Virus record (IMG/VR): IMGVR_UViG_3300044844_000506
Coordinates: 47,613-111,612 of that record
Strand: one strand, 5' to 3'
From: a virus
DNA: 64,000 nt
Shown here: positions 1 to 64,000 of the stretch, piece after piece
How positions within the stretch are numbered: the first letter of the stretch is position 1
How the letters are laid out: every line of letters begins with the position of its first letter
Notes under the pieces: generated by a model
The model's database searches: none
What the model saw: the letters and a program-made list of their open reading frames with translations, nothing else
Told to the model about the DNA's origin: nothing
Position numbers and translations under genes: made by a program

Positions 1-83
1 TATTCTGGAGAATAATCGCTTCCAATGTCAAATGATGAAGTATTATATTCAGACAGACTTAATGTGTTAGATGATGTAGTCAT
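1..83 (-). CDS. N-terminal fragment of the next neck/tail gene (position of T4 gp15)
   Basis: An ATG at 83-81 overlaps the stop of the gp14-like gene (ATGA overlap) and opens a frame that runs off the window edge after 27 codons, beginning MTTSSNTLSLSEY. The tight coupling says it belongs to the same operon. In T4 the gene after gp14 is the tail terminator/sheath stabiliser gp15, so that is the positional guess; the visible Ser/Thr-rich peptide does not identify it. Confidence 0.6.
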   Translation of the reverse strand, partial: MTTSSNTLSLSEYNTSSFDIGSDYSPE

Positions 84-598
84 TGTCCTATATCTATGTT
101 GCCTACGGAATCAGGAGTTATCAAGTTTGGTTTATCTACTATTTCTTCGTGACCTCTTAAGAACTTAGCAGTGCAAACATAATGATAAATTCCATAGTTC
201 TCGAATCCATCTTCTTGAACTTCATAAATCTCAAATTTTACTTTTTGAAACTTAGGCTCAATTACATCTCCAGGAATTGGAGGTCTATTTAAGGTCTTAA
301 TGATATATGCTTTATTAAAAGTAAATACCTGTTCAGATTCTAATTCCAAACCAAACTTACTAAGTTTTTCTTCAATTGCTTTAGGGTCATAGTGACCATG
401 AACTAATATAGGAACTTTAGAGATACTTTTTATTCTCTCTTCTAAGTAGACATCACTATAAGTTTTATCCTGATAGTATTTGTAGTATAACATTTCAGAT
501 CCAGATAATTTGATTAACTCATCGTCTACAGAGTTAAACATTTCTATATCAGGATTTTTTAAATCAAATAGATTTAACTTATAAGATCTCTCGGTCAT
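80..598 (-). CDS. gp14: Neck/head-closure protein, gp14-like
   Basis: 172 residues. The pattern matches what I know of T4 gp14: an early GSEMLYYKYY segment, then SKFGLELESEQVFTFN, then a PGDVIEPK turn followed by KFEIYEVQED and a late YVCTAKFLRG segment, in the same order as the T4 protein (YYIPREY, SKFGM..DEMTLSIN, EGDLIYFP, LFEINWVEP, TAKFIYSGEE). T4 gp14 is longer (256 aa), so the N- and C-terminal parts are reduced. The role would be closing the portal after packaging and receiving the tail. It lies 3 nt after the gp13-like gene and overlaps the start of the next gene, consistent with a translationally coupled neck operon. The family call rests on motif order, not on an alignment. Confidence 0.72.
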   Translation of the reverse strand: MTERSYKLNLFDLKNPDIEMFNSVDDELIKLSGSEMLYYKYYQDKTYSDVYLEERIKSISKVPILVHGHYDPKAIEEKLSKFGLELESEQVFTFNKAYIIKTLNRPPIPGDVIEPKFQKVKFEIYEVQEDGFENYGIYHYVCTAKFLRGHEEIVDKPNLITPDSVGNIDIGQ

Positions 599-601
599 TT
601 A

Positions 602-1471
602 TTAACCCCAAGAAATATACGGAGGCTCTTCAATCTCATCTACCAGTTCTCTCTCCAGCTTTTCCATTTCTGCTTGAGCTTGTTGAACTAATTCACCACC
701 GTTCAATTGTGCTCCACCAGCGGGAGAAGGTACTGTTTTATACTTACCTCTGATCTGTCCTAAAGTTTCTCTAGATACTGCCAAGGCATATCTATCAATC
801 CAATTAAGATAAGCAGGGTGAATAGTCTCTGTATTTAATCCTCTGAATATTACAATAACTTCTTCTCCACCATACTGAGGAGAAGGATATAACTGTAGAT
901 ATTTTCCATCTATAACATCCCAAGAGCCATCGTTACCTAATATTCTTCTAGTCATCTCTAAGTGGGATTGAAGCAAGTAAAAGTCTCCCATGCTAAAGTC
1001 TGAGAATAAAAAGTTTTCTTGGAAGTATTTAATGAAGAAATCGAACTCTAGTGTACCAGCTTGAGATTGAACACTAAGAAAGTTCTTTTTATAACCAACA
1101 TATTCTAGGTTATCTAGTATGTACTTAGGTAGTTCGTATAGATTTACCCCATAGACAGATTTAAATGCCATCATCTGGGTATTCCATCTAGGAGCATGAT
1201 AGCTTAATTTAGTAATAGCAGAATGGATAGCTTGTTTAATATTAAAATCAGCTAACTCAACTTTAATTACTGGATGACCTAATCTGCCTAACACATAGTT
1301 CTTAATTCCATTTTCAAAATCTGTAAACTCTGTTGATTCAGCAGCATCTACTTTACCTAACTTATCTCTATCAATTTGAGTGTTAGGTATAGTATCTGTA
1401 ACTAGATTTCCAGGAGATTTGCCGAAGCTATTTCCATATCCAGTTAATTCAGGTCTAATTGCTTCTGTCAT
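602..1471 (-). CDS. gp13: Neck protein, gp13-like
   Basis: 289 residues, close to T4 gp13 (309). The most diagnostic part is the segment WIDRYALAVSRETLGQIRGK near residue 225-245, which fits the conserved end of gp13-type connector proteins, where a Trp-rich helix is followed by LGxIRGKY. The preceding part has mixed alpha/beta composition with many aromatic residues. The C-terminus (residues about 260-285) is a Glu/Gln-rich helix. It would bind under the portal and, with the gp14-like protein downstream, form the neck. The gene follows a 41-codon ORF closely and precedes gp14 by 3 nt. Confidence 0.75.
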   Translation of the reverse strand: MTEAIRPELTGYGNSFGKSPGNLVTDTIPNTQIDRDKLGKVDAAESTEFTDFENGIKNYVLGRLGHPVIKVELADFNIKQAIHSAITKLSYHAPRWNTQMMAFKSVYGVNLYELPKYILDNLEYVGYKKNFLSVQSQAGTLEFDFFIKYFQENFLFSDFSMGDFYLLQSHLEMTRRILGNDGSWDVIDGKYLQLYPSPQYGGEEVIVIFRGLNTETIHPAYLNWIDRYALAVSRETLGQIRGKYKTVPSPAGGAQLNGGELVQQAQAEMEKLERELVDEIEEPPYISWG

Positions 1472-1474
1472 ACT

Positions 1475-1600
1475 TTACCCTTTACTAGCTAAATAAGCTC
1501 TCAATGCCTTCTTAAATTTTTTACCAGCAACTATATTCCTAGGTCTTTCCTCAAGAAGAAGTCGTTCGATTAATAATTTTAATCTAACTTTATAATTCAT
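1475..1600 (-). CDS. 41-aa basic protein with capsid-targeting-like start
   Basis: Small ORF starting MNYKVRLKLLIERLLLEERP and ending KKFKKALRAYLASKG. Its ATG overlaps the stop of the preceding 48-aa ORF (ATGA) and its stop lies 3 nt before the gp13 start, so it is embedded in a coupled chain. The LLIE/LLLEE segment at residues 9-18 is the same kind of hydrophobic-plus-Glu motif seen at the start of several head-module proteins here, and the remainder is strongly basic. Possible small internal head peptide; function unknown. Confidence 0.55.
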   Translation of the reverse strand: MNYKVRLKLLIERLLLEERPRNIVAGKKFKKALRAYLASKG

Positions 1601-1743
1601 TTCTTTTTAGTCTTTTTAATTTCTGCTTTAACTTCTTCTACTACAGGTTCTGGCTGTACTTTTGGCTCTTCTTTAGCAGCTATTTGAGCAGCCTTTTGAG
1701 CAGCTTTAATTCTGTTTCTTTCTTGTAGTCGTAGGTGCATCAT
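1597..1743 (-). CDS. 48-aa Lys/Ala/Glu/Pro-rich protein, unknown
   Basis: ORF starting with two adjacent ATG codons (MMHLRLQERNRIK) and continuing with KAAQKAAQIAAK, then a Pro/Glu stretch and a Lys-rich end. It overlaps the 3' end of the 63-aa gene by 38 nt in another frame, and its stop overlaps the next start. Composition resembles histone-H1-like or DNA-binding tails. Coding potential is supported by the overlap chain and by filling an otherwise empty gap; there is no family assignment. Confidence 0.45.
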   Translation of the reverse strand: MMHLRLQERNRIKAAQKAAQIAAKEEPKVQPEPVVEEVKAEIKKTKKK

Positions 1744-1897
1744 GTTTCTCGGGTTCATTGTTGTCCTCCATTAAAATTAAATTAGGAAAATTTAATAATT
1801 CATTTGACTCAAGTACTTGATTAGGGAAAACCTCAATTACTTGATTATTAACTGCGATTAAAAAAGGAAATCGGCATTTTGATTTGTACAAAAACAT
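1706..1897 (-). CDS. 63-aa protein downstream of major capsid gene, unknown
   Basis: Starts MFLYKSKCRFPFLIAVNNQV, with a compact beta-strand-like N-terminal half and a charged, flexible C-terminus. It is the first gene after the gp23 terminator and leads the neck-gene chain. A small protein at this position could be a capsid decoration or neck accessory protein, but nothing in the sequence proves it. An exact TATAAATA octamer ends one base before the ATG, so if that is a T4-type late promoter the transcript would start inside the ORF; the true start could then lie downstream. Confidence 0.55.
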   Translation of the reverse strand: MFLYKSKCRFPFLIAVNNQVIEVFPNQVLESNELLNFPNLILMEDNNEPEKHDAPTTTRKKQN

Positions 1898-1898
1898 C

Positions 1899-1906
1899 TA
1901 TTTATA
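1899..1906 (-). promoter_or_regulatory. T4-type late promoter octamer candidate (TATAAATA)
   Basis: Exact match on the minus strand to the T4 late-promoter -10 octamer, lying between the gp23 terminator and the 63-aa gene/neck operon. That is the right place to restart transcription for the neck genes. Its distance to the ATG is only one base, which is unusual. Confidence 0.45.
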
Positions 1907-1921
1907 TATAGCCTATAAAAT

Positions 1922-1959
1922 AAGGATGGGCAGCTTTTTTTATTTAGCTGCCCATCCTT
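1922..1959 (-). terminator. Rho-independent terminator after major capsid gene
   Basis: Perfect 14-bp inverted repeat (left arm AAGGATGGGCAGCT at 1922-1935, right arm 1946-1959) with a 10-nt A/T loop, 21 nt after the gp23 stop. U-rich sequence follows on the minus strand (TATTTTATA) and a short T run on the plus strand. A strong terminator behind the capsid gene is also typical of T4. Confidence 0.85.
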
Positions 1960-1980
1960 TTAAGTTACCCTACTTAGTTA

Positions 1981-3516
1981 TTAGACTAAGTTACCAATTG
2001 TCTTTCTGAAAGGCTGGTAGAGGTAGTTGCTGCTGGGACCGATGATTCTAAGAATTCTATAGAACTTAGCTTCGGGAGCGATTGCTAACATACCGTAACG
2101 AGTCATGATACCCTTACGAGGTTGGAATGTAGCAGGATCAACTACTGTGGGGAGGTTCTCAATTGGGATGTAAGGAGCGTAAACGAATCCTGTATCCATT
2201 GGACCAGAACCCTTATAACCCATGAGGATTTCGTCTTCGGGCCAGAGTGGGTCGATGTAAAGATCGAACTTACCACCGAGCTTGCCCTTGAACTGAATCT
2301 GAGTACCCATGTTTGATGGACCTTCAACCTTGGAACCACCATTACCACCCATACCACCACCGAGTTGAGCGGCAGTTTCGAGCATTGCACCAATGAGTGG
2401 TGAGGTAACAATCCAAGTACCAGGACCACGATGAGTGGTCTTGAAGATGTCCTGTGACATGAGATTTAATGTTGCCCACATATTCGACCAAACATGACCG
2501 ATGTGTTGTGGGCTAAAAGGTATTGCTGAAGATGTGAAGTCAATTACCCATACGTTCGTACCTGCACCTGAGGGGTTAGTTACACCAGTGATACCACCAG
2601 TGGTATTGTTGTAATCCCACATGAACTTAGCAGGATTGAAGGTATCTGCACCACCAGTGTTGCCGATTGACTGGCTATTAGCTAAGTCTAGTGCATTTCT
2701 GTACCAACCACCTAAGCCGTTAGCAATGTTGCTATCGTAAGCAATACCACGGAGGTTTTCGAGAAGCTCACGGTCGATTTCGAGACGGAGTTCGTTACCC
2801 ATGAGTTCAGTGAGTTCCTGTTCAAGATCAAGGTTGTGATAAGCCTTGAGATCCTGTGAAGCCTCAATTGTCCAGAGGGTACGCATCTTACGGGTACGAG
2901 CAACAACTGGCTGCTGTTCGATTGTAAGGTTTACTTCTGGAATAGCTGAACCTGAGAGGAATTCACCTGCTGAAATGCTGAAACCATGAGTTCTATCTGT
3001 TAGAGGCCAAGCAGCAATCTTACCACCGAATGTGGTCGAGGCTGAACCTCTTGTAGCACCATAAATAGTGCTCAATTGAACGTCATCATCACCATCGGCA
3101 CTATTAGCACCTACTGGGTTAGTTGTTAAACCACCGTAGGTTAACTGGTACTTGCTATAGACACCTTCTCTTGCTACACCGTATTGACGGCCAGAGCCAA
3201 GGTAGAATACCTGACCAACTGGACCCTGCATGGGCTGCTGAGAAACTATTGCGTTTGCAATTAGCTGAGGGTAAACTCTACGGATTAGAGGGAATGCAAA
3301 CTTCTGGAAGGTTCCAATTGAACCTGTTGAAGTTGCACCTTCAAAACCTGCTACGTTAGTTTCATCAATTCTCTTTGACTTCTCAAGAAGAATTGCCTTT
3401 GCTTGGTTCTCATAAAGAGTAGCTACGACTTTGCGAGTGTAAGAGTCATCAATGCCTTTTAATGCGGCACCCCACTTACCTACAAGGTCTTCGCCATTTT
3501 CAATTAATTCGCTCAT
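1981..3516 (-). CDS. gp23: Major capsid protein, gp23-like
   Basis: 511 residues, about T4 gp23 size (521). The N-terminal part (QKFAFPLIRRVYPQLIAN near residue 70-90, then QQPMQGPVGQVFYL) is typical of the T4-family capsid protein, as is the RKMRTLWTIEASQDLKAYH segment near 210-230. The first 45-60 residues look like a propeptide: candidate gp21 cuts are ILLE45 and GFE59-G60, the latter close to the T4 position (65). The gene is flanked by the scaffold gene 11 nt upstream and a strong terminator downstream. Synonymous codons look more G/C-biased here than in neighbours, as expected for a very highly expressed gene. Confidence 0.95.
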   Translation of the reverse strand: MSELIENGEDLVGKWGAALKGIDDSYTRKVVATLYENQAKAILLEKSKRIDETNVAGFEGATSTGSIGTFQKFAFPLIRRVYPQLIANAIVSQQPMQGPVGQVFYLGSGRQYGVAREGVYSKYQLTYGGLTTNPVGANSADGDDDVQLSTIYGATRGSASTTFGGKIAAWPLTDRTHGFSISAGEFLSGSAIPEVNLTIEQQPVVARTRKMRTLWTIEASQDLKAYHNLDLEQELTELMGNELRLEIDRELLENLRGIAYDSNIANGLGGWYRNALDLANSQSIGNTGGADTFNPAKFMWDYNNTTGGITGVTNPSGAGTNVWVIDFTSSAIPFSPQHIGHVWSNMWATLNLMSQDIFKTTHRGPGTWIVTSPLIGAMLETAAQLGGGMGGNGGSKVEGPSNMGTQIQFKGKLGGKFDLYIDPLWPEDEILMGYKGSGPMDTGFVYAPYIPIENLPTVVDPATFQPRKGIMTRYGMLAIAPEAKFYRILRIIGPSSNYLYQPFRKTIGNLV

Positions 3517-3527
3517 AATTTTTTATC

Positions 3528-4154
3528 CTATTTATTAGGCATCAATGCCATTACATTCTCGTTGAGGAATGGATTAGAACGATCTAATCCGAATTGTTCA
3601 TCCTTAATTTGTTCCTCTGCAAGAATTAAGGCTTTTTCACTGGACTTAAACGGTCTTCGTGTATCGAGAAGTTCCTCAACTTGCTCAGTTAAAGGAACTA
3701 ATTGTTCTTCTAAAGTTGAGGCAGTCTTCTTGTACTTACCTGCTAACTTTCTGTACTTTTCTAATTCTGGAACTAAATTATTTAATTGTTCAATTAAAAT
3801 CTGATTTTCTTCAATGAGAGAATCTATCTGCTCATTTACTTCAGCTTCAGCTTCTAACTCTTGGTCATCTAATTCAATAGAATCTTCTAATCCTAATAAA
3901 GACTTAAGTTTACGGAATTGAGCAGCATCTCTGTGGAGATCACTTTCGTCCTCTAATTCCTTCTCAGCTTGTTCTTTTAATAGGTCTATGTTGCCTCTAA
4001 TAAAAGCTACTGTTTTAGCTTCTAATAGTTTTACTCTTTGTGTTACTTCCTCATTAATAAAACCTGAAATGAGGGTAGCTATTTCGTCTAAGCTATCCTC
4101 ACTTAAATTATCGGGAAGAAGATCACTTAATTTATCTAATTTATTTGCGTTCAT
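3528..4154 (-). CDS. gp22: Prohead core scaffold, gp22-like
   Basis: 208 residues, strongly acidic and almost entirely helical or coiled coil, with heptad-like runs around residues 105-165. The segment TQRVKLLEAKTVAFIRGN near 38-55 resembles the gp22 core helix and contains an LLE-A site suitable for gp21. It sits directly before gp23 as in T4 and is shorter than T4 gp22 (269). Expected role: forms the prohead core and is degraded by the protease before packaging. A late-promoter-like octamer (AATAAATA) and an AGG ribosome site precede the start. Confidence 0.85.
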   Translation of the reverse strand: MNANKLDKLSDLLPDNLSEDSLDEIATLISGFINEEVTQRVKLLEAKTVAFIRGNIDLLKEQAEKELEDESDLHRDAAQFRKLKSLLGLEDSIELDDQELEAEAEVNEQIDSLIEENQILIEQLNNLVPELEKYRKLAGKYKKTASTLEEQLVPLTEQVEELLDTRRPFKSSEKALILAEEQIKDEQFGLDRSNPFLNENVMALMPNK

Positions 4155-4168
4155 AGTTTACCTATCTG

Positions 4169-4176
4169 TATTTATT
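4169..4176 (-). promoter_or_regulatory. Late-promoter-like octamer before scaffold/capsid genes
   Basis: Minus-strand AATAAATA, 7 of 8 bases of the T4 late octamer TATAAATA, 14 nt before the scaffold ATG, with an AGG ribosome site (TAGGTAAACTATG) between. It lies in the 60-nt gap after the sigma-factor gene, a suitable place to boost gp22-gp23 transcription late. Confidence 0.4.
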
Positions 4177-4214
4177 CTAGCTAACTTTATTTAAAGATTT
4201 TTTTTATTTTTTGT

Positions 4215-5237
4215 TTAAGAGTCTTCAAATTCACTAAGATGACCTCTTAACTGTTGTAAACTTCGATGTAACGATTGCCTAACTGTATCAGGATTACTAT
4301 TTAAAACTTTTGCTATTTGTATTGTATCATACCCTTTTAAATAATATAATTTAACTATGTTTTGTTGTGTTGGATTTAGTCTTGAGATAGCTTTACCCAA
4401 TTTAGCTCTAACTTCTGATCCAGCTATTCCAGAAGATGGATCTTCATATTCTTTAGGTCCAGAAATAGTAGATCCAAATTCTTTTTCAGTACCTGCTATA
4501 GGAGCATTTAATGAGCCTCCCTCTTTAGATCTAGCTCTTTTTTCTTGTGTATGATATCGTAAAGCATCTCCTACTCTAGCGTTTATAATTTTAGATAAAA
4601 ATCTAGGAAAAGATTCAACATTAAAATCTAGTTTTTCTAAATTTTGAAACCCTTCTTCAAATGCTTGTTGAACTATATCTTCAGCAGATACCTTTGATTG
4701 AAGACTACCTAACCTACTTCTAGCAAATGCAATTAACTTTTTACTATGTTTATTAAATAGTTTATTAGTTGAATCTTCATCGCCTAAGCTGTGAGCCTGA
4801 AGTAATTCATGATCTTCTTTGTCATGAGGAACATTTCTTTGTGCCGCTTTAGCAGCTTCTTTATCAGCTATTGCTTTTTTAACTACCTTTTCTGGAATGT
4901 CTTCAGATGGTGTTTCTGATTTAGGTTTTACTTTTTTAGGTGGAAGTTCTAATGGTACTTTCCAGTAGTCATCACTTTTATCTTTTTGATCTTCTGATTT
5001 CGGCTCTTTTTGTTCTGGCTTCTTAATTACTGGGGTAGCTGTAGGTTTTTCAACTTTAGGAGTAACTTTAGGTTCTTTAGTCTTTGGAGTAGGTTTTTTA
5101 GAAACAATCTTAGGTTTTTCTTTTTTAGGTAGAGGTTCTATTGGTTCTTCAATATCTTCTCCCTCATCTTCTTCAAGAAGAAACTCTTGAATTAAATGAA
5201 TTGAATTTTCGTCTAAGATATTTTTAAAACTAATCAT
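4215..5237 (-). CDS. ECF-type sigma factor with capsid-targeting-like N-terminus
   Basis: 340 residues in three parts. Residues 1-23 form a hydrophobic segment ending in EFLLEE, like the gp21-cut leader of T4 internal proteins. Residues 24-140 are a Pro/Lys/Glu-rich linker. Residues about 145-335 are a sigma-70-family pair: region 2 (SAEDIVQQAFEEGFQNLEKL, then FPRFLSKIINARVGDALR) and region 4 (AISRLNPTQQNIVKLYYLKG, then QIAKVLNSNPDTVRQSLHRS, a helix-turn-helix). Unlike T4 late sigma gp55, it keeps region 4, so it could read a -35 element. It is wedged between protease and scaffold genes, starting one base after the protease stop. Either it is a late sigma factor encoded here, or it is packaged and injected; the leader and location favour packaging, which is inference. 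Confidence 0.85.
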   Translation of the reverse strand: MISFKNILDENSIHLIQEFLLEEDEGEDIEEPIEPLPKKEKPKIVSKKPTPKTKEPKVTPKVEKPTATPVIKKPEQKEPKSEDQKDKSDDYWKVPLELPPKKVKPKSETPSEDIPEKVVKKAIADKEAAKAAQRNVPHDKEDHELLQAHSLGDEDSTNKLFNKHSKKLIAFARSRLGSLQSKVSAEDIVQQAFEEGFQNLEKLDFNVESFPRFLSKIINARVGDALRYHTQEKRARSKEGGSLNAPIAGTEKEFGSTISGPKEYEDPSSGIAGSEVRAKLGKAISRLNPTQQNIVKLYYLKGYDTIQIAKVLNSNPDTVRQSLHRSLQQLRGHLSEFEDS

Positions 5238-5238
5238 A

Positions 5239-6405
5239 CTAACAATTCCACTTTCTTAAAGCCTTGTTAATTCTGCTGTTAGGATCATTGGCTGTTTTTG
5301 ATGAGGTACGACTTCTTTTCATTCCACCCATACGAGCGCAGAATGATTTACGTCTCTTAGCAGATTTGCTGCCCTTTTTTAATTTAGATGGATCTGTAGT
5401 TACAGCAGTCTTTAATTTAGAACCAGGATTAGCTCTGCGGTATGCTTCAACTCCTTTTTGAGTTAAACCACCAGCTCTGCTTTTATGTACACCCATTTTC
5501 ATTTTGGGCATTACACCTTTACCTTCTACTAAAATGTTTTTTATGAGTTTGGTATAGGCTTCTACTAAATCTGCTTTAGATTTAACATCCATTACACATC
5601 TTTCAAATTTTTTAGGATCTCTTCCTTTACCAAGAGAAGCATTACACACTGCCCAAGGGTTTACTTTAGATGTGCGTTTAGCTTCATTAACAGGTTTACT
5701 AGGAACACAATTAGGTACTTTTCTCTTACCCTTCATCTTCATACCTACTTGCTGATATCCTTTCCAGCAAGGATCTTTCTTTTCAAAGATTTTAGAGATT
5801 CTATCATCCTTAACTGTATTTAATCTGGATTCAAGTAAGTTTAGTAATACCTTATTATTTAATGCAGCCTTTTTTGTTTTTTCTAGTAACACAGACTCAT
5901 TTACTTGAGATGGATGAGCACCTCTTGTTGAAGGATCCGCAACTAAATCAAATGTTACCGCACGGAAATCTTCATTAACTTCAAATTTGCCTGGAGAATC
6001 TTGACATGGCTTTAATGATCCAAGACCTCTACTGGAAACACCAATTCGTACTCCGTCCTTAATTAACTGTTGAGCTACTTTACCAGCAGGAGTATTTAAT
6101 AGTTGAGATTCCCCTATTAAAACATCTCCTTGCCAGTATAGCTTAGTTACCATGTGTGATGCGTTAGTTAATTTAACTGTTGGACTATCTGGGTGATCTA
6201 ATTCACCTAAAAGTCTATTTTCAGTTACTAATGGCATTAATCTGGTAACTTCTCTTTCTAAAATTGGTTTTGGGTAGCGTCTGTTATTCTTATTGAATTC
6301 TCCAGCACGACCAAAGATACCTCTAATCTTAATAGTACCAGACTCTGTAGACTCTGATATTACTTGAACTGGATCTAATCTAAAGTAATCAATAAGTAAT
6401 TCCAT
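5239..6405 (-). CDS. gp21: Prohead core protease, gp21-like, with basic C-terminal extension
   Basis: 388 residues, much longer than T4 gp21 (212). Residues 1-180 are the protease: GIFGRAGEFNKNNRRYP at 29-45, GELDHPDSP with likely catalytic His71, and GVSSRG with catalytic Ser at 124 or 125. After about residue 170 come three candidate self-cut sites (VNE170-S, NLLE192-S, ILVE294-G) separating small Cys- and Lys-rich modules: KKDPCWKGYQQVGMKM at 209-224, NPWAVCNASLGK at 249-260, and a terminal RRKSFCARMGGMK at 351-363. Such short modules recur in phage virion proteins to my knowledge, but I cannot name their role. The enzyme would mature the prohead; the tail part probably stays inside the capsid as a basic protein. 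Confidence 0.9.
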   Translation of the reverse strand: MELLIDYFRLDPVQVISESTESGTIKIRGIFGRAGEFNKNNRRYPKPILEREVTRLMPLVTENRLLGELDHPDSPTVKLTNASHMVTKLYWQGDVLIGESQLLNTPAGKVAQQLIKDGVRIGVSSRGLGSLKPCQDSPGKFEVNEDFRAVTFDLVADPSTRGAHPSQVNESVLLEKTKKAALNNKVLLNLLESRLNTVKDDRISKIFEKKDPCWKGYQQVGMKMKGKRKVPNCVPSKPVNEAKRTSKVNPWAVCNASLGKGRDPKKFERCVMDVKSKADLVEAYTKLIKNILVEGKGVMPKMKMGVHKSRAGGLTQKGVEAYRRANPGSKLKTAVTTDPSKLKKGSKSAKRRKSFCARMGGMKRSRTSSKTANDPNSRINKALRKWNC

Positions 6406-6433
6406 TTTTTATCCTTTATATTTCTTATTAAAA

Positions 6434-6676
6434 TTATGCACCATAAAATGGTCTGCGTCTAATTGTAGCTCCAGTCGGACCTTTTTTTGGATTTCCTTCT
6501 ATAAATTTCTGAAATGCAGAAGGCTTTGGAGATTGTGGTTTTTTAGGTTTATCTCCTTTTTTATGATGTGGTAATGATGCAAATTCTCCTTTACCAGATC
6601 TAGGATCGTCTGAAGGATAATTAGCTTCAGCTAAAAGTAAATCATAAATATAGTCAAAATAATTTATTTTATTCAT
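6434..6676 (-). CDS. 80-aa basic candidate internal head protein
   Basis: Starts MNKINYFDYIYDLLLAEANY: an amphipathic helix ending in LAE17-A, nearly identical in logic to the T4 internal-protein leader (FIAE-A). The remainder is Pro/Lys/Gly-rich (HHKKGDKPKKPQSPKP) with a second possible site FIE60-G and a basic end (TIRRRPFYGA). It sits directly upstream of the protease gene. No enzyme motif. Most likely a packaged DNA-binding peptide, by position and composition only. Confidence 0.7.
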   Translation of the reverse strand: MNKINYFDYIYDLLLAEANYPSDDPRSGKGEFASLPHHKKGDKPKKPQSPKPSAFQKFIEGNPKKGPTGATIRRRPFYGA

Positions 6677-6705
6677 AGGTTAACTTTCCCAAAGTAATTC
6701 TATAA

Positions 6706-7737
6706 TTATTCCTCCCAAGATTCTTCTTTATCTTTCTTGGCTCTCTCTCTTTCCATTTCTGATTGATAAGCCGCAGTAAGTTCAGCAGATTTCCCACCTT
6801 TAGCCTTAGCAGCAGCCGCTATTTCTTTAGATCGTAAATCTTGTAAAGCACGCTTTTTACGATCTCTTTCTGCTTGTTTTATAGCAGCGACGCCAGTTTT
6901 CTTGGGTTTTACTTTAGAAGAAACTACTTTACCATGTTTGTCTATTTCAATTGGAGTCATTCCACCTGATGCACTTAGTTTATGACCTAACTGCTTTTCA
7001 GCAGACGATAGTCTCTTTCTTCTTGATTCCAATGCCTTCTTTCGTCTACTTAATCTTGTTTCAGCCTCTTTTTCCATTTTAGGAAACTCTGAGGGACTGG
7101 CTTCTCTATAAGCCTGTCTAGCTTTTTTAAGTTCTTGTGCTTTTGCAGCTAAATCACCTTTAGCTCTAGCTGTTCCAGCACCTTTTTCTCCAGGTTTTAA
7201 TAACTTATCTTCTGTAGCTTCCTTATGTGCTTTTAATGCATCTCTTAATCTTTGTCTTGTTTTTTCAGATGCAGAAGAATATGCGTCTATTCTAGCTTTT
7301 CTACCTGCTGCTACTGCCTCTCGTCTCTTACGTCTTAATGATCCCTTCTTAGCTTTAGGATCAGAAGCTAATTTTGTTTTAGCTTCTTCTGCCTTAGATT
7401 TTTTAGACTGGTATTCCTCTCGTTTTTTTCTAATTGCTCTTAATTTAGCTTGCTCTCTTGATAGTTTTCTTTCGTGACCAGATACTCTTCTAGTAGATAG
7501 TCTAAGACCTTTTTCTACTTCTGACTCATAGGTATCCTCTGTTTGTCTTGGTTTTTTATATGATTGTTCACTTTCTTTTTGAGATAGAGGTTTATCTTTT
7601 TTTAAAGCCTCTGCTGCTTTTATATTATGTTTACGTCTTTCTGATCTTACTCCAAACTGTTTTTCTTTAATTGCATCTATCTCTTTTTGACTAAGTTCTA
7701 AAAGTAAAGAAGCAATGCTATTATATGTATTGTTCAT
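6706..7737 (-). CDS. 343-aa very basic coiled-coil candidate internal head protein
   Basis: Begins MNNTYNSIASLLLELSQKE, a leader with LLLE14. The rest is one long Lys/Arg/Ala/Glu helix (for example HERKLSREQAKLRAIRKKRE and RLSRRKKALESRRKRLSSAE) with no catalytic motif and no hydrophobic core, resembling DNA-compacting or histone-like proteins. The leader closely matches an internal segment (MNETYVQIAHLLVE) of the protein at 8135-9013, so the two share a duplicated signal. Spacing to neighbours is tight (3 nt upstream). Confidence 0.75.
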   Translation of the reverse strand: MNNTYNSIASLLLELSQKEIDAIKEKQFGVRSERRKHNIKAAEALKKDKPLSQKESEQSYKKPRQTEDTYESEVEKGLRLSTRRVSGHERKLSREQAKLRAIRKKREEYQSKKSKAEEAKTKLASDPKAKKGSLRRKRREAVAAGRKARIDAYSSASEKTRQRLRDALKAHKEATEDKLLKPGEKGAGTARAKGDLAAKAQELKKARQAYREASPSEFPKMEKEAETRLSRRKKALESRRKRLSSAEKQLGHKLSASGGMTPIEIDKHGKVVSSKVKPKKTGVAAIKQAERDRKKRALQDLRSKEIAAAAKAKGGKSAELTAAYQSEMERERAKKDKEESWEE

Positions 7738-7739
7738 GT

Positions 7740-8129
7740 TTAATAACCTTTTCTAGTTATTTTTTTCTTTTTAGCTTTAACTTTAGGAGTTCCTCCCATA
7801 TTAGTTCCGATACTCCCGCAAGTGGTCATTTCATCAATAAGGTTTTTAGCTTCTTGAATTAAATGCATTAACTTTTTAACGTATACTTCAGGATTAACTG
7901 TCTGATTGGATTCTCTTACGACAGGAGAAACTTTTTTAGTTGTCTTCTCACCAAATGAATGTTCTAATATAGTATTAGTATACGAATGAGGAACTGTTAC
8001 CTTAGATATATCAGGAGCATTAGGTCTTATAATACCTTGGGGAGTCGAAACAAGTTTTCCTTGTTTCGACTCACTTTTAAGTATTGATTCTGCTATATTA
8101 GCTATATCAAAATCTTTTTGCTTAGGCAT
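7740..8129 (-). CDS. 129-aa candidate prohead core/internal protein
   Basis: Starts MPKQKDFDIANIAESILKSE with IAE14-S, followed by a mid-region without clear fold, a second helix KKLMHLIQEAKNLIDEMT containing IQE93-A, and a Lys-rich tail (KVKAKKKKITRKGY). The gene contains a perfect 13-bp inverted repeat in its coding sequence near the 5' end. By location it could stand in for the small T4 core proteins gp67/gp68, but no homology was seen. Confidence 0.7.
   Translation of the reverse strand: MPKQKDFDIANIAESILKSESKQGKLVSTPQGIIRPNAPDISKVTVPHSYTNTILEHSFGEKTTKKVSPVVRESNQTVNPEVYVKKLMHLIQEAKNLIDEMTTCGSIGTNMGGTPKVKAKKKKITRKGY
8042..8072. repeat. Perfect 13-bp hairpin inside a coding sequence
   Basis: GAGTCGAAACAAG (8042-8054), 5-nt loop TTTTC, CTTGTTTCGACTC (8060-8072). 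It lies inside the 129-aa ORF at codons for SESKQGKLVSTP. No clear U-run follows on the minus (sense) strand, so it is not a standard terminator there. Confidence 0.85.
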
Positions 8130-8134
8130 AAAAA

Positions 8135-9013
8135 TTATCTTCGTGTAACTGGAGAAGCTCCAGTCATTAGATTTTTAAGAGTTCCGTGTAATCCACCTAA
8201 GTTAACCTTTGCTAATGCTTTAGATCTTTGTGGATTACTATGTTGACCAAATTCACTTACACCTTTTTTAAATTTAGGAGAAATGGCTCCACCTATTTTA
8301 GCTGCAACACCAGCGAGTTTACTTCCGCCATGACGAGCAGCGCCGACTCTTCTACCAGCTTTTTCCATAGCACTAACTTCAACTAGTAAATGAGCAATTT
8401 GTACATATGTCTCGTTCATTGGTTCGCCTTCTATTTCATTGTGTGTAAATCTCATGCCAACTCTCTTATATCTTTCTTCGGTTGCTTTACGTTTTTCTGG
8501 ATCAATAAAAGTTTGTGCTTTTTGTCCTGGAGCCGTCTGCTTTTTAAAATAACCTAAAGCTGTATTTTGCTTCTTACCCTTACTTTTTGTGATTTGAGCC
8601 TGTGTTGGTTGTGAACTCAATGTACCTGCTCTACCATGCATTAATCTATTTGTTTGGCGAGCTTTTAATAGGTCAGCATATGCTTTATTTCTGCCTTTCT
8701 CATCTTTACCTCTTACAGCTTTACCATAAGCCTTAACAGCTTCACCGTGCTTCATTTTTGCACCTTTTTGTAACTGCGCTTGTTTCCATTGGCCTCCCTT
8801 AGATCTTAAGGCAGAACCAATCTTCTTCATTCCCCCACCAACCATACCCTTTAATGCGGTTAAAAACTCTTGTAATAATTCCTCGTCTTCTAAGAGAATA
8901 GGAATGAGTTCTTGCTGGTGATCAAGAGGAACACCTTCTTCTGTGAGAAGAGCACTTAAATTTCTTTTCTCTTCTTCTAATAGAAGAGATTCTTTAATTA
9001 TGGAATAATACAT
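8135..9013 (-). CDS. 292-aa candidate internal head polyprotein with two targeting-like segments
   Basis: Part one begins MYYSIIKESLLLEEEKRNLS, with further Glu-ended sites LLTEE-G (22-27), ILLE42 and LLQE49, followed by a basic Gly/Lys/Ala/Gln region (residues 55-195). Part two begins at Met199 with MNETYVQIAHLLVEV (LLVE212), then an Arg/Lys/Gly-rich tail to residue 292. The internal segment looks like the true N-terminus of the next gene's protein (MNNTYNSIASLLLE). This suggests a fusion of two packaged proteins to be separated by the protease. A GAGGAG ribosome site lies 10 nt before the ATG, inside the acidic gene upstream. Confidence 0.72.
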   Translation of the reverse strand: MYYSIIKESLLLEEEKRNLSALLTEEGVPLDHQQELIPILLEDEELLQEFLTALKGMVGGGMKKIGSALRSKGGQWKQAQLQKGAKMKHGEAVKAYGKAVRGKDEKGRNKAYADLLKARQTNRLMHGRAGTLSSQPTQAQITKSKGKKQNTALGYFKKQTAPGQKAQTFIDPEKRKATEERYKRVGMRFTHNEIEGEPMNETYVQIAHLLVEVSAMEKAGRRVGAARHGGSKLAGVAAKIGGAISPKFKKGVSEFGQHSNPQRSKALAKVNLGGLHGTLKNLMTGASPVTRR

Positions 9014-9019
9014 GGGGTA

Positions 9020-9373
9020 TTACTCCTCGTCTTCGTCTTCAGATTCTTCGTCGTACTCTTCTTCGTCGTACTCTTCACCATCGTCTTCTGATTCTTCTTC
9101 TGATTCTTCATCTGAATCGTCTTCTTCAGACTCTTCTAATGATTCATTTAGAGTATCTTCAACAGCAGTGAATACTTCTAACATAGCTGCGCTGTGCTCT
9201 AATAAAGCCTCTTCGCTGATTGGTTCAGCGAGATTTGATTGGCATAGAGGACAAACATGAGCTTCTGTTACGGGAGCCTGATCTGAGCATTCAGTTAATG
9301 CGTCTTTTTCAGTGGGTAGCCAGCTTGCACCCTCAGTAATAGCCTTTACATAATTTTTAGAAACGTGTGACAT
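9020..9373 (-). CDS. 117-aa acidic prohead core-like protein (gp67-type)
   Basis: Starts MSHVSKNYVKAITEGASWLP with ITE14-G as a leader-like site, has a CPLC knuckle (residues about 41-44), and ends in roughly 40 residues of almost pure Glu/Asp/Ser. T4 gp67 also has a gp21 site followed by an acidic tail, so this is a plausible functional match, not a proven homologue. It is the first gene of the head-core operon, with a strong AAGGAG ribosome site and a late-promoter-like octamer upstream. Confidence 0.7.
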   Translation of the reverse strand: MSHVSKNYVKAITEGASWLPTEKDALTECSDQAPVTEAHVCPLCQSNLAEPISEEALLEHSAAMLEVFTAVEDTLNESLEESEEDDSDEESEEESEDDGEEYDEEEYDEESEDEDEE

Positions 9374-9401
9374 AAATTCTCCTTAAGAGTAATCCTATCA
9401 T

Positions 9402-9409
9402 TATTTAGA
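9402..9409 (-). promoter_or_regulatory. Late-promoter-like octamer before head-core operon
   Basis: Minus-strand TCTAAATA (7 of 8 bases of TATAAATA) about 28 nt before the ATG of the acidic core gene, followed by an AAGGAG ribosome site. The 81-nt gap between the PAAR gene and this operon is the only sizeable gap in this part, supporting a transcription start here. Confidence 0.45.
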
Positions 9410-9454
9410 ATCCAATAAGATAAAATGAAAGAATATTTTATTTTTTGAATTATT

Positions 9455-10252
9455 TTAAGTACAGTCAAATGATCGTATAGTACCACCTTGGTTGCCAAAA
9501 TAAATAGGTCTTGATGCTGTACTTAAATAAAATGTTACTATTGTAGGACGTTCAAAGTATTCAGAAACGTAATTATTAACTGTAATAACATGAACACTAC
9601 TTAAATAAAAGTTAGTTACATCCCCAGTTAAAGTTATAACTCCAGTATTTAAATCTATTTTATATGGATAGGGGAAAGGGGGATCAACACTCATTATTTT
9701 AGGTATAGTTTCATCTTTAATGTCTTTTCCAGTATCTTCCTCTTTAATTGGAGTATAGTATTCTGGAACTACTGCTAATCTTCCAACAGAAGATAGCCAT
9801 GATTCGACATAAATTTTATTACAAGTTTGATATGTAATTAAATCAAGACTGTTAAGTTTATAATCTAAAACAGGAAGTCCAACGGTATAACCGATAGTGT
9901 TTTCAGGATCTTGTATATCTGTATATGCGTTAGCAGATTGACTCTGAGATACGGATACACCTTCATCTATCAATACATCTGTAGATCCATTATCACCTAC
10001 ATCTCCACATGAGATTTTATCTCCGTCTCTATGAATCCCTTTTCCATTAGCAAAAACTGTAGTAGATCCACCTAACACTGGACCCATTTGATGACAAGCT
10101 GGACCACAACAATGAGTTTGACCATAATTATCATCTATTCTAACAACAGGCTTATCATTAACAAAAACGTCTGGGGAACCATTTACTGAGAATGTTGGAG
10201 AGTAGCAGTGTCCCTGAGACACATCAGTTAAAGCTCTTATTGGTCTTGGCAT
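9455..10252 (-). CDS. PAAR-repeat spike tip protein
   Basis: 265 residues. Residues 1-95 match a PAAR domain: RPIRALTDVSQGHCYSPTFS, VNGSPDVFVNDKPVVRIDD, a His/Cys cluster (QTHCCGPACHQMG) suited to binding a metal at the tip, and GGSTTVFANGKGIHRDGDKI then CGDVGDNGSTDV. PAAR proteins cap the membrane-piercing spike of contractile tails. Residues 100-265 form a beta-rich extension (for example YPYKIDLNTGVITLTGDVTN), like a putative Ig-type domain that may carry another tail part. It overlaps the upstream gene by one base (TAATG). Confidence 0.88.
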   Translation of the reverse strand: MPRPIRALTDVSQGHCYSPTFSVNGSPDVFVNDKPVVRIDDNYGQTHCCGPACHQMGPVLGGSTTVFANGKGIHRDGDKISCGDVGDNGSTDVLIDEGVSVSQSQSANAYTDIQDPENTIGYTVGLPVLDYKLNSLDLITYQTCNKIYVESWLSSVGRLAVVPEYYTPIKEEDTGKDIKDETIPKIMSVDPPFPYPYKIDLNTGVITLTGDVTNFYLSSVHVITVNNYVSEYFERPTIVTFYLSTASRPIYFGNQGGTIRSFDCT

Positions 10253-13200
10253 TATAGTAAGGATTCTTCTTCAGGTGGTACAGGAGGTCTTACAGGAACT
10301 TCTATAGCGTATGATAACTGGATATCTTGAAGCCCCTTACTAGATACAATTCTAGTCGGGTTTCTTCTGGATGAAGCGTCTTTATTTTTAGGGGATTTAA
10401 CATGATAAATTTTGGTGTTAGTTTTTTCACCATTTTTAAGTTTATTAATAACTTTAACATCCGCTCTTTTATTTAAAGTATACATATGCTTTCTGTCTAA
10501 TCTAGCTAATAAGTCATACCATGTAATCCCATTATCAATTTCATAATTCTCTTTAATTTCTTCAACTTTAATAACTGCGGCTCGGACTGGATCCAACTCT
10601 CTTTCTGGTATTTCTTCTGGATTCTTATATGTTTTAGTATAGTTTGTCGTATCTCCGTACCTGCAAATATAAGATTGAGTGCTATAATCTCCTGACTTAC
10701 TTTCACCTTCAGAATGTATGTAAGAGTTAAGAACCTCAAATGGGTGCTGTAACAGTCCGATATCGTTTAGCTTTTTATCTGGAGACATCTCCCATCTTAG
10801 TTCTCTAACATTCCAATCTTTTAACAATGAGTTAGCATTATAGAAGTTGTAGAAAGTTCTATTCGTTGGAGTTATTACTATAAATCTAGGAATTTTTCTT
10901 ACTAAGAAAGGATCAGTCTCATCATCTTTAAATCCAAACCCATCATAAGTTACATCTCTAAATGTAAATTTAAATGTCGTTCCACTAACAGAAGAATTAC
11001 TGTAATCAAAATAGTCCCATATAGGATCATCGTGGTTAATAGTTAACACTAACCAAGGGTATGCTCTATAAATGATATCATCATTTAAATCTTGAATATC
11101 TTGCTGGCTACTAGTTACGATATTATAATACGCATCTGTTTCTTTTATAAATGGGGAAAGCTCTGAATTATCATCAATTATTGTAGACGTATTTAATTGT
11201 AATATATAGTGGCTTAGTGGTGGATTAACACTGCTAGTTATTTCTACGTTTACATCTGGGCATGAAGCGGTTAAAAGAACCTGTTTATCAAACCCCAAAT
11301 GATACATAATTAAATGTTCATCATCATTTCTTAATACGTTAGCATTAGCTATATTTGATTCAGTTGGTATATTTATTTCTTCAGACGAGGTAATGTAACA
11401 CTGCAAAGTATCGTTGATAGTTAATTCTAATAGTACCTTGTTTCCAGATGAATCTAAAGCCTCAATAGAATCAGTGTTTTGAACATAAAAGTTTTCTTCC
11501 CCACTAGATGTAATAAAAACACATCTCTTGTTTATATCGGTAGGTAATGTATACCATAGATCTAATAAGTTTTTTGAATCATCTGTGTATTTATTTGGAT
11601 CTATAGAAAGCATTTTTTTGGGTATTAAAGACTCTCCATAGTTTCTATTCCTACTAACTGTTGTATCTATATCTGCTGATCGTGTAGAGATAGTTCTATT
11701 TGTAGCTAATGAAGATTTACTAATTCCATATCTAGATTTTTCTACTGAAGTAATATTAGGTCTAACAGTATTTACTAAAGGGATTTCTTTAGTTAATTCT
11801 TGAATATAGTCTGAATCTAGTTTATCTACCGAATCAGTTTCTATTGATCTACGAATAATATTAGAGATTTTAGTAGCATCTACAGGGACGCCATTAGTAT
11901 ATTTTAAATTATAGAGTCTTCTAAATGAACTATTTAAGCTATTTTTTATGTGGTCATCAGATATGTTAGTAGCATCTATTACTGCTTCTTCAAATGTTCC
12001 TGATTCTTTATTGATAATACGATTTATACTATAGTGGCGGATCTTACCAAATATGTTTGAGTTTTTTTCACCGTAAGTGGGTAAAAACTGAGATGGACTT
12101 AAAGAATATTTAGTATATTTTAGATCGTACTCACTTTCTGCGGTGTAACTTGATCTTGTAATTTGATCATAGTATTTTTTACCATCGCTAGTATTCAAGT
12201 TCCCAACAGGAGAATTTTCATCATAGTAAAGATTAGATATTATATTAGTGTCTATGTTTTCAGTATTAGAAATTGCTGTGAGGGTAATGGTATAAACAGT
12301 ATTAACTAATAAATTATTAAACACACAAGTATGAACATCATCAGGAACACTTAAATTAATTGTTTGAGAATTATTATTTTGATCTGTTAAAATAACTTGA
12401 GCAGTGGTATTTAATGGATTTTGTGTTGTTTGTTCTACAGTTTCAAAACCTACGTTTAATGATAGAGAGTTATTTGAAAAACTAAATAATGCTTCTTCAT
12501 TTAAAATTACAGGTATTTCTTCTTGTGGTTGTCCGTAATTAGGACATTGTACATCTACAGATAATTGATCAGATTGACCACCAAGTCCAAAAGACTGTAT
12601 ATTAACTCTATAATTTCTTAGAGGTATTAAACTAGGGTAATTTATACTTTGAGAAAAAGGAGAAACTGTTCCTATTAAATCAAAAGCATCTATAGTTTGA
12701 TTATTAAATAAATCAGTTATGATAACCGTAGAATCTGCTTGAATGTGCTGGTTAGTTGCTAAGTTAATTACTTCCCAATAAATGTTTAATACAGGAGAAT
12801 TATTTTGAATAATAATTTGTATGTCAGAATTAACAATCTCTAAATCATCTACTGGAGGTGTAGAATTAGTTGTGATTGTTCTTGTAATTGTTGCAGGATT
12901 ATACTGTACATATTGATTCCAATTTAAGTTTTTAGTAACAGTGATAGAGTAAGTATATTGTTCTCCAGGAGTTAAGCCATTAAAGTTTATAACGTGAGTT
13001 TTAGATAAATTATTATTGGTAACTTGAGCTAATATAACAGATGGGTTAGATGTTAAAAATATAAAAGCTGTAAGTCGAACTGTAAAATTTGATTGAGTAA
13101 TACAAGTTAAACTATTTTCTGATACTTGTTCTTGTGTTACAACTACAGTCAAATCTTCTTCATACGGTGGTAAATCAGGAGGAATAGGTCCACTAGGCTC

Positions 13201-13335
13201 AATAGGTTGTGGACCATCAGGAGGAGCGGGAGGAATAACAATACCGCCATCTATCCCACCAGGAAGTGGTGGGGGCAATTCCCCTGGAGGACCAAATCCA
13301 CAGGGAACTCGAAAAACAATATCTAAATCATTCAT
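10252..13335 (-). CDS. 1027-aa baseplate/adhesin protein with Ig/Fn3-like repeats
   Basis: Begins with a Pro/Gly-rich stretch (GPPGELPPPLPGGIDGG and similar, residues 13-60), then about three beta-sandwich repeats of the fibronectin type III style (for example GLTPGEQYTYSITVTKN), a middle region rich in Asn/Ser/Asp, and a C-terminal basic segment (KHMYTLNKRADVKVINKLKN). The Pro-rich N-terminus could thread into the spike or hub. Its placement between the PAAR gene and a wedge-type gene supports a baseplate-bound adhesin or fibre. Molecular partner not identifiable. Confidence 0.65.
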   Translation of the reverse strand: MNDLDIVFRVPCGFGPPGELPPPLPGGIDGGIVIPPAPPDGPQPIEPSGPIPPDLPPYEEDLTVVVTQEQVSENSLTCITQSNFTVRLTAFIFLTSNPSVILAQVTNNNLSKTHVINFNGLTPGEQYTYSITVTKNLNWNQYVQYNPATITRTITTNSTPPVDDLEIVNSDIQIIIQNNSPVLNIYWEVINLATNQHIQADSTVIITDLFNNQTIDAFDLIGTVSPFSQSINYPSLIPLRNYRVNIQSFGLGGQSDQLSVDVQCPNYGQPQEEIPVILNEEALFSFSNNSLSLNVGFETVEQTTQNPLNTTAQVILTDQNNNSQTINLSVPDDVHTCVFNNLLVNTVYTITLTAISNTENIDTNIISNLYYDENSPVGNLNTSDGKKYYDQITRSSYTAESEYDLKYTKYSLSPSQFLPTYGEKNSNIFGKIRHYSINRIINKESGTFEEAVIDATNISDDHIKNSLNSSFRRLYNLKYTNGVPVDATKISNIIRRSIETDSVDKLDSDYIQELTKEIPLVNTVRPNITSVEKSRYGISKSSLATNRTISTRSADIDTTVSRNRNYGESLIPKKMLSIDPNKYTDDSKNLLDLWYTLPTDINKRCVFITSSGEENFYVQNTDSIEALDSSGNKVLLELTINDTLQCYITSSEEINIPTESNIANANVLRNDDEHLIMYHLGFDKQVLLTASCPDVNVEITSSVNPPLSHYILQLNTSTIIDDNSELSPFIKETDAYYNIVTSSQQDIQDLNDDIIYRAYPWLVLTINHDDPIWDYFDYSNSSVSGTTFKFTFRDVTYDGFGFKDDETDPFLVRKIPRFIVITPTNRTFYNFYNANSLLKDWNVRELRWEMSPDKKLNDIGLLQHPFEVLNSYIHSEGESKSGDYSTQSYICRYGDTTNYTKTYKNPEEIPERELDPVRAAVIKVEEIKENYEIDNGITWYDLLARLDRKHMYTLNKRADVKVINKLKNGEKTNTKIYHVKSPKNKDASSRRNPTRIVSSKGLQDIQLSYAIEVPVRPPVPPEEESLL

Positions 13336-13338
13336 CGT

Positions 13339-15618
13339 TTACTTTAAAGTAATTACGGATTGAGATGTGCCTTGAGCTAGTGTCTTAAAGAAATAAGTTG
13401 TTGGATATGCAGTAACTTTAAAAGATACTGTAGGATAGGTGCATACTCCCATGTAAGGAGCTTTAGTTGTAGCAGCACCTCCTAAGAAGTTAGATATAGA
13501 CATATTATTAGTTGATCCTGTAGGTAATCCCATATCTGAGTTTCTAACTACAAAACCAGAATACCCATAAGAATCTCTATTTAGCCTAGGTTCAAATCCT
13601 TGGCCTATTGCAATTACAGCATTGTTAGTTCTTGGGGTTACAGCACTCCATGCAACATAAATAATAAATCTATCAGATTTCTTTTCCACCCAAATTCCAG
13701 CGGAAGAGCCATCATCTAAGTTATATTGATTTCCTGATTCACTGCTTTTTTTAGTTTGAGGAATACAATTTTCAAATTGACACTCAACTGTATAATCATT
13801 CATCCAAGGAACAGCAGCTTTATCAATTATAATTTCCTTCTTACACCAATGCATACCCCAAGTTAATGTACTACCATTAACATAAACTCCAGTTCCTAAT
13901 CTTTTTTCTGCTGAAGATATACTATTTCCATTAGTACCAGAATCAAATTGACGATTTTGATTTAATAAATAAGTATTTATGTAGTCATTTCTTCTTTGAC
14001 CTTTATCAGTAGTTGATCCTGTTGGGGGGTTCATAGTCCAATATTCAGCATAATCCCAATCAGGTAAAACAGGAGCTTCAGAAAAAGGTAAGGCAGAATC
14101 TCCAATACCATTTAATTCTTTTGCTGCTAATCTGATAGCACCCTCAGGACCAAACTTTCTGCCTCCCCAAATTGTTCCACCAGCAACTACTCTAGGCTTT
14201 AAATCCTGAGATCCCCCTGATCCAGTATTAACAGTTTGAATAACTTTATCGTATAAGTCTCGTAATTCTCTATCTAATTGTGCTGTTCCTACTACGCTAT
14301 TAGCTGGAGAAATAGGAGGAGTTGCCATTAAAATACCAGCACGTTCGTTGTATGTTAATTCAGCAGTTCTAAAGAATGGTCTAATATCAATAACATCTGA
14401 TGGTGCTATGACTGGTTGACCACCTACATTTATAGTTGCATTCTTTCTTACTACTACATAGCAAACTGGAAATACAGATTGACCAACTAATTGAATATTA
14501 TCTGATTCTAGATTCTCAACAATATTTGGAGCCATATTCATCAGATCTTCTGGTGAAGGGAAAGATCCATGAATACCTAAACTCTTAAAACCATTATTAG
14601 TATTTTGTTGGTCTGCTACGCTTGCTAATATCTCAAATGGCTCAGATGGAGCACTTTCACTAATTACATAGTGAGTAGGGTTTCCTGGAGTATTAGATTC
14701 CTTGATGGTAAATAATCCAGCACCTTTAACTAAACCTAAAATAGGTTTGTTAATAGTTTGTGGTTCGTAAGTTGCACCAGGATATTTAGCAATTGTTGTA
14801 GACGATGCATCTATTGGATGTGAATAAATGAAAACTAAATCTATTCGGTAGTCAGCATCAATTAATTCATCTTCACCAGTATCACTATTTCTAACTTTAA
14901 AATCATTGGGATCGTATGCAGGTACTTCTAATGTTAGTTCTTCATCTACACTTACTACAGCTAATCTGCCTACACCTCTGTACATTCTGACTAATTCTGT
15001 AGATAATTTTTGAAGAACAGAAGGCTCTAGTAGTTGATTAATTATTAATGGAGTATAGTTTACCTTAGCATACAAAGGTAAATCGTAACTTCCTGGACCA
15101 GTTGAGATATTAGTATTAGCATTTGCATTATATGCTGTCTCTAATGTGCTTCCTTCAGGATAATCAGGTTGCCAAAAAGAAGTTTGTTCTGTTAAACCGT
15201 TCAAGAATAAAGCATCTCCAGCAACATTACTTCTAATTCTGCGAATGATTTCTTTTAAACTAGCGTAAGGAAAATCTGTAGTATTGTCATAATACTTTCC
15301 TACACCTGGAATCCAGTTTAACAATTTAAGACTCTGCATACGAGTCTTACCGTAAGCGTCATTTATACGAGCATGGTACTGACCAGGATTAACGTGAATT
15401 ACATTATCCGATCCATTTGCATAGGGTTTTAGTTCCTGGAATCCTGCTCTAGTTCCACTTTCATCTGTAATCCCTGAGTCAATTTGATCTTTTAACCATC
15501 TATCATTTTCCATTAGCTGCTGTAGAGGTAAATTATCTACAACATAATGATAAGGATCATTTGCTTTAAATACTCGGATAGGGTCTGTAAATTTGTGTGA
15601 GCTACTCTTAAATGTCAT
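13339..15618 (-). CDS. 759-aa baseplate-associated structural protein
   Basis: The N-terminus PIRVFKANDPYHYVVDNLPL (residues 13-32), followed by QQLMENDRWLKDQID, is a motif I associate with baseplate wedge/fibre-attachment proteins of T4-like marine phages. The next gene (15698-18964) has a related start (NEPLYDLDERTHYLWEKMG), suggesting both dock to the same site. The remainder is beta-rich with many aromatic residues, ending in a hydrophobic domain resembling receptor-binding tips. No enzyme motif. Confidence 0.6.
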   Translation of the reverse strand: MTFKSSSHKFTDPIRVFKANDPYHYVVDNLPLQQLMENDRWLKDQIDSGITDESGTRAGFQELKPYANGSDNVIHVNPGQYHARINDAYGKTRMQSLKLLNWIPGVGKYYDNTTDFPYASLKEIIRRIRSNVAGDALFLNGLTEQTSFWQPDYPEGSTLETAYNANANTNISTGPGSYDLPLYAKVNYTPLIINQLLEPSVLQKLSTELVRMYRGVGRLAVVSVDEELTLEVPAYDPNDFKVRNSDTGEDELIDADYRIDLVFIYSHPIDASSTTIAKYPGATYEPQTINKPILGLVKGAGLFTIKESNTPGNPTHYVISESAPSEPFEILASVADQQNTNNGFKSLGIHGSFPSPEDLMNMAPNIVENLESDNIQLVGQSVFPVCYVVVRKNATINVGGQPVIAPSDVIDIRPFFRTAELTYNERAGILMATPPISPANSVVGTAQLDRELRDLYDKVIQTVNTGSGGSQDLKPRVVAGGTIWGGRKFGPEGAIRLAAKELNGIGDSALPFSEAPVLPDWDYAEYWTMNPPTGSTTDKGQRRNDYINTYLLNQNRQFDSGTNGNSISSAEKRLGTGVYVNGSTLTWGMHWCKKEIIIDKAAVPWMNDYTVECQFENCIPQTKKSSESGNQYNLDDGSSAGIWVEKKSDRFIIYVAWSAVTPRTNNAVIAIGQGFEPRLNRDSYGYSGFVVRNSDMGLPTGSTNNMSISNFLGGAATTKAPYMGVCTYPTVSFKVTAYPTTYFFKTLAQGTSQSVITLK

Positions 15619-15621
15619 AGT

Positions 15622-15657
15622 TTAACACCTCACGGGCATTATTTTGGTTTGGGGCAT
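15622..15657 (-). CDS. Possible 11-aa micro-ORF
   Basis: MPQTKIMPVRC, starting in a TGATG overlap with the preceding micro-ORF and ending a few bases before the next gene; its last codons contain the AGGTG ribosome site of that gene. It may only be leader sequence. Confidence 0.15.
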   Translation of the reverse strand: MPQTKIMPVRC

Positions 15658-15698
15658 CAGCCACCTGGTTTTTTTGTTTTTATTCTGATTGTGCCCAT
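15657..15698 (-). CDS. Possible 13-aa micro-ORF
   Basis: MGTIRIKTKKPGG, beginning in a TAATG overlap with the stop of the beta-helix gene. Basic peptide; real coding status unknown. The coupling is the only support. Confidence 0.2.
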   Translation of the reverse strand: MGTIRIKTKKPGG

Positions 15699-18600
15699 TA
15701 ATTTTTCCTTGACAAATCAAAGATATTTACTGACAACAATCCAAATCCATGTCCAATAGCTGAAGTAGAGAAAGACTCAGAGCCTTCAGTATTTCTACTT
15801 CTATAAATAGTGCAGAATGGTACTCTTCCTGATCTAGCGGTAGCTCCGTTCTTTGCATTAGCAAAAGTATCTGCTGCGGATTCATCAAGTCTAATTCTAG
15901 TTCTATAGGAAGAATCAATCATAGCAGAAGTTGTTAAGAAAGCTGAAGCAGATCCTAACGTCTTATAGATCGAGGATACTTCAGGTGCAGCACTTACTGA
16001 TCCAGAAGGATTGTATCCTTGTGCCCAAGTTTGATACGCAGAGTTATAAATTAAACCTGTGGTGTAGTAGTTTAAGAACTTAGCTGCACCATCAACTGCA
16101 ACCATGAGCCTGAATGGTCCGTAGTTTGTTCCTGCTGTAGCTCCTGAAGCTCCATAGAAGTCTAGAACACTTAGCCTACCTGTATCAGGGACCGTAGTTG
16201 GAGCAGCAGAGGCTGGAACTCCACCAGATAAGTATACAGCAGAAGGACCATAGTAACCTGCTAAACTTGGATATAAACCACTTACTGAACAGTAAGAAGC
16301 ATTTAAGAATGAGTCAGGGCCAATGTTCCATATTCTTAATAAATCACAATTACCACCAGAACTGACATCATACAAGATTCCTGAGGTATTATCCCATCCA
16401 CAAGGGAAGTGTACGTTCTTAACATTAACAATACTTCCATCAATGGCTCTTACACACATACCACCAGTAGAATACTTGAGTATATCTGCGTTAGCCCCAA
16501 CTAAATTCCAATCTAGTAATATACTATCAGTAGTTACTACGTTATTAGTTTCTAGTCCAGCGTTACCACCAGTTTCTCCAATATCATATCTTGTAGGAGT
16601 TCCTATTACAGCAGTTTCATCTTGTCCATTTGGATAAAACTGCATATAGCCAGCAGAAACATAAGTTTGAATGTTTAGTCCATTATTCTGATTATAGTCT
16701 GTTGATGAGGTTTGTGATGCGGGCCAGAAAGAATTAAAATCTCCTAAGTTTTCCATATTGATTATGGAATTCTTATTAGCAACTAAACAAGCTCTTGTTG
16801 AATGTAATTCAATCAAGCTATGATTAGTAGCTGATGATAGATCAAACGAGGATGCTAATATATTACCTTCATCGTCTCTGTGTGGTACAAAGTTAATTAC
16901 AGATCCATTCTCTGCTAGTACGTCAATACCTGCATTACAAATTAAAGTTGGACCTTGGAATTCAACTATTGAATTATTATTAGCATATACGTTTGCAGTG
17001 TATTTCTGTGCAGCATAGATAGGTGGACCTTGTAAGAACGAGATCTTACTACCATCACCAGCACAAACTAATTTAGAGTTATCACTTACGTTTGCAAGTA
17101 ATCCATAGATTACTTTATTAGATCCTGCAAATCCACTTTGATTATTTGTTATGTAAGGTCTAATAAGTTTAGCTGTAGAGTTATTTGAAATCTTTACTGC
17201 TGGAACGCTAATCTCATTTCCTAACTCCTCTACTGTTCCTGTAGAATACTTAACATAGAATGGACCGTACTTAGTTGGTAAACTTGCCCCTTCTGTGTAC
17301 ATTAACTGACTATTATTAAGATCTAAGTTTATTCCGTTACGATGGAAATACAACTGACCATAGCCATCTAAATCTACTGACTTAGTAAATTGATATAAGT
17401 CTGGGTTATATTGTATATGAGACTGATCAGCTTTTAATCCAGCAGTTTGATTATATTCAAATGTTCCTTCATTTAAAGATAAGTCAGATTCTACCATCCA
17501 CATTCCAATATCATTAGAATGCACATCTAGTCTTCCAGGAACTTCCATAGTAGATTCATTCATCTTAATTCCTATGTTGTTATGGAAAGATTGAATGAAT
17601 GTCATTCCTGATGCAGAAGTTACGTCTTTTCTTGAAGTTCCACCAGACCACTTAGAATTAATTAACTCAATACCATAGTAATTTTTAGTAGAATGAATTA
17701 TAGCCTCTACACCTGAAACATAAGGTGAACTACTAACAACAATATTACTATTTATTGCTCTAATGCCAGCAGATTTATATGAAGATTTAATTCTAGAAGT
17801 TACGAGTGTATAGTTACGCATTGAAACTATACCTCTATTGATTACTACTTCAGATGATGTAAATTTAAATCCTGCTTCTTTACAACGAATTGCTAAAGAG
17901 TTTTCTAATATTACTCTACTATTCTGAATATCAAAACCATTTACAGTATTGTGTTCTAAGTTTGATAGTTGTGCTAATCCACCATCTACGGCAAAATTTC
18001 TAATATAGATAGGTCCATTACAATTTGTAACATTTATTTGATTAAAATAGTTACCGTAGAAATAACCTGTAATTGGATAAGAGGAGACTGTTGCTACCTT
18101 AATATCAACTCGACCATTAGTTTCTACGTTAGTATTGCTACCAGTCATATAACTGTCATCTAACGTATTATAAGATTTAAAGTCTGCACTACTTGAGAAG
18201 TCTCTAGTTTCATCATACTCTAAAGGATTCAAAGAACTAGCATTAGCATTACTAAAAATTGTTGCACTTGTACTAGTTGATGGAACAGATAATATGGAAG
18301 AGCCTGGGCCTGTTGCAACTGCTAAATCTTGATATCCATGTGCTCTATTGTAATAAACAATACAATTTGATTTATTCCATCTAGTATCAGCAGATACATC
18401 AACTGAACTACAAACTTTTGTATTTATAGATACAGCACTTGTTGCAGCAAGTGTATCAAATAAATCACCTGAAGAAGGTTGTGAGTTAACACCAACTAAT
18501 ACAGTCTTAAGTCCTGTAGAAGTTTTACCATAAATTTTAGAGAAGTTTCGGTTTACTATTTCTAATCCACCGTTATCTTTAAATTTTAGGTTTCTTAAAT

Positions 18601-18964
18601 CTAAAGTACCTAAGTTTCCGAAACTAGCAACTTCAATAATTATAGGATGAGCAATAACTTCAGGTAGTGCTAAAATAGCTGCACTTACAGACTTATAAAC
18701 TAAACCACTTGATTCACCTGCAAATCCAGCATCAGCAGAAACAGCCATCATCATTCCAGGGATACCACTAAATCCATTAGCTGTAGGATACCCCATCTTC
18801 TCCCAAAGATAATGGGTACGCTCATCTAGATCATAGAGTGGTTCGTTGTCTTGTTCCCAGTTATAAAATGAACTGGAATCAAATTTTGTAACGTGATCTG
18901 TCCAGCTATTATAAAGAGAGGCTGTTCCGCTTGCTAAGTAAAGATCTGATGCTATAAATGCCAT
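15698..18964 (-). CDS. 1088-aa beta-helix tail spike/fibre protein
   Basis: The N-terminal docking part (FYNWEQDNEPLYDLDERTHY at residues 33-52) resembles the upstream baseplate protein's docking motif. From about residue 100 to 850 the sequence shows repeated short strands with Asn ladders and alternating hydrophobics (GGLEIVNRNFSKIYG, NGFDIQNSRVILENSLAI, SAGIRAINSNIVVSSSP), typical of a right-handed parallel beta-helix as in tailspikes and pectate-lyase folds. The C-terminal 150 residues look like a separate head domain. No catalytic residues can be assigned, so it may be a receptor-binding or polysaccharide-degrading spike. Confidence 0.7.
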   Translation of the reverse strand: MAFIASDLYLASGTASLYNSWTDHVTKFDSSSFYNWEQDNEPLYDLDERTHYLWEKMGYPTANGFSGIPGMMMAVSADAGFAGESSGLVYKSVSAAILALPEVIAHPIIIEVASFGNLGTLDLRNLKFKDNGGLEIVNRNFSKIYGKTSTGLKTVLVGVNSQPSSGDLFDTLAATSAVSINTKVCSSVDVSADTRWNKSNCIVYYNRAHGYQDLAVATGPGSSILSVPSTSTSATIFSNANASSLNPLEYDETRDFSSSADFKSYNTLDDSYMTGSNTNVETNGRVDIKVATVSSYPITGYFYGNYFNQINVTNCNGPIYIRNFAVDGGLAQLSNLEHNTVNGFDIQNSRVILENSLAIRCKEAGFKFTSSEVVINRGIVSMRNYTLVTSRIKSSYKSAGIRAINSNIVVSSSPYVSGVEAIIHSTKNYYGIELINSKWSGGTSRKDVTSASGMTFIQSFHNNIGIKMNESTMEVPGRLDVHSNDIGMWMVESDLSLNEGTFEYNQTAGLKADQSHIQYNPDLYQFTKSVDLDGYGQLYFHRNGINLDLNNSQLMYTEGASLPTKYGPFYVKYSTGTVEELGNEISVPAVKISNNSTAKLIRPYITNNQSGFAGSNKVIYGLLANVSDNSKLVCAGDGSKISFLQGPPIYAAQKYTANVYANNNSIVEFQGPTLICNAGIDVLAENGSVINFVPHRDDEGNILASSFDLSSATNHSLIELHSTRACLVANKNSIINMENLGDFNSFWPASQTSSTDYNQNNGLNIQTYVSAGYMQFYPNGQDETAVIGTPTRYDIGETGGNAGLETNNVVTTDSILLDWNLVGANADILKYSTGGMCVRAIDGSIVNVKNVHFPCGWDNTSGILYDVSSGGNCDLLRIWNIGPDSFLNASYCSVSGLYPSLAGYYGPSAVYLSGGVPASAAPTTVPDTGRLSVLDFYGASGATAGTNYGPFRLMVAVDGAAKFLNYYTTGLIYNSAYQTWAQGYNPSGSVSAAPEVSSIYKTLGSASAFLTTSAMIDSSYRTRIRLDESAADTFANAKNGATARSGRVPFCTIYRSRNTEGSESFSTSAIGHGFGLLSVNIFDLSRKN

Positions 18965-18974
18965 ATTTTATACT

Positions 18975-19547
18975 CTAGAAATGTATTGTCCATCTAAACA
19001 AAATGCTAAAATCATTAGTCTTTTCAAGACTTGTAAAATACCTATAAGCGACTAATACAGATTCTGTCGTAGCCTGCCCTGTTGGATTTTTCATGAAAAG
19101 CCCAATTTCATTTAGTGGTTCAGTTATATTTAGGGCATTTTCAGGTATTACTATATTAAATCTAACACTAGTAGCAGATGCTTTTTGTATGTTCTGCGCT
19201 GGTATGATTATAAATGGTTGATCTGTAACAACAGACCCGTTTTGATAATGACTATGTTGAGTAACAGGTAAATCTGTACCGCTTAGTTGATTAAAAGGAA
19301 CACAGGAGGCTAATTTAAAAGTAGAAACCCCGTAGTTTGAAGTTCCTGATATACCTAACTGAGAATACTTAATTTGATAGTCTAAAATATTAGTAGAGCC
19401 TAATTCACTAAATAAATGAGCTAGTCCGTAACCCATTCCAGATACAATGACGTTATGGTCTTTCCAATGGATCTCTTCTCGCCCATCTGAATAGACTTTA
19501 ATAATTTCTAAGTAGCCCCGTGTTTTTAAACTATCTTCTTTTCTCAT
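18975..19547 (-). CDS. 190-aa tail fibre accessory protein, paralogue of the next two genes
   Basis: Consists of just the shared module: YLEIIKVYSDGREEIHWKDH at the start, then GMGYGLAHLFSELGSTNILD, and a late EPLNEIGLFMKNPTG followed by a TNDFSILFRWTI ending. The same pattern occurs in residues 1-203 of the esterase-bearing protein (19565-22036) and in a diverged form in 22033-23052. It probably forms the same attachment fold without a tip domain. Confidence 0.6.
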   Translation of the reverse strand: MRKEDSLKTRGYLEIIKVYSDGREEIHWKDHNVIVSGMGYGLAHLFSELGSTNILDYQIKYSQLGISGTSNYGVSTFKLASCVPFNQLSGTDLPVTQHSHYQNGSVVTDQPFIIIPAQNIQKASATSVRFNIVIPENALNITEPLNEIGLFMKNPTGQATTESVLVAYRYFTSLEKTNDFSILFRWTIHF

Positions 19548-19564
19548 CTCTTATTTATATAGGG

Positions 19565-22036
19565 TTAAGGGTATATTTCATAGTAACCTAATCTGTTCAA
19601 AGTTAAAGTAGTTTGACCACTTGAATAAGTACAAATTACTCCAGAAACAGTAGGGCGTCTAAAATTATTTCCATTTTTTATTAAAATTTCAGAGGTAGCT
19701 AATGAACCATTAACATATCTAGAATAAATTATCTTAGATGGAATAGATTCTATATTACTTATATTTAGTATTCTGTTTTCCGTTGAGGGATAAAGCGTAG
19801 AAGATAAATTATAAATTTTTAATGGGTTAGTATTACTTATGTTAAAATCTGCTAAAATAGGATCAAAGTAAGGAGAGTTAATTGCTGCTCCTGTATTAAT
19901 TAAAGAATTAATAGCTGAAACCCATAAGGTATTAGCGGGCCTATCTATTTTCCAATTAAATACTCCTAGTCCTGAAGTAAGCAAACTTGAGCTATATTGA
20001 TTAAACGAAGCAGACATCTTTAATCTAAAATAAAAATAATTATCATTACCCACTACCATTGTTGAGGCTTCTGTTGGAAAATTTAAAGTAGCACTAGATA
20101 AGAAATTTAACATATCATTTTGATTTACCATTCCAAGATGGTGAGTGCCTGTTTTAATATCTACCTGCTTATAAACATCATCTCCACTTGCATCTTTACC
20201 TGGACCATAACCAATATTACTACTAACAGGTAATCCATCAAAAGCCGCTGAAACCATTCCAAGTCCTATCCACATATTTTCTATATCATCAGCAGATGAG
20301 ACTTGTAACTTATAATTAGAATGTATATTATTAGAAGATAACTCATGAGCTAATAAATTACTAGCATATGTAACAATATCACCCTGACTATCTTCAGGAG
20401 AATACATTACATAAAGCGGTAAATGCTTTAAATTATTAAACATTCCAGTAGACGCAACATAAGTACTAGCCACTAGATTAGATCCAACAGTAGTAGTTCT
20501 ATTATAAATAAATGGTGCATCGCTTGGAGTAAAAGATGATAACTCATTAGCAGAAACACCTGATCCAGCACCACCATGAGTTAATTCAACTGGTAGATAA
20601 TCTAAATTACCGCTACAATTATTCCAGAAAATTAAAACATCTCCTGCGGGAGCATTAGATTCATCTCTTCCAGGAGTATTCCAATAAGGAGACGCTGAAT
20701 GAATTGAAGAAGCTGCATATTTCTCCCATAATTTCCATGTATTAAATGTTCCACCTACAGAAGCTACGGCAGCGGGGCAAATAGCACTGGGATTAGCATC
20801 ATTTAATTGTGCAGCAAAATTTAAAGCGCATCCTCCACCTTGGGAGAATCCAACAAAATAAATTCTTGTTTTATCTATTGGATAATGATTAACTGTATAC
20901 TCTAATATTTTTTTAAATTGTTCAAAAACAATAATATTGTTCCAATTATTAGGAGTTCCCTTAGCATGAGGATAAATAGAAGATCCTGTTAAAGGTGGAT
21001 TTACTTCATCTTGTGGTGTACCAAAATAAGGTTGCCAATCTGGATCTAATGCAGAATTTGGCGGTCCCACTCTTCCGTGAGGAGCCATATAAAACCATCC
21101 TCTATCTAATACATCTTGATATAAAGTAGGTTTAACTATAGTTGGTGGATCAAAGAGTACTAAAGAGGAAAGAAGACCATCATACCATCCATTACTTACA
21201 GTAACATTTCCAGTAAGCCTCCATTGGTTTTGAGACTGACCAATACCATGAAATGCTACAACTAGTGGGGCACCTTGGTAATCATAAGTTGGAGGGATAC
21301 CAACTTCAAATCTATCTGGAAAATCAGTAGTAGTATTAAAATCACCTACACCACTTAACATATCAAAGGTATAATACCTTCTTTCATTTAATCCTAAGAA
21401 GCCTAAACTGTTATTACCTATATCCTCAACAGTTATTCTCCAAAGAATTACAAAACTAAAATCTGAAGTTTTAGTAATTGGCTCAAAAGATTTATACGCA
21501 ACTAATATTGGTCTGTTATTGTTAGGCGATCCATCTGGATTACTCATAAACAATCCAACCTCAGAAATAGGCATTGAGTTTGCCATAGTCTTATCAAGGA
21601 CTAAACGGGTAGAAAAGCCTTTAGAGGAAAAAATAGATCTACTCTTTGCATCTATACCTACAAAGGTGTTTACTTTGGTAGTGTAATTAATTGGAGAGAC
21701 AAAGTTACCATATTCTGCTACTACTTGATTTAGATTGACTATTTCTTGAATAGATCCGTCTCCACCTAATTCAGCAGCGGTTAATGCATCATCTAATTCG
21801 TAAAAAGACCTATTAATATAATTAGTTGTTGTAGGAAAATTTGCTGATAAGTTGCCAACTCCTACTTGAAAATATGAAATTTTGTAATCATCAAGGTCTG
21901 TTGATCCATAACCAGAAAATAAATTAGCTAAACCATAACCTAAACCTTCAGCTATGTTATTCTTAGAACGATGGACTATCTCACATCTACCATCGTCATA
22001 TTCTTTAATAATCTCTACTTCACCTATAAATTTCAT
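19565..22036 (-). CDS. Tail fibre protein with alpha/beta-hydrolase (esterase) domain
   Basis: 823 residues. Residues 1-203 are the shared attachment module (VEIIKEYDDGRCEIVH, GLGYGLANLFSGYGSTDLDD, PISEVGLFMSNPDG, DFSFVILWRIT). Residues about 215-645 form an alpha/beta hydrolase of the PHB-depolymerase/feruloyl-esterase type: oxyanion HG at 263-264 (PLVVAFHGIGQSQNQW), nucleophile elbow GFSQGG with Ser398, a candidate acid at Asp549 or Asp553 (MYSPEDSQGD), and candidate His632/633 (TGTHHLGM). The C-terminal 180 residues are beta-rich. It likely removes ester groups from a surface polysaccharide during adsorption. Catalytic residues other than the Ser are assigned by spacing only. Confidence 0.82.
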   Translation of the reverse strand: MKFIGEVEIIKEYDDGRCEIVHRSKNNIAEGLGYGLANLFSGYGSTDLDDYKISYFQVGVGNLSANFPTTTNYINRSFYELDDALTAAELGGDGSIQEIVNLNQVVAEYGNFVSPINYTTKVNTFVGIDAKSRSIFSSKGFSTRLVLDKTMANSMPISEVGLFMSNPDGSPNNNRPILVAYKSFEPITKTSDFSFVILWRITVEDIGNNSLGFLGLNERRYYTFDMLSGVGDFNTTTDFPDRFEVGIPPTYDYQGAPLVVAFHGIGQSQNQWRLTGNVTVSNGWYDGLLSSLVLFDPPTIVKPTLYQDVLDRGWFYMAPHGRVGPPNSALDPDWQPYFGTPQDEVNPPLTGSSIYPHAKGTPNNWNNIIVFEQFKKILEYTVNHYPIDKTRIYFVGFSQGGGCALNFAAQLNDANPSAICPAAVASVGGTFNTWKLWEKYAASSIHSASPYWNTPGRDESNAPAGDVLIFWNNCSGNLDYLPVELTHGGAGSGVSANELSSFTPSDAPFIYNRTTTVGSNLVASTYVASTGMFNNLKHLPLYVMYSPEDSQGDIVTYASNLLAHELSSNNIHSNYKLQVSSADDIENMWIGLGMVSAAFDGLPVSSNIGYGPGKDASGDDVYKQVDIKTGTHHLGMVNQNDMLNFLSSATLNFPTEASTMVVGNDNYFYFRLKMSASFNQYSSSLLTSGLGVFNWKIDRPANTLWVSAINSLINTGAAINSPYFDPILADFNISNTNPLKIYNLSSTLYPSTENRILNISNIESIPSKIIYSRYVNGSLATSEILIKNGNNFRRPTVSGVICTYSSGQTTLTLNRLGYYEIYP

Positions 22037-23052
22037 ATAAAATAAATACTCCAGTTAATCTCCATCGTAGTACCTATGTTTAAGCCAGCATTAGTTCCTG
22101 AATCTTGTACCCTACAAATGTTTGTGTTAAATACTTTTTTAGCAAATAACTTATATACCCTTTTAGGGTATAGCGTATTTAATTGATCTCCTGTGCTCGG
22201 GAAAGATCCTCCATTTTTTAGTGTGTTTTCTATATCAATATACCACAGACCCATTGTTGATATTCCACCATATAGATTAGCTAATTTAAAATTGGTACTA
22301 TCTATTTTAGTAGAATACTTAACTTTACCTAAGCTACTAACTAATTCATCATCTGCTGAAACAGAGTTTACTACAAATCCTCCTAAACCATTTGACCCAT
22401 GTTTAGTAATAAAACCTCTCCAATCTATTGCAGAAAAAGTATTATAGTTTAATGTACTATTTAGAATAGTAGATGTAACAGTATTTAAACCAGAACTGTC
22501 TCTTAAAAAAATTCTAGCTCTAGCTGTTCCCGTGAAAATACTCGCATCCTCTGCATAACATCCAAAATAAGGTATAGAGGATATATTTAAAGAACTAAAC
22601 AGAGGAACAGCAGAAAGACCTTCTCTCCATAATCCAAAAATATTTAGATTCTGTTTATAATCTGGAATATATGGAAGTAAAGATGAGACTTCAGATTGAA
22701 GATGTCTATCTAATGGGTCAGGATACTCTGGAAGGCTGTTAATAGGTGCATAACTAGATGTGGCACCACTTGTATTATTTACATATAATTCAAATCTAGT
22801 TCCTGTGTAAACCGAACTCATTATACTTGATGAGTGTGAGTTAGTTGAGTAAGCAAATCCATCTTTACCAAATGAGATAGCTTGAACAGTATAATTTGAG
22901 GAGTCTAATAAAGCAGAAGCTGTGGGTATGTTCTGTAAACTTGGAGAGATGGTCATTATATCTGTTAATAATTCAGCACCTCCATCTACTATTAAGTTTT
23001 CGGATTCTAAAACTTTAACTCCATCATAGACTAATTCTACTACACCTCTCAT
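22033..23052 (-). CDS. Tail fibre protein with shared attachment module
   Basis: The start is set at 23052 (MRGVVELVYDGVKVLESENL), where the ATG overlaps the upstream stop as TAATG; the frame extends further upstream to 23118, but that would overlap the previous gene by 67 nt. 339 residues. The N-terminus (VELVYDGVKVLESENLIVDG, GGAELLTDIM) is a diverged copy of the module in the next two genes, and the C-terminus ends TTMEINWSIYFI like their FSILFRWTI endings. Middle part beta-rich; no enzyme motif. Confidence 0.65.
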   Translation of the reverse strand: MRGVVELVYDGVKVLESENLIVDGGAELLTDIMTISPSLQNIPTASALLDSSNYTVQAISFGKDGFAYSTNSHSSSIMSSVYTGTRFELYVNNTSGATSSYAPINSLPEYPDPLDRHLQSEVSSLLPYIPDYKQNLNIFGLWREGLSAVPLFSSLNISSIPYFGCYAEDASIFTGTARARIFLRDSSGLNTVTSTILNSTLNYNTFSAIDWRGFITKHGSNGLGGFVVNSVSADDELVSSLGKVKYSTKIDSTNFKLANLYGGISTMGLWYIDIENTLKNGGSFPSTGDQLNTLYPKRVYKLFAKKVFNTNICRVQDSGTNAGLNIGTTMEINWSIYFI

Positions 23053-26000
23053 TAGTTTTCTACCTCTATGAACGAGAATGATGTTGGATATGTTCCATTG
23101 TAAGTAGCAGATACCCAACCAGGGTGTTCTCTATAGTTAACTCTGCTTCCACCTGATACCCCATAGGTAGAAGAAGTAATAGAAGCTACTCTACTTGCTT
23201 TATCATCTGAAATTGTTTTCATATAGTTTAAGCTCTTTAAAAGCAACTCAGGAGAATACTCTTCACTATAATTATTAAGAGTTTTATCTACTAGATTAAC
23301 TTCATCAAATAATATGTACTCATTAGAAGAGTTTTGTGGTATCTTAAAGATTTCTATTACATATTTCTGATTTACAGTATGAACTTGATTAAAGTTTTTA
23401 AAGTAAACTTGAGGAATCTTAATAAGTTGATTGAAGGTGTTAAAAGATACAGTCAAAGTGCTGAACAAGTCAGAAGTTAAATTTTCTAATGTTATTCTAG
23501 ATGCGGTTTGAGCTTCTTTATTATAGCACTGACCTGCATATCCACCAATTAAATCTAAAGGTACTTCTTGTCTTGGTTGATAACTAGTATGAATATATTG
23601 AAATATTTTACCATAAGTTAGTTTTGTTGGAATAGTAAATAATTCCCATTTATTATTTTTAGTCCAACACCAAACTAATCCATTTTGTGGTTCGGTATGA
23701 ATCCAAACTCCTATACCTCCACCACCCATACTATCTCCTGTTTCATATCCAGCAAAATACCTTACATTTAGCTCAAACTCATGTTCAGGAATTAAAATAT
23801 TAGATGTAGAACTTAGATGGTATATTAATCTGGGGAAACCGTTTACAGCTTTTTGTTTAACTATAGGATTTTCAATAGGGAAGGGTGAATAAGCGGTAGA
23901 CCTTTCTCTATTGTTAATGTAGTAATATCTAAATTCGTTATCCTGTGAAGCTCCTGAGGTTCCTACAATTTCTACATTATTAATAATGTCTTTATTTCTA
24001 TATTCTCTTCCAAACGCTAATCCTGTAGATACAATATAAGTTCCCCAAGTTGCTCCACTTACTTCACTGAGTATACCAGAACCGCTATTGTTGTTTATAG
24101 CTGATCCTTCATTAAATGAAGATGCAGTTATACTAGGATCTGTAACGGTTATTGCACTTCCAAATTGATCAAACTTAGAGTTATAAACTAATGAACCAAA
24201 AGTGTGGGAGAAGATATCTTTTCCACCACTAAGATTTAATGAAGCGTAGTTTATGTTGGATCGTCCAAAGAACTTTACCCAATCATTATAAATCTTGTGA
24301 ATTCCTCTTCCAAACTCAAAATCTTCGTATTGAGAGTAAGAAGAAATAGAGAAACTGGAGTTAGCTAAACTTAATGGGACATTCTTATAGTAAGTATCTT
24401 TTCCATAAGTAGCCCATCCAGCAGAGGTATTAAGATAATCAGTCCAATAATTTATTTCTCTATTATACAATACATCATGTACCAACTCAAAAATATCATT
24501 AGTGTCTTTTCTCATGATGTATCTTACACAACCAGTTGTATCTAATGCACTCAACCCTCTAGAAGGGAATGTAGAACTTACAGACACACCACTGTATACA
24601 GATGAAGAATTTAAGTTTTCACATTTAGAATAGATATCTGGTATTGAGCTTATTACAGGAATCTCTACGAAGGCATAGGCTGAAGGGATGTAGCCCAAGG
24701 GAAGATATCCAACATTACTAAGAGAGTGCTCTGTTGTAGAGGGCTGTAGCTGTAGAGGGGCGTTCCAACCAGTTCTTGTATATAACTCCTCTCTAGGAAG
24801 GACATAATGCAATGATCTTCGACGTATGCTATTTCTAGGTAAATTACCTAATCCAACAGACGTAGACATATAAGCATCTGTAAAATTATTTACTGCATCT
24901 CTTCCAAAGGTTTTTCCGAGAGCAGACATATTTATACCCGATGCATAATAACCTGGAACTAATCCAGATCCAGGATATGTCTCATTAATTGCAAAATTAA
25001 TTTGATTGCACTGAATTTCATCATAATCAGTATAATCATTTTGACCTAATATCAAATTAATATCAGGAATAGAATGTGCAGGAGTAAAAGTATTTACAGC
25101 CCTTACAGCTTCTTGTACGGCTAATGTAGAACTAGTATTTAAAGATCTATTATCAAATGTAAACGATGATGCAAATAAATCTAAATTAAAGTGGGATGAG
25201 TCTGCACTCCACAAACCAACGTAGTCTATTCTACTATTTTCAAATTCTTCTAACAAAGAATCGTAATTAGGTGGAGTTTGTAGTCCTGAATAGAAAAACA
25301 ACCATCTATTATCTATATGAGTATAATCTTCAGACTCTAATGTATATGTTAAAATATACTGCTCTAGATCCTCAGCAAAATCTTCTGAGACACCAAAACA
25401 AGAAACTCTATCTATTATTAATCTTACAAGTTCAGAAGTAATTTCTAAATCTTTGTAATAGTTTATTTCTTCAAATGGTGGGATTGGAAATATTCTGTCT
25501 CTATAATTGAATCTAAAGTTAGGATCATTAATATCCCACTGAACATTACCTAGTTTAAATAATTCAGGATATCTTCTAACACAATCAAGTAATATATGAT
25601 CTACAGCATAACGTAAGTTTTGATCTATACTCTTAGTAGAGTAATCGTTTACTCCTAAAGATCTAGCTAATTCAGGAGTCCAAGTATCAAAACTCTTAAA
25701 TAGTGGAGAAGCAGTAGCTAAGGCATAGTAGATTAAGTTTGGTATGTAAGATTCATGAAGTTCTAAAATACTTCCAGAAAGGTTCATGAAACTTTCAGAG
25801 AAGATAGAATCAATAGCTAACTGTAAAGATCTTTTGGTTCCCTTAGCTTTGTATATACTTACAGCGTTTCTAAGCTGTAGTCTCCATCTATTAGGATCAT
25901 AACCAAAAAGGTGCCACCCTAAAATCTCTGCTAAGTAAGGTAAATATTCATCAGGGCACTTATCAATATCATAAAGTGTTTCTAACTTAGCTAATTCATT

Positions 26001-26861
26001 GTCTACATCATGCTGTAAGTATGATACAGCTTTTAAAAACTTATAAAGAGGTCCACGACTTTCTAAACTGTCTAATAATGAGTTTGCTGAATTATAATCT
26101 GCGAAAGCATCTTTTATATATGTGCTCTTTTCACTCAAATAATCATCAGAATAAACTACGTCGGTTAGAGTTAGTAATTTGTCAAGCTGCTGAGTTCCAC
26201 TTGTATATGTCGTAGTTCCAGACAAGAATGAAGCCGGAACTAAACCAAGATTTTGAAATGTAGTACAAGTGTTGTAGTTTCTCCACAGGTAAGTCTCTAA
26301 TCCTTTTATTCCATCTTTTAGTGTTAGAGTATTTCCATAATAAAGTTCAGTTAGTTTATCTAGGACGTAAGAAGAAGGTGAATAATTAGTAGAACTAAAA
26401 TTTAAAAAGTAGAACCATCCGAGTCTATCAATTAAATATTCATGAGTTTTAGATGCTGTATTCTGTAAACCCGCTGAAGGATAGTTTAATCTAATTGAAG
26501 GTAAAAAGGTGCCGCTTAAGTACGATTTAAAGGTCGTACTGGTAGCGAAGTTCCCAAAGTTTTGCCCAAGCGGCACCAGGATTTCATCCTCAAAACCAAA
26601 AGGAGTAATATGAGTTAAATTGTTTTGAGGAATAAAGAAAGGACTAATACCTGACAAGGTATTAATTGAAGGGTAATTAGTCGTAGCTGAAACATTTATT
26701 ATACTTGAAATATTTTTAGCTAACAACAGGTGAGTATTAAGTAATTGATCTTCTAACTTTACACTGACCCCAGAAGAAATTATTTCATCATCCAAGTAAA
26801 ATCTTGGAGTTAAGATTTCAAAAACTTCTGCTTTATTGTGTTTGAAATAATTTTGAGTCAT
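23052..26861 (-). CDS. 1269-aa baseplate wedge protein, P2 gpI-like N-terminal half
   Basis: Residues about 270-350 carry the hallmark of P2 tail protein I/wedge subunits: KLETLYDIDKCPDEYLPYLA, EILGWHLFGYDPNRWRLQLR, NAVSIYKAKGTKRSLQ. It follows the baseplate J-like gene in transcription order, as gpI follows gpJ in P2 and T4-like wedges. The C-terminal 600 residues add beta-rich material that probably supports fibre attachment, since three fibre genes follow. A GC-rich nested inverted repeat lies in the coding sequence near the N-terminus. Confidence 0.75.
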   Translation of the reverse strand: MTQNYFKHNKAEVFEILTPRFYLDDEIISSGVSVKLEDQLLNTHLLLAKNISSIINVSATTNYPSINTLSGISPFFIPQNNLTHITPFGFEDEILVPLGQNFGNFATSTTFKSYLSGTFLPSIRLNYPSAGLQNTASKTHEYLIDRLGWFYFLNFSSTNYSPSSYVLDKLTELYYGNTLTLKDGIKGLETYLWRNYNTCTTFQNLGLVPASFLSGTTTYTSGTQQLDKLLTLTDVVYSDDYLSEKSTYIKDAFADYNSANSLLDSLESRGPLYKFLKAVSYLQHDVDNELAKLETLYDIDKCPDEYLPYLAEILGWHLFGYDPNRWRLQLRNAVSIYKAKGTKRSLQLAIDSIFSESFMNLSGSILELHESYIPNLIYYALATASPLFKSFDTWTPELARSLGVNDYSTKSIDQNLRYAVDHILLDCVRRYPELFKLGNVQWDINDPNFRFNYRDRIFPIPPFEEINYYKDLEITSELVRLIIDRVSCFGVSEDFAEDLEQYILTYTLESEDYTHIDNRWLFFYSGLQTPPNYDSLLEEFENSRIDYVGLWSADSSHFNLDLFASSFTFDNRSLNTSSTLAVQEAVRAVNTFTPAHSIPDINLILGQNDYTDYDEIQCNQINFAINETYPGSGLVPGYYASGINMSALGKTFGRDAVNNFTDAYMSTSVGLGNLPRNSIRRRSLHYVLPREELYTRTGWNAPLQLQPSTTEHSLSNVGYLPLGYIPSAYAFVEIPVISSIPDIYSKCENLNSSSVYSGVSVSSTFPSRGLSALDTTGCVRYIMRKDTNDIFELVHDVLYNREINYWTDYLNTSAGWATYGKDTYYKNVPLSLANSSFSISSYSQYEDFEFGRGIHKIYNDWVKFFGRSNINYASLNLSGGKDIFSHTFGSLVYNSKFDQFGSAITVTDPSITASSFNEGSAINNNSGSGILSEVSGATWGTYIVSTGLAFGREYRNKDIINNVEIVGTSGASQDNEFRYYYINNRERSTAYSPFPIENPIVKQKAVNGFPRLIYHLSSTSNILIPEHEFELNVRYFAGYETGDSMGGGGIGVWIHTEPQNGLVWCWTKNNKWELFTIPTKLTYGKIFQYIHTSYQPRQEVPLDLIGGYAGQCYNKEAQTASRITLENLTSDLFSTLTVSFNTFNQLIKIPQVYFKNFNQVHTVNQKYVIEIFKIPQNSSNEYILFDEVNLVDKTLNNYSEEYSPELLLKSLNYMKTISDDKASRVASITSSTYGVSGGSRVNYREHPGWVSATYNGTYPTSFSFIEVEN
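26508..26577. repeat. Nested inverted repeats inside wedge gene
   Basis: Outer arms GGTGCCGCTT (26508-26517) and AAGCGGCACC (26568-26577) are perfect complements. Inside, AGTACGA (26519-26525) and TCGTACT (26534-26540) form a second stem. The element is richer in G+C than its surroundings and lies in the coding sequence. Confidence 0.75.
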
Positions 26862-28435
26862 TAGACAAATAGCATATTAATTGTAAAGTTATTTAGTTGA
26901 ATAATTTCATTCATTTCGACAACTACATCAGAATCTAAATTATCCACAGTGGCGTATCTTACTTCATCAAGTTTAAATATTGCTCTATTTAATTCAGAAA
27001 TAACTAAAGTTTTACCAAAATCAAAGTTATCTACATTGAAAAACTTAAATAGTTCCTGCTGAATCTTACCTTTAATAACTTCTTCTTTAGGCTTTAGTTC
27101 TTTATCTATTCTAACAGTCATAATGAGATCTAAAGTTCTTATTAGACCATCAACAATTACAACCTTTGTGTTCATGAGCCTCTTAGGTTCAATTGCTTGT
27201 AATAGATTCAATTTAAAAGCTGTAGTAGCTTGTTGAAGTTGAGTATTGGATGCTTTTTGAAGAAGATAGATATCTACTATATTTGCGGAACCATGTGCAG
27301 TTCTAGTAACCGCTCTTGCTTTTCCTGTAGCTCCTGTAGAAGTAACATAAGTGTTTGCAAAAGAAGTAAAGTCTTCTAAAGTTACAAGACGATCCTGTTG
27401 TTTAAAAGTATATGGAGCATATTTCTTTGCGTGTTCTACAGTCTCCGCATCTTGACCACCAGTAGCAATAGATATATTCTCGACTACAGCGGTGTAGCCT
27501 TCTGTTATATTTACTGAAGTGTTAATCGCTTCTGATTGTAGATTACCTCTGGATCCACCACCTACTCTATAAGTTACTACATATCCAGTATTTATTCCTG
27601 GAGAACTTCCCAATACTCCATCACCAAAGTTTACTGTTGCAGTTAGATCATCATTATAAACTACTTCAAAGATTTGATCCCCTGCACCAGAAGCAAATAA
27701 TAAGCTATCAACAAATCTCCATGCTCCAGATACCGAAACACCATCAGTGACGTATACCTGAACGCTATTTTGTATTACTGGAGTCTGTGATAATTGAATT
27801 CTCTTGATAGTCTGTGAATCTGTAAAAGATCCACTTTCTACGATTAAAGATCCTTCTAAATAAGCTAAATTAGTCCATACAGAACTTGTAGAAGAATCAC
27901 TTTCAGAAACTCCTAAACTTAAAGATGCATTTGAATTAAGATCTGCTATCTGACCATTTACAACTTTATATAATGTAAAGTTTAGTGGTCCTCCATCTTC
28001 AGGAGAAGCAATAGTAACAGTTCTTTGACTAGCAGGTACAGTAATTGTGGCAACTGTTGCTGGAGTATTTAATGTTAGCTTTGCATTGGCAGAAGAACCT
28101 ATTGGTCCTTTCATATTTACACCAATGAGTTGTAAAAGTTTACGAACATTATTTCTATTCTTAGCAGTTTTTAAGAATGCTTCTTGAGCTAACATATCTG
28201 CCTTTAAAGAGTTTACAGCAGCACAGTATGCTACAACTTCTACTAACATCATTCCTAAATCTGACTCTACAAAGTTTTGATACTCTAAAGGGTAAACAGC
28301 TTTAATATATTCAATAAGTCTATTTCTAAAAGTTAAAAAGTCTGTAGCAGCAAAATCAATAAAATCAGCCTTCTTGCCATCTGGAATATTAACTAATTTT
28401 AAATAATCTGATGTTACTTGTCCTGTGAATACCAT
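26861..28435 (-). CDS. Baseplate J-like wedge protein (gp6-type)
   Basis: 524 residues. The N-terminal part YPLEYQNFVESDLGMMLVEV, then AYCAAVNSLKADMLAQEAFL, is typical of the baseplate J/gp6/gp47 family, as is FGDGVLGSSPGINTGYVVTY near residue 270 and the central VTLEDFTSFANTYV (about 355). It forms the wedge that joins hub and fibres. Neighbours on both sides (gp25-like and gpI-like) match the conserved order W/25-J-I. Confidence 0.9.
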   Translation of the reverse strand: MVFTGQVTSDYLKLVNIPDGKKADFIDFAATDFLTFRNRLIEYIKAVYPLEYQNFVESDLGMMLVEVVAYCAAVNSLKADMLAQEAFLKTAKNRNNVRKLLQLIGVNMKGPIGSSANAKLTLNTPATVATITVPASQRTVTIASPEDGGPLNFTLYKVVNGQIADLNSNASLSLGVSESDSSTSSVWTNLAYLEGSLIVESGSFTDSQTIKRIQLSQTPVIQNSVQVYVTDGVSVSGAWRFVDSLLFASGAGDQIFEVVYNDDLTATVNFGDGVLGSSPGINTGYVVTYRVGGGSRGNLQSEAINTSVNITEGYTAVVENISIATGGQDAETVEHAKKYAPYTFKQQDRLVTLEDFTSFANTYVTSTGATGKARAVTRTAHGSANIVDIYLLQKASNTQLQQATTAFKLNLLQAIEPKRLMNTKVVIVDGLIRTLDLIMTVRIDKELKPKEEVIKGKIQQELFKFFNVDNFDFGKTLVISELNRAIFKLDEVRYATVDNLDSDVVVEMNEIIQLNNFTINMLFV

Positions 28436-28437
28436 TG

Positions 28438-28884
28438 TTATCCTATTCTAACTGTAGTTTCAATTAAACTCTCTGGAGACTCTTTTAATCTTACAACTAA
28501 TGTAATTACGATTGCAGATATACCCTCTAAACTTACTGTATCCGAATTAATAACTTTTAATTTCATTATCTCTACAGAAGGAGCATAACGAGTTATTGAA
28601 GTTATTATTTCTTCTTTTATAGCTCTAAATGTTTCTTCATCTAAAGGCTGAAATAAAAATTTCTTTAAGTTACACCCGTAGTTTGGTAACATAACTCTTT
28701 CACCTCGTTCAGTTTTAAGTATTTGAGTTAAATTACCCCTAACTAAAGCTGTTCCCGTTTGTTTAGAAAAATAACCTCTTCCACCACCAATAGGGTATTT
28801 TAAACCATAGACTTTATTGTCTATGACTTTAATATCATTTTTAATAGTATTGGAAGATGATTTTCCGTATATTGAAATAGCCAT
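28438..28884 (-). CDS. gp25: gp25-like baseplate wedge/sheath initiator
   Basis: 148 residues. GTALVRGNLTQILKTERGERV (shortened here) around residue 45-65, followed by MLPNYGCNLKKFLFQPLDEE, is the classic gp25/W signature in which the RGER-M-P-xYG core contacts the sheath. Small size fits (T4 gp25 is 132). It lies directly before the J-like gene in transcription order. Confidence 0.92.
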   Translation of the reverse strand: MAISIYGKSSSNTIKNDIKVIDNKVYGLKYPIGGGRGYFSKQTGTALVRGNLTQILKTERGERVMLPNYGCNLKKFLFQPLDEETFRAIKEEIITSITRYAPSVEIMKLKVINSDTVSLEGISAIVITLVVRLKESPESLIETTVRIG

Positions 28885-31496
28885 TAGATTTGTATATTCT
28901 TAAAGAATGGAGATTGATTACGATAATTATAATCTACCTCATTACTATCTAGTGCTCTAGAATAGAATTTAAAACTACCGACGAATCCCTTTAATCCACT
29001 TTCTATTCCCGAATCAGCACCCATGAAGCCACCTAAATTAACCGCTCCATCAGTAAATCCAGAGCCTATAATCCAAGGTGTAAAGCTGCTAACAGTAGGG
29101 CCATCTTCAAATATACTTAGTCCTGTGGAACTTAAACTATATTCAAAACTGTTACTTTGAACAAACGAGGGTATCTTGGGTGCTGTAAATGATTCTACGC
29201 CAAAGACCTCTGGAATGCTAGAAGTAGTCATCAACACTCCATCAAGATAAATCTTTACTGAGTTATCTAATGGAGCAGTTACTACTGCAACATGAACGAA
29301 TGCTCCAGAAGCATCTCCAAATTTTTTGCCACTAACTTCATAAGTTAGTGGAACTGAGCATTTAAGGGTTTTATATGTTGGAGATGCACAATCTACTGTT
29401 ATAGTATCTCGTATAAAACCAACATCGGATCCGTTTATAGATCTGGTAGGAGCAATATAGAAATGTATACCAGATGCTTCAACAGGATTAGATTCATTAG
29501 TTGAATCTGGAGTTAAATTATTAACTATCTGACGATCTCTTGTAAAACCACAAACCAAACCACGAACGGTTTCTACTCCATAATCGACTTGAGCATAAGT
29601 TGGATTTAAGTTCTGATTTATTCCGCCTGTGTTTTCACACCCAAATACAATTCTATGTAAAGTTGATGTACCCCAATAAGAGTCATAATATGTATTAAGT
29701 GTTGACGCTAAAAGATTTGGCATATGAACCCAAAAATCTACTGTACACCCCTCTTTTCTGTAGAATAGATCTTGGTATTCTTTTACTTCTGGCAATTTAA
29801 TTACAGATCCTAATCCATCTGGAGTATCTGTATCGTTATTTATTGTTACCATTCCCTTCAAATACGGAATGCCTAGTCCACTAATAAAAACATCTTGTGG
29901 TGAGTTAGCATATAGCTGTGCTGCTTTGTCTTTATTTGTTTTTGAAATACAGTTTAGTGTCGTATAAACATCTGAACCAGGAGTTGTAACATCTGATTCT
30001 AAGAAGTTATAAATTGCTATTAGATCTTTTGTTATTACTGAATCAGTCAAGCTGAGAACATTTCCTGAAGTGTTTTGACCTCCATATATTATAGATCCAG
30101 CACCAACTGGAGGAACAACTAAGTGATCTAAGGTTGCCACAGCTTGACCTTCTGCTGCTTTTACAAACTTAGGATTTAAAGGTAAAACAACCCCCGAAAC
30201 CTCTGCCTGTTTGAAAACTAATCTTCTCTGATTTTCGTATGCTACAGCTAAGTTAAGATTAGAAAGATAAGAAAAGTCATTAATAGGGATTTGACCAAAT
30301 TCAAAAACTTTTCTAGCTCCAACTAATGTAGGAGCCTTTACTGCAACCTCTATTTGTTTTTTTCTTTTGTTAATCTTCTTATTATGTTGAGAAGCAACAG
30401 ATTGAATTTGCTGTTTGGTATTTATTACCATAGCAGAATCTTCTGTATAACCTTGACTAATTAGTTCACTTATTTTTTTAGAAATGGAATCTAAATTTCT
30501 ATGCTTTTGTCCAAGTAGAACTTGTAAAAAGTGATCTGCTTCGTAATGTTTTTGTAACTCTAAACTATCATCTACTACGTCTGGATCAAAAATGGTATCA
30601 ATATATTTGTTTAGATCTTCTAAAGATACCATTTCACCTTTACCACCTAAGTTGGCATTATACTCAAACTTATATTTATCAGGTATAGAGAGGACACCTG
30701 ATACGGTAGGTAATCCACCTGTTTGTGAATCATAGTATAATCCATCAACTGAGAAAAGAAACTGACCCGATTTAGATTTTGGTGGACCAAACACTAATCT
30801 AAATACTGGCTCTTCAACTACAGAGCTAGTAGATACACCTGATGTAGTATTAAATACTGGTTCTAAACTTGGATTCTTAATTCTCTCTACTAGGATTGAA
30901 CCAATATCATTTAGAACTCTGTCAGCCTTAGCTATGAACTCTCTAGCCTCTCTTGCTTGAGCTATTTCTACTTCATACCTAGCTAATACTTCGGCTGTAG
31001 ATCTTTTAGAGCTAGATGGCCCTTTTTGTAAATCAAGATATAATTTATAAGAATCTAAACAGTCTTTTACCCCATTTAATATATTAGCAGCATTTTGATA
31101 GTTAGTGTATAACTGAGTACCAACTCCAAGTGCAAATCCTACTGCATCACTAATTTGACCAAAAGTTCCTGCTGCGTTATTTAGGTTATTGTCTAATTTA
31201 TTTTTAGACGAGTCTGAAAATAATCTGAATGATCCATTCTCTAAATCTATCTCTATGATGCCTGAATCTAATCTAACTTTATTTGCTAAATAAGCAATAG
31301 CATTATTAGCAGCTTGCTTACCTTCCTTGATTGAGTCTGCAAATGACCCTAATGCGCCTGTTGGAAGCAAGTTTAGAACATCTTTAGATATAGACAGTAA
31401 ACATTCAGGAACTCCGAATGCCATTCCTAAAGAATCTACAGGAGAGTTCCCTATACCTAGAGATCGTACCGCAGTGTCTAAATCAAATACGCCCAT
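28884..31496 (-). CDS. 870-aa virion protein with C-terminal LamG/concanavalin-like domain
   Basis: Residues 1-130 are Ala/Leu-rich helical, 150-220 contain a coiled coil (VEIAQAREAREFIAKADRVL), and about 560-870 form a lectin-type jellyroll: EGCTVDFWVHMPNLL, then HVAVVTAPLDNSVKIYLDGV, and ending LKGFVGSFKFYSRALDSNEV. LamG-type domains usually bind sugars. The gene lies between spike and wedge genes, so the N-terminal part probably docks to the baseplate and the LamG domain may contact the cell surface. Confidence 0.7.
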   Translation of the reverse strand: MGVFDLDTAVRSLGIGNSPVDSLGMAFGVPECLLSISKDVLNLLPTGALGSFADSIKEGKQAANNAIAYLANKVRLDSGIIEIDLENGSFRLFSDSSKNKLDNNLNNAAGTFGQISDAVGFALGVGTQLYTNYQNAANILNGVKDCLDSYKLYLDLQKGPSSSKRSTAEVLARYEVEIAQAREAREFIAKADRVLNDIGSILVERIKNPSLEPVFNTTSGVSTSSVVEEPVFRLVFGPPKSKSGQFLFSVDGLYYDSQTGGLPTVSGVLSIPDKYKFEYNANLGGKGEMVSLEDLNKYIDTIFDPDVVDDSLELQKHYEADHFLQVLLGQKHRNLDSISKKISELISQGYTEDSAMVINTKQQIQSVASQHNKKINKRKKQIEVAVKAPTLVGARKVFEFGQIPINDFSYLSNLNLAVAYENQRRLVFKQAEVSGVVLPLNPKFVKAAEGQAVATLDHLVVPPVGAGSIIYGGQNTSGNVLSLTDSVITKDLIAIYNFLESDVTTPGSDVYTTLNCISKTNKDKAAQLYANSPQDVFISGLGIPYLKGMVTINNDTDTPDGLGSVIKLPEVKEYQDLFYRKEGCTVDFWVHMPNLLASTLNTYYDSYWGTSTLHRIVFGCENTGGINQNLNPTYAQVDYGVETVRGLVCGFTRDRQIVNNLTPDSTNESNPVEASGIHFYIAPTRSINGSDVGFIRDTITVDCASPTYKTLKCSVPLTYEVSGKKFGDASGAFVHVAVVTAPLDNSVKIYLDGVLMTTSSIPEVFGVESFTAPKIPSFVQSNSFEYSLSSTGLSIFEDGPTVSSFTPWIIGSGFTDGAVNLGGFMGADSGIESGLKGFVGSFKFYSRALDSNEVDYNYRNQSPFFKNIQI

Positions 31497-31497
31497 T

Positions 31498-32391
31498 TTA
31501 GTTTAAATAAATTTTAGATCCTGTTATTTTAATATCAGCTTCAGAGGATATATTTACACCTTTGTCGCCAATGATATCTACTGTTCCAGATGACTTTAGC
31601 ACAATATGACCGTTAGATCCTTGTGCCTCTAAGTATATAGTGCCTGTGTTATCTTTAACAGTTAAGTTAATATCGCCTGTATTGGATGTAATATTTATAT
31701 TTCCAGGAGTAGAATCATTAGGCCCAGATCTTTGCGCTCCAGTAGATTCATTAATTATATTAATTTCTGTGCCATCTAATACAGTTAAATTCATTCTACC
31801 TTTTCTAGCAATTAAGTCTATAGAGCCATTACATTCTACTAATGCACTTCTTGCTCCTATTGAACTGTCTTCAGGTTTAACATCAGCAGATATTTTAAGT
31901 CCATCCCCGTGTTCATTAGTTAAAATAACACAGTCAATTTTAGGGCTATCATTTAAACTTAATTTTTTACCAGCAGCAGAAATAACTTCGGCTTTTGTAT
32001 TAAAGAATTTCTCATTATACTCCGCAGATAGAACTATCTTGTTTTGACTCTCATCGCTCATTGATACGCGCATGGGAGAGCCTCTAGCTCTATATAATTG
32101 ATTGTCTGGCAATCCTTTGTTCTTGGTTACTGTATCTGGATTGGATAGAGAAGCCGACATTGGAGGTGCGGTAGTAGTACACAAGTAATGCCACTGGTTA
32201 TCATTATCTGGTAAACATATTAAAACTCTAGATTTATTTGGCGGTATTGCTAATAAACCATTAAACTTACCAAGATAAGGAGAGGTATAATAAACTTGAT
32301 AAATGTTATCTGAATTATCATCTCTGACCCAGAGTAATCCTGTTTTTGTAATATCTGAGTTATTTTCTACTACTGCAATTTTTATATCCAT
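31498..32391 (-). CDS. Baseplate spike protein, gp5/gpV-like
   Basis: 297 residues. The N-terminal 80 residues look like an OB-fold (LLWVRDDNSDNIYQVYYTSP, YLGKFNGLLAIPPNKSRVLI), and residues 180-297 show short repeats ending in a beta-prism pattern (GNINITSNTGDINLTVKDNT, GTIYLEAQGSNGHIVLKSSG). This matches the gp5 C-terminal and gpV spike needles. No lysozyme domain is visible, unlike T4 gp5. The PAAR protein encoded at 9455-10252 would cap it. Confidence 0.8.
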   Translation of the reverse strand: MDIKIAVVENNSDITKTGLLWVRDDNSDNIYQVYYTSPYLGKFNGLLAIPPNKSRVLICLPDNDNQWHYLCTTTAPPMSASLSNPDTVTKNKGLPDNQLYRARGSPMRVSMSDESQNKIVLSAEYNEKFFNTKAEVISAAGKKLSLNDSPKIDCVILTNEHGDGLKISADVKPEDSSIGARSALVECNGSIDLIARKGRMNLTVLDGTEINIINESTGAQRSGPNDSTPGNINITSNTGDINLTVKDNTGTIYLEAQGSNGHIVLKSSGTVDIIGDKGVNISSEADIKITGSKIYLN

Positions 32392-32392
32392 A

Positions 32393-35179
32393 CTATAAAC
32401 CTTCTAACTCTTCTGACTCATTATTTTTAACTTTTGCTAAAACATAAGGAGCAGGTTTCATATCGGCATTCTTAGTTAATGAAAAAGATGAATGTATTTC
32501 ATCTGGAGTTATAGTGTGTTTAAATCCTACTATATTCCAAACTCCGCTAAACATTCTAGATTGAATACTATTCATCGGTTTATTATATGTCTGATCATAA
32601 ACTTTTGCTTCATTTATAATCAGGTAAACAGGATAATTCATAACATGAGCCATCTTGTATATTTTAAAGAATGGAACGGTCTTGATATTGGCTGTAAATG
32701 GAACACGATTTAATTTATTAAACAATTCTAACTGTCTTTTTAAGACGCTACTCTTGATTAATTCATTAGTTTTATATGAAATGCCCACAGGTTTATCCCC
32801 TACAGTATTCATAACCATTTGAAATAATAAACTTTCACTTACTTCTGATTCAAATCCTTCTGGAACTTGACCGAAATCTGCTTGAATCTCTGTAGCATAT
32901 CTAGCTATTTCATGTGGACTATACTTATTGGCTTGACCTATGTAGTCCTTAATTCTATACTCAATATTATCTACAGTATATTCTTTACCCTTCATCAGTT
33001 CTTGTAAACCAGAAACAACATCACCTGCTGCTACCGAATAAGGAGATTCCATATCTAATAATGTTGGTGTGATTGCGCCATTAAGGAAATTAAAGTAAGT
33101 TCCTTCTATATCAACATCAATTCCTAATATATTAGAGTTCTTTACACCATGTTTAAAGACAGGAATTCTAAGATTCTTTTTAGGATTATCAACTATCTGA
33201 CCATCAGGATCTTGATATGCATACTCATCAGGTAAACTGTATACTAAATTATCATAAGTATCTTCTTCTGTTCTTAAGTCTAATACTATGGATCTCATTT
33301 CTTCTCTATAGTTATTATCCGTCATCCATACTGTATCAGTATTAAATAATCTACCTAAGTTTTGAGCAACTATATCTTCATTGCTTTTTTCTGTACCTGT
33401 AAATTGTGTAGCATAGAACCAGTTAGTTAAAAATCTACTTTCTCCATAAATAACTAAAGGCGAGGTTTGGTCAAACTCAAAATTTGGACTTATATATCTT
33501 TGTAAAGTTTTTTCAATTAATTTAACTATTTCAACATCTGATTCATAAAATAAATCAAATGATTCTAGAGACTCGTCAGAATTAGTTTTTAATCCAAGTT
33601 CAATTTTACCTAATCCATCTAAAAAAGTTTCTGTCTCATTTAATGTAAATGTTACCACTGATTTACTTATAGCAGTTTGTAAATGAGGATTTACTGTAGC
33701 TAAAAACATAGAGTCATCTAACACAATAGAAGATAACATATGATCTCTAAGTGCTTCATTGTAATCATTAATAAAATTAGCACCAGAACTTTTATTTGTA
33801 AGAGTTTTAGTTAACGCCCCTGTCTCATCTGGCAACAAAGCAATTATTGGGCCATTCTCTGTTAGACCAAAATCTAATGGCTTTAAAAAATCATTTAAAG
33901 CATTTGCCGTATAGTAAAAAGATGTCCCCATAAACTCTTCAAAAGATCCAGTTTTATCTGTGCCAAATACTAACTTTTTTGCTTGAGCTTGTAAGTTTCT
34001 ATCAATGTAATCTTGTAATACCATATCACCATAACCAACAGATAGATTCATTTGGCCTAACGTCATTAATCTTTCTTGAAAGTCTATAAGTACATTAGGT
34101 TTAGTATTTTTTATAGTTTTTTTATTAACTTCTATTTGCTCACGTTTTGCATTGTCTACATCAGGTAATAACACTAAAACATTTCTTTCAGGAACAGATA
34201 AGGATTTTGATAAATAATCTGTAATCACACCAGTGACAGTAGTATGTAAGCTCTTCTTAAGAGGATAAGAAGCGGTTATAGTTCTTCCCATACCTTTTAT
34301 AATTATTTTTTCTTGAGAACTAGTAAATGTTCCTGTGTCTAATGCTGTATAGGATACTTTTAAAACTCTAATTCCCCCATCACCATTATAGATATATTGA
34401 ACTCCCTTTAATTGACCATAAACAGGACCAGCCCAAGCATCAGGATTATCCCCTACTCCATAATAAAAATATACTTCAGGTTGAATATCTCTCTTTAGAT
34501 CTTTTATTTGATTTCTTAGCTTTTCTCTATAACCTTCTGCTGACTTAGCTACTTCTTGAATTAATCTTTCTCTTAAAGTATCTCTGGTGTTAGCTAAGTT
34601 TTGTAATTCTTTTTGTGTTTTTTCTGTTTCCTGCTTTTCTAGCATTTCATAAGCTGGTAATATATCCAATAAGTTTATATCTTTACCAAACTGATTAGTA
34701 GAATCTTTAAATTGTTTTTTTCTTGAAAATGCTTCTAAATCATTTTGAATTTTAGATATAGCATAGTTAGTTTTTTTTAATTCATTAGATACTTTTTTTA
34801 CCTCATCAGTTAATTTATACTCACTCTTGTCTAATAATTCTGTTAATCTGTAATATTCTTCTGCTACCTTTTTATTAGATCCTAATAAACTTTTTAATGG
34901 TAGTGCAAGTAAGTTAGATTCAAAAGTCTCTAATGGATCTATAAGTTCAACATCAATCTTAATTTCTTTTCCTGCACTTCCTTCAGAATAACCTAAGCAT
35001 TCATGAGTGAATGATAAAAAAGTATCTCCCTTATTATCAAATAGTACCCATTGATTTTCTCTAGCAAACTCAATAGTTTGACTAACAGTTTTATTACTGA
35101 TTACTCTGGCTAAAGCAGGGGTTTTTAATAATGCAATAACATTGCCAGTTCCAATAGATCTATTAACAGGATAAGACAT
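32393..35179 (-). CDS. 928-aa baseplate hub protein
   Basis: Residues 100-225 are a Lys/Glu-rich coiled coil. The C-terminal region ends MFSGVWNIVGFKHTITPDEI followed by HSSFSLTKN, a pattern typical of hub proteins of the gpD/gp27/gp44 type, where a W-x-V-x-x-x-x-H turn precedes paired strands. It sits between spike and gp53-like genes in the order expected for hub genes. The central part contains acidic and aromatic segments with no recognisable enzyme motif. Confidence 0.6.
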   Translation of the reverse strand: MSYPVNRSIGTGNVIALLKTPALARVISNKTVSQTIEFARENQWVLFDNKGDTFLSFTHECLGYSEGSAGKEIKIDVELIDPLETFESNLLALPLKSLLGSNKKVAEEYYRLTELLDKSEYKLTDEVKKVSNELKKTNYAISKIQNDLEAFSRKKQFKDSTNQFGKDINLLDILPAYEMLEKQETEKTQKELQNLANTRDTLRERLIQEVAKSAEGYREKLRNQIKDLKRDIQPEVYFYYGVGDNPDAWAGPVYGQLKGVQYIYNGDGGIRVLKVSYTALDTGTFTSSQEKIIIKGMGRTITASYPLKKSLHTTVTGVITDYLSKSLSVPERNVLVLLPDVDNAKREQIEVNKKTIKNTKPNVLIDFQERLMTLGQMNLSVGYGDMVLQDYIDRNLQAQAKKLVFGTDKTGSFEEFMGTSFYYTANALNDFLKPLDFGLTENGPIIALLPDETGALTKTLTNKSSGANFINDYNEALRDHMLSSIVLDDSMFLATVNPHLQTAISKSVVTFTLNETETFLDGLGKIELGLKTNSDESLESFDLFYESDVEIVKLIEKTLQRYISPNFEFDQTSPLVIYGESRFLTNWFYATQFTGTEKSNEDIVAQNLGRLFNTDTVWMTDNNYREEMRSIVLDLRTEEDTYDNLVYSLPDEYAYQDPDGQIVDNPKKNLRIPVFKHGVKNSNILGIDVDIEGTYFNFLNGAITPTLLDMESPYSVAAGDVVSGLQELMKGKEYTVDNIEYRIKDYIGQANKYSPHEIARYATEIQADFGQVPEGFESEVSESLLFQMVMNTVGDKPVGISYKTNELIKSSVLKRQLELFNKLNRVPFTANIKTVPFFKIYKMAHVMNYPVYLIINEAKVYDQTYNKPMNSIQSRMFSGVWNIVGFKHTITPDEIHSSFSLTKNADMKPAPYVLAKVKNNESEELEGL

Positions 35180-35181
35180 AA

Positions 35182-35475
35182 TTATAATTTAGGTATTTTG
35201 ATTTGATCCCCGACATTTAAACCCTCAAAAGGATCTGAAATGTTATTAACTAACATTATTAACCACCAGTAACCTACAGAACCATAGAATACTTGAGATA
35301 TAATATCTGGTCTATGTTGTGCTCCTGCTGGAATGTATCCCACCTCATATTCAAATTGAGTATCTAAGTTTTCCACAAACTTATCATATGTATTAGATCC
35401 TAATGTTGTATAAATCGTTTGATTATTATGCAACATTTGAACTTTTCCAAAATCTAATCTATTTTTACTTATCAT
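35182..35475 (-). CDS. gp53: gp53-like baseplate protein with LysM-type end
   Basis: 97 residues ending with RPDIISQVFYGSVGYWWLIM, LVNNISDP and GLNVGDQIKIPKL. That is the conserved tail of gp53 wedge proteins and LysM-like baseplate proteins, in which the GDxIxIP motif closes the fold. T4 gp53 is 196 residues; this is a short version. It lies between hub and tube-initiator-like genes. Confidence 0.75.
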   Translation of the reverse strand: MISKNRLDFGKVQMLHNNQTIYTTLGSNTYDKFVENLDTQFEYEVGYIPAGAQHRPDIISQVFYGSVGYWWLIMLVNNISDPFEGLNVGDQIKIPKL

Positions 35476-35478
35476 TCA

Positions 35479-36345
35479 TTAACCCTCACTGCTTTTTATA
35501 GGAAGAGGATCCATAGTTACAGAATACTTAGAATCTGGCTTAATAATAGCTTCCCAGCCTATTATATTATCTCTTGCTATTGGAGTATTAGGCTCATAAT
35601 CTGCGAAGTTGCCATGACGTAATTCCATTAAATCTAATGATACGTTTATTATTCTAGGAAGTAATGTGGCATTATCAAGTCCAGCATCATCATCTTTGTC
35701 TATGGTGTAACCATTGCATAAACAAGGTACACCTTGGTACATTACACCATGTGTAATTCTTATTATTGGTGGACCTTGATATACTGTTGTGGAATTATTA
35801 ACCACAGATGCTCTGATTAAGTTCAACCAATATACTATCACATCTATAATTTTACGATTAAATATGTTCAGGGATGCTGGGGATTCTTCATCAAAAAAAA
35901 CAAATCCACCTAAGTTAACCTTTGGTGGTGGTGATACTAAAGTTAAGTAATCATTATTAAACGCTTGTGCATCTGCATTAGTTACTTTATAATTATAATT
36001 ATCCGAAGGTTTACTTCCTACTTTAAAATCTTGTTTAGTTATTGTACCATCAGATTTAGAGTTCTTAGAAAAAGTAAGAGAAACTAAATCTTTAGATACC
36101 ATCTCTTGAATTAGAGGTAAAGTAATTTTAAAATCTAGTTTAATTTGTTTAGCATCTGAACCTGTGTAAGATACTATAGGACTTGATCTTCCTAGTGGTT
36201 GATACTTAACATAATTTGCTTTTTTTGATTCTGAAATATTTATATTTTCAAAAAAAGGTAATACCCTAATATCACCTCCAGGAAACTCAAAAGTGATTTT
36301 ACTACGTTCTTCTAATTTTTGATTTAATCTACCTTTTAATACCAT
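35479..36345 (-). CDS. 288-aa baseplate/tail-tube junction protein
   Basis: The N-terminal pattern LPFFENINISESKKANYVKY then QPLGRSSPIVSYTGSDAKQI is what I associate with baseplate proteins at the base of the tube (XkdP-like or gp48/gp54-type), in which a GRxxPxxxYxG loop precedes a KLDFKI strand. The C-terminal half (GPPIIRITHGVMYQGVPCLC, IINVSLDLMELRHG) repeats a tube-like beta fold. It lies between gp53-like and tape-measure genes, consistent with a tube initiator. The exact T4 equivalent is unclear. Confidence 0.5.
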   Translation of the reverse strand: MVLKGRLNQKLEERSKITFEFPGGDIRVLPFFENINISESKKANYVKYQPLGRSSPIVSYTGSDAKQIKLDFKITLPLIQEMVSKDLVSLTFSKNSKSDGTITKQDFKVGSKPSDNYNYKVTNADAQAFNNDYLTLVSPPPKVNLGGFVFFDEESPASLNIFNRKIIDVIVYWLNLIRASVVNNSTTVYQGPPIIRITHGVMYQGVPCLCNGYTIDKDDDAGLDNATLLPRIINVSLDLMELRHGNFADYEPNTPIARDNIIGWEAIIKPDSKYSVTMDPLPIKSSEG

Positions 36346-36352
36346 AATTTAC

Positions 36353-38419
36353 CTATTCTGATTGTCTTACCCCTGTGAGAGGTGTTTTTCTTGTTTCAGC
36401 CTTTGGTCTAGTTTGAGCAGCTATTTTTTCCGTAGCTTCCGTCTGTCTTCTTGCTAATTCTAATCTTTCTTGATCCATTTCCCAATCATTTCTCAAATCA
36501 GCAGCTTCCACATCACCTCTTTTTCTTCCATTTGGAGCGTAAGTGAAATCAGGGGTTCCGTCTGAATACCTTCCACCAGCAAAATCTGCAAGATCTCCTC
36601 CATCTGGACCACCAGTCCAAGTTGTAAGCTCAACCTCTTTATTTCCAGATCGGGCTTTTTGTTGTTGTATATTCTTAGCACCTTGATTTTTTAATTCCTC
36701 AAGGTCTAATGATTTGTTAAGTTCCGAAATTTGTTCTTTAGTATTAGCTTGAGATTGTAATGAATCTGTAAGTTTCGAAATTTGTTTTTGAGCATCAGCT
36801 TGTTGGAAAGTTTTTTGTGCCCTTATTTTTTGTAATTGATTTCGTTTAGTATCATATTCTAAATTTCTTTCAATCATACTAGCTTTAGCTTGGTTAGCTG
36901 CTTCTTGATTTTGTTTTAATTTATCTTCTATAGATTGTAATCTGTCTGCCTCTTTTTTATCTGCTTTTTCTACAAGGTCCATTATACCACCAACAATAGC
37001 TATAGTACCTCCTACAACAAATGCACCTTTTGCAAATTTTCCTACATTCTTTAATAGAGATCCTGCTTTAAAAACATTTTTTCCAGATGCTTCAGCAGCT
37101 TTTTCTAGTGCACCTTCTGCTGCTTCTGTTGCGGCTTCTGCTGCCGCTTCTGCTGCTTCTGTTGCAGCTTTTGCTTTTCCTCCTTTGTTTAATACTTTTC
37201 CGAGTATTCCTCTACCTTCTTTACCTAGTGAATAAGTTTTAGATGCTAATTTAAGTCCTTCTGCTGCTGATATAGCTATTATAAGAGTTTTTAATAAATC
37301 TCTCTGCTCTACAGCAACATCAATCATTGAATCTGTTCCATTATATAAAAACTCTTGTTGCTTACTAAAAGTCTCATCAATAGAAGTTTGAAGTGTCTGA
37401 TTCGCTTTTTTTCTATCAGCCTCGTCTCTTGGTTGTCTTTGCTCAATTTTTGACATAGCATTAGCCATAAGACCTAATTTACCAAACATATCTTCCGTTA
37501 CAGCCAATCCTTGTACAGCTAAGTTATTCCCTGAAATAGCTGTCTTATTAAATGTTCTGGTGGTTTCTGCCGCTTTATTAGCTATCGTAGTTAATAGTCT
37601 AGCTTGTTCTTCTGGATTAGAAGATTTTAAAAATTTATCTACTTCTTGTTCAATACCTAATCTAACTTGATTAGGTAATGATTCTATGGTTGTCATTTCA
37701 GAAACGAACTGAGCTAAACTTTCTTCTGAACCTTCACCTAATTGAGCAGCCGCAATAGCTATTCCTTCTTGAAATGATCCTGCGGTATCTAATAAATTAA
37801 ACTTAAGTAACTCCCCTTGAACCCCTTCTAAAGCAGCAACTATAGTTTCAGTTTTAGTTCCATAAGTTGCTGAATTTGTTGAAACTGTTTTAGCTAAATT
37901 AGATAACTCCTCATTAGTCATACCTCCAAGTACCTGACTTTTTCTCATAGCACCAAACATTCTACGAGAATCTTGGTTTGTAAGAATCATGGTTGCCCCT
38001 AATTCTCTCATGCTATCTGGGAGATCAACAAAACCTGCCTCTAAACCTTGTAAGTTAGATTCTACTTGCTTTAAAAATCCACCAGTCCCTTGTATAAACT
38101 TTTCTTCCTTTCCTTTAGTTAAATCTCTAGAAGTTCTACCAAACGCTAAGGCTCTAGTTCGGTCTTCTATAGACTTAAACCCTGCTGCGGTAAGCTGTTT
38201 AAGCATTTGACCTGAACCAATAGGATTCATTGTAGCAGCATAATAATTAAGTCGTTGCTTAGATAATAATGAACCTAATTGTAATTCTTTTTTAAGTTGT
38301 TTTTCTTTCTCTCTACCTAATTTTAGGTTTTCTATTTCTCTACGAATTTCCTCTTTCTTGATCTGAGTCTCAAGTTTTTTTATGCGTTTTTCATCAATTT
38401 CTTCTGGTGTTGGAGCCAT
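36353..38419 (-). CDS. Tape measure protein
   Basis: 688 residues, mostly helical. An N-terminal Lys/Glu coiled coil (residues 5-55) is followed by an Ala/Gln/Thr-rich region, a hydrophobic segment likely to cross a membrane (GAFVVGGTIAIVGGIMDLV near residue 470), an Ala/Glu repeat just before it (AATEAAEAAAEAATEAAEGA), and a second coiled coil. This matches tape measures of contractile tails; T4 gp29 is 590 residues. Position upstream of the tube/baseplate genes fits. It overlaps the upstream gene by one base. Confidence 0.8.
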   Translation of the reverse strand: MAPTPEEIDEKRIKKLETQIKKEEIRREIENLKLGREKEKQLKKELQLGSLLSKQRLNYYAATMNPIGSGQMLKQLTAAGFKSIEDRTRALAFGRTSRDLTKGKEEKFIQGTGGFLKQVESNLQGLEAGFVDLPDSMRELGATMILTNQDSRRMFGAMRKSQVLGGMTNEELSNLAKTVSTNSATYGTKTETIVAALEGVQGELLKFNLLDTAGSFQEGIAIAAAQLGEGSEESLAQFVSEMTTIESLPNQVRLGIEQEVDKFLKSSNPEEQARLLTTIANKAAETTRTFNKTAISGNNLAVQGLAVTEDMFGKLGLMANAMSKIEQRQPRDEADRKKANQTLQTSIDETFSKQQEFLYNGTDSMIDVAVEQRDLLKTLIIAISAAEGLKLASKTYSLGKEGRGILGKVLNKGGKAKAATEAAEAAAEAATEAAEGALEKAAEASGKNVFKAGSLLKNVGKFAKGAFVVGGTIAIVGGIMDLVEKADKKEADRLQSIEDKLKQNQEAANQAKASMIERNLEYDTKRNQLQKIRAQKTFQQADAQKQISKLTDSLQSQANTKEQISELNKSLDLEELKNQGAKNIQQQKARSGNKEVELTTWTGGPDGGDLADFAGGRYSDGTPDFTYAPNGRKRGDVEAADLRNDWEMDQERLELARRQTEATEKIAAQTRPKAETRKTPLTGVRQSE

Positions 38420-39006
38420 TATTTTTTCTTACCCTTTTTAATTGTATAAGCCTTTTTAGCAGGAGAAGATTTCTTAGTTTGCTTCTTGACGGTAAATTCG
38501 AATGTGGATTCTTCTTCCTCGTCTTCTTTTTGTCTAATGTAGTCTTCGGAGTATTCTGTTAAGGCTTCTATATCGTCTTGAGGTAGCTTTTTAACTACAA
38601 GATAAATCTTGTTAAGCTCTCTCATACTATTTAGCTTATAAGTGCGATAATTTAAAGATCCTAATAATGCCACTAAACCCTCTTGAACTGCCTGTCTTTC
38701 AGCTAATGCTGGTTTATTATAAAGTTTTCTTAGTATAAAACTAGTGACGAAAGTAGGTGCTTGTTCTATCCTAAAACAAGATAAAAGTTTATTTCCACGT
38801 TCAGATACATACCCTATTCTACCTAAATCATTTTTAACTACTAAGCAAAACCTAAATCCTGTATAACCATCTATAAGATTATACTTAAAAGCAATCACAT
38901 TTCCAGGTCTTAAGAATGCATAAGATGGAGTAAGAGCAGTAGTTTCAAACTCTTCTTGATTTAATTTCTTTAAAATAGATCTGATTTCTTTATTTAATTT
39001 AGCCAT
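38419..39006 (-). CDS. 195-aa unknown protein before the tape measure gene
   Basis: Residues 28-80 form a compact beta-rich segment (LRPGNVIAFKYNLIDGYTGF, RFCLVVKNDLGRIGYVSERG) that could be SH3/KOW-like, followed by helical sequence, an acidic run (KEDEEEEST) and a Lys/Ser-rich tail ending KKGKKK. The overlap with the tape measure gene suggests co-expression and a tail role, perhaps in assembly. No family recognised. Confidence 0.6.
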   Translation of the reverse strand: MAKLNKEIRSILKKLNQEEFETTALTPSYAFLRPGNVIAFKYNLIDGYTGFRFCLVVKNDLGRIGYVSERGNKLLSCFRIEQAPTFVTSFILRKLYNKPALAERQAVQEGLVALLGSLNYRTYKLNSMRELNKIYLVVKKLPQDDIEALTEYSEDYIRQKEDEEEESTFEFTVKKQTKKSSPAKKAYTIKKGKKK

Positions 39007-39026
39007 AGGATCTCTATTATATTTAG

Positions 39027-39320
39027 ATGGATTCTATAGAAGCTGAATTAATAGATTTAATAGATTTGCTAAATTATACACTAAGTGATCAGTTTGTTGA
39101 GGCTTGGAGATATAAGTTTAGTGAAAAATTTATTAGACAGTTTCAATTAAAAGTTTTAACAACTTTAAAAGACAATAAACCAATTAAAATTAAAACTTTA
39201 ACTTATTTTTTAAGAAAAAATAACAAGTATTCCCCTGAACAGATAAAAAACTTCTACAGATCCATAAACATATCTTTATATAACCCCATCATTCAAGGAA
39301 ACATTCATGACGCTTTTTGA
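39027..39320 (+). CDS. 97-aa unknown protein
   Basis: Divergent from the preceding minus-strand gene, with a 20-nt gap. Helical, rich in Leu/Lys/Asn: ELIDLIDLLNYTLSDQF then LRKNNKYSPEQIKNFYRSIN. No motif. It is the first plus-strand gene of the mid-window segment and overlaps the possible small ORF that follows. Confidence 0.5.
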   Translation: MDSIEAELIDLIDLLNYTLSDQFVEAWRYKFSEKFIRQFQLKVLTTLKDNKPIKIKTLTYFLRKNNKYSPEQIKNFYRSINISLYNPIIQGNIHDAF

Positions 39321-39447
39321 TAACGATTGGCTAGATTTAAACTTTAAACTAGATTATATAGAAAGTAGAGAACCAGGGTTAGGTGGTTGTCTTGTTTTGT
39401 GTTTCTTTGCTGCTGCTGCTATTTGCCTCGTTAGTACTCTGTTTTGA
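39307..39447 (+). CDS. Possible 46-aa membrane peptide overlapping the nuclease gene
   Basis: ATG at 39307 overlaps the upstream stop by 14 nt. It starts MTLFDNDWLDLNFKLDYIES and ends in one hydrophobic stretch (CLVLCFFAAAAICLVSTLF). Its 3' half is antisense to the Ser-rich tail of the nuclease gene. The poly-Ala arises from a GCT repeat that reads as poly-Ser on the other strand, so one of the two readings may be accidental. Confidence 0.25.
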   Translation: MTLFDNDWLDLNFKLDYIESREPGLGGCLVLCFFAAAAICLVSTLF

Positions 39448-40209
39448 TCTGGTTTCTTTATTCTCTTGAATCAAGCGGATAATAGTATTCTGATCCGTAA
39501 ATAGTGGGCATACATATTTAAACCCACACCAATCGCAAAACCGATTTCTAATAGGCTGGAAATCGGCTTTAGCTTTTTTTCTAATTGTCCAAACCTCATT
39601 CTTGATGTCTTGGATGAATTTAGACACTTGAGGATATTGGAAAGTTACATAAACAAAATTACCTGTAATAGGATAAAAGTGTCCACAGGTAATTTTGTTT
39701 ATTGGAACATTCCAATTTTTACTAATCGAAACAGCATAGCCTATTAGCTGCTTATCAGTAAAAAGCTCTAACTTAGTCTTTTCTCTCTTACTAGTTTTAT
39801 AGTCTACAATCATGATAGAGCCGTCTTCAGCTTTAAGAACTCTATCTATAATACCGATATAAGCAAAGTCATCAATCTTTAACTCTTCGTTTAGCTCAAT
39901 CCCGACAGTTTGTGCCTTTGAAATCTTAGAATTAAACTCAAAGAAGTTTTTTAGACACTTTGGAATAACCTTGTCGTAATCCTGATCGTACTTATAAGTT
40001 GGCTTAACTTCTTCAGCTATCTTAGTTAAATCTTCTAAGGAACTGGTGTTTACTCCCAACTCAAAGACTTTATGGATGTAGCTTCCAAAAGCCATAGCAG
40101 TGTCGCTTCTCTGCTCTGGCATCTTTTCATGATACCTCACATAGTACTTGTAAGGACATTCCCTGTAGTTATCTAGTTTGCTATTACTTGCTTGTACGAT
40201 GAAGACCAT
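39379..40209 (-). CDS. RecB/Cas4-type PD-(D/E)XK nuclease with iron-sulfur Cys set
   Basis: 276 residues. Motifs in order: C18 (YRECPYKYY), H46 (FGSYIHKVFE), D122 (IGIIDRV), D136 and K138 (IMIVDYKTSK), Q154, and C225, C228 and C234 (FCDWCGFKYVCP). This is the full catalytic set plus the four Cys of AddB/Cas4-type Fe-S nucleases (PDDEXK_1). It would act as a DNA exonuclease or end-processing enzyme in recombination-dependent replication or host DNA degradation. The C-terminus is Ser/Thr/Asn-rich and unstructured. It lies next to a divergent primase gene. The gene carries a perfect 18-bp inverted repeat in its coding sequence. Confidence 0.88.
   Translation of the reverse strand: MVFIVQASNSKLDNYRECPYKYYVRYHEKMPEQRSDTAMAFGSYIHKVFELGVNTSSLEDLTKIAEEVKPTYKYDQDYDKVIPKCLKNFFEFNSKISKAQTVGIELNEELKIDDFAYIGIIDRVLKAEDGSIMIVDYKTSKREKTKLELFTDKQLIGYAVSISKNWNVPINKITCGHFYPITGNFVYVTFQYPQVSKFIQDIKNEVWTIRKKAKADFQPIRNRFCDWCGFKYVCPLFTDQNTIIRLIQENKETRSKQSTNEANSSSSKETQNKTTT
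39649..39702. repeat. Perfect 18-bp inverted repeat inside nuclease gene
   Basis: Arms ATAAACAAAATTACCTGT (39649-39666) and ACAGGTAATTTTGTTTAT (39685-39702) flank an 18-nt spacer. It lies within the coding sequence, at codons for INKITCGHFYPITGNFVYV. Confidence 0.9.
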
Positions 40210-40243
40210 GCTTTTGTTACCTTTGGTTACATATAATTATATT

Positions 40244-41239
40244 ATGAACTCCATAAACTTAGTTGACTTTCTAGAGCCTTATCTGGTATCTAAGTTTACT
40301 AACTATAAACTTTCTGGTCAGAATTTTATGACTAATTGTCCTTTCTGTGACGATTATAAAAGAAAGCTAGGAGTTCATCTTGATACTGGTCAATACCATT
40401 GTTTTATTTGTGATGCTAGGGGAGAGTTTGTTAGCTTATACTCTAAGCTGGAAAACATCTCTGTATTTCAAGCTCAGATACAGCTAAATTATAAGACTTT
40501 CTTAGCAAAACCAAAAGAAGCTAACGCTAAGAAAGTTGTATCAATAAATTCTATCGAAGACGAGATTAACACCTTCGATACTGTGACTTTAGAATCTTTT
40601 GACAGTCCTGATTCTTTAGTTCAACAAGCATGGTGTTACCTATATTCTCGGAAGCTATTCGATTTACATAATCTAGATAATAATAGCTTCTATATTGGTA
40701 GACAGGGGAAATTTGACAACCGTCTAATAATACCTTATATCTACAAACAACATATTCTCTACTTTCAAGGTCGATCACTACTTGAAGGAGTAAAACCAAA
40801 GTATCTAAGTCTAGATGCATCTTACGGAGTTCGCGCCGCAGATATTCTTTATCCTTTTGAATTAAACTCAAAGGAAGTAGTAGTTTGTGAGGGTCCGATT
40901 GATGCTCGTTCATTACAACTTAGAGGAGTAAACGCTACCTGCACAACAGGATGCTCTATGTCCAACAACCAGATTGAAATTCTTAAGAACTGGGGAGGAA
41001 AAATCATCATCGGTTACGATAATGATAAAGCAGGACTTAGAGGCATTGAAGAGGTTGATAAGTTGAGAAGGAAAAAGAATATGCCACCTATTCACGTTTG
41101 TCATCCTCCAAAGCAGCATAAAGATTGGAATGCCGCACATATAGAAAATGTCAACCTTAGTGAGTGGGTGGCATCAAATACGTTTGAATATAAATTTGAA
41201 AATATTATAGAAGAAAAATTACGTCAGTTGGAAATGTAA
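40244..41239 (+). CDS. DnaG-type DNA primase (T4 gp61-like size)
   Basis: 331 residues from the start MNSINLVDFLEPYL; an in-frame upstream ATG at 40178 would run into the divergent nuclease gene and adds only hydrophobic filler. Zinc ribbon: C32/C35 (NCPFCDDY) and C53/C56 (YHCFICDARG), the CHC2-type primase finger. Toprim: E216 (VVVCEGPIDARS) and D259-N-D261 (IIIGYDNDKAG), with a late KDWNAAHI loop. It makes RNA primers at the replication fork. Divergent from the nuclease with 34 nt between starts, an A/T-rich stretch likely to hold promoters for both. Confidence 0.93.
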   Translation: MNSINLVDFLEPYLVSKFTNYKLSGQNFMTNCPFCDDYKRKLGVHLDTGQYHCFICDARGEFVSLYSKLENISVFQAQIQLNYKTFLAKPKEANAKKVVSINSIEDEINTFDTVTLESFDSPDSLVQQAWCYLYSRKLFDLHNLDNNSFYIGRQGKFDNRLIIPYIYKQHILYFQGRSLLEGVKPKYLSLDASYGVRAADILYPFELNSKEVVVCEGPIDARSLQLRGVNATCTTGCSMSNNQIEILKNWGGKIIIGYDNDKAGLRGIEEVDKLRRKKNMPPIHVCHPPKQHKDWNAAHIENVNLSEWVASNTFEYKFENIIEEKLRQLEM

Positions 41240-42148
41240 TAAGTCTGTAACAAATGTTTGATTTAGTATATCAAACTTAGCTTGTAGAGCGTATGTTCCA
41301 ACAACCGATCCCATATTACCTGCAAGAGCTTCTGGATGTGTTGCAAGAGCATTAGTATCAAAGTTGAAGACTAATGTATTATCGCTTGTAATTTCTATAG
41401 TAGAGCTAGTTTGTGCAAAAGACGATACTGTAACCTGTGCTGGTAAGTTTGGTGTTCCGTCGTTAATTTTTAGTATCTTAAATTGAGGATTCTGTATTAC
41501 GCTATCTCGGAAGATATTCTTAACTTCCTGAGGTAGATCTGTATTTCCTATAGTAATATCTGTTCCAACTTTTAAATCGACTTTTGATCCTAATCTTAGA
41601 TACTTAGGATGTAATTGGTTTCTAACTGTAAGTAGTAGTGGCTCATTTAATGTATAGAATGTATCATTAAATAAGTGGAACTTTTGAATTATTGTCTGCC
41701 AAGACCCTGATTGGAATAGCTTGGCAGTCCATACGGCAATATAGTCACCAACTGCGCTGGCGCTGTTTGCTACAGTGCTTCCTTCGTAAACACCTGATAG
41801 AGATGCTCCACCATCAAGAACTACAGCGTAGAGTCCTGTAGAAATCTTGAAAATACCACTAGCTGTAGACCCTGGAGTATAATTAGAAGCGTTAAATGCT
41901 GAGTTAGAAGTTAGAGTAGATGAATTAGCAAAATTCATCTTAGGAGTTAATCCAGATGTTAAAAGATTATCTGAGTTTAATACAGTATCAGGATAAGTAT
42001 TAGAAGATAGATCAAAGATAGTTATAGAAGAAATCTGGTAAGGATCCGTATAGATTCCACCATTTAAAAAGTAAGCACGGATACCTACCTTCTGTAAAAC
42101 AGAAGGTCTATTATTAACATCTACTATAGAATAACCGTTTATCTGCAT
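41219..42148 (-). CDS. 309-aa virion structural protein, unknown
   Basis: Beta-rich, Ser/Thr/Asn-rich. The N-terminus MQINGYSIVDVNNRPSVLQK is followed by strands such as GIRAYFLNGGIYTDPYQISS and, late, TYALQAKFDILNQTFVTDLL. The composition and minus-strand late orientation suggest a neck or head accessory protein. It overlaps the 3' end of the convergent primase gene by 21 nt. Near its start the DNA forms a perfect 9-bp hairpin (ACCTTCTGT/ACAGAAGGT, 42087-42107). Confidence 0.55.
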   Translation of the reverse strand: MQINGYSIVDVNNRPSVLQKVGIRAYFLNGGIYTDPYQISSITIFDLSSNTYPDTVLNSDNLLTSGLTPKMNFANSSTLTSNSAFNASNYTPGSTASGIFKISTGLYAVVLDGGASLSGVYEGSTVANSASAVGDYIAVWTAKLFQSGSWQTIIQKFHLFNDTFYTLNEPLLLTVRNQLHPKYLRLGSKVDLKVGTDITIGNTDLPQEVKNIFRDSVIQNPQFKILKINDGTPNLPAQVTVSSFAQTSSTIEITSDNTLVFNFDTNALATHPEALAGNMGSVVGTYALQAKFDILNQTFVTDLLHFQLT

Positions 42149-42149
42149 A

Positions 42150-42332
42150 TTACTTCTTCATGTATTCTAGCTTCTTTTTACACTCTTCATGATAAAAGTC
42201 TATAAATAAACTTCTTTCAAGATAAGTAAGATCTTTTATATCTTTAAAACTGGAAAATCCAACTTTACTTATCAATATATAGGCTTCTTCATACAGATCT
42301 TTTAAGTTTAAATTATTAATTAGCTGATTGAA
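42150..42332 (-). CDS. 60-aa -1 frame extension of the gp26-like gene
   Basis: Open frame without an ATG until its last four codons, reading FNQLINNLNLKDLYEEAYIL then SKVGFSSFKDIKDLTYLERS and ending KKKLEYMKK. It is reached from the gp26-like gene by one -1 slip on eight T. The protein-like composition and lack of a start argue for a frameshift product similar to the extended tail-assembly chaperones of other tailed phages. A sequencing error in the T run is the simple alternative. Confidence 0.6.
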   Translation of the reverse strand, partial: FNQLINNLNLKDLYEEAYILISKVGFSSFKDIKDLTYLERSLFIDFYHEECKKKLEYMKK

Positions 42333-43039
42333 AAAAAATCAACACCTACATTCATAGTAACAGTGCTAATTTGTTCACATTCTTTATTACAACAGCTATA
42401 CTGAGCATCCGTTACCATGCCATAATCACTTAAAGATATAGAATTAATTAACATTTTAATATCTTTTAATGGGAATCTAGGATCACCTAATAATTCAGCA
42501 ATCTGAGCCTTATCTAAGCAATCGTCTACAGATTCAACAAATCTCCATAGGTTATCTACAGATACAACGTAGTTTTTATCATCTGATCTTCTTGGAGTTC
42601 TAACTTTAGCTTTTACGTTTGTAACTGGAAGTAATATCTCTCTAGGATCAGTAATAGTATCTTCAACAAAATTTATTGGCAACTGACTCATCTTAAAATC
42701 TAAGACGTTCTCTGTATTGCAATAAGGGCATTTAGTTGTTACTTTATAATTATCTCCATAAGATATTTCTCTAATCTTAAACAAGATGGCTAAAATATCC
42801 ATAGAAACTAATTCTTGAGGATCTACACCTTGAACACAGTTTTCTAAAAGATAGTCAATCGGGGATTCATTATTTGATCTTTGTAAAATCCCTGCTTCAT
42901 CTTTAAAAGCCATAGGACGGACTCTAACACCGTTTGCTGCATCAAATGACTTATAAAATATACCTTTAGAAGGTAACATAACTTTAAATGATAAGTCCTT
43001 TGGGATGTGATTAAGTAACTTATCTACTAGCTTTACCAT
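42320..43039 (-). CDS. gp26: gp26-like baseplate/tail assembly protein with zinc ribbon
   Basis: 239 residues. Starts MVKLVDKLLNHIPKDLSFKV, with a later VRVRPMAFKDEAGILQR segment and Cys pairs C104/C107 (KCPYCNTENVLDF) and C216/C217/C221 (SCCNKECEQI) that form a likely zinc ribbon. This fits the T4 baseplate-protein family (gp26-like, PF12322) as I know it in T4-like phages. gp26 acts in hub/tape-measure assembly. The 3' end carries an eight-T run from which a -1 frame continues for 60 residues. Confidence 0.75.
   Translation of the reverse strand: MVKLVDKLLNHIPKDLSFKVMLPSKGIFYKSFDAANGVRVRPMAFKDEAGILQRSNNESPIDYLLENCVQGVDPQELVSMDILAILFKIREISYGDNYKVTTKCPYCNTENVLDFKMSQLPINFVEDTITDPREILLPVTNVKAKVRTPRRSDDKNYVVSVDNLWRFVESVDDCLDKAQIAELLGDPRFPLKDIKMLINSISLSDYGMVTDAQYSCCNKECEQISTVTMNVGVDFFSIS
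42331..42338 (-). promoter_or_regulatory. Candidate -1 frameshift slippery run (eight T)
   Basis: On the minus strand the gp26-like gene reads GAT TTT TTT TCA ATC AGC TAA. A one-base backward slip gives TTT TTT TTC AAT CAG and enters the open -1 frame. The in-frame stop comes only three codons after the run. Confidence 0.55.
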
Positions 43040-43198
43040 AAATTTAACTCCATTTTAACTTTTTTTAAGTTTTTGCCGGATTTTTTAACTCGGACATATA
43101 ATATATAGGATTGATTATAAACTGATTAATGTACTGTAGATACATGAATAAACCATATATAACTATAATATGTAAAGAAAGTTATAATTGATTTATTT
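43040..43198. promoter_or_regulatory. Divergent intergenic region between gp26-like and uvsW-like genes
   Basis: 159 nt, very A/T-rich. Three TATAAT hexamers on the plus strand (43097-43102, 43164-43169, 43183-43188) could serve the helicase gene, though no good -35 element accompanies them. On the minus strand CATAAATA overlaps the helicase start. No T4 MotA box seen. Confidence 0.35.
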
Positions 43199-44581
43199 AT
43201 GTTGATTAAGTGTGATGTATTAAAATCCCAAATATTTACAGATAATCCAGAATTACTTAAGTCTCTTTGTTCGTTGTATGCTTTTAAGGTTGAAGGTGCA
43301 GCATACTCACCACAGTACAAAAGAAGAGTTTGGGATGGAAAGAAACACTTCATTTCTGGTACTGGAGTATTTTCCACAGGGTTACTAAGTAGGCTACTAG
43401 AAGATTTAAATAGAATAAATATAAAGCCTAAAGTTGAAACCGATTTTGAAACTAGTAACCTTCCTGAGATTCCTGTAGAATTACAAAATTGGAAATTTAG
43501 ACCACATCAAGAAGAACTAATAAAAAGAGCTTTAGAGGTTAAAAGAGGTATACTGAAAGCTCCTACAGGATTTGGTAAGACCAGTGTTATTGCTTACCTT
43601 ATTGATAGATTTAAAGACAAGAATGTTTTAGTATTGTTTAACAGAACTCAGTTAATTACACAAACGTATGAGTTTTTAACTAAAACAATAAAAGTTCCTT
43701 ACAAGATAGGTTTAGCTTTTGGTGGAGTTGATGAAGGAAGTAATATTACATTAGCTTCTGTTCATAGTTTAGAGAAAGTTGTAGGAACTCCTGCTGAACA
43801 TCCAGATTTACTAATTGTTGATGAAGTACATGAATTCTGTAGCGGTAAGTTTACTAGTCAAGTAATTAATGCGTTTCCTTCAGCTAAATATAGGTTTGGT
43901 TTAACTGCAACTGTTCCTACAGATAAAGTAAAGTTATACACTTTAGAAGGAGCCTTTGGTCCTGTAGTATCTTCTGTAGGAACACAGGAATTAATTGATG
44001 AAGGTTATCTGGCTAAACCAGTAATACAAATAATTCCTGTAAGTTGTAGCTCTGCACCTTCTGATACAGTTTACATTGATTGGTACAAAGATTATATCGT
44101 AAATAACGATTACAGAAACAATCTTATTAAAACGATTGTTGTTAAAGCATTGGAGAAACCTAATGCTAAAATAGCGATCATTGCGAACAGCCTAGAACAC
44201 GCCGAGAAGCTGAATGATCTCTTACCCCATTCTGTCAAGCTGGAGGGCAAGAACTCGATCTCAGAGAGAACTGAGGCTATTCAGGAGTTTGTGGCAGGTA
44301 AGTATAGAGTGTTGATAGGCACAACGATCCTTCAAACGGGTATAGACATCAAAGAGATCACTCACTTAATTAATGCCAGAGGATTAAAGTCTGAGACTCC
44401 AACCATACAAGCCTTAGGAAGAGTCTTAAGAAAAGATAAAGATCCTAAAGTATACTTTTATGATTTCTTAGATGAAGATGGTTGGTTAATGGAAAAGCAT
44501 TCTAGATCTAGAATTAAAGCATACAAAAAAGAGGGACATATAGTAACTATTATGCCAAGGATCTCTGATGGAACAAAATAA
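43199..44581 (+). CDS. uvsW: UvsW-like superfamily 2 helicase
   Basis: 460 residues (T4 UvsW 503). The N-terminal domain includes SPQYKRRVWDGKKHFISGTG (residues 37-56), a UvsW-type DNA-binding segment. Helicase motifs: WKFRPHQEELI (about 98-108), Walker A APTGFGKT 121-128, Walker B/DEVH 208-211, LTATVP 235-240, and motif VI near QALGRVLRKDKD. UvsW remodels branched DNA and R-loops and switches replication from origins to recombination-dependent mode. The start at 43199 is the only ATG that keeps the N-terminal domain complete. Divergent from gp26. Confidence 0.92.
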   Translation: MLIKCDVLKSQIFTDNPELLKSLCSLYAFKVEGAAYSPQYKRRVWDGKKHFISGTGVFSTGLLSRLLEDLNRINIKPKVETDFETSNLPEIPVELQNWKFRPHQEELIKRALEVKRGILKAPTGFGKTSVIAYLIDRFKDKNVLVLFNRTQLITQTYEFLTKTIKVPYKIGLAFGGVDEGSNITLASVHSLEKVVGTPAEHPDLLIVDEVHEFCSGKFTSQVINAFPSAKYRFGLTATVPTDKVKLYTLEGAFGPVVSSVGTQELIDEGYLAKPVIQIIPVSCSSAPSDTVYIDWYKDYIVNNDYRNNLIKTIVVKALEKPNAKIAIIANSLEHAEKLNDLLPHSVKLEGKNSISERTEAIQEFVAGKYRVLIGTTILQTGIDIKEITHLINARGLKSETPTIQALGRVLRKDKDPKVYFYDFLDEDGWLMEKHSRSRIKAYKKEGHIVTIMPRISDGTK

Positions 44582-44795
44582 ACTACAAAAATTTATTGAG
44601 AATCAACTAGGTGAATTACATTCAACCGAAAAAGAAGAATTAGAATCTATAGTAAATACTATACAAGTAGTTGTAAATCAAAAAGTAATAAATGAAGATA
44701 CTTTAAGTGTATTAAAAAACGCAGAGGATTCAGTAAGAATCCTCCGTGATAAACTAGTAAATCGTTATATTAATTTACTTAAAACTACAAAATAA
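44568..44795 (+). CDS. 75-aa helical protein after uvsW
   Basis: MEQNKLQKFIENQLGELHST and then EDSVRILRDKLVNRYINLLK: amphipathic helices, no motif. It overlaps the uvsW stop by 14 nt. T4 has a gene of similar size (uvsW.1) at the same place; homology was not established. Confidence 0.6.
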   Translation: MEQNKLQKFIENQLGELHSTEKEELESIVNTIQVVVNQKVINEDTLSVLKNAEDSVRILRDKLVNRYINLLKTTK

Positions 44796-45773
44796 TTAGA
44801 ATGTAAATCCTTGGGATAATGGAACTTTCTTCCAGACTCTATATACTCCGTCAGTTGCCATCTTGAATATAGTGATTTCTCCTGATCCTGTGCAGTTACG
44901 GATATCAACTTTCTTAGTTGTATCATCGAGTCTTAGGCAAATACCATTGTTATGATCAAAAGTAACTCCATCAATACTTATCTCTTCTGGACCTGTCTGT
45001 TTATTTGATTTATTAGCAAAATCAAATAACTGTACGGAAGTCATCTTTGGATTTTTATATCCAATATAACCACCAGTCCAAGTTAGAGACTTACAGTATT
45101 CAATACAAACAGCAGCAAAGCTATCAGCCCAAGTTCCATCGCTTCTCTTAGCTACATTAGTTTGCTGTATTGTTCTAAGGAATGGATCTCTAAGTTCTAC
45201 AATACCGTTTGGTCCTGAGTCTTTTATTGATACTGCAAAAGCTGCTCTACCTGCACCACGAAGCTGACCTACTTCATCTCCGTGAATACTATTAACAATT
45301 ATCTGACGAGCGTTTGTCCATTTAGGGTCAGATCTATTTCCTGCTAATCTTATCTGTAATAGTTGTGCTGGAATATTCTTACCTGAGCAACTTTCGTATA
45401 CTGCTATTCCGCTTTCAATCTCATCATAGATTGCGTGCTCCTTCATATTAGTTGTAGGAGCATCTGGTCTGGTAGTATCGACAACTCTAACTCTTGTAGT
45501 AACTGGATTACGCAACATATGTCTGCGTACCCCCCACATCGTTATGGCTTTATCACCTTTATTAACTGTAATTAATACATCTCTTAATATAGGATTAGTA
45601 AAAACAGGAGACATATCGGAAATAACCCCTGCACGACCACCACTCATTATTATTTGAGTGTTTGTTAAAGAACAGTTAGAGGCTTGAGCGGATTTCCAAT
45701 AAACTCCATCTCTATCTGTTTGTGCAGTTAATATTACTAGTGGTTCTTGAGGTAATTGTGGTCTTGTTATCAT
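44796..45773 (-). CDS. 325-aa beta-rich virion protein
   Basis: Convergent with the gene before it, with no gap. Regular short strands and turns (ASNCSLTNTQIIMSGGRAGV, VTFDHNNGICLRLDDTTKKV, DIRNCTGSGEITIFKM) suggest a beta-helix or pectate-lyase-like fold. Middle part contains ARQIIVNSIHGDEVGQLRGA. It lies next to a holin/coiled-coil gene and fibre genes. Function unknown; possibly a tail or head fibre. Confidence 0.5.
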   Translation of the reverse strand: MITRPQLPQEPLVILTAQTDRDGVYWKSAQASNCSLTNTQIIMSGGRAGVISDMSPVFTNPILRDVLITVNKGDKAITMWGVRRHMLRNPVTTRVRVVDTTRPDAPTTNMKEHAIYDEIESGIAVYESCSGKNIPAQLLQIRLAGNRSDPKWTNARQIIVNSIHGDEVGQLRGAGRAAFAVSIKDSGPNGIVELRDPFLRTIQQTNVAKRSDGTWADSFAAVCIEYCKSLTWTGGYIGYKNPKMTSVQLFDFANKSNKQTGPEEISIDGVTFDHNNGICLRLDDTTKKVDIRNCTGSGEITIFKMATDGVYRVWKKVPLSQGFTF

Positions 45774-45774
45774 G

Positions 45775-45996
45775 TTATTTTACCAAATAAGAGAAAATAT
45801 AAGAAGCTATTAAGGATATAACTGATGCAACACCTAATAACCAAGACTTATATGCTTCAATTTTATTAAGTCTATCTTCTAATTCAATTAATTTATTAGA
45901 TTGTCTATGGCTTTGACTTATTAAAGCATCTAATTTTCCTTCTAATCTTCCAATTAAAAGTATTAAATCTGGGTCTAGGTTAGAGTTTGAGTTCAT
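45775..45996 (-). CDS. 73-aa coiled coil plus one membrane helix (XhlA/holin-like)
   Basis: An N-terminal helix with heptads (ILLIGRLEGKLDALISQSHR, NKLIELEDRLNKIE) leads to a C-terminal membrane segment (WLLGVASVISLIASYIFSYL). This arrangement matches XhlA-like lysis accessory proteins. No endolysin is visible in the window, so a lysis role is plausible but unproven. Confidence 0.6.
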   Translation of the reverse strand: MNSNSNLDPDLILLIGRLEGKLDALISQSHRQSNKLIELEDRLNKIEAYKSWLLGVASVISLIASYIFSYLVK

Positions 45997-46008
45997 AAAA
46001 ATTCTTTC

Positions 46009-46185
46009 TTATTTCCAAGTTCCGCTTACTTTTATATATGGCCTTGAATACGCATAAGTACCCATTTTATTAAAATAAACTGTAGTTCTTCTCCAAGTAC
46101 CGTTATCTTTTATCCACAAAAAGGTCACTCCTCCCGCTTGCGGGGTTGGAGGAGCAGCTTGCGGTGATAATAAAGTAAGTAACAT
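46009..46185 (-). CDS. 58-aa small fibre-like protein
   Basis: MLLTLLSPQAAPPTPQAGGV then WIKDNGTWRRTTVYFNKMGT: a short hydrophobic/Pro-rich start and a beta-rich tail ending YIKVSGTWK, similar in style to small phage fibre or capping proteins. A GC-rich hairpin lies in the Pro-rich part. Start chosen as the only ATG; it ends 12 nt before the coiled-coil gene. Confidence 0.5.
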   Translation of the reverse strand: MLLTLLSPQAAPPTPQAGGVTFLWIKDNGTWRRTTVYFNKMGTYAYSRPYIKVSGTWK

Positions 46186-46188
46186 TTA

Positions 46189-46353
46189 TTAAGAGTGAGG
46201 TCTTAAAGTTGTTAGTGTGGTTTGAGTTTCTTGTAGCTCTAACTCATATTGATTGTATCTATCTAAATCACCTTCTGCGTATGAAGCAGCTTTAAGACTT
46301 TCTAAATAGATAACACGTTTTTCTAATACACTAATTATTTCTGATATCTTCAT
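46189..46353 (-). CDS. 54-aa coiled-coil protein
   Basis: MKISEIISVLEKRVIYLESL followed by DLDRYNQYELELQETQTTLT: two amphipathic helices. It lies in tandem between the kelch-like gene and the 58-aa gene with 1-3 nt spacing, which supports real coding. Role unknown, possibly a fibre trimerisation partner. Confidence 0.5.
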   Translation of the reverse strand: MKISEIISVLEKRVIYLESLKAASYAEGDLDRYNQYELELQETQTTLTTLRPHS

Positions 46354-46354
46354 A

Positions 46355-47794
46355 TTAAATCACCATTTGTCTTAATAATGCTGTACCTGTATTAATTAAG
46401 AAATACATATATATAATTTTAGTTGCACCATCTGTATATGTAATGTCAAACATTGTATCCCCAGCAGCAGCAGCACCTTGAGTATAAAGCAAGGCTCCCC
46501 AAGGATCCATCTCAGAAGTTACAAAGTTATATCTAAAGAATCTACCTGTTGCATCCTTTTGAATGTATAGATAATCTCCATTATAGGAATATTTAGTTCC
46601 TGTACTAAAAGTCTCTACGTTAGGACTAAATGTAATACCGTTAGTCCACGCATTTGATGGGATATCATAATAATCTAATCCAACTGTACCTGCTCCTCTG
46701 AATGAGTATATTCTTCTACCATTAATTATTGCACTCTCAGAAGTCCAAGAACTATCAGTAGATCCCCAAACCCAGTGAGCACTACATCCCGTTCCTGCGG
46801 AACTAGTTCTTGCTGTTGCAGGAGACAGTGTAGTCCAAGTATTAGATGTAATAGAATATCTATACAAAGTGATTGCGTTATTACCAATATAATAAATGTA
46901 GTCATCATTACCTTGAATAGCGTACACAGAATCCGTGCTAGGGTTAGTTCCCCAAGAGGATCCTACCGTAATAACTGTGCCTGTGTTACTTGCGATAGAT
47001 CTAATTTGACCAGCACCTGTTCCAGATATAATTCTAATTTGATAATTGGTCCACTGGTTTGTAGTCCAAGACTTTCCTGAATCAGTTAGAGTTGTAGCAG
47101 CACCCGCAGTAGCTGTTCCTGAAGCAAAGTTTAAATAATCATTATTCATCCAAGATGGAGTTGTAATTAATTTACCATCAGTACCTAAAGTAGCGGCTAA
47201 TCCAGTTTGAGTTAAAGTAGTCCAAGTGTTAGTAGCATAATCATATTTTTTAAAAGAACCAGAAGCAAGAGTACCTGCACCTACAACATACCACACTGGA
47301 GTTACGAGTCTATAGGTTGTTGAAGCTGTAGGTGAGGATGAGAAAGCACTTGTGACTGTAATTGTAGCGTTTGTTCCAATAGTATTTGATGCAATAGTTC
47401 TTGTATCTCCAGCACCAGGACCACCAACTAGTTGAATACTATAACCTCTTAAATCTCTAGCTAAAGTTTGGTTGGTGATAAGCGTAGTAGTCGATCCACC
47501 TGTAGCAGTTAAAGTAAAAACTCCTGTGGTATTACCTGTACTATATGATCCAGCAACAGCAGCAGCACCACCTCCGAAAGTTCCCGCAAGAGCAGGGCTT
47601 GTTATTTGTATAAATCCATCTTCAGATGCATTATATAAATAAGACTCAGTGTTACTTCTTAAATAAAGTTGTTGCTGTCTGTAGTTTCTAGATGATGCAA
47701 GACAAGAACCACCTTGAGTGGCAAGAGGAGCAGTCGTAACATACTCCCATCTTTTCAAATCTAATATTTTTCTATTTCCGTTTGTTGTTGGCAT
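46355..47794 (-). CDS. 479-aa kelch-like beta-propeller virion protein
   Basis: Contains kelch-type blades (KKYDYATNTWTTLTQTGLAA, LYRYSITSNTWTTLSPATAR, LDYYDIPSNAWTNG) interleaved with two copies of a GAG-(D/Q)-(T/I)-R-(T/S)-IASN module (GGPGAGDTRTIASN at about 125-138, SGTGAGQIRSIASN at about 258-271). Kelch propellers usually bind sugars or proteins. Position among fibre genes suggests an adhesin. Confidence 0.6.
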   Translation of the reverse strand: MPTTNGNRKILDLKRWEYVTTAPLATQGGSCLASSRNYRQQQLYLRSNTESYLYNASEDGFIQITSPALAGTFGGGAAAVAGSYSTGNTTGVFTLTATGGSTTTLITNQTLARDLRGYSIQLVGGPGAGDTRTIASNTIGTNATITVTSAFSSSPTASTTYRLVTPVWYVVGAGTLASGSFKKYDYATNTWTTLTQTGLAATLGTDGKLITTPSWMNNDYLNFASGTATAGAATTLTDSGKSWTTNQWTNYQIRIISGTGAGQIRSIASNTGTVITVGSSWGTNPSTDSVYAIQGNDDYIYYIGNNAITLYRYSITSNTWTTLSPATARTSSAGTGCSAHWVWGSTDSSWTSESAIINGRRIYSFRGAGTVGLDYYDIPSNAWTNGITFSPNVETFSTGTKYSYNGDYLYIQKDATGRFFRYNFVTSEMDPWGALLYTQGAAAAGDTMFDITYTDGATKIIYMYFLINTGTALLRQMVI

Positions 47795-47797
47795 AAT

Positions 47798-48241
47798 TTA
47801 GCTCACTGAAATATTTCTTCTTAATCCATCACCAGATATTCTCATAATATCTGTTATTTGCTGTAAAGCTGTTACGCTACCTATTTGTGTTTGATTAGAT
47901 AGCGTTGTTACAGTTGCTACCGTAGTTACGTTGGATAATGTAGGTAACGAGGTAATAGCTACGTTTGCACCTGTTTCTACGTTTACTCTCAATCTACCAG
48001 TAGTATCAGGTAATACTACTCCTATTGTTTTAGCTAGTGATTGAACAGCCATTCTAAGTGCTTCAATAGCTTCAACAAGTTCACCTGTTTCTTGTGTAGG
48101 CATAGGATTAGACTGCGATACATCTGTAGCTGTACCATCTGCTCCTACACCTATTTTTACTCTTTGATGCAGTACGCCACCTATATCGTCTGCTGCGACG
48201 GTAGCTCCTGTTCCTGGTGTGTATCCTATATTGTCTGCCAT
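47798..48241 (-). CDS. 147-aa structural protein, unknown
   Basis: Starts MADNIGYTPGTGATVAADDI followed by GGVLHQRVKIGVGADG, a motif that I have seen in phage structural proteins, then a helix (GELVEAIEALRMAVQSLA) and Thr/Val-rich strands ending GDGLRRNISVS. No enzymatic motif. Confidence 0.5.
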   Translation of the reverse strand: MADNIGYTPGTGATVAADDIGGVLHQRVKIGVGADGTATDVSQSNPMPTQETGELVEAIEALRMAVQSLAKTIGVVLPDTTGRLRVNVETGANVAITSLPTLSNVTTVATVTTLSNQTQIGSVTALQQITDIMRISGDGLRRNISVS

Positions 48242-48251
48242 AGTTTAATCC

Positions 48252-48701
48252 TTAGCTATAATTTATTTGTTTTGCATCAAAAGTATCTAATAAAGTTCCA
48301 GAATCACTATCATTATATACTGAAACTGTATCTAAAAAATTTGAATTATCAGGGTTTAATAATCCAAAAGATACATATTGGTTATTAGATACAGAAAAAG
48401 TTCCAGTATGATTTATTAATGTAAATCCAAGTGTTACTGGATCAGAGGCTGTTGGAGATCCTTCATAACCTTGATCAGTATTATTTACCTTATAATAAAG
48501 ATCATATAATCCTTGATCATATTCAACATGGAGAGTTATAGATGTATTTATTCCTGTAATTTGTTTTTCTGTATATGTAAAATCTCCAAACAAAGAATCG
48601 TAAATAACTTCTGACCAATCAACTGCATTAGGAGTGACATCGACTCCTTCCGCAGATTTCTTGGCTAACATACCAATCTTAAATGCCATTCCACCAAACA
48701 T
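48252..48701 (-). CDS. 149-aa tail/virion protein, unknown
   Basis: Start at 48701 (MFGGMAFKIG), where ATG and the upstream stop overlap as TAATG; the frame could extend to 48734, but that would lie inside the fibre gene. Beta-rich, with a sandwich-like C-terminal half (SVSNNQYVSFGLLNPDNSNF). Coupled to the long fibre gene, so perhaps a fibre chaperone or cap. Confidence 0.5.
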   Translation of the reverse strand: MFGGMAFKIGMLAKKSAEGVDVTPNAVDWSEVIYDSLFGDFTYTEKQITGINTSITLHVEYDQGLYDLYYKVNNTDQGYEGSPTASDPVTLGFTLINHTGTFSVSNNQYVSFGLLNPDNSNFLDTVSVYNDSDSGTLLDTFDAKQINYS

Positions 48702-51700
48702 TAGTAGTTTTGACCTCCAATAAATCCATACCAAGTAGTTCCATTATCAGGTGATACGAAACTTAAAATATCAACTTTATTGTTAGTACTAGTTAATGTT
48801 GGTCCAGTACCACTAGGCCACTTAACCGATCCAGGCCAAGTAATTGTTCTTGCTGTTCCATCAGCAGTTAAAATAAGTGTAAATCCTTGAGCAGTATTAG
48901 CTCTAGAATCTGTATTACTTATGGTTAGAGAAGAAATATTTGAGTTTAAAGTTACAGTAAATACTTGTGCTGCATTTAAATCTAAAGTAAGAGAACTACT
49001 TGAAATACTAGGTGAAGACTTAGACTCTGAATAATCTGTCAATTTAACCGCACTAACATCACCACTCGTTGTTGTTAAGTTACCTGTAACACTAAATCCA
49101 TTAGGTGCTTGTTGTGCATTTAACGCAGAAGTAGCTGAAGTAGCATAAGTCCAAGTTAAAGTTCCTGATGGTAAATTAAGATATGTTGTGGCCGATACAG
49201 TTGGAATCTGTAATGAGTTTACATCAGTCTGTAAATAAATATCTCCATCCGAACCACCAGTAGGAGCACCACTACCGTATGTGTAAGCAAATAATGCTGC
49301 TGATGCAGTCCATTGGCTACCATTATACATTAATGCTTGACCAGCGGCAGGAGTTAATGTAGATGATATTGGATAACCAACTAATGCTGAAGCGTTCCAA
49401 ATAGCAGAAGTGTAATTAGCTCCAAGAGTTATAGAGTCTGTACCCTGAGATAATACTAAACCAGAAGCAGCAGAAATTGTTTGTGCTGCTCCTGTTTGGC
49501 TATTGATGGATGTAATTCCTCCCCCACCACCTCCAGCTACAGAGGATGCAGTCCATACAGTACCATTATAAACTAATGATTGACCTGTGGTTGGAACTAA
49601 CGTGGCTGATAGAGGAGATCCTCTTATTGCTGAAGCGTTCCATTGTGCAGTTGTATTACCAACTTGTTCAGCAGTAACAGAGTGAGGGTTATTTGTTGCT
49701 GCTATATGATTGGATACTGTTGAACTTAATGTAGCATTAGTAGAACTTAATACATACTGAGGATGATCGTTATCGCTTAATCCAAGTATGACTCCATGAT
49801 CAATCTCTGCTTGAGTAAAGTGGACTGTGCTTGAGGCTATGTGGTTAGATACTGTGGAGCTTAAAGTTGAGTTTGTCGAAGAAAGAACGTATTGAGGATG
49901 GTCGTTATCTCCTAGTCCACTTAATAAACCATGATCAATAGCACCTACGTTTAAGTAATTAGTCGCTGATACTGTAGTTGCTGCAAGTGTGCCAGTGACA
50001 CTAAATCCATTAGGTGCTTGTTGTGCATTTAATGCGGATGTAGCTGATGTAGCAGTTAATGCAGATGTTGGTAGTGCAGCAGGAACCCAGTTAGGAGCAT
50101 TGTAAGTTAATACATTACCTTCATCAGGAAGTGCATTAGTAACTGTTATACCACGAATAGCAGAAGCATTCCACTTAGCAACTGTGTTACCTAAATTTTC
50201 ATAAGTAGTTGCTGATACTGTAGTTGCAGCAAGTGTCCCTGTAACTGTAAATCCATTAGGGGCTTGTTGTGCATTTAACGCACTAGTAGAAGATAGTGCG
50301 TAAGTTGAAGAATATGCAAGTGTAGCAGAAGTAGCACTACTTACATTGAATGAAGATGGTGCATAATTCTTAAATGTGCTTGTAGTTAAATCATAAGCAA
50401 TTAAATCACGATTTGAAATACTAGAAGCTAAATTGAATCCCACAATATCATTAATATGAATTGGATTTGCAATATCAATTAATATTGATCCATTAATAGC
50501 TTGTTTTCTAGTAACTACACCTATGAATACTTCATCGTAAGGTGGAGTAGGTTTTACATTAGTAAGTCCACCACTTGGAGATAGGTATAGCTGATCTCCT
50601 TCGTTGTAACCATTTGTATTGTACTTATAAATAACACCTTTAGTAAGAACGTGACCAAATTCTCCCGTAGGAATATCATGTTCTACGACACCAATACATC
50701 TGCTCAAACTACCATTTGGAGCCTGTGGAACGTGATTGTTAGCAGCCGAGGCTGCTGTAATCAATACGTTGGCTCCTGTCGCTCCTGAGATTTTTACAGG
50801 AGTTCCTTTTGTTAATGTAGCACCTGTGCTATTCTTACAAACAACTACTACACCATATGCTCTATCGTAGTCTAAGGAATACCAATTAGTACCATTAGAA
50901 ATTACAGTTACAGACTCAGTTGGATCATAAAGAATAACTGTATTAGTAGCAGTTACTAATTCAGTACCTGAAATCGTAACTGATCTATAAGAACCACCAT
51001 CATCTACCTTTGAGAAAGTTATCATCTTGTTTGTGTAAGATGATGCTTCTGGTAGGTAAGCTGTTACTGATGTAGTGGTTGTATTTATAAGATAAGTATC
51101 GTAATTTCCACCAGCAGTAAATGATGTTATAGATGCACTGTTTACAGATGATACATTAGGTCTTACATTAAGATAATTAGTAGCTGATATTGTTGTAGAA
51201 CTAAGTGTTTGGAAATAGAAAGCCGCATTAGCTGAATCACCAGAAGAATTAATATAATTGGAATTAAGTGTTGCTAAATCCCAGTGAACTGCGGAAGCTA
51301 TGTGATTATTTACTAAAGAGCTTAATGCATTATTTGTCGAAGATAAAACATATTGTGGGTGATCATTATCTGCAAGACCTAAAATAGCACCGTGGTCAAT
51401 CTCTGCTTGAGTAAAGTGAACTGTGCTTGAGGCAATGTGACTCGATACTGTAGAGCTTAAAGTAGCATTAGTTGAAGACAATACATATTGAGGATGATCA
51501 TTATCTTCTAAACCAGTTAATGCCCCGTGGTCTATAACTCCACCAGTTGAACCACTAACTAGAATTACATCACCTACAGTGGATACATTTAAGTTTACTC
51601 CACTTAGAGTTCTAAATCTTAAATCTACTCCTACTTTACTTGAGAATGAAGATCCTGGACCTCCACCTATATTTGAAGCTGTATTAGCTTCTCCAGCAGT

Positions 51701-53038
51701 TCCACTTAGAATAGTTGAAGGCTGTATGTTTGTAAAAGTACTTGTAGATGAATTATAAACAATTAAATCGTTATTAGATATTGATGAAGCTAAATTAATT
51801 CCTACTATATCATTAAGGTGAGTAGGATTTACTATATCAATTAGAATTGAGCCATTTACACTCTGTTTTCTAGTTACAACACCTAAAAATACTTCTTCAT
51901 AAGGTGCAGTAGGCTTTACATTAGTAAATCCACCACTAGCTGCTAAGTATAATTGATCACCTTCGTTATATGAGTTTGTATTAAACTTATATAATATACC
52001 TTTAGTTAAGATATGCCCAAATTCACCATTTGGAATATCATGTTCAACTACACCTATACATCTACTTAATTGTCCATTAGGAGCAGCAGGAATATGATTA
52101 CTAAAAGCAGAAGTAGGAGATACTAATATGTTTGCTCCAGTAGCACCTGAAACTCTAACTGGAGTTCCTTTAGTTAATGTAGAACCAGTGCTATTTTTAC
52201 AAACAAATACTACACCATAAGATCTGTCGTAATCTAATGAATACCAACTAGTTCCATTAGAAATAACTCTAACTGACTCTGTTGGATCATAAAGTAAAAT
52301 AGTGTTTGTGGCAGTGACTAATTCTGAACTTGAAACTGTAACAGATCTATACGAACCACTATCATCTACTTTAGAAATAGTTATTACTTTATTTGTATTG
52401 GCAGAAGCAGCAGGTAAATAAAGTGTTACTCCTGTAGTAGTTGTATTAACTAAATAATAATCATAAACATTATTAGCATTTACAACACTAACAACTGCAC
52501 TATCAACTGAAGATACTTGAATTGGTGGAGTAGCACTTAATTGAATTAGATCTCCAACAGTTGAAACTCCTAAGTTAACACCGCTTAAAGTTCTAAATCT
52601 AAGATCTACGCCAAGTTTATAATCAAATGAGGATCCTGGACCTCCACCAATATTAGATCCAGTATTTGCTTCACCACCTGTAGCTCCTGGTGGAGTTGCT
52701 TGAGTCCACTTTGTTCCGTTCCATGTAAGTACTTGGTTTAGAGTTGGAGATCCTATATTAGTATCTCTTAAACTACTAATCGACTCAATACCAACTATTG
52801 TAGAAGTTAACCTCCAACCATTACCCATCAACGTATAAGCTGAAGTAGCTAATGGAACCGAAGATACTAATCCAGAAGTAGATGAACTAAATAAACCTAT
52901 AGTTTCTTTAATACCATCTAAGCTACTAGTTCCAGTTCCACCTACGGAAATAGGAATTACTTCACCAGCTTGGAACTCAATAAGAGTCCACTGCCCGCTT
53001 GAAAGCTGGTAGTAATGAATCGGGAGTTTTTCAGCCAT
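48701..53038 (-). CDS. 1445-aa long tail fibre with internal duplications
   Basis: The N-terminus (HYYQLSSGQWTLIEFQAGEV) is followed by a large direct duplication: a block beginning near residue 176 (NTTTTGVTLYLPAA, YDPTESVRVISNGTSWYSLD, RCIGVVEHDIPNGEFGHILT) recurs near residue 629 with high similarity. In between and after lie four copies of a DHG-x-x-x-GL-x-DNDHPQYVLSSTN motif (well known from phage fibres) and repeats of QQAPNGFSVTGTLAATTVSA. The C-terminus looks like a separate domain (ITWPGSVKWPSGTGPT). This is a modular fibre, presumably the main host-binding leg. Confidence 0.85.
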   Translation of the reverse strand: MAEKLPIHYYQLSSGQWTLIEFQAGEVIPISVGGTGTSSLDGIKETIGLFSSSTSGLVSSVPLATSAYTLMGNGWRLTSTIVGIESISSLRDTNIGSPTLNQVLTWNGTKWTQATPPGATGGEANTGSNIGGGPGSSFDYKLGVDLRFRTLSGVNLGVSTVGDLIQLSATPPIQVSSVDSAVVSVVNANNVYDYYLVNTTTTGVTLYLPAASANTNKVITISKVDDSGSYRSVTVSSSELVTATNTILLYDPTESVRVISNGTSWYSLDYDRSYGVVFVCKNSTGSTLTKGTPVRVSGATGANILVSPTSAFSNHIPAAPNGQLSRCIGVVEHDIPNGEFGHILTKGILYKFNTNSYNEGDQLYLAASGGFTNVKPTAPYEEVFLGVVTRKQSVNGSILIDIVNPTHLNDIVGINLASSISNNDLIVYNSSTSTFTNIQPSTILSGTAGEANTASNIGGGPGSSFSSKVGVDLRFRTLSGVNLNVSTVGDVILVSGSTGGVIDHGALTGLEDNDHPQYVLSSTNATLSSTVSSHIASSTVHFTQAEIDHGAILGLADNDHPQYVLSSTNNALSSLVNNHIASAVHWDLATLNSNYINSSGDSANAAFYFQTLSSTTISATNYLNVRPNVSSVNSASITSFTAGGNYDTYLINTTTTSVTAYLPEASSYTNKMITFSKVDDGGSYRSVTISGTELVTATNTVILYDPTESVTVISNGTNWYSLDYDRAYGVVVVCKNSTGATLTKGTPVKISGATGANVLITAASAANNHVPQAPNGSLSRCIGVVEHDIPTGEFGHVLTKGVIYKYNTNGYNEGDQLYLSPSGGLTNVKPTPPYDEVFIGVVTRKQAINGSILIDIANPIHINDIVGFNLASSISNRDLIAYDLTTSTFKNYAPSSFNVSSATSATLAYSSTYALSSTSALNAQQAPNGFTVTGTLAATTVSATTYENLGNTVAKWNASAIRGITVTNALPDEGNVLTYNAPNWVPAALPTSALTATSATSALNAQQAPNGFSVTGTLAATTVSATNYLNVGAIDHGLLSGLGDNDHPQYVLSSTNSTLSSTVSNHIASSTVHFTQAEIDHGVILGLSDNDHPQYVLSSTNATLSSTVSNHIAATNNPHSVTAEQVGNTTAQWNASAIRGSPLSATLVPTTGQSLVYNGTVWTASSVAGGGGGGITSINSQTGAAQTISAASGLVLSQGTDSITLGANYTSAIWNASALVGYPISSTLTPAAGQALMYNGSQWTASAALFAYTYGSGAPTGGSDGDIYLQTDVNSLQIPTVSATTYLNLPSGTLTWTYATSATSALNAQQAPNGFSVTGNLTTTSGDVSAVKLTDYSESKSSPSISSSSLTLDLNAAQVFTVTLNSNISSLTISNTDSRANTAQGFTLILTADGTARTITWPGSVKWPSGTGPTLTSTNNKVDILSFVSPDNGTTWYGFIGGQNY

Positions 53039-53044
53039 AAATTA

Positions 53045-53443
53045 CTATACTAAAGGATATCGGGGTACAGGATTTAGTTGTGTCTCGACACCGTAATTAA
53101 TCATTACTGTAGCAGTAGCAGAACCTAAGTTCCTTAATTCAAATGATGAAACGTACTTTCCTGCACCTAATGTTATTTGTTGACCAGGATAAATTAATGA
53201 TCCAATATAACCAGAAGCAGCAGTTAAGCTATTAGCATTAGCTATTACACCTATAGCAGAAGTAGGAATTAGACTGCTAGGAGTGAATAAGAAGGCACAA
53301 CCACTAGGAGAAGGTGTACCACTAACTACTACTTGGAATGTATTGCAAAGAATAGGAGTTCCAACTGAATTGTGACAAGTTACTTGCGTAGCTTGACCAG
53401 CAGTCATGCTACCATATTTTACATAACCATTAAAACCTTCCAT
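53045..53443 (-). CDS. 132-aa head- or fibre-associated protein, unknown
   Basis: MEGFNGYVKYGSMTAGQATQ with later strands (YIGSLIYPGQQITLGAGKYV, SSFELRNLGSATATVMIN) suggests a beta sandwich. It overlaps the head-core gene upstream by one base. Could be a capsid decoration protein. No family recognised. Confidence 0.5.
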   Translation of the reverse strand: MEGFNGYVKYGSMTAGQATQVTCHNSVGTPILCNTFQVVVSGTPSPSGCAFLFTPSSLIPTSAIGVIANANSLTAASGYIGSLIYPGQQITLGAGKYVSSFELRNLGSATATVMINYGVETQLNPVPRYPLV

Positions 53444-55299
53444 TAGTTATCCTCCTTTTCTTCTTCATCTTCATCTTCACCAGTCTCATCTTCATATTCT
53501 TCTTCACTTTCTACGTCATGAGATCCCTTAGGCTGATCAACATGAACCTCATCGTCACCTTCACCAGTATTAATATTTACTGTAGTATCATCTTCTTCTG
53601 AATCTTCAGAGCTATCGCCCATTTTTAGCTTAATATCATTAATTAGATTTTCTAGCTCTGACATAGTAGACATTAGTTGTTCTTTAGACATTTCTACTGG
53701 GGGTTCTTCCTCTTCTTCACCCTCCATGCCTTCCATATCCTCTAATTCATGATCTTGCATAGTATGTTGACCATCACCATCTCGGTCTAATCCACCCATA
53801 CCACCCATGTCACCACCCTCTTCATCCTCAGGACTCATTTCAACATTCTCTTCATCATCTTCCTGAGTATCATCTGATACATCTAGATTTAGATCATTAG
53901 CTAATCTTGAGTATCCATCCTGTGGAACAGGACTATTAGGTGTAGGTTGAGGAGATTGCATACCTTGAGGCATAGCATCACCACCTTGACCACCTAGAGC
54001 TTGAGTAGACTTAATCATCTTTAGAATGTTTACAACATTACCAAGATCATTAGCAATGCTATCAAAATCTAAGTATCTGCTAATTGCAGACTCATTAATG
54101 AATGAGTATCCACTTTCTTCAAAGAGAGTACAAATTATATCATTTACATCTATTGCTTCAATACCGTTCTTTTCTTTTAGAACTTCTATTGCTTCTTTGA
54201 TTACTTGCTTTTGAGCACTACCCTTAGGTAAAACTTTATTTAAAGTTTCAAATAAAACTATTTGAGTATTTAATAGACTACGGAATGAAGCTGGCTCTTT
54301 TAAGTTCTGGAAGTTAATACCATACTTTTCATCAAGAGTTTTAATTAATTCTCTCTTGATCGGCTTCTTAGCTTCGAATAATTGTGATGAGTAAGATTGT
54401 ATATCCTTGATGTTCACTACAGATTCAGATACATTTAATAAGGTATTAAACATATCAGTCATCTGCTTCTTGCTAAGTAGAGCAACATAAGGTATATCAG
54501 TTATAGCCTCACTTAATGCTTCTGCCTTTTCATCTTCATCACCGTTTATAGCATTGGCTAATGCTATAACCTTTGGATGGCTTGTCCAAATTAAATTGAA
54601 GTTTCTCTTGTTTTCTAATAATTCCTTTTTAATCAACTCTTGACGAGTGATTAATTCGTAGAGACTTACATTCTCATCTGATTCGCTTATTTCAAACTTC
54701 TTTGCTTCAGCAAGAGTCTGGTAAGTGACTTTAGGCATATTAAATGCTTCTGCGATTGTCTTTGAGAGAATAGCTGTGCTACGGATTTCACTAATGTTTG
54801 AGATCTTAGTCTTATTTACCTTTAAGAACTGAGTTAAAGAAGGAAGGATCTCCATTAAATTCTTAAATTGAGGTGTGGATAAAATATCTTTATTTTCTAC
54901 AACTGAGGCAGATTTAGACTGTAAAAGTTTGGATATTTTATTTAATTTAAGTCTTTCTTCCCATAAATTTAAAGTCTCAACTAAGTCCTTTTTACCGCTT
55001 GAGTAATTATCTCTGTAGAGATTACCTATTAGAGAGTTAACTTGTTTTTCAATTAGTTTGTTAAATTCTTGACTATCAAGGTAAGTAGAAGCCTCATTTA
55101 CCTCTAATTCTTCTAGTCCAGATTCTGTTACTATACCAGAAATTATCTTCTGATTTTGTGTAACAAACCAAACTTTTTCAGTATTATCATCGTACTTAAA
55201 TAATTCTACATTCTCTCTTAAAGAACGACCTAAGTAACTTGCAGTACGATATAAAGAAGCTAACTTCTTATCTCTATTTAAAATAACCTCATTTAACAT
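53443..55299 (-). CDS. 618-aa head-core protein with acidic tail
   Basis: It directly follows the portal gene, where T4 has core proteins gp67/68. Residues 1-430 are helical and contain several gp21-style sites (TIAE-A, TLAE-A and QLFE-A, all in the first half). The C-terminal 150 residues are extremely acidic (for example EEDEENVEMSPEDEEGGDMG) and include an EF-hand-like loop DRDGDGQHTMQD. The arrangement fits a large scaffold/core protein that is cleaved in the prohead; the EF-hand-like loop may bind calcium. Function inferred from position and composition. Confidence 0.6.
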   Translation of the reverse strand: MLNEVILNRDKKLASLYRTASYLGRSLRENVELFKYDDNTEKVWFVTQNQKIISGIVTESGLEELEVNEASTYLDSQEFNKLIEKQVNSLIGNLYRDNYSSGKKDLVETLNLWEERLKLNKISKLLQSKSASVVENKDILSTPQFKNLMEILPSLTQFLKVNKTKISNISEIRSTAILSKTIAEAFNMPKVTYQTLAEAKKFEISESDENVSLYELITRQELIKKELLENKRNFNLIWTSHPKVIALANAINGDEDEKAEALSEAITDIPYVALLSKKQMTDMFNTLLNVSESVVNIKDIQSYSSQLFEAKKPIKRELIKTLDEKYGINFQNLKEPASFRSLLNTQIVLFETLNKVLPKGSAQKQVIKEAIEVLKEKNGIEAIDVNDIICTLFEESGYSFINESAISRYLDFDSIANDLGNVVNILKMIKSTQALGGQGGDAMPQGMQSPQPTPNSPVPQDGYSRLANDLNLDVSDDTQEDDEENVEMSPEDEEGGDMGGMGGLDRDGDGQHTMQDHELEDMEGMEGEEEEEPPVEMSKEQLMSTMSELENLINDIKLKMGDSSEDSEEDDTTVNINTGEGDDEVHVDQPKGSHDVESEEEYEDETGEDEDEEEKEDN

Positions 55300-55328
55300 A
55301 ATTTAATCCTTCTTATTGTATATATGCA

Positions 55329-57188
55329 TTAACTACTTAAAGTTTTTAAGTTCTTAAGTTTTTCTTGTATTGATTTTAATGCTTTTACTTTAATTACATC
55401 AGATTCTGATAATAATACACTATCTAAGTATTTAAGTGTTTCGTTTTGAGGAGAGTCCATTCCTGCTGACCCTGGTTGTTGTTGAGCTATGTTTCCAGAT
55501 CTTCCCCCTACACCAACCATTCCACTATCTCCTACTTCTTGAGGCATTTCACCCCCAGCTTCGGGATTTGCTGCGCCCATCATTTGCTGTTGCATCATTT
55601 GTTGCTGCATAGCTTGATCTTGTTGCTTTTGCATTTCTTTAGCTTCTTGGTCTTCTAGTAACTTAAGTTCTTTACCAATTTCATCTGTGGACATTTCATA
55701 GTATTCTCTATAAACAGTTTCTTTAGAGAATAACCCGCTACCAAGAACAGCAGTTACAACTCTTGTCTTTGCCTCATCAATCTCTAATTTACGCTTGGTA
55801 TACATATCTGACGGATCAGGCATTTCAACTCTAAGTTCATTGATTAAAGATTGAGGGAATCCCTTTATCTTTAAATGCCTTCTTATTAATGCTTGTAAAC
55901 CAAATGTAAATTGATGCTGAACACGCATTACTGTTCTACCAAACTTAACGTCTAATTGACTTAAGTTTGCTTTTCTTTCAGCACCCTTATCTTTAGATTC
56001 TACGATGTAGTCTCTGGGAACCTTCATACCTCCTAAAACCTTATCTAGGAAGTACTTAACGTCATCTATGTCTCCTAAGTTCTGTGCTCCAGGAAGAACA
56101 TCAACTCTTGTTTCTTTATCTCCTCTATGTGGAATAAACAAATCTTCATCAACAGATAGAGGATTAAAACGCTCATCTATATTACCTGTGCTAGTGTTGA
56201 AGAACTTCTCTTTACGGAGTTTCTGCTTCATTTGATCTACGAATGTGGCAACTCTGTGAGAAGGAATGTTACCTGTGTTAATGTAGAATACTCTTCTCTC
56301 GGGTGCGCGTGAGAGTCGGTATACCAACATAGCATCTTCCATCAACTTTAGAGATCTAAATGCTCTAATTACTCCACCAGCTACACCACGACCATAAGGA
56401 TAGAATCTAGGATCTGAAGTGTGTAATCTAAAGTGTAGAATCTGATTCTTGTCTAGTGTAATATAGTTATTTCTAGCCATTGAATCGGATTGAGAACCGA
56501 AAGCTGACCAGTCAATAGTTTTTGGTATTTCCTGCAAGAATGCAGTTAAATAGCCATACATATTCTCAACACGAATTATAAAGTTAGGGTTAAGTATCTT
56601 AATTCTTTGAACACCTGACTTTGGATTATTTTCATCGACAATAATTTCTACGAAACAATCACCAAACTTAACCATGTTTCGTATAATGTCCCAATAATAT
56701 CTTTCTAAATCAACAGTTTTAAATAGTCTTTCTACTTCATCTTTCACTATTTGACTAGAAGATTTAATAACCCATCTTTTACCTTGAATATTTCTTTGGG
56801 TTGAATCGTCTGCGTATAAATCAAATGCGGATGAAATTTCAGGATATTCATCCATGCTCTCAAATTGACGATATCTTTCTTTTCTGGATCTTTCGTATTC
56901 AGGGATAAGAACTGTTCGAACAACTAATTCAGGACCATCATAAACCTGAGCAGTTTTAATCTTTACCGTATCAATACTAGTATAAGTATCGCCAGCTTGA
57001 GGAGCTTTCTCATAAGCCTTTTGATCTTGACCCTGTAAAGAGATGTATGGTTTTGCCGAAGTAGCAAAGAATTTGGCAAACCATCTACCAGCAGATCCTA
57101 AAGGGGTAAACCAGTTACCCGATCCTAGTATAGGTCCACCAAATGAGGTTTCCCCAGCTTCATTAATCATTTTTTTATTATCTGCCAC
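55329..57188 (-). CDS. gp20: Portal protein, gp20-like
   Basis: 619 residues (T4 gp20 524). Signature segments: RERYRQFESMDEYPEISSAF preceded by a basic stretch, SAFDLYADDSTQRNIQGKRW (residues about 120-140), and RAFRSLKLMEDAMLVYRLSR near 280-300, all typical of T4-type portals. The C-terminal 100 residues are Gln/Met/Gly-rich. The first residues MADNKKMINEAGETS contain INE10-A, a possible gp21 site. The portal is the DNA entry vertex; it lies 11 nt after the terminase gene. Confidence 0.95.
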   Translation of the reverse strand: MADNKKMINEAGETSFGGPILGSGNWFTPLGSAGRWFAKFFATSAKPYISLQGQDQKAYEKAPQAGDTYTSIDTVKIKTAQVYDGPELVVRTVLIPEYERSRKERYRQFESMDEYPEISSAFDLYADDSTQRNIQGKRWVIKSSSQIVKDEVERLFKTVDLERYYWDIIRNMVKFGDCFVEIIVDENNPKSGVQRIKILNPNFIIRVENMYGYLTAFLQEIPKTIDWSAFGSQSDSMARNNYITLDKNQILHFRLHTSDPRFYPYGRGVAGGVIRAFRSLKLMEDAMLVYRLSRAPERRVFYINTGNIPSHRVATFVDQMKQKLRKEKFFNTSTGNIDERFNPLSVDEDLFIPHRGDKETRVDVLPGAQNLGDIDDVKYFLDKVLGGMKVPRDYIVESKDKGAERKANLSQLDVKFGRTVMRVQHQFTFGLQALIRRHLKIKGFPQSLINELRVEMPDPSDMYTKRKLEIDEAKTRVVTAVLGSGLFSKETVYREYYEMSTDEIGKELKLLEDQEAKEMQKQQDQAMQQQMMQQQMMGAANPEAGGEMPQEVGDSGMVGVGGRSGNIAQQQPGSAGMDSPQNETLKYLDSVLLSESDVIKVKALKSIQEKLKNLKTLSS

Positions 57189-57199
57189 TTTATAATCCT

Positions 57200-58813
57200 T
57201 TACTTACCGTAAACCCATTTAATCTCATCATATGTTTTACCGCCAAAATATTTTCTCATATCTTGATTGTTACCTTTGAACATCGGCATAGGCTCGTAGA
57301 ATCCATCATCACTAAGTTTTGTTAGAGTTCCTGGAGAGTTTGTAATCATTTCTACTATGCCTTGAATGGATAAAGCTAAACTCATAATTAAATCGTCATG
57401 TTGACCATTATCAGCTTTAACTCTACCACTTTCATCAATAACAAAGGTTAATAATTCTTTTACTAATCTATCTGAATTTACTAAAATCTTTTTGCTTCTA
57501 ATGTATTCTTCCATTTTAGCAAAAAGCTGTTCTTTACTTTGAAATGTGGTTTGGAATCCATACTTACCGTTTTTATCCATCCACACATTTTCATATTGTT
57601 CTTTTTTAACTAAGTATTCAATTAAGTTATTACCTATACTGTTTCTCTCAGGCATTATCAATGCTGAATTATATCTTCTACCTTCCTCAGATAATATTTT
57701 AGCAAAATCATCTATAGAAGTCTTATTAGAGTAAAACTCAGCAACTTGTTGACCATTGTATACGTTTAATATTATGAACGCAGAATAGTCTCTTTCTCTT
57801 CCTAAAGCCGTATCTGCACCCATTACATATTGATGATAAGGTTCAGGCTCATGCCAAACTCTTAAACGATTATTATACTTAGTAGTATATTCTTTACTTG
57901 TGTTATCATTAAGTAAAGTTAAAGTTTCACCATCAATATAAGTTTCACCTGTACCTAAAAACTCTTTCTCAAACTCTTGTTTCCAGCGTTTAATTCCAAT
58001 GTTCTTTTTAGTTGCTTCTTCAAAGTGGTTAACATCGTATGTATCATCTCGTTCTCTTAACAAGCTGTATAACCACTCATAACGCGAGTCATATTTATAC
58101 TGAGGATGTTCTTGCCAATCAATATCAATTACGTTAAAGTTATTAAGACCTTTTCTAGCCTCTTCATACATTGTGTGGAAGAAGTTACCCATACCATTAA
58201 CAGTAGATAACATAAATACTCTACCACCTGTAGAGATGATTGGATAAACTGCTGCCCAAATATCTCCAATGCTCTCTACGAACGCTGCTTCGTCAATGAT
58301 TAAAAGGTAAGAAGATAGTGATCTACCTGAAGTCTTCTTAGCTGGTCTAGCCTTTACTTTACAACCAGTTACAAGCTCTAAAGTATGTTTGTTATCTCCA
58401 CCCTTTTTAATTGCAGGTTTTAAAAACGAAGGTAACTCATCATACATGATTTTAATTCTAGTTAAAACCTCTGTAGACTCAGTGTCACCAATTGAAAGAA
58501 TAGCAATGGTTTTATTTCTTTCAAATACTAGAATGTGTAATGCATAAGCACAAGCGATAGTTGTACATCCAGCTTGTCTAAATTTTCTTAGTAAATTGAA
58601 TCTATTTTTATCTAAGTTATCTATAATTCTACGTTGGAAGTCAAATAGCTCGAAGGGAACTAGGCCGAGTAGCTGGTGTTCCACTTTAACATAAGTCGAG
58701 ATAAAATAGGCTTTATCTCTTTTACATTTTAAGAACTCAGCTTTAAGTTCTTCTTTATTCATTTTAGTCCAGTGTTTTACATCTGGTTGGCTGAGATTAA
58801 TTTTATTTTCCAT
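57200..58813 (-). CDS. gp17: Large terminase subunit, gp17-like
   Basis: 537 residues (T4 gp17 610). ATPase: residues 76-85 read RKFRQAGCTT, a Walker A variant in which the usual Lys before Thr is Cys; upstream Lys77 may supply the charge, as in the deviant Walker A of other terminases. Walker B LLIIDEAAF at 170-178; motif III LSTVNG at 202-207. Nuclease: GADTALGRERDYSAF, MPERNS and QHDDLIMSLAL match the RNase-H-like three-acid site. It packages DNA into the prohead through the portal encoded next. Divergent from the glycosyltransferase gene with an 18-nt gap. No small terminase is seen in the window. Confidence 0.95.
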   Translation of the reverse strand: MENKINLSQPDVKHWTKMNKEELKAEFLKCKRDKAYFISTYVKVEHQLLGLVPFELFDFQRRIIDNLDKNRFNLLRKFRQAGCTTIACAYALHILVFERNKTIAILSIGDTESTEVLTRIKIMYDELPSFLKPAIKKGGDNKHTLELVTGCKVKARPAKKTSGRSLSSYLLIIDEAAFVESIGDIWAAVYPIISTGGRVFMLSTVNGMGNFFHTMYEEARKGLNNFNVIDIDWQEHPQYKYDSRYEWLYSLLRERDDTYDVNHFEEATKKNIGIKRWKQEFEKEFLGTGETYIDGETLTLLNDNTSKEYTTKYNNRLRVWHEPEPYHQYVMGADTALGRERDYSAFIILNVYNGQQVAEFYSNKTSIDDFAKILSEEGRRYNSALIMPERNSIGNNLIEYLVKKEQYENVWMDKNGKYGFQTTFQSKEQLFAKMEEYIRSKKILVNSDRLVKELLTFVIDESGRVKADNGQHDDLIMSLALSIQGIVEMITNSPGTLTKLSDDGFYEPMPMFKGNNQDMRKYFGGKTYDEIKWVYGK

Positions 58814-58831
58814 ACGCTATTATTATATAGT

Positions 58832-59530
58832 ATGCAGATAACAGACATAAATTACTATTCGTTTATTTGTTCGAAAGACGATAATTATAAACCTACTGCG
58901 GTACACTTATTTAACTATTTAACTGATGCAGGTATTAAAGTTAAAAGTTTAATTGGTAAGAACAGTATTTTCTCGGCTTATAAAGAAGGATTAGAAAAAG
59001 TTAATCCTAAAGACGATGACATTATTATTTTGTGTCACGATGACATTGAAATAATGTGTCCTCCCTCTACTTTATTCTTACACTTGAATAAGTGTCAATC
59101 ATTACCTGAGTGTGGATTTATAGGTGTAGCGGGTACTCGTAACTTTGATTTGCCTTGTGTTTGGTGGAACTGGGATAAGAAGTACGATCACTCAGGGGGA
59201 GTTTATCATGGAACTATGCTCAATCGTTATTGGACTAACTTCGGTCCTTATGGTGAAGTAGTAGTGCTTGATGGAGTATTCCTAGCTTGCACAGGAAAGA
59301 CTTTAAGATCAATTAAACTAGAACAACCAGAAGCATTTAGTGGTAACTGGGACTTCTATGACATTTATTATACTTTCCAAACTCATATAAATGGAAAGAA
59401 GAACTACACAGTACCAATTACAATAAGACACGAATCTCCTGGAACTCCTAGAGAAAGTTGGGATAGTAACAGAAGAGAATTTATTAAAATGTATAATGAG
59501 CAATTACCAAAGAAAGTAGAGTTAACATGA
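58832..59530 (+). CDS. Glycosyltransferase-like protein (GT-A fold, family 2 style)
   Basis: 232 residues from MQITDINYYSFICSKDDNYK; an upstream ATG would overlap the terminase gene. Residues 63-74 (DIIILCHDDIEI) carry the Asp pair that binds nucleotide sugar and metal in GT-A enzymes, followed by GVAGTRNFDLPCVWWNW and EVVVLDGVFLAC. A substrate cannot be read from sequence: it could modify DNA (as the T4 glucosyltransferases do), the host surface or a virion protein. Neighbours are nucleotide-metabolism genes, which mildly favours a DNA-related role. Overlaps the next gene by 4 nt. Confidence 0.75.
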   Translation: MQITDINYYSFICSKDDNYKPTAVHLFNYLTDAGIKVKSLIGKNSIFSAYKEGLEKVNPKDDDIIILCHDDIEIMCPPSTLFLHLNKCQSLPECGFIGVAGTRNFDLPCVWWNWDKKYDHSGGVYHGTMLNRYWTNFGPYGEVVVLDGVFLACTGKTLRSIKLEQPEAFSGNWDFYDIYYTFQTHINGKKNYTVPITIRHESPGTPRESWDSNRREFIKMYNEQLPKKVELT

Positions 59531-60090
59531 ATATTACAGAACAAATTGAAAAGTGTTGGTTTAGAACATTCTCAGGCAAGATTATTGATCCTGAAAATTT
59601 AAAGCCTGAGGACATTGATCCCGTAGATATTGCCAGATCATTATCTTTACAATGTCGTTACGGTGGTCAGATTGTTAGATTTTATAGTGTTGCAGAGCAT
59701 AGCCTAAATGTAATGCAAGAAGTTTCGAATCACATTGCAAGTATGATTCGAGTTGATAAGTCAAACATTATTCTAGGAGCACTACTTCATGATGCTAGTG
59801 AAGCCTATATGGCAGACATCCCTACTCCATTTAAGAAGTTGCTGCCAGATTATAAGAAGATGGAGAATAACGTGATGAGGGTTATTCACAAACGCTTTAA
59901 TATTGACCTTGATGTCTTTGAGGAAGAAGTGATTAATCGTTATGACAAGGCAGCATTAACATATGAGATGCCCAACTTATTTAACTATCCTGAAGCAAAA
60001 TCTACAAGCAAGTTAGAATATTATACACCTGACCAAGCCTTCTCGCTTTATCTTAACACCTTACTCCGTCTAGAAAAGGAAATGCAATGA
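59527..60090 (+). CDS. HD-domain 5'-deoxynucleotidase (YfbR-like)
   Basis: 187 residues with metal-binding motifs H58 (YSVAEHSLNV), HD 88-89 (ALLHDASEAY) and the following DIPTPFKKLL turn, all as in YfbR-type dNMP phosphatases. The segment RYGGQ (residues 44-48) precedes the first His, as in phage versions. It hydrolyses deoxynucleoside monophosphates, so it would adjust dNTP pools. It overlaps the genes on both sides by 4 nt. A DatZ-like activity (dATP removal in Z-DNA phages) cannot be excluded from sequence alone. Confidence 0.85.
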   Translation: MNITEQIEKCWFRTFSGKIIDPENLKPEDIDPVDIARSLSLQCRYGGQIVRFYSVAEHSLNVMQEVSNHIASMIRVDKSNIILGALLHDASEAYMADIPTPFKKLLPDYKKMENNVMRVIHKRFNIDLDVFEEEVINRYDKAALTYEMPNLFNYPEAKSTSKLEYYTPDQAFSLYLNTLLRLEKEMQ

Positions 60091-61118
60091 TTGAATTTAC
60101 TTATGATGATGTTCTTATTCTTCCACAATACTCTGAAGTTCGTAGTAGGAGTCAATGTGATATCTCTACTACACTAGAATCTAAGCATGGATTCAATGTT
60201 AAGGTAAAACTTCAGACTCCGATTATAGCCGCAAATATGGATAGTATTTGTGGGTATGAGATGGCTGATTATCTTGACTCAATGGGTGCTGCTGGCATTA
60301 TTCATAGGTATATGCCTGTTGAGGAGACAATCAAACTCATTAACATTTCAAAAATGAAAAACCTATTTTTATCTGTTGGTACATTAGATAATGATAGTGC
60401 TAGAATTGATTCTATTATTCGTTATGCTCCTGGATATGAAGAAGCTGTGCCAAATGGCAAGGTTCACATTTGCGTGGACATCGCACATGGGCACTCTATT
60501 GGTATGAAGGAGACGCTACAGTATATCCGTAATAAGGGATTTAAGAATTTATTAATTGGTGGTAATGTTGCTACAAGTGAAGCTGCTCAGGATTTAGTAA
60601 GTTGGGGTTGTGATGTTGTTAAGGTTGGTGTAGGGCCAGGGGCAGTTTGTTCGACTAGAACAAAGACAGGTGTAGGTAGACCTCAGTTTAGGGCAGTAGG
60701 TGAATGTTCTTATACTGCGGAAGTGCAAGTTATTGCTGATGGTGGATTTAAGTATGTTGGAGACTTTGCAAAGGCTATGGCATTGGGTGCAAAGGCTTGT
60801 ATGACTGGTTCATTCTTCGCAGGATGCGATTACACACCGAACTGGAAGTATGATGAGGACTTGCTAAACTATCGTGGAATGGCAAGTGCAGAGGCTCAGA
60901 AGGAGTTCAAGGGCAAGTTTAGTAATGCTGAGGGTATTTCAACTTACGTTAAGAATAAAGGATTAGGTAGCACAGAAAAGGTTCTTCATGAGATTCAGGA
61001 GGGGTTGCGATCCTCTATGTCTTATGTTGGGGCTTTGGATATGGGTCAGTTTGCTGCCAAGGCAAGATTTATCCATGTCTCGAATAACACTCTCTTAGAA
61101 AACAAGACAAGACTATAA
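60087..61118 (+). CDS. guaC: GMP reductase-like enzyme (IMPDH/GMPR family)
   Basis: 343 residues, a TIM barrel without the CBS insert of IMP dehydrogenase. The loop GVGPGAVCSTRTKTGVGRPQ carries the catalytic Cys188; the STRTKTGVG part matches GMP reductase (CTTRKMTGVG-like) rather than IMPDH. Other family marks: TPIIAANMDSICGYEMA, HICVDIAHGHS, IADGGFKYVGD and MTGSFFAGC. GMP reductase turns GMP into IMP with NADPH, feeding adenine nucleotide synthesis. It forms a tight unit with the HD gene. Which of the two family reactions it performs is inferred from the loop. Confidence 0.88.
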   Translation: MIEFTYDDVLILPQYSEVRSRSQCDISTTLESKHGFNVKVKLQTPIIAANMDSICGYEMADYLDSMGAAGIIHRYMPVEETIKLINISKMKNLFLSVGTLDNDSARIDSIIRYAPGYEEAVPNGKVHICVDIAHGHSIGMKETLQYIRNKGFKNLLIGGNVATSEAAQDLVSWGCDVVKVGVGPGAVCSTRTKTGVGRPQFRAVGECSYTAEVQVIADGGFKYVGDFAKAMALGAKACMTGSFFAGCDYTPNWKYDEDLLNYRGMASAEAQKEFKGKFSNAEGISTYVKNKGLGSTEKVLHEIQEGLRSSMSYVGALDMGQFAAKARFIHVSNNTLLENKTRL

Positions 61119-61126
61119 TTGCGAGT

Positions 61127-61339
61127 ATGTTAAAAATTAGATATTATCAAGTGTATTCAATTAAAAACACAAAAGGGTTAGAGGAACCTGTATGTGTATG
61201 TTTAGATCTGGATAGAGCTAAGGATGTAGCTAACAGGTCTAACAAAGGATCTTATAGATATATTACAGCTAGACCACCATTTGAAGTGGTACTAATGGAG
61301 AGAGAGTATGAACCCGTTCCAAACAACATACAATTTTAA
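61127..61339 (+). CDS. 70-aa unknown protein
   Basis: MLKIRYYQVYSIKNTKGLEE then SYRYITARPPFEVVLMEREY: a small alpha/beta protein, no family recognised. The start follows the GMPR-like stop by 8 nt, and its 3' end overlaps the next start by 32 nt. Confidence 0.55.
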   Translation: MLKIRYYQVYSIKNTKGLEEPVCVCLDLDRAKDVANRSNKGSYRYITARPPFEVVLMEREYEPVPNNIQF

Positions 61340-61592
61340 TGAACAGCCAACGCACAGTTTCTCAGATTTCCGAATTATAAAATCGGATGTTTATGGTGAT
61401 AATCAGTTATCCATACATCAGCTTTTTTATGATATGGATGGTGAGTTACTGTACTATACTGACATAATAGAATTAAAAGCACCAGACTTAGAATCTTTAA
61501 TTAAAAATATGAGACACTATGCTCAGGCACTTGAAAGAGATGTTTTAAGTGAGAATGACCTACTTCAAGGTAAAGTAGTTTATGTAGCATAA
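61308..61592 (+). CDS. 94-aa unknown protein
   Basis: MNPFQTTYNFNEQPTHSFSD then LFYDMDGELLYYTDIIELKA: alpha/beta composition, no motif. A GAGAG ribosome site lies before the ATG. It is the last gene before the hairpin at 61618-61648. Confidence 0.55.
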   Translation: MNPFQTTYNFNEQPTHSFSDFRIIKSDVYGDNQLSIHQLFYDMDGELLYYTDIIELKAPDLESLIKNMRHYAQALERDVLSENDLLQGKVVYVA

Positions 61593-61617
61593 ACCTAAAA
61601 CATTGAGATAAGAATAA

Positions 61618-61648
61618 AAAAACCCTCTATATAAAATAGAGGGTTTTT
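61618..61648 (+). terminator. Terminator hairpin that also covers the ribosome site of the next gene
   Basis: Perfect 13-bp stem AAAAACCCTCTAT (61618-61630)/ATAGAGGGTTTTT (61636-61648) with a 5-nt loop. It is a standard intrinsic terminator for the 58832-61592 operon. The ATG of the next gene starts on the next base (61649), and its only Shine-Dalgarno (GAGGG) lies in the 3' arm. The loop region reads TATAAAATA, close to a T4 late octamer. Confidence 0.85.
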
Positions 61649-62920
61649 ATGTTTTATAATTTAAAGTATTTACTAATAGAAGGTTCCAGTAACTTAGGCA
61701 GACTTCAAAGACTGGAAAAAAGATTCAGAAGAAAACTAAGAAAAGCCAAAGAGCGTGGTGACACTATGGCTAAGATTAAAAACGTAAAAGCCTTAAGAGA
61801 CATTAAATTAAGACTTCAAGAAAGACTACCAAAGGATATGAAAAGATATCCACTCTTTAGCGGCGAAGATAAACCCTCACCTAAAAGAACAATTAAAATA
61901 AGGCCAACTAAAGTAAGACCAAGAGTATCTCTAGACGTAGAAGAAATACCCCGAATGCCAAAAGGAGGTATAGGTAGAAGAGATCTAGTCTATAACATTA
62001 AACACGGAGATAGGGATATAGGAAGCGGATCAGCAGATTTACATGGTAAACATCTACAAACAAGATTCGCATCCATTCAACCCAGTCATCAAGGTAAAGG
62101 AATATATACCGGAATCCTTAAATCACTTAAAAGAACATATAAACCAAAAACATTTAGACCAGATACAAGCCTAACCCCAGCAGCAAGAAAAGCATGGTAT
62201 AAAGCTACTAAAAAAACCTACGATGAATTTGGTAACTTAATTAAGGAATCAAAATTAAAAACTTATAACAGGTTAAGTAATTTATTAATAGAAGCAGTAC
62301 CTCATCATATTAAGTCTTTTAGGAGAAAACAAGCATTAGTCGGAAACCCTGAAAGCAGGTTTCATATGACTAGTCTTGGTGGTTTAAGAGGTATATTAAA
62401 ATCAGGTATAATAAATCCAACTCTAACACATAAATCTCTACATGGCTTAAACGCTGTTTATTTTGGTAAAAAATACCCAGATACAGCTTACGGACATGAA
62501 GGTATAGCTAGTACTAAACCAGGATTTGATAGAGCATCACCATTCCCAAAATCAGGAAAAGATCACTACTTAGCCCCAGACCCAGAAGTAGATCTAACAC
62601 CAGGTGGGACTAAACTAGATAAATCCAATACAGCATTTAATATAGATCCAAAAGATACAGAAACAATTAAACTAGCAAGACAAAGAGGTATGAGAGTAGT
62701 TTATAAAGATCCACAAAACATAAGAAAAATATATAACTACAGATCAGGTCAAAATACTATTGAAGATCCTCACTATACCAAAATGCCTATATACCCAACA
62801 CTAGGACATAAAGTAGGAGGACCAGAAAGCGTAGAAAAGTTAATAGGTAAACTAGCCATGAGAAGACATAGATCCGAAAGAAAGAAACTAAGAAAACAAC
62901 GTAGATTAGGTAATATTTAA
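61649..62920 (+). CDS. Two-part candidate packaged effector: GNAT-like domain plus ADP-ribosyltransferase-like domain
   Basis: 423 residues. It begins MFYNLKYLLIEGSSN, with LLIE11-G as a targeting-type leader, then a basic region (15-95). Residues about 110-185 look like an acetyltransferase: VYNIKHGDRDIGSGSADLHG, then SIQPSHQGKGIYTGILKSLK with the Q-x-x-G-x-G turn that binds acetyl-CoA. A second leader-like segment follows at 203-216 (LKTYNRLSNLLIEA, site E215-A). Residues about 235-365 resemble ADP-ribosyltransferases of the DarT/KptA style: RFHMTSLGGLRGILKSGI, and AVYFGKKYPDTAYG. The C-terminus is basic. T4 Alt is a packaged ADP-ribosyltransferase with the same leader logic. Both enzyme domains are motif-level guesses. 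Confidence 0.65.
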   Translation: MFYNLKYLLIEGSSNLGRLQRLEKRFRRKLRKAKERGDTMAKIKNVKALRDIKLRLQERLPKDMKRYPLFSGEDKPSPKRTIKIRPTKVRPRVSLDVEEIPRMPKGGIGRRDLVYNIKHGDRDIGSGSADLHGKHLQTRFASIQPSHQGKGIYTGILKSLKRTYKPKTFRPDTSLTPAARKAWYKATKKTYDEFGNLIKESKLKTYNRLSNLLIEAVPHHIKSFRRKQALVGNPESRFHMTSLGGLRGILKSGIINPTLTHKSLHGLNAVYFGKKYPDTAYGHEGIASTKPGFDRASPFPKSGKDHYLAPDPEVDLTPGGTKLDKSNTAFNIDPKDTETIKLARQRGMRVVYKDPQNIRKIYNYRSGQNTIEDPHYTKMPIYPTLGHKVGGPESVEKLIGKLAMRRHRSERKKLRKQRRLGNI

Positions 62921-62937
62921 CTAATAGTATTACCTAC

Positions 62938-63070
62938 ACCCATAGGAGTCCCAGAGTTTTTTAAATTCTGGGATTTTTCTATTTATAGAAGTCCCTTAAT
63001 AATTAGGAGTCCCCAGGAGTCCCAAATTTTTTTTATTTTTTTTATTGGGATTATACCCATAGGAGTCCCA
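62938..63070. repeat. Cluster of GGAGTCCC repeats in a long intergenic region
   Basis: GGAGTCCC occurs at 62945-62952, 63006-63013, 63016-63023 and 63062-63069, with a variant GAAGTCCC at 62988-62995. The 16-mer ACCCATAGGAGTCCCA is identical at 62938-62953 and 63055-63070. No ORF in this A/T-rich stretch (62921-63239). Confidence 0.85.
62949..62978 (+). terminator. Terminator after the candidate effector gene
   Basis: Stem TCCCAGAGTTT/AAATTCTGGGA with one G-U pair and a short loop, followed by TTTTT. It lies 29 nt after the stop at 62920. It incorporates one GGAGTCCC copy in its 5' flank. Confidence 0.75.
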
Positions 63071-63080
63071 TAACATTTTT

Positions 63081-63120
63081 TTATTTGGATTATAAATTTT
63101 TTATTTGGATTATAAATTTT
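63081..63120. repeat. 20-bp perfect tandem duplication
   Basis: TTATTTGGATTATAAATTTT occurs twice head to tail (63081-63100 and 63101-63120), followed by a partial third start. A/T-rich, no ORF. Confidence 0.9.
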
Positions 63121-63178
63121 TTTTATTAGGGATGTTAAAATAATAGTACTAGGTATATTGCGCGAATGACCTAAAGAA

Positions 63179-63208
63179 GCCGGAAAACCCCTTTCGAGAT
63201 TTTCCGGC
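63179..63208 (-). terminator. Hairpin, likely terminator of the G+C-rich ORF
   Basis: Stem GCCGGAAAA (63179-63187)/TTTTCCGGC (63200-63208) with a 12-nt loop. It lies 31 nt past the stop of the minus-strand ORF at 63240-63650 and is followed on that strand by TTCTTTAGG, a modest U-rich tail. Confidence 0.55.
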
Positions 63209-63239
63209 GTAGTATCACTCGCTCACGCTTTCGCCAGCG

Positions 63240-63650
<411 letters not shown>

Positions 63651-63673
63651 CGGTCGTAGCCTTTCGAGTGTTA

Positions 63674-63696
63674 GTGCAAGGGACTATCCCTTGCAC
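63674..63696. repeat. 10-bp palindromic hairpin upstream of the G+C-rich ORF
   Basis: GTGCAAGGGA, loop CTA, TCCCTTGCAC. A 12-bp perfect palindrome TTCCGCGCGGAA lies nearby at 63712-63723. Both are upstream of the minus-strand ORF start at 63650, so they could be operators or protein-binding sites. Confidence 0.8.
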
Positions 63697-63747
63697 GAAT
63701 CAGGGGTCGTATTCCGCGCGGAAACGTGACAGGAATCCGAAAGAAAA

Positions 63748-63853
63748 AACCTAGGAAGTTGCAAATTGGTCGGGTCCGTGCGTAAGTACCTATCTAGCAA
63801 GGGGTTACGTTCGGATTAGGGTGATGTTAGGGTCGAATGCAACTTCCTAGGTT
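63748..63853. repeat. 16-bp perfect inverted repeat flanking a 74-bp spacer
   Basis: AACCTAGGAAGTTGCA (63748-63763) and TGCAACTTCCTAGGTT (63838-63853) are exact complements. The 74-bp spacer contains two TTAGGGT copies 11 bp apart (63816-63822, 63827-63833). Right after the right arm, TTCGATTA-GAAA-TAATCGAA (63855-63874) forms another hairpin that leads into the tandem array. Confidence 0.9.
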
Positions 63854-63864
63854 ATTCGATTAGA

Positions 63865-64000
63865 AATAATCGAACTAATAATCGAACTAATAATCGAACT
63901 AATAATCGAACTAATAATCGAACTAATAATCGAACTAATAATCGAACTAATAATCGAACTAATAATCGAACTAATAATCGAACTAATAATCGAACTAATA
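63865..64000. repeat. 12-bp tandem array running off the window end
   Basis: Unit AATAATCGAACT, 11 full identical copies (63865-63996) plus four bases. The array is at least 136 bp and continues beyond the window or ends the contig. Two forward frames lack stops, so a repeated tetrapeptide (NNRT or IIEL) is possible, but no start is visible. Confidence 0.95.

Follow-up and report, generated by a model that had tools for sequence, protein, structure and literature searches.

Here we report the organization of a gp26-like locus on the minus strand of a viral DNA stretch of 64,000 nucleotides (the window), which is part of a 111,612-base record of an uncultured virus. The gp26-like gene ends at a run of eight T, beyond which a second frame remains open, and the locus comprises the following features.

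42320..43039, minus strand: gp26-like gene with a zero-frame product of 239 aa, the putative short chaperone form (TAC-N), supported by the open reading frame, matches to PF12322 and phrog_150, and an AlphaFold model.
42332..42338, minus strand: slippery heptamer T TTT TTT, the first seven bases of the 8-T run at 42331-42338, identified from the sequence and the alignment of relatives.
42320..42322, minus strand: zero-frame stop codon TAA, three codons past the heptamer, identified from the sequence, with identical spacing in 62/62 close-group loci.
42150..42332, minus strand: -1 frame extension of 60 codons plus stop, the putative C-terminal part of a long form of about 296 aa (TAC-NC).
41219..42148, minus strand: downstream gene of 309 aa without assigned function, which adjoins the extension stop.

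The 3' end of the gp26-like gene reads GAT TTT TTT TCA ATC AGC TAA in the zero frame. An initial, sequence-only reading had described eight T three codons ahead of the stop, followed by a 60-codon -1 frame without a usable start, and both statements are borne out on the minus strand. A -1 slip on T TTT TTT yields VDFF followed by FNQLINNLNLKDLYEEAYILISKVGFSSFKDIKDLTYLERSLFIDFYHEECKKKLEYMKK and a stop, i.e., an extension (FNQLINN...KLEYMKK) that runs for 60 codons past the slip and ends at 42150; the translated junction matches the peptide VDFFFNQ that had been predicted. The sole ATG of the extension is codon 57, and no start-like codon precedes the TTG at codon 19. The locus combines an in-frame slippery heptamer of the form X XXY YYZ with an overlapping open -1 frame, the arrangement by which programmed -1 ribosomal frameshifting is recognized. 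Among the 51 window ORFs of at least 100 aa, only the gp26-like gene combines such a heptamer within the final 12 codons with a -1 frame that continues open for 150 nt or more past the stop, and shuffled extension DNA stayed open in 0.2% of the trials.

The assignment of the gene as gp26-like, also made in the initial reading, is backed by Pfam, PHROG and the predicted fold. The fused protein matched the Pfam family T4_baseplate (PF12322) with an E-value of 1.6e-14 and 54.6 bits (curated cut-off 24.5) and the PHROG baseplate hub family phrog_150 with an E-value of 4.9e-18, aligning with the latter through the junction (profile positions 14-280 of 282). For structure prediction, the 239-aa form and the extension were modelled as two separate halves rather than as the fused -1 product. 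The AlphaFold model of the 239-aa form (pLDDT 92) had its best viral match in BFVD with the baseplate hub subunit of SP-15 (E 1.6e-17) and also matched gp26 of Aeromonas phage 25 (E 1.8e-5), and the extension was modelled as all-helical (pLDDT 86.5; helices 12-26, 31-35 and 39-61). Sequence and fold searches of the PDB gave no useful match. The surroundings of the locus are T4-like, with matches to portal gp20, terminase, capsid, protease and baseplate wedge; a separate gp51-like gene was not found in the 111.6-kb record, which may be incomplete.

A candidate tape measure gene (36353-38419, minus strand, 688 aa) is located several genes downstream of gp26, not adjoining it, and gave no confident family match; its product contains one alanine-rich and one glycine-rich hydrophobic stretch. 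At 39379-41239 and 43199-44581, tail genes on both strands are intermingled with replication or repair genes, which gave matches to a PD-(D/E)XK nuclease, a CHC2/Toprim primase and a UvsW-like helicase. The plus-strand ORF at 60087-61118, the start of which (MIEFTYDDVLILPQYSEVRSRSQCDISTTLE) appears to resemble IMP dehydrogenase/GMP reductase, is a possible auxiliary metabolic gene.

When the window gp26 alone was used to search viral contigs, no relative emerged, and a DNA-level match of the locus was not found in annotated phages. Kin of the locus were gathered via the terminase and capsid genes instead. In the first kin, all 12 gp26 loci had T TTT TT[T/C], a stop exactly three codons on and a -1 extension, with the extension consensus FF.REL...L..LL.EAYILV....SY.DVK.MTR.ER..FL. 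After the extension, the relatives show a coding start (..NRP.VL..) similar to that of the downstream gene in the window (41219..42148). A wider scan found T TTT TT[T/C] exactly three codons ahead of the zero-frame stop in 62/62 non-redundant loci of this close group (window included), and the homologous -1 extension was 149-182 nt long in both sets (12/12 and 62/62); the relatives share ancestry, and these conservation counts overstate the number of independent events. In a group of cyanophages, the heptamer T TTT TTC was found one codon ahead of the stop in 32/32 loci, with a -1 extension in 29 loci, i.e., in all those where the contig end does not cut it. The T run and the extension, whose conservation had been proposed as a check, were kept throughout the relatives of the window's group, and a chance origin of the slip site is untenable because of this conservation.

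Purifying selection acts on the extension in the -1 frame only, with a median dN/dS of 0.40 in the close group and 0.12 in the cyanophages, as opposed to 0.9-1.9 in the other two frames. The slip-site codons are fixed beyond what the amino acids require: in 62/62 close-group loci, the codon ahead of Phe-Phe ends in T (background 72%) and the first Phe of the pair is TTT (background 79%). Conserved, selected in the -1 frame and lacking an early start of its own, the extension has the properties that characterize the product of a -1 frameshift.

A folding-energy scan along the gene revealed a single sharp dip per group, located right after the slip site. The folding z-score directly 3' of the slip was -1.95 in the close group and -1.76 in the cyanophages, compared with about -0.2 over the rest of the gene. 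In many close-group loci, a stem starts 8 nt past the heptamer, and the stems covary, with arms that differ in sequence yet pair (CTAGAAGCAG/CTGCTTCTAG, CTAATAGAG/CTCTATTAG, TAGAACCT/AGGTTCTA). An RNA structure that stimulates slippage is usual, though not obligatory, downstream of a -1 frameshift site. The window and its nearest relative (L179) have no strong hairpin where many relatives have one (weak or absent); the window may therefore slip less efficiently or rely on another stimulator, and its 8-T run may help slippage.

The same two products could arise if RNA polymerase slipped on the 8-T run and generated mixed mRNAs, some with the extension in frame; eight T are near the run lengths that allow transcriptional slippage, and the products would look identical. 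Such an origin is very unlikely because many relatives have just six T before a C at the slip site (39/62 close-group loci and 32/32 cyanophage loci), and the conserved, exact tandem Phe heptamer with its 3' stem-loop suits ribosomal slippage. We give slightly less credence still to the extension as a separate, internally started small gene without fusion, as which it is annotated in the cyanophage S-RIM50 (a 45-aa 'gp51' in the extension frame). Potential starts do exist, as the extension carries an ATG at codon 3 or 19 in many cyanophage loci and the TTG at codon 19 in the window, but the 'gp51' of S-RIM50 is only part of the -1 extension, its annotated start trimming the upstream -1-frame residues, and the conserved slip site is explained by fusion only. 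Moreover, an early ATG in the extension frame of relatives, which the sequence-only reading had named as evidence against a slip, is absent from the close group, where the earliest ATG among 93 loci is at codon 25, usually at codon 33, and eight of the 93 have none. The least credible origin is that one continuous 296-aa gene has been split, through an error in sequencing or assembly or through a recent frameshift mutation: homopolymers are error-prone, nine T would bring the extension in frame, and an exact-pattern scan that allowed 5 to 12 T at the slip site found no second assembly, but every relative is split alike in independent assemblies and has its stop exactly three codons past the heptamer, two of them (L266 and L272) also have eight T in a geometry identical to that of the window, and a 9-T reading would violate a rule kept in all relatives.

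Ribosomal frameshifting in the family appears not to be confined to the -1 direction. The SP-15-like group (Bacillus phage SP-15, Listeria phage LIS04, Streptococcus phage GXN1 and metagenomic relatives) shares with the window a homologous gp26, a similar extension and Phe-Phe codons at the junction, but its extension is in the +1 rather than the -1 frame, as was the case in 27 of the 30 non-redundant loci of that search. The loci with a +1-frame extension are L002, L003, L004, L344-L374 and L378. Near the Phe-Phe codons, most SP-15-like loci offer TTT.C and some CCC.A as +1 re-pairing sites, and judging from these codons, they are likely to be P-site +1 slips. A -2 slip was considered for this group and rejected, as several loci are without -2 re-pairing near the junction and have +1 re-pairing there. 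The +1 extension of L356 ends early (..QDQRCFFCLY), whereas that of its near relative L378 runs on (..QDNGVSFSYTD..), which may reflect an indel or an assembly error. The comparison suggests that the shift direction can differ between homologues. The gene order in SP-15 and LIS04 is tail tube - gp26 - extension - tape measure. The interval between tail tube and tape measure is the classical position of chaperone genes, and the gp26 family is tied to chaperone function because the SP-15/LIS04 locus occupies it.

In T4, gp26 and gp51 are hub assembly chaperones, and gp51 is required, yet missing from the final particle (PMC3004832). Two articles (PMC12846349, PMC10885494) name Vladimirov et al. 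(2022) as having identified the tail assembly chaperones of T4-like phages; the former also credits them with the poly-T -1 signals in T4-like TAC-N genes, and the latter states that the long form is a separate gene in some T4-like phages. T4-like gp26/gp51 resemble the window in having short and long chaperone forms; they differ from it in that the long form is sometimes encoded by its own gene, whereas in the window one gene appears to yield both via a -1 shift. The gp26 and gp51 of Salmonella phage Melville are paralogues of each other (blastp E 2e-7), and the motif MIPVERSIALSL at the end of Melville gp51 aligns collinearly with DLTYLERSLFIDF of the extension, although the profile match between T4-like gp51 and the extension is weak. 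The 2022 study of Vladimirov, Gautam & Davidson (Virology 566:9-15) reportedly assigns the T4-like chaperone genes as gp26/gp51, in agreement with the family matches obtained here.

A second precedent is gpG/gpGT of phage lambda, where the ribosome slips by -1 shortly before a small tail gene ends and so produces a C-terminally extended minor chaperone; the 2016 review that describes it considers the frameshift conserved across long-tailed phages 'except T4' (PMC5009743). The window likewise has a predicted late -1 slip near the end of a tail gene, but its slip site is T TTT TTT rather than that of lambda and its tail contractile and T4-like, and the likeness to lambda G/GT is one of mechanism. 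A further precedent is the TAC locus of phage Adele, in which the 3' end of TAC-N carries a poly-T (GTTTTT) -1 site and the -1 frame is open in all genomes (PMC12846349). The window shares the poly-T -1 site at the 3' end of TAC-N with this locus of the Vandenendeviridae/Andersonviridae, which are other phage families than that of the window and are likened to it by their slip site.

The initial reading had regarded a chaperone pair as plausible, and this interpretation is now supported by the conserved slip site and extension, the family and the gene position in SP-15 and LIS04. On the sequence evidence, the locus very probably specifies both tail assembly chaperones of a contractile-tailed, T4-like phage, one a short form and the other a -1-frameshifted long form. 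By its anatomy and conservation, the one locus is predicted to give both a short and a C-terminally extended product, which defines a TAC-N/TAC-NC pair. Most ribosomes would stop at 42320 and release the 239-aa gp26-like form (TAC-N). A minority would slip one base back on U UUU UUU, with tRNA-Phe in both sites; they would avoid the UAA, append about 60 helical residues and release a product of about 296 aa (TAC-NC). If the two forms act as gpG/gpGT do in lambda, the tape measure protein would be coated by the N-terminal part common to both, with the extension serving to recruit subunits of the tail tube or hub; the frameshifting itself and its efficiency, like the binding to tape measure and tube, we infer. 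The mechanism is already known from phage tail genes (lambda G/GT and T4-like chaperones), and the evidence strongly supports the window as a new example.

On balance, we favour the view that a single chaperone family has taken three routes to its long form, namely a -1 slip at T TTT TTY (the window's group and the cyanophages), a +1 slip near the same Phe-Phe codons (27/30 loci of the SP-15-like group) and a separate paralogous gene (T4-like phage Melville), and that the shift direction probably flipped in evolution while site and extension were kept. Beyond the frameshift itself, the most can be learned from the difference between +1 and -1 among homologues and from the covarying stem-loop.

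The small ORFs annotated in SP-15 (SP15_046, hypothetical) and S-RIM50 ('gp51') are parts of frameshift extensions and do not in themselves point to separate genes (L003:2794-2913, L009:2744-2881). Annotation overlooks the long form or lists it separately as 'gp51' or as a hypothetical fragment, as in S-RIM50 and SP-15, and recognition of the pair would put this right in a large group of uncultured T4-like phages. The family also allows a comparison of -1 slippage, +1 slippage and gene duplication as ways to set the ratio of the two chaperone forms.
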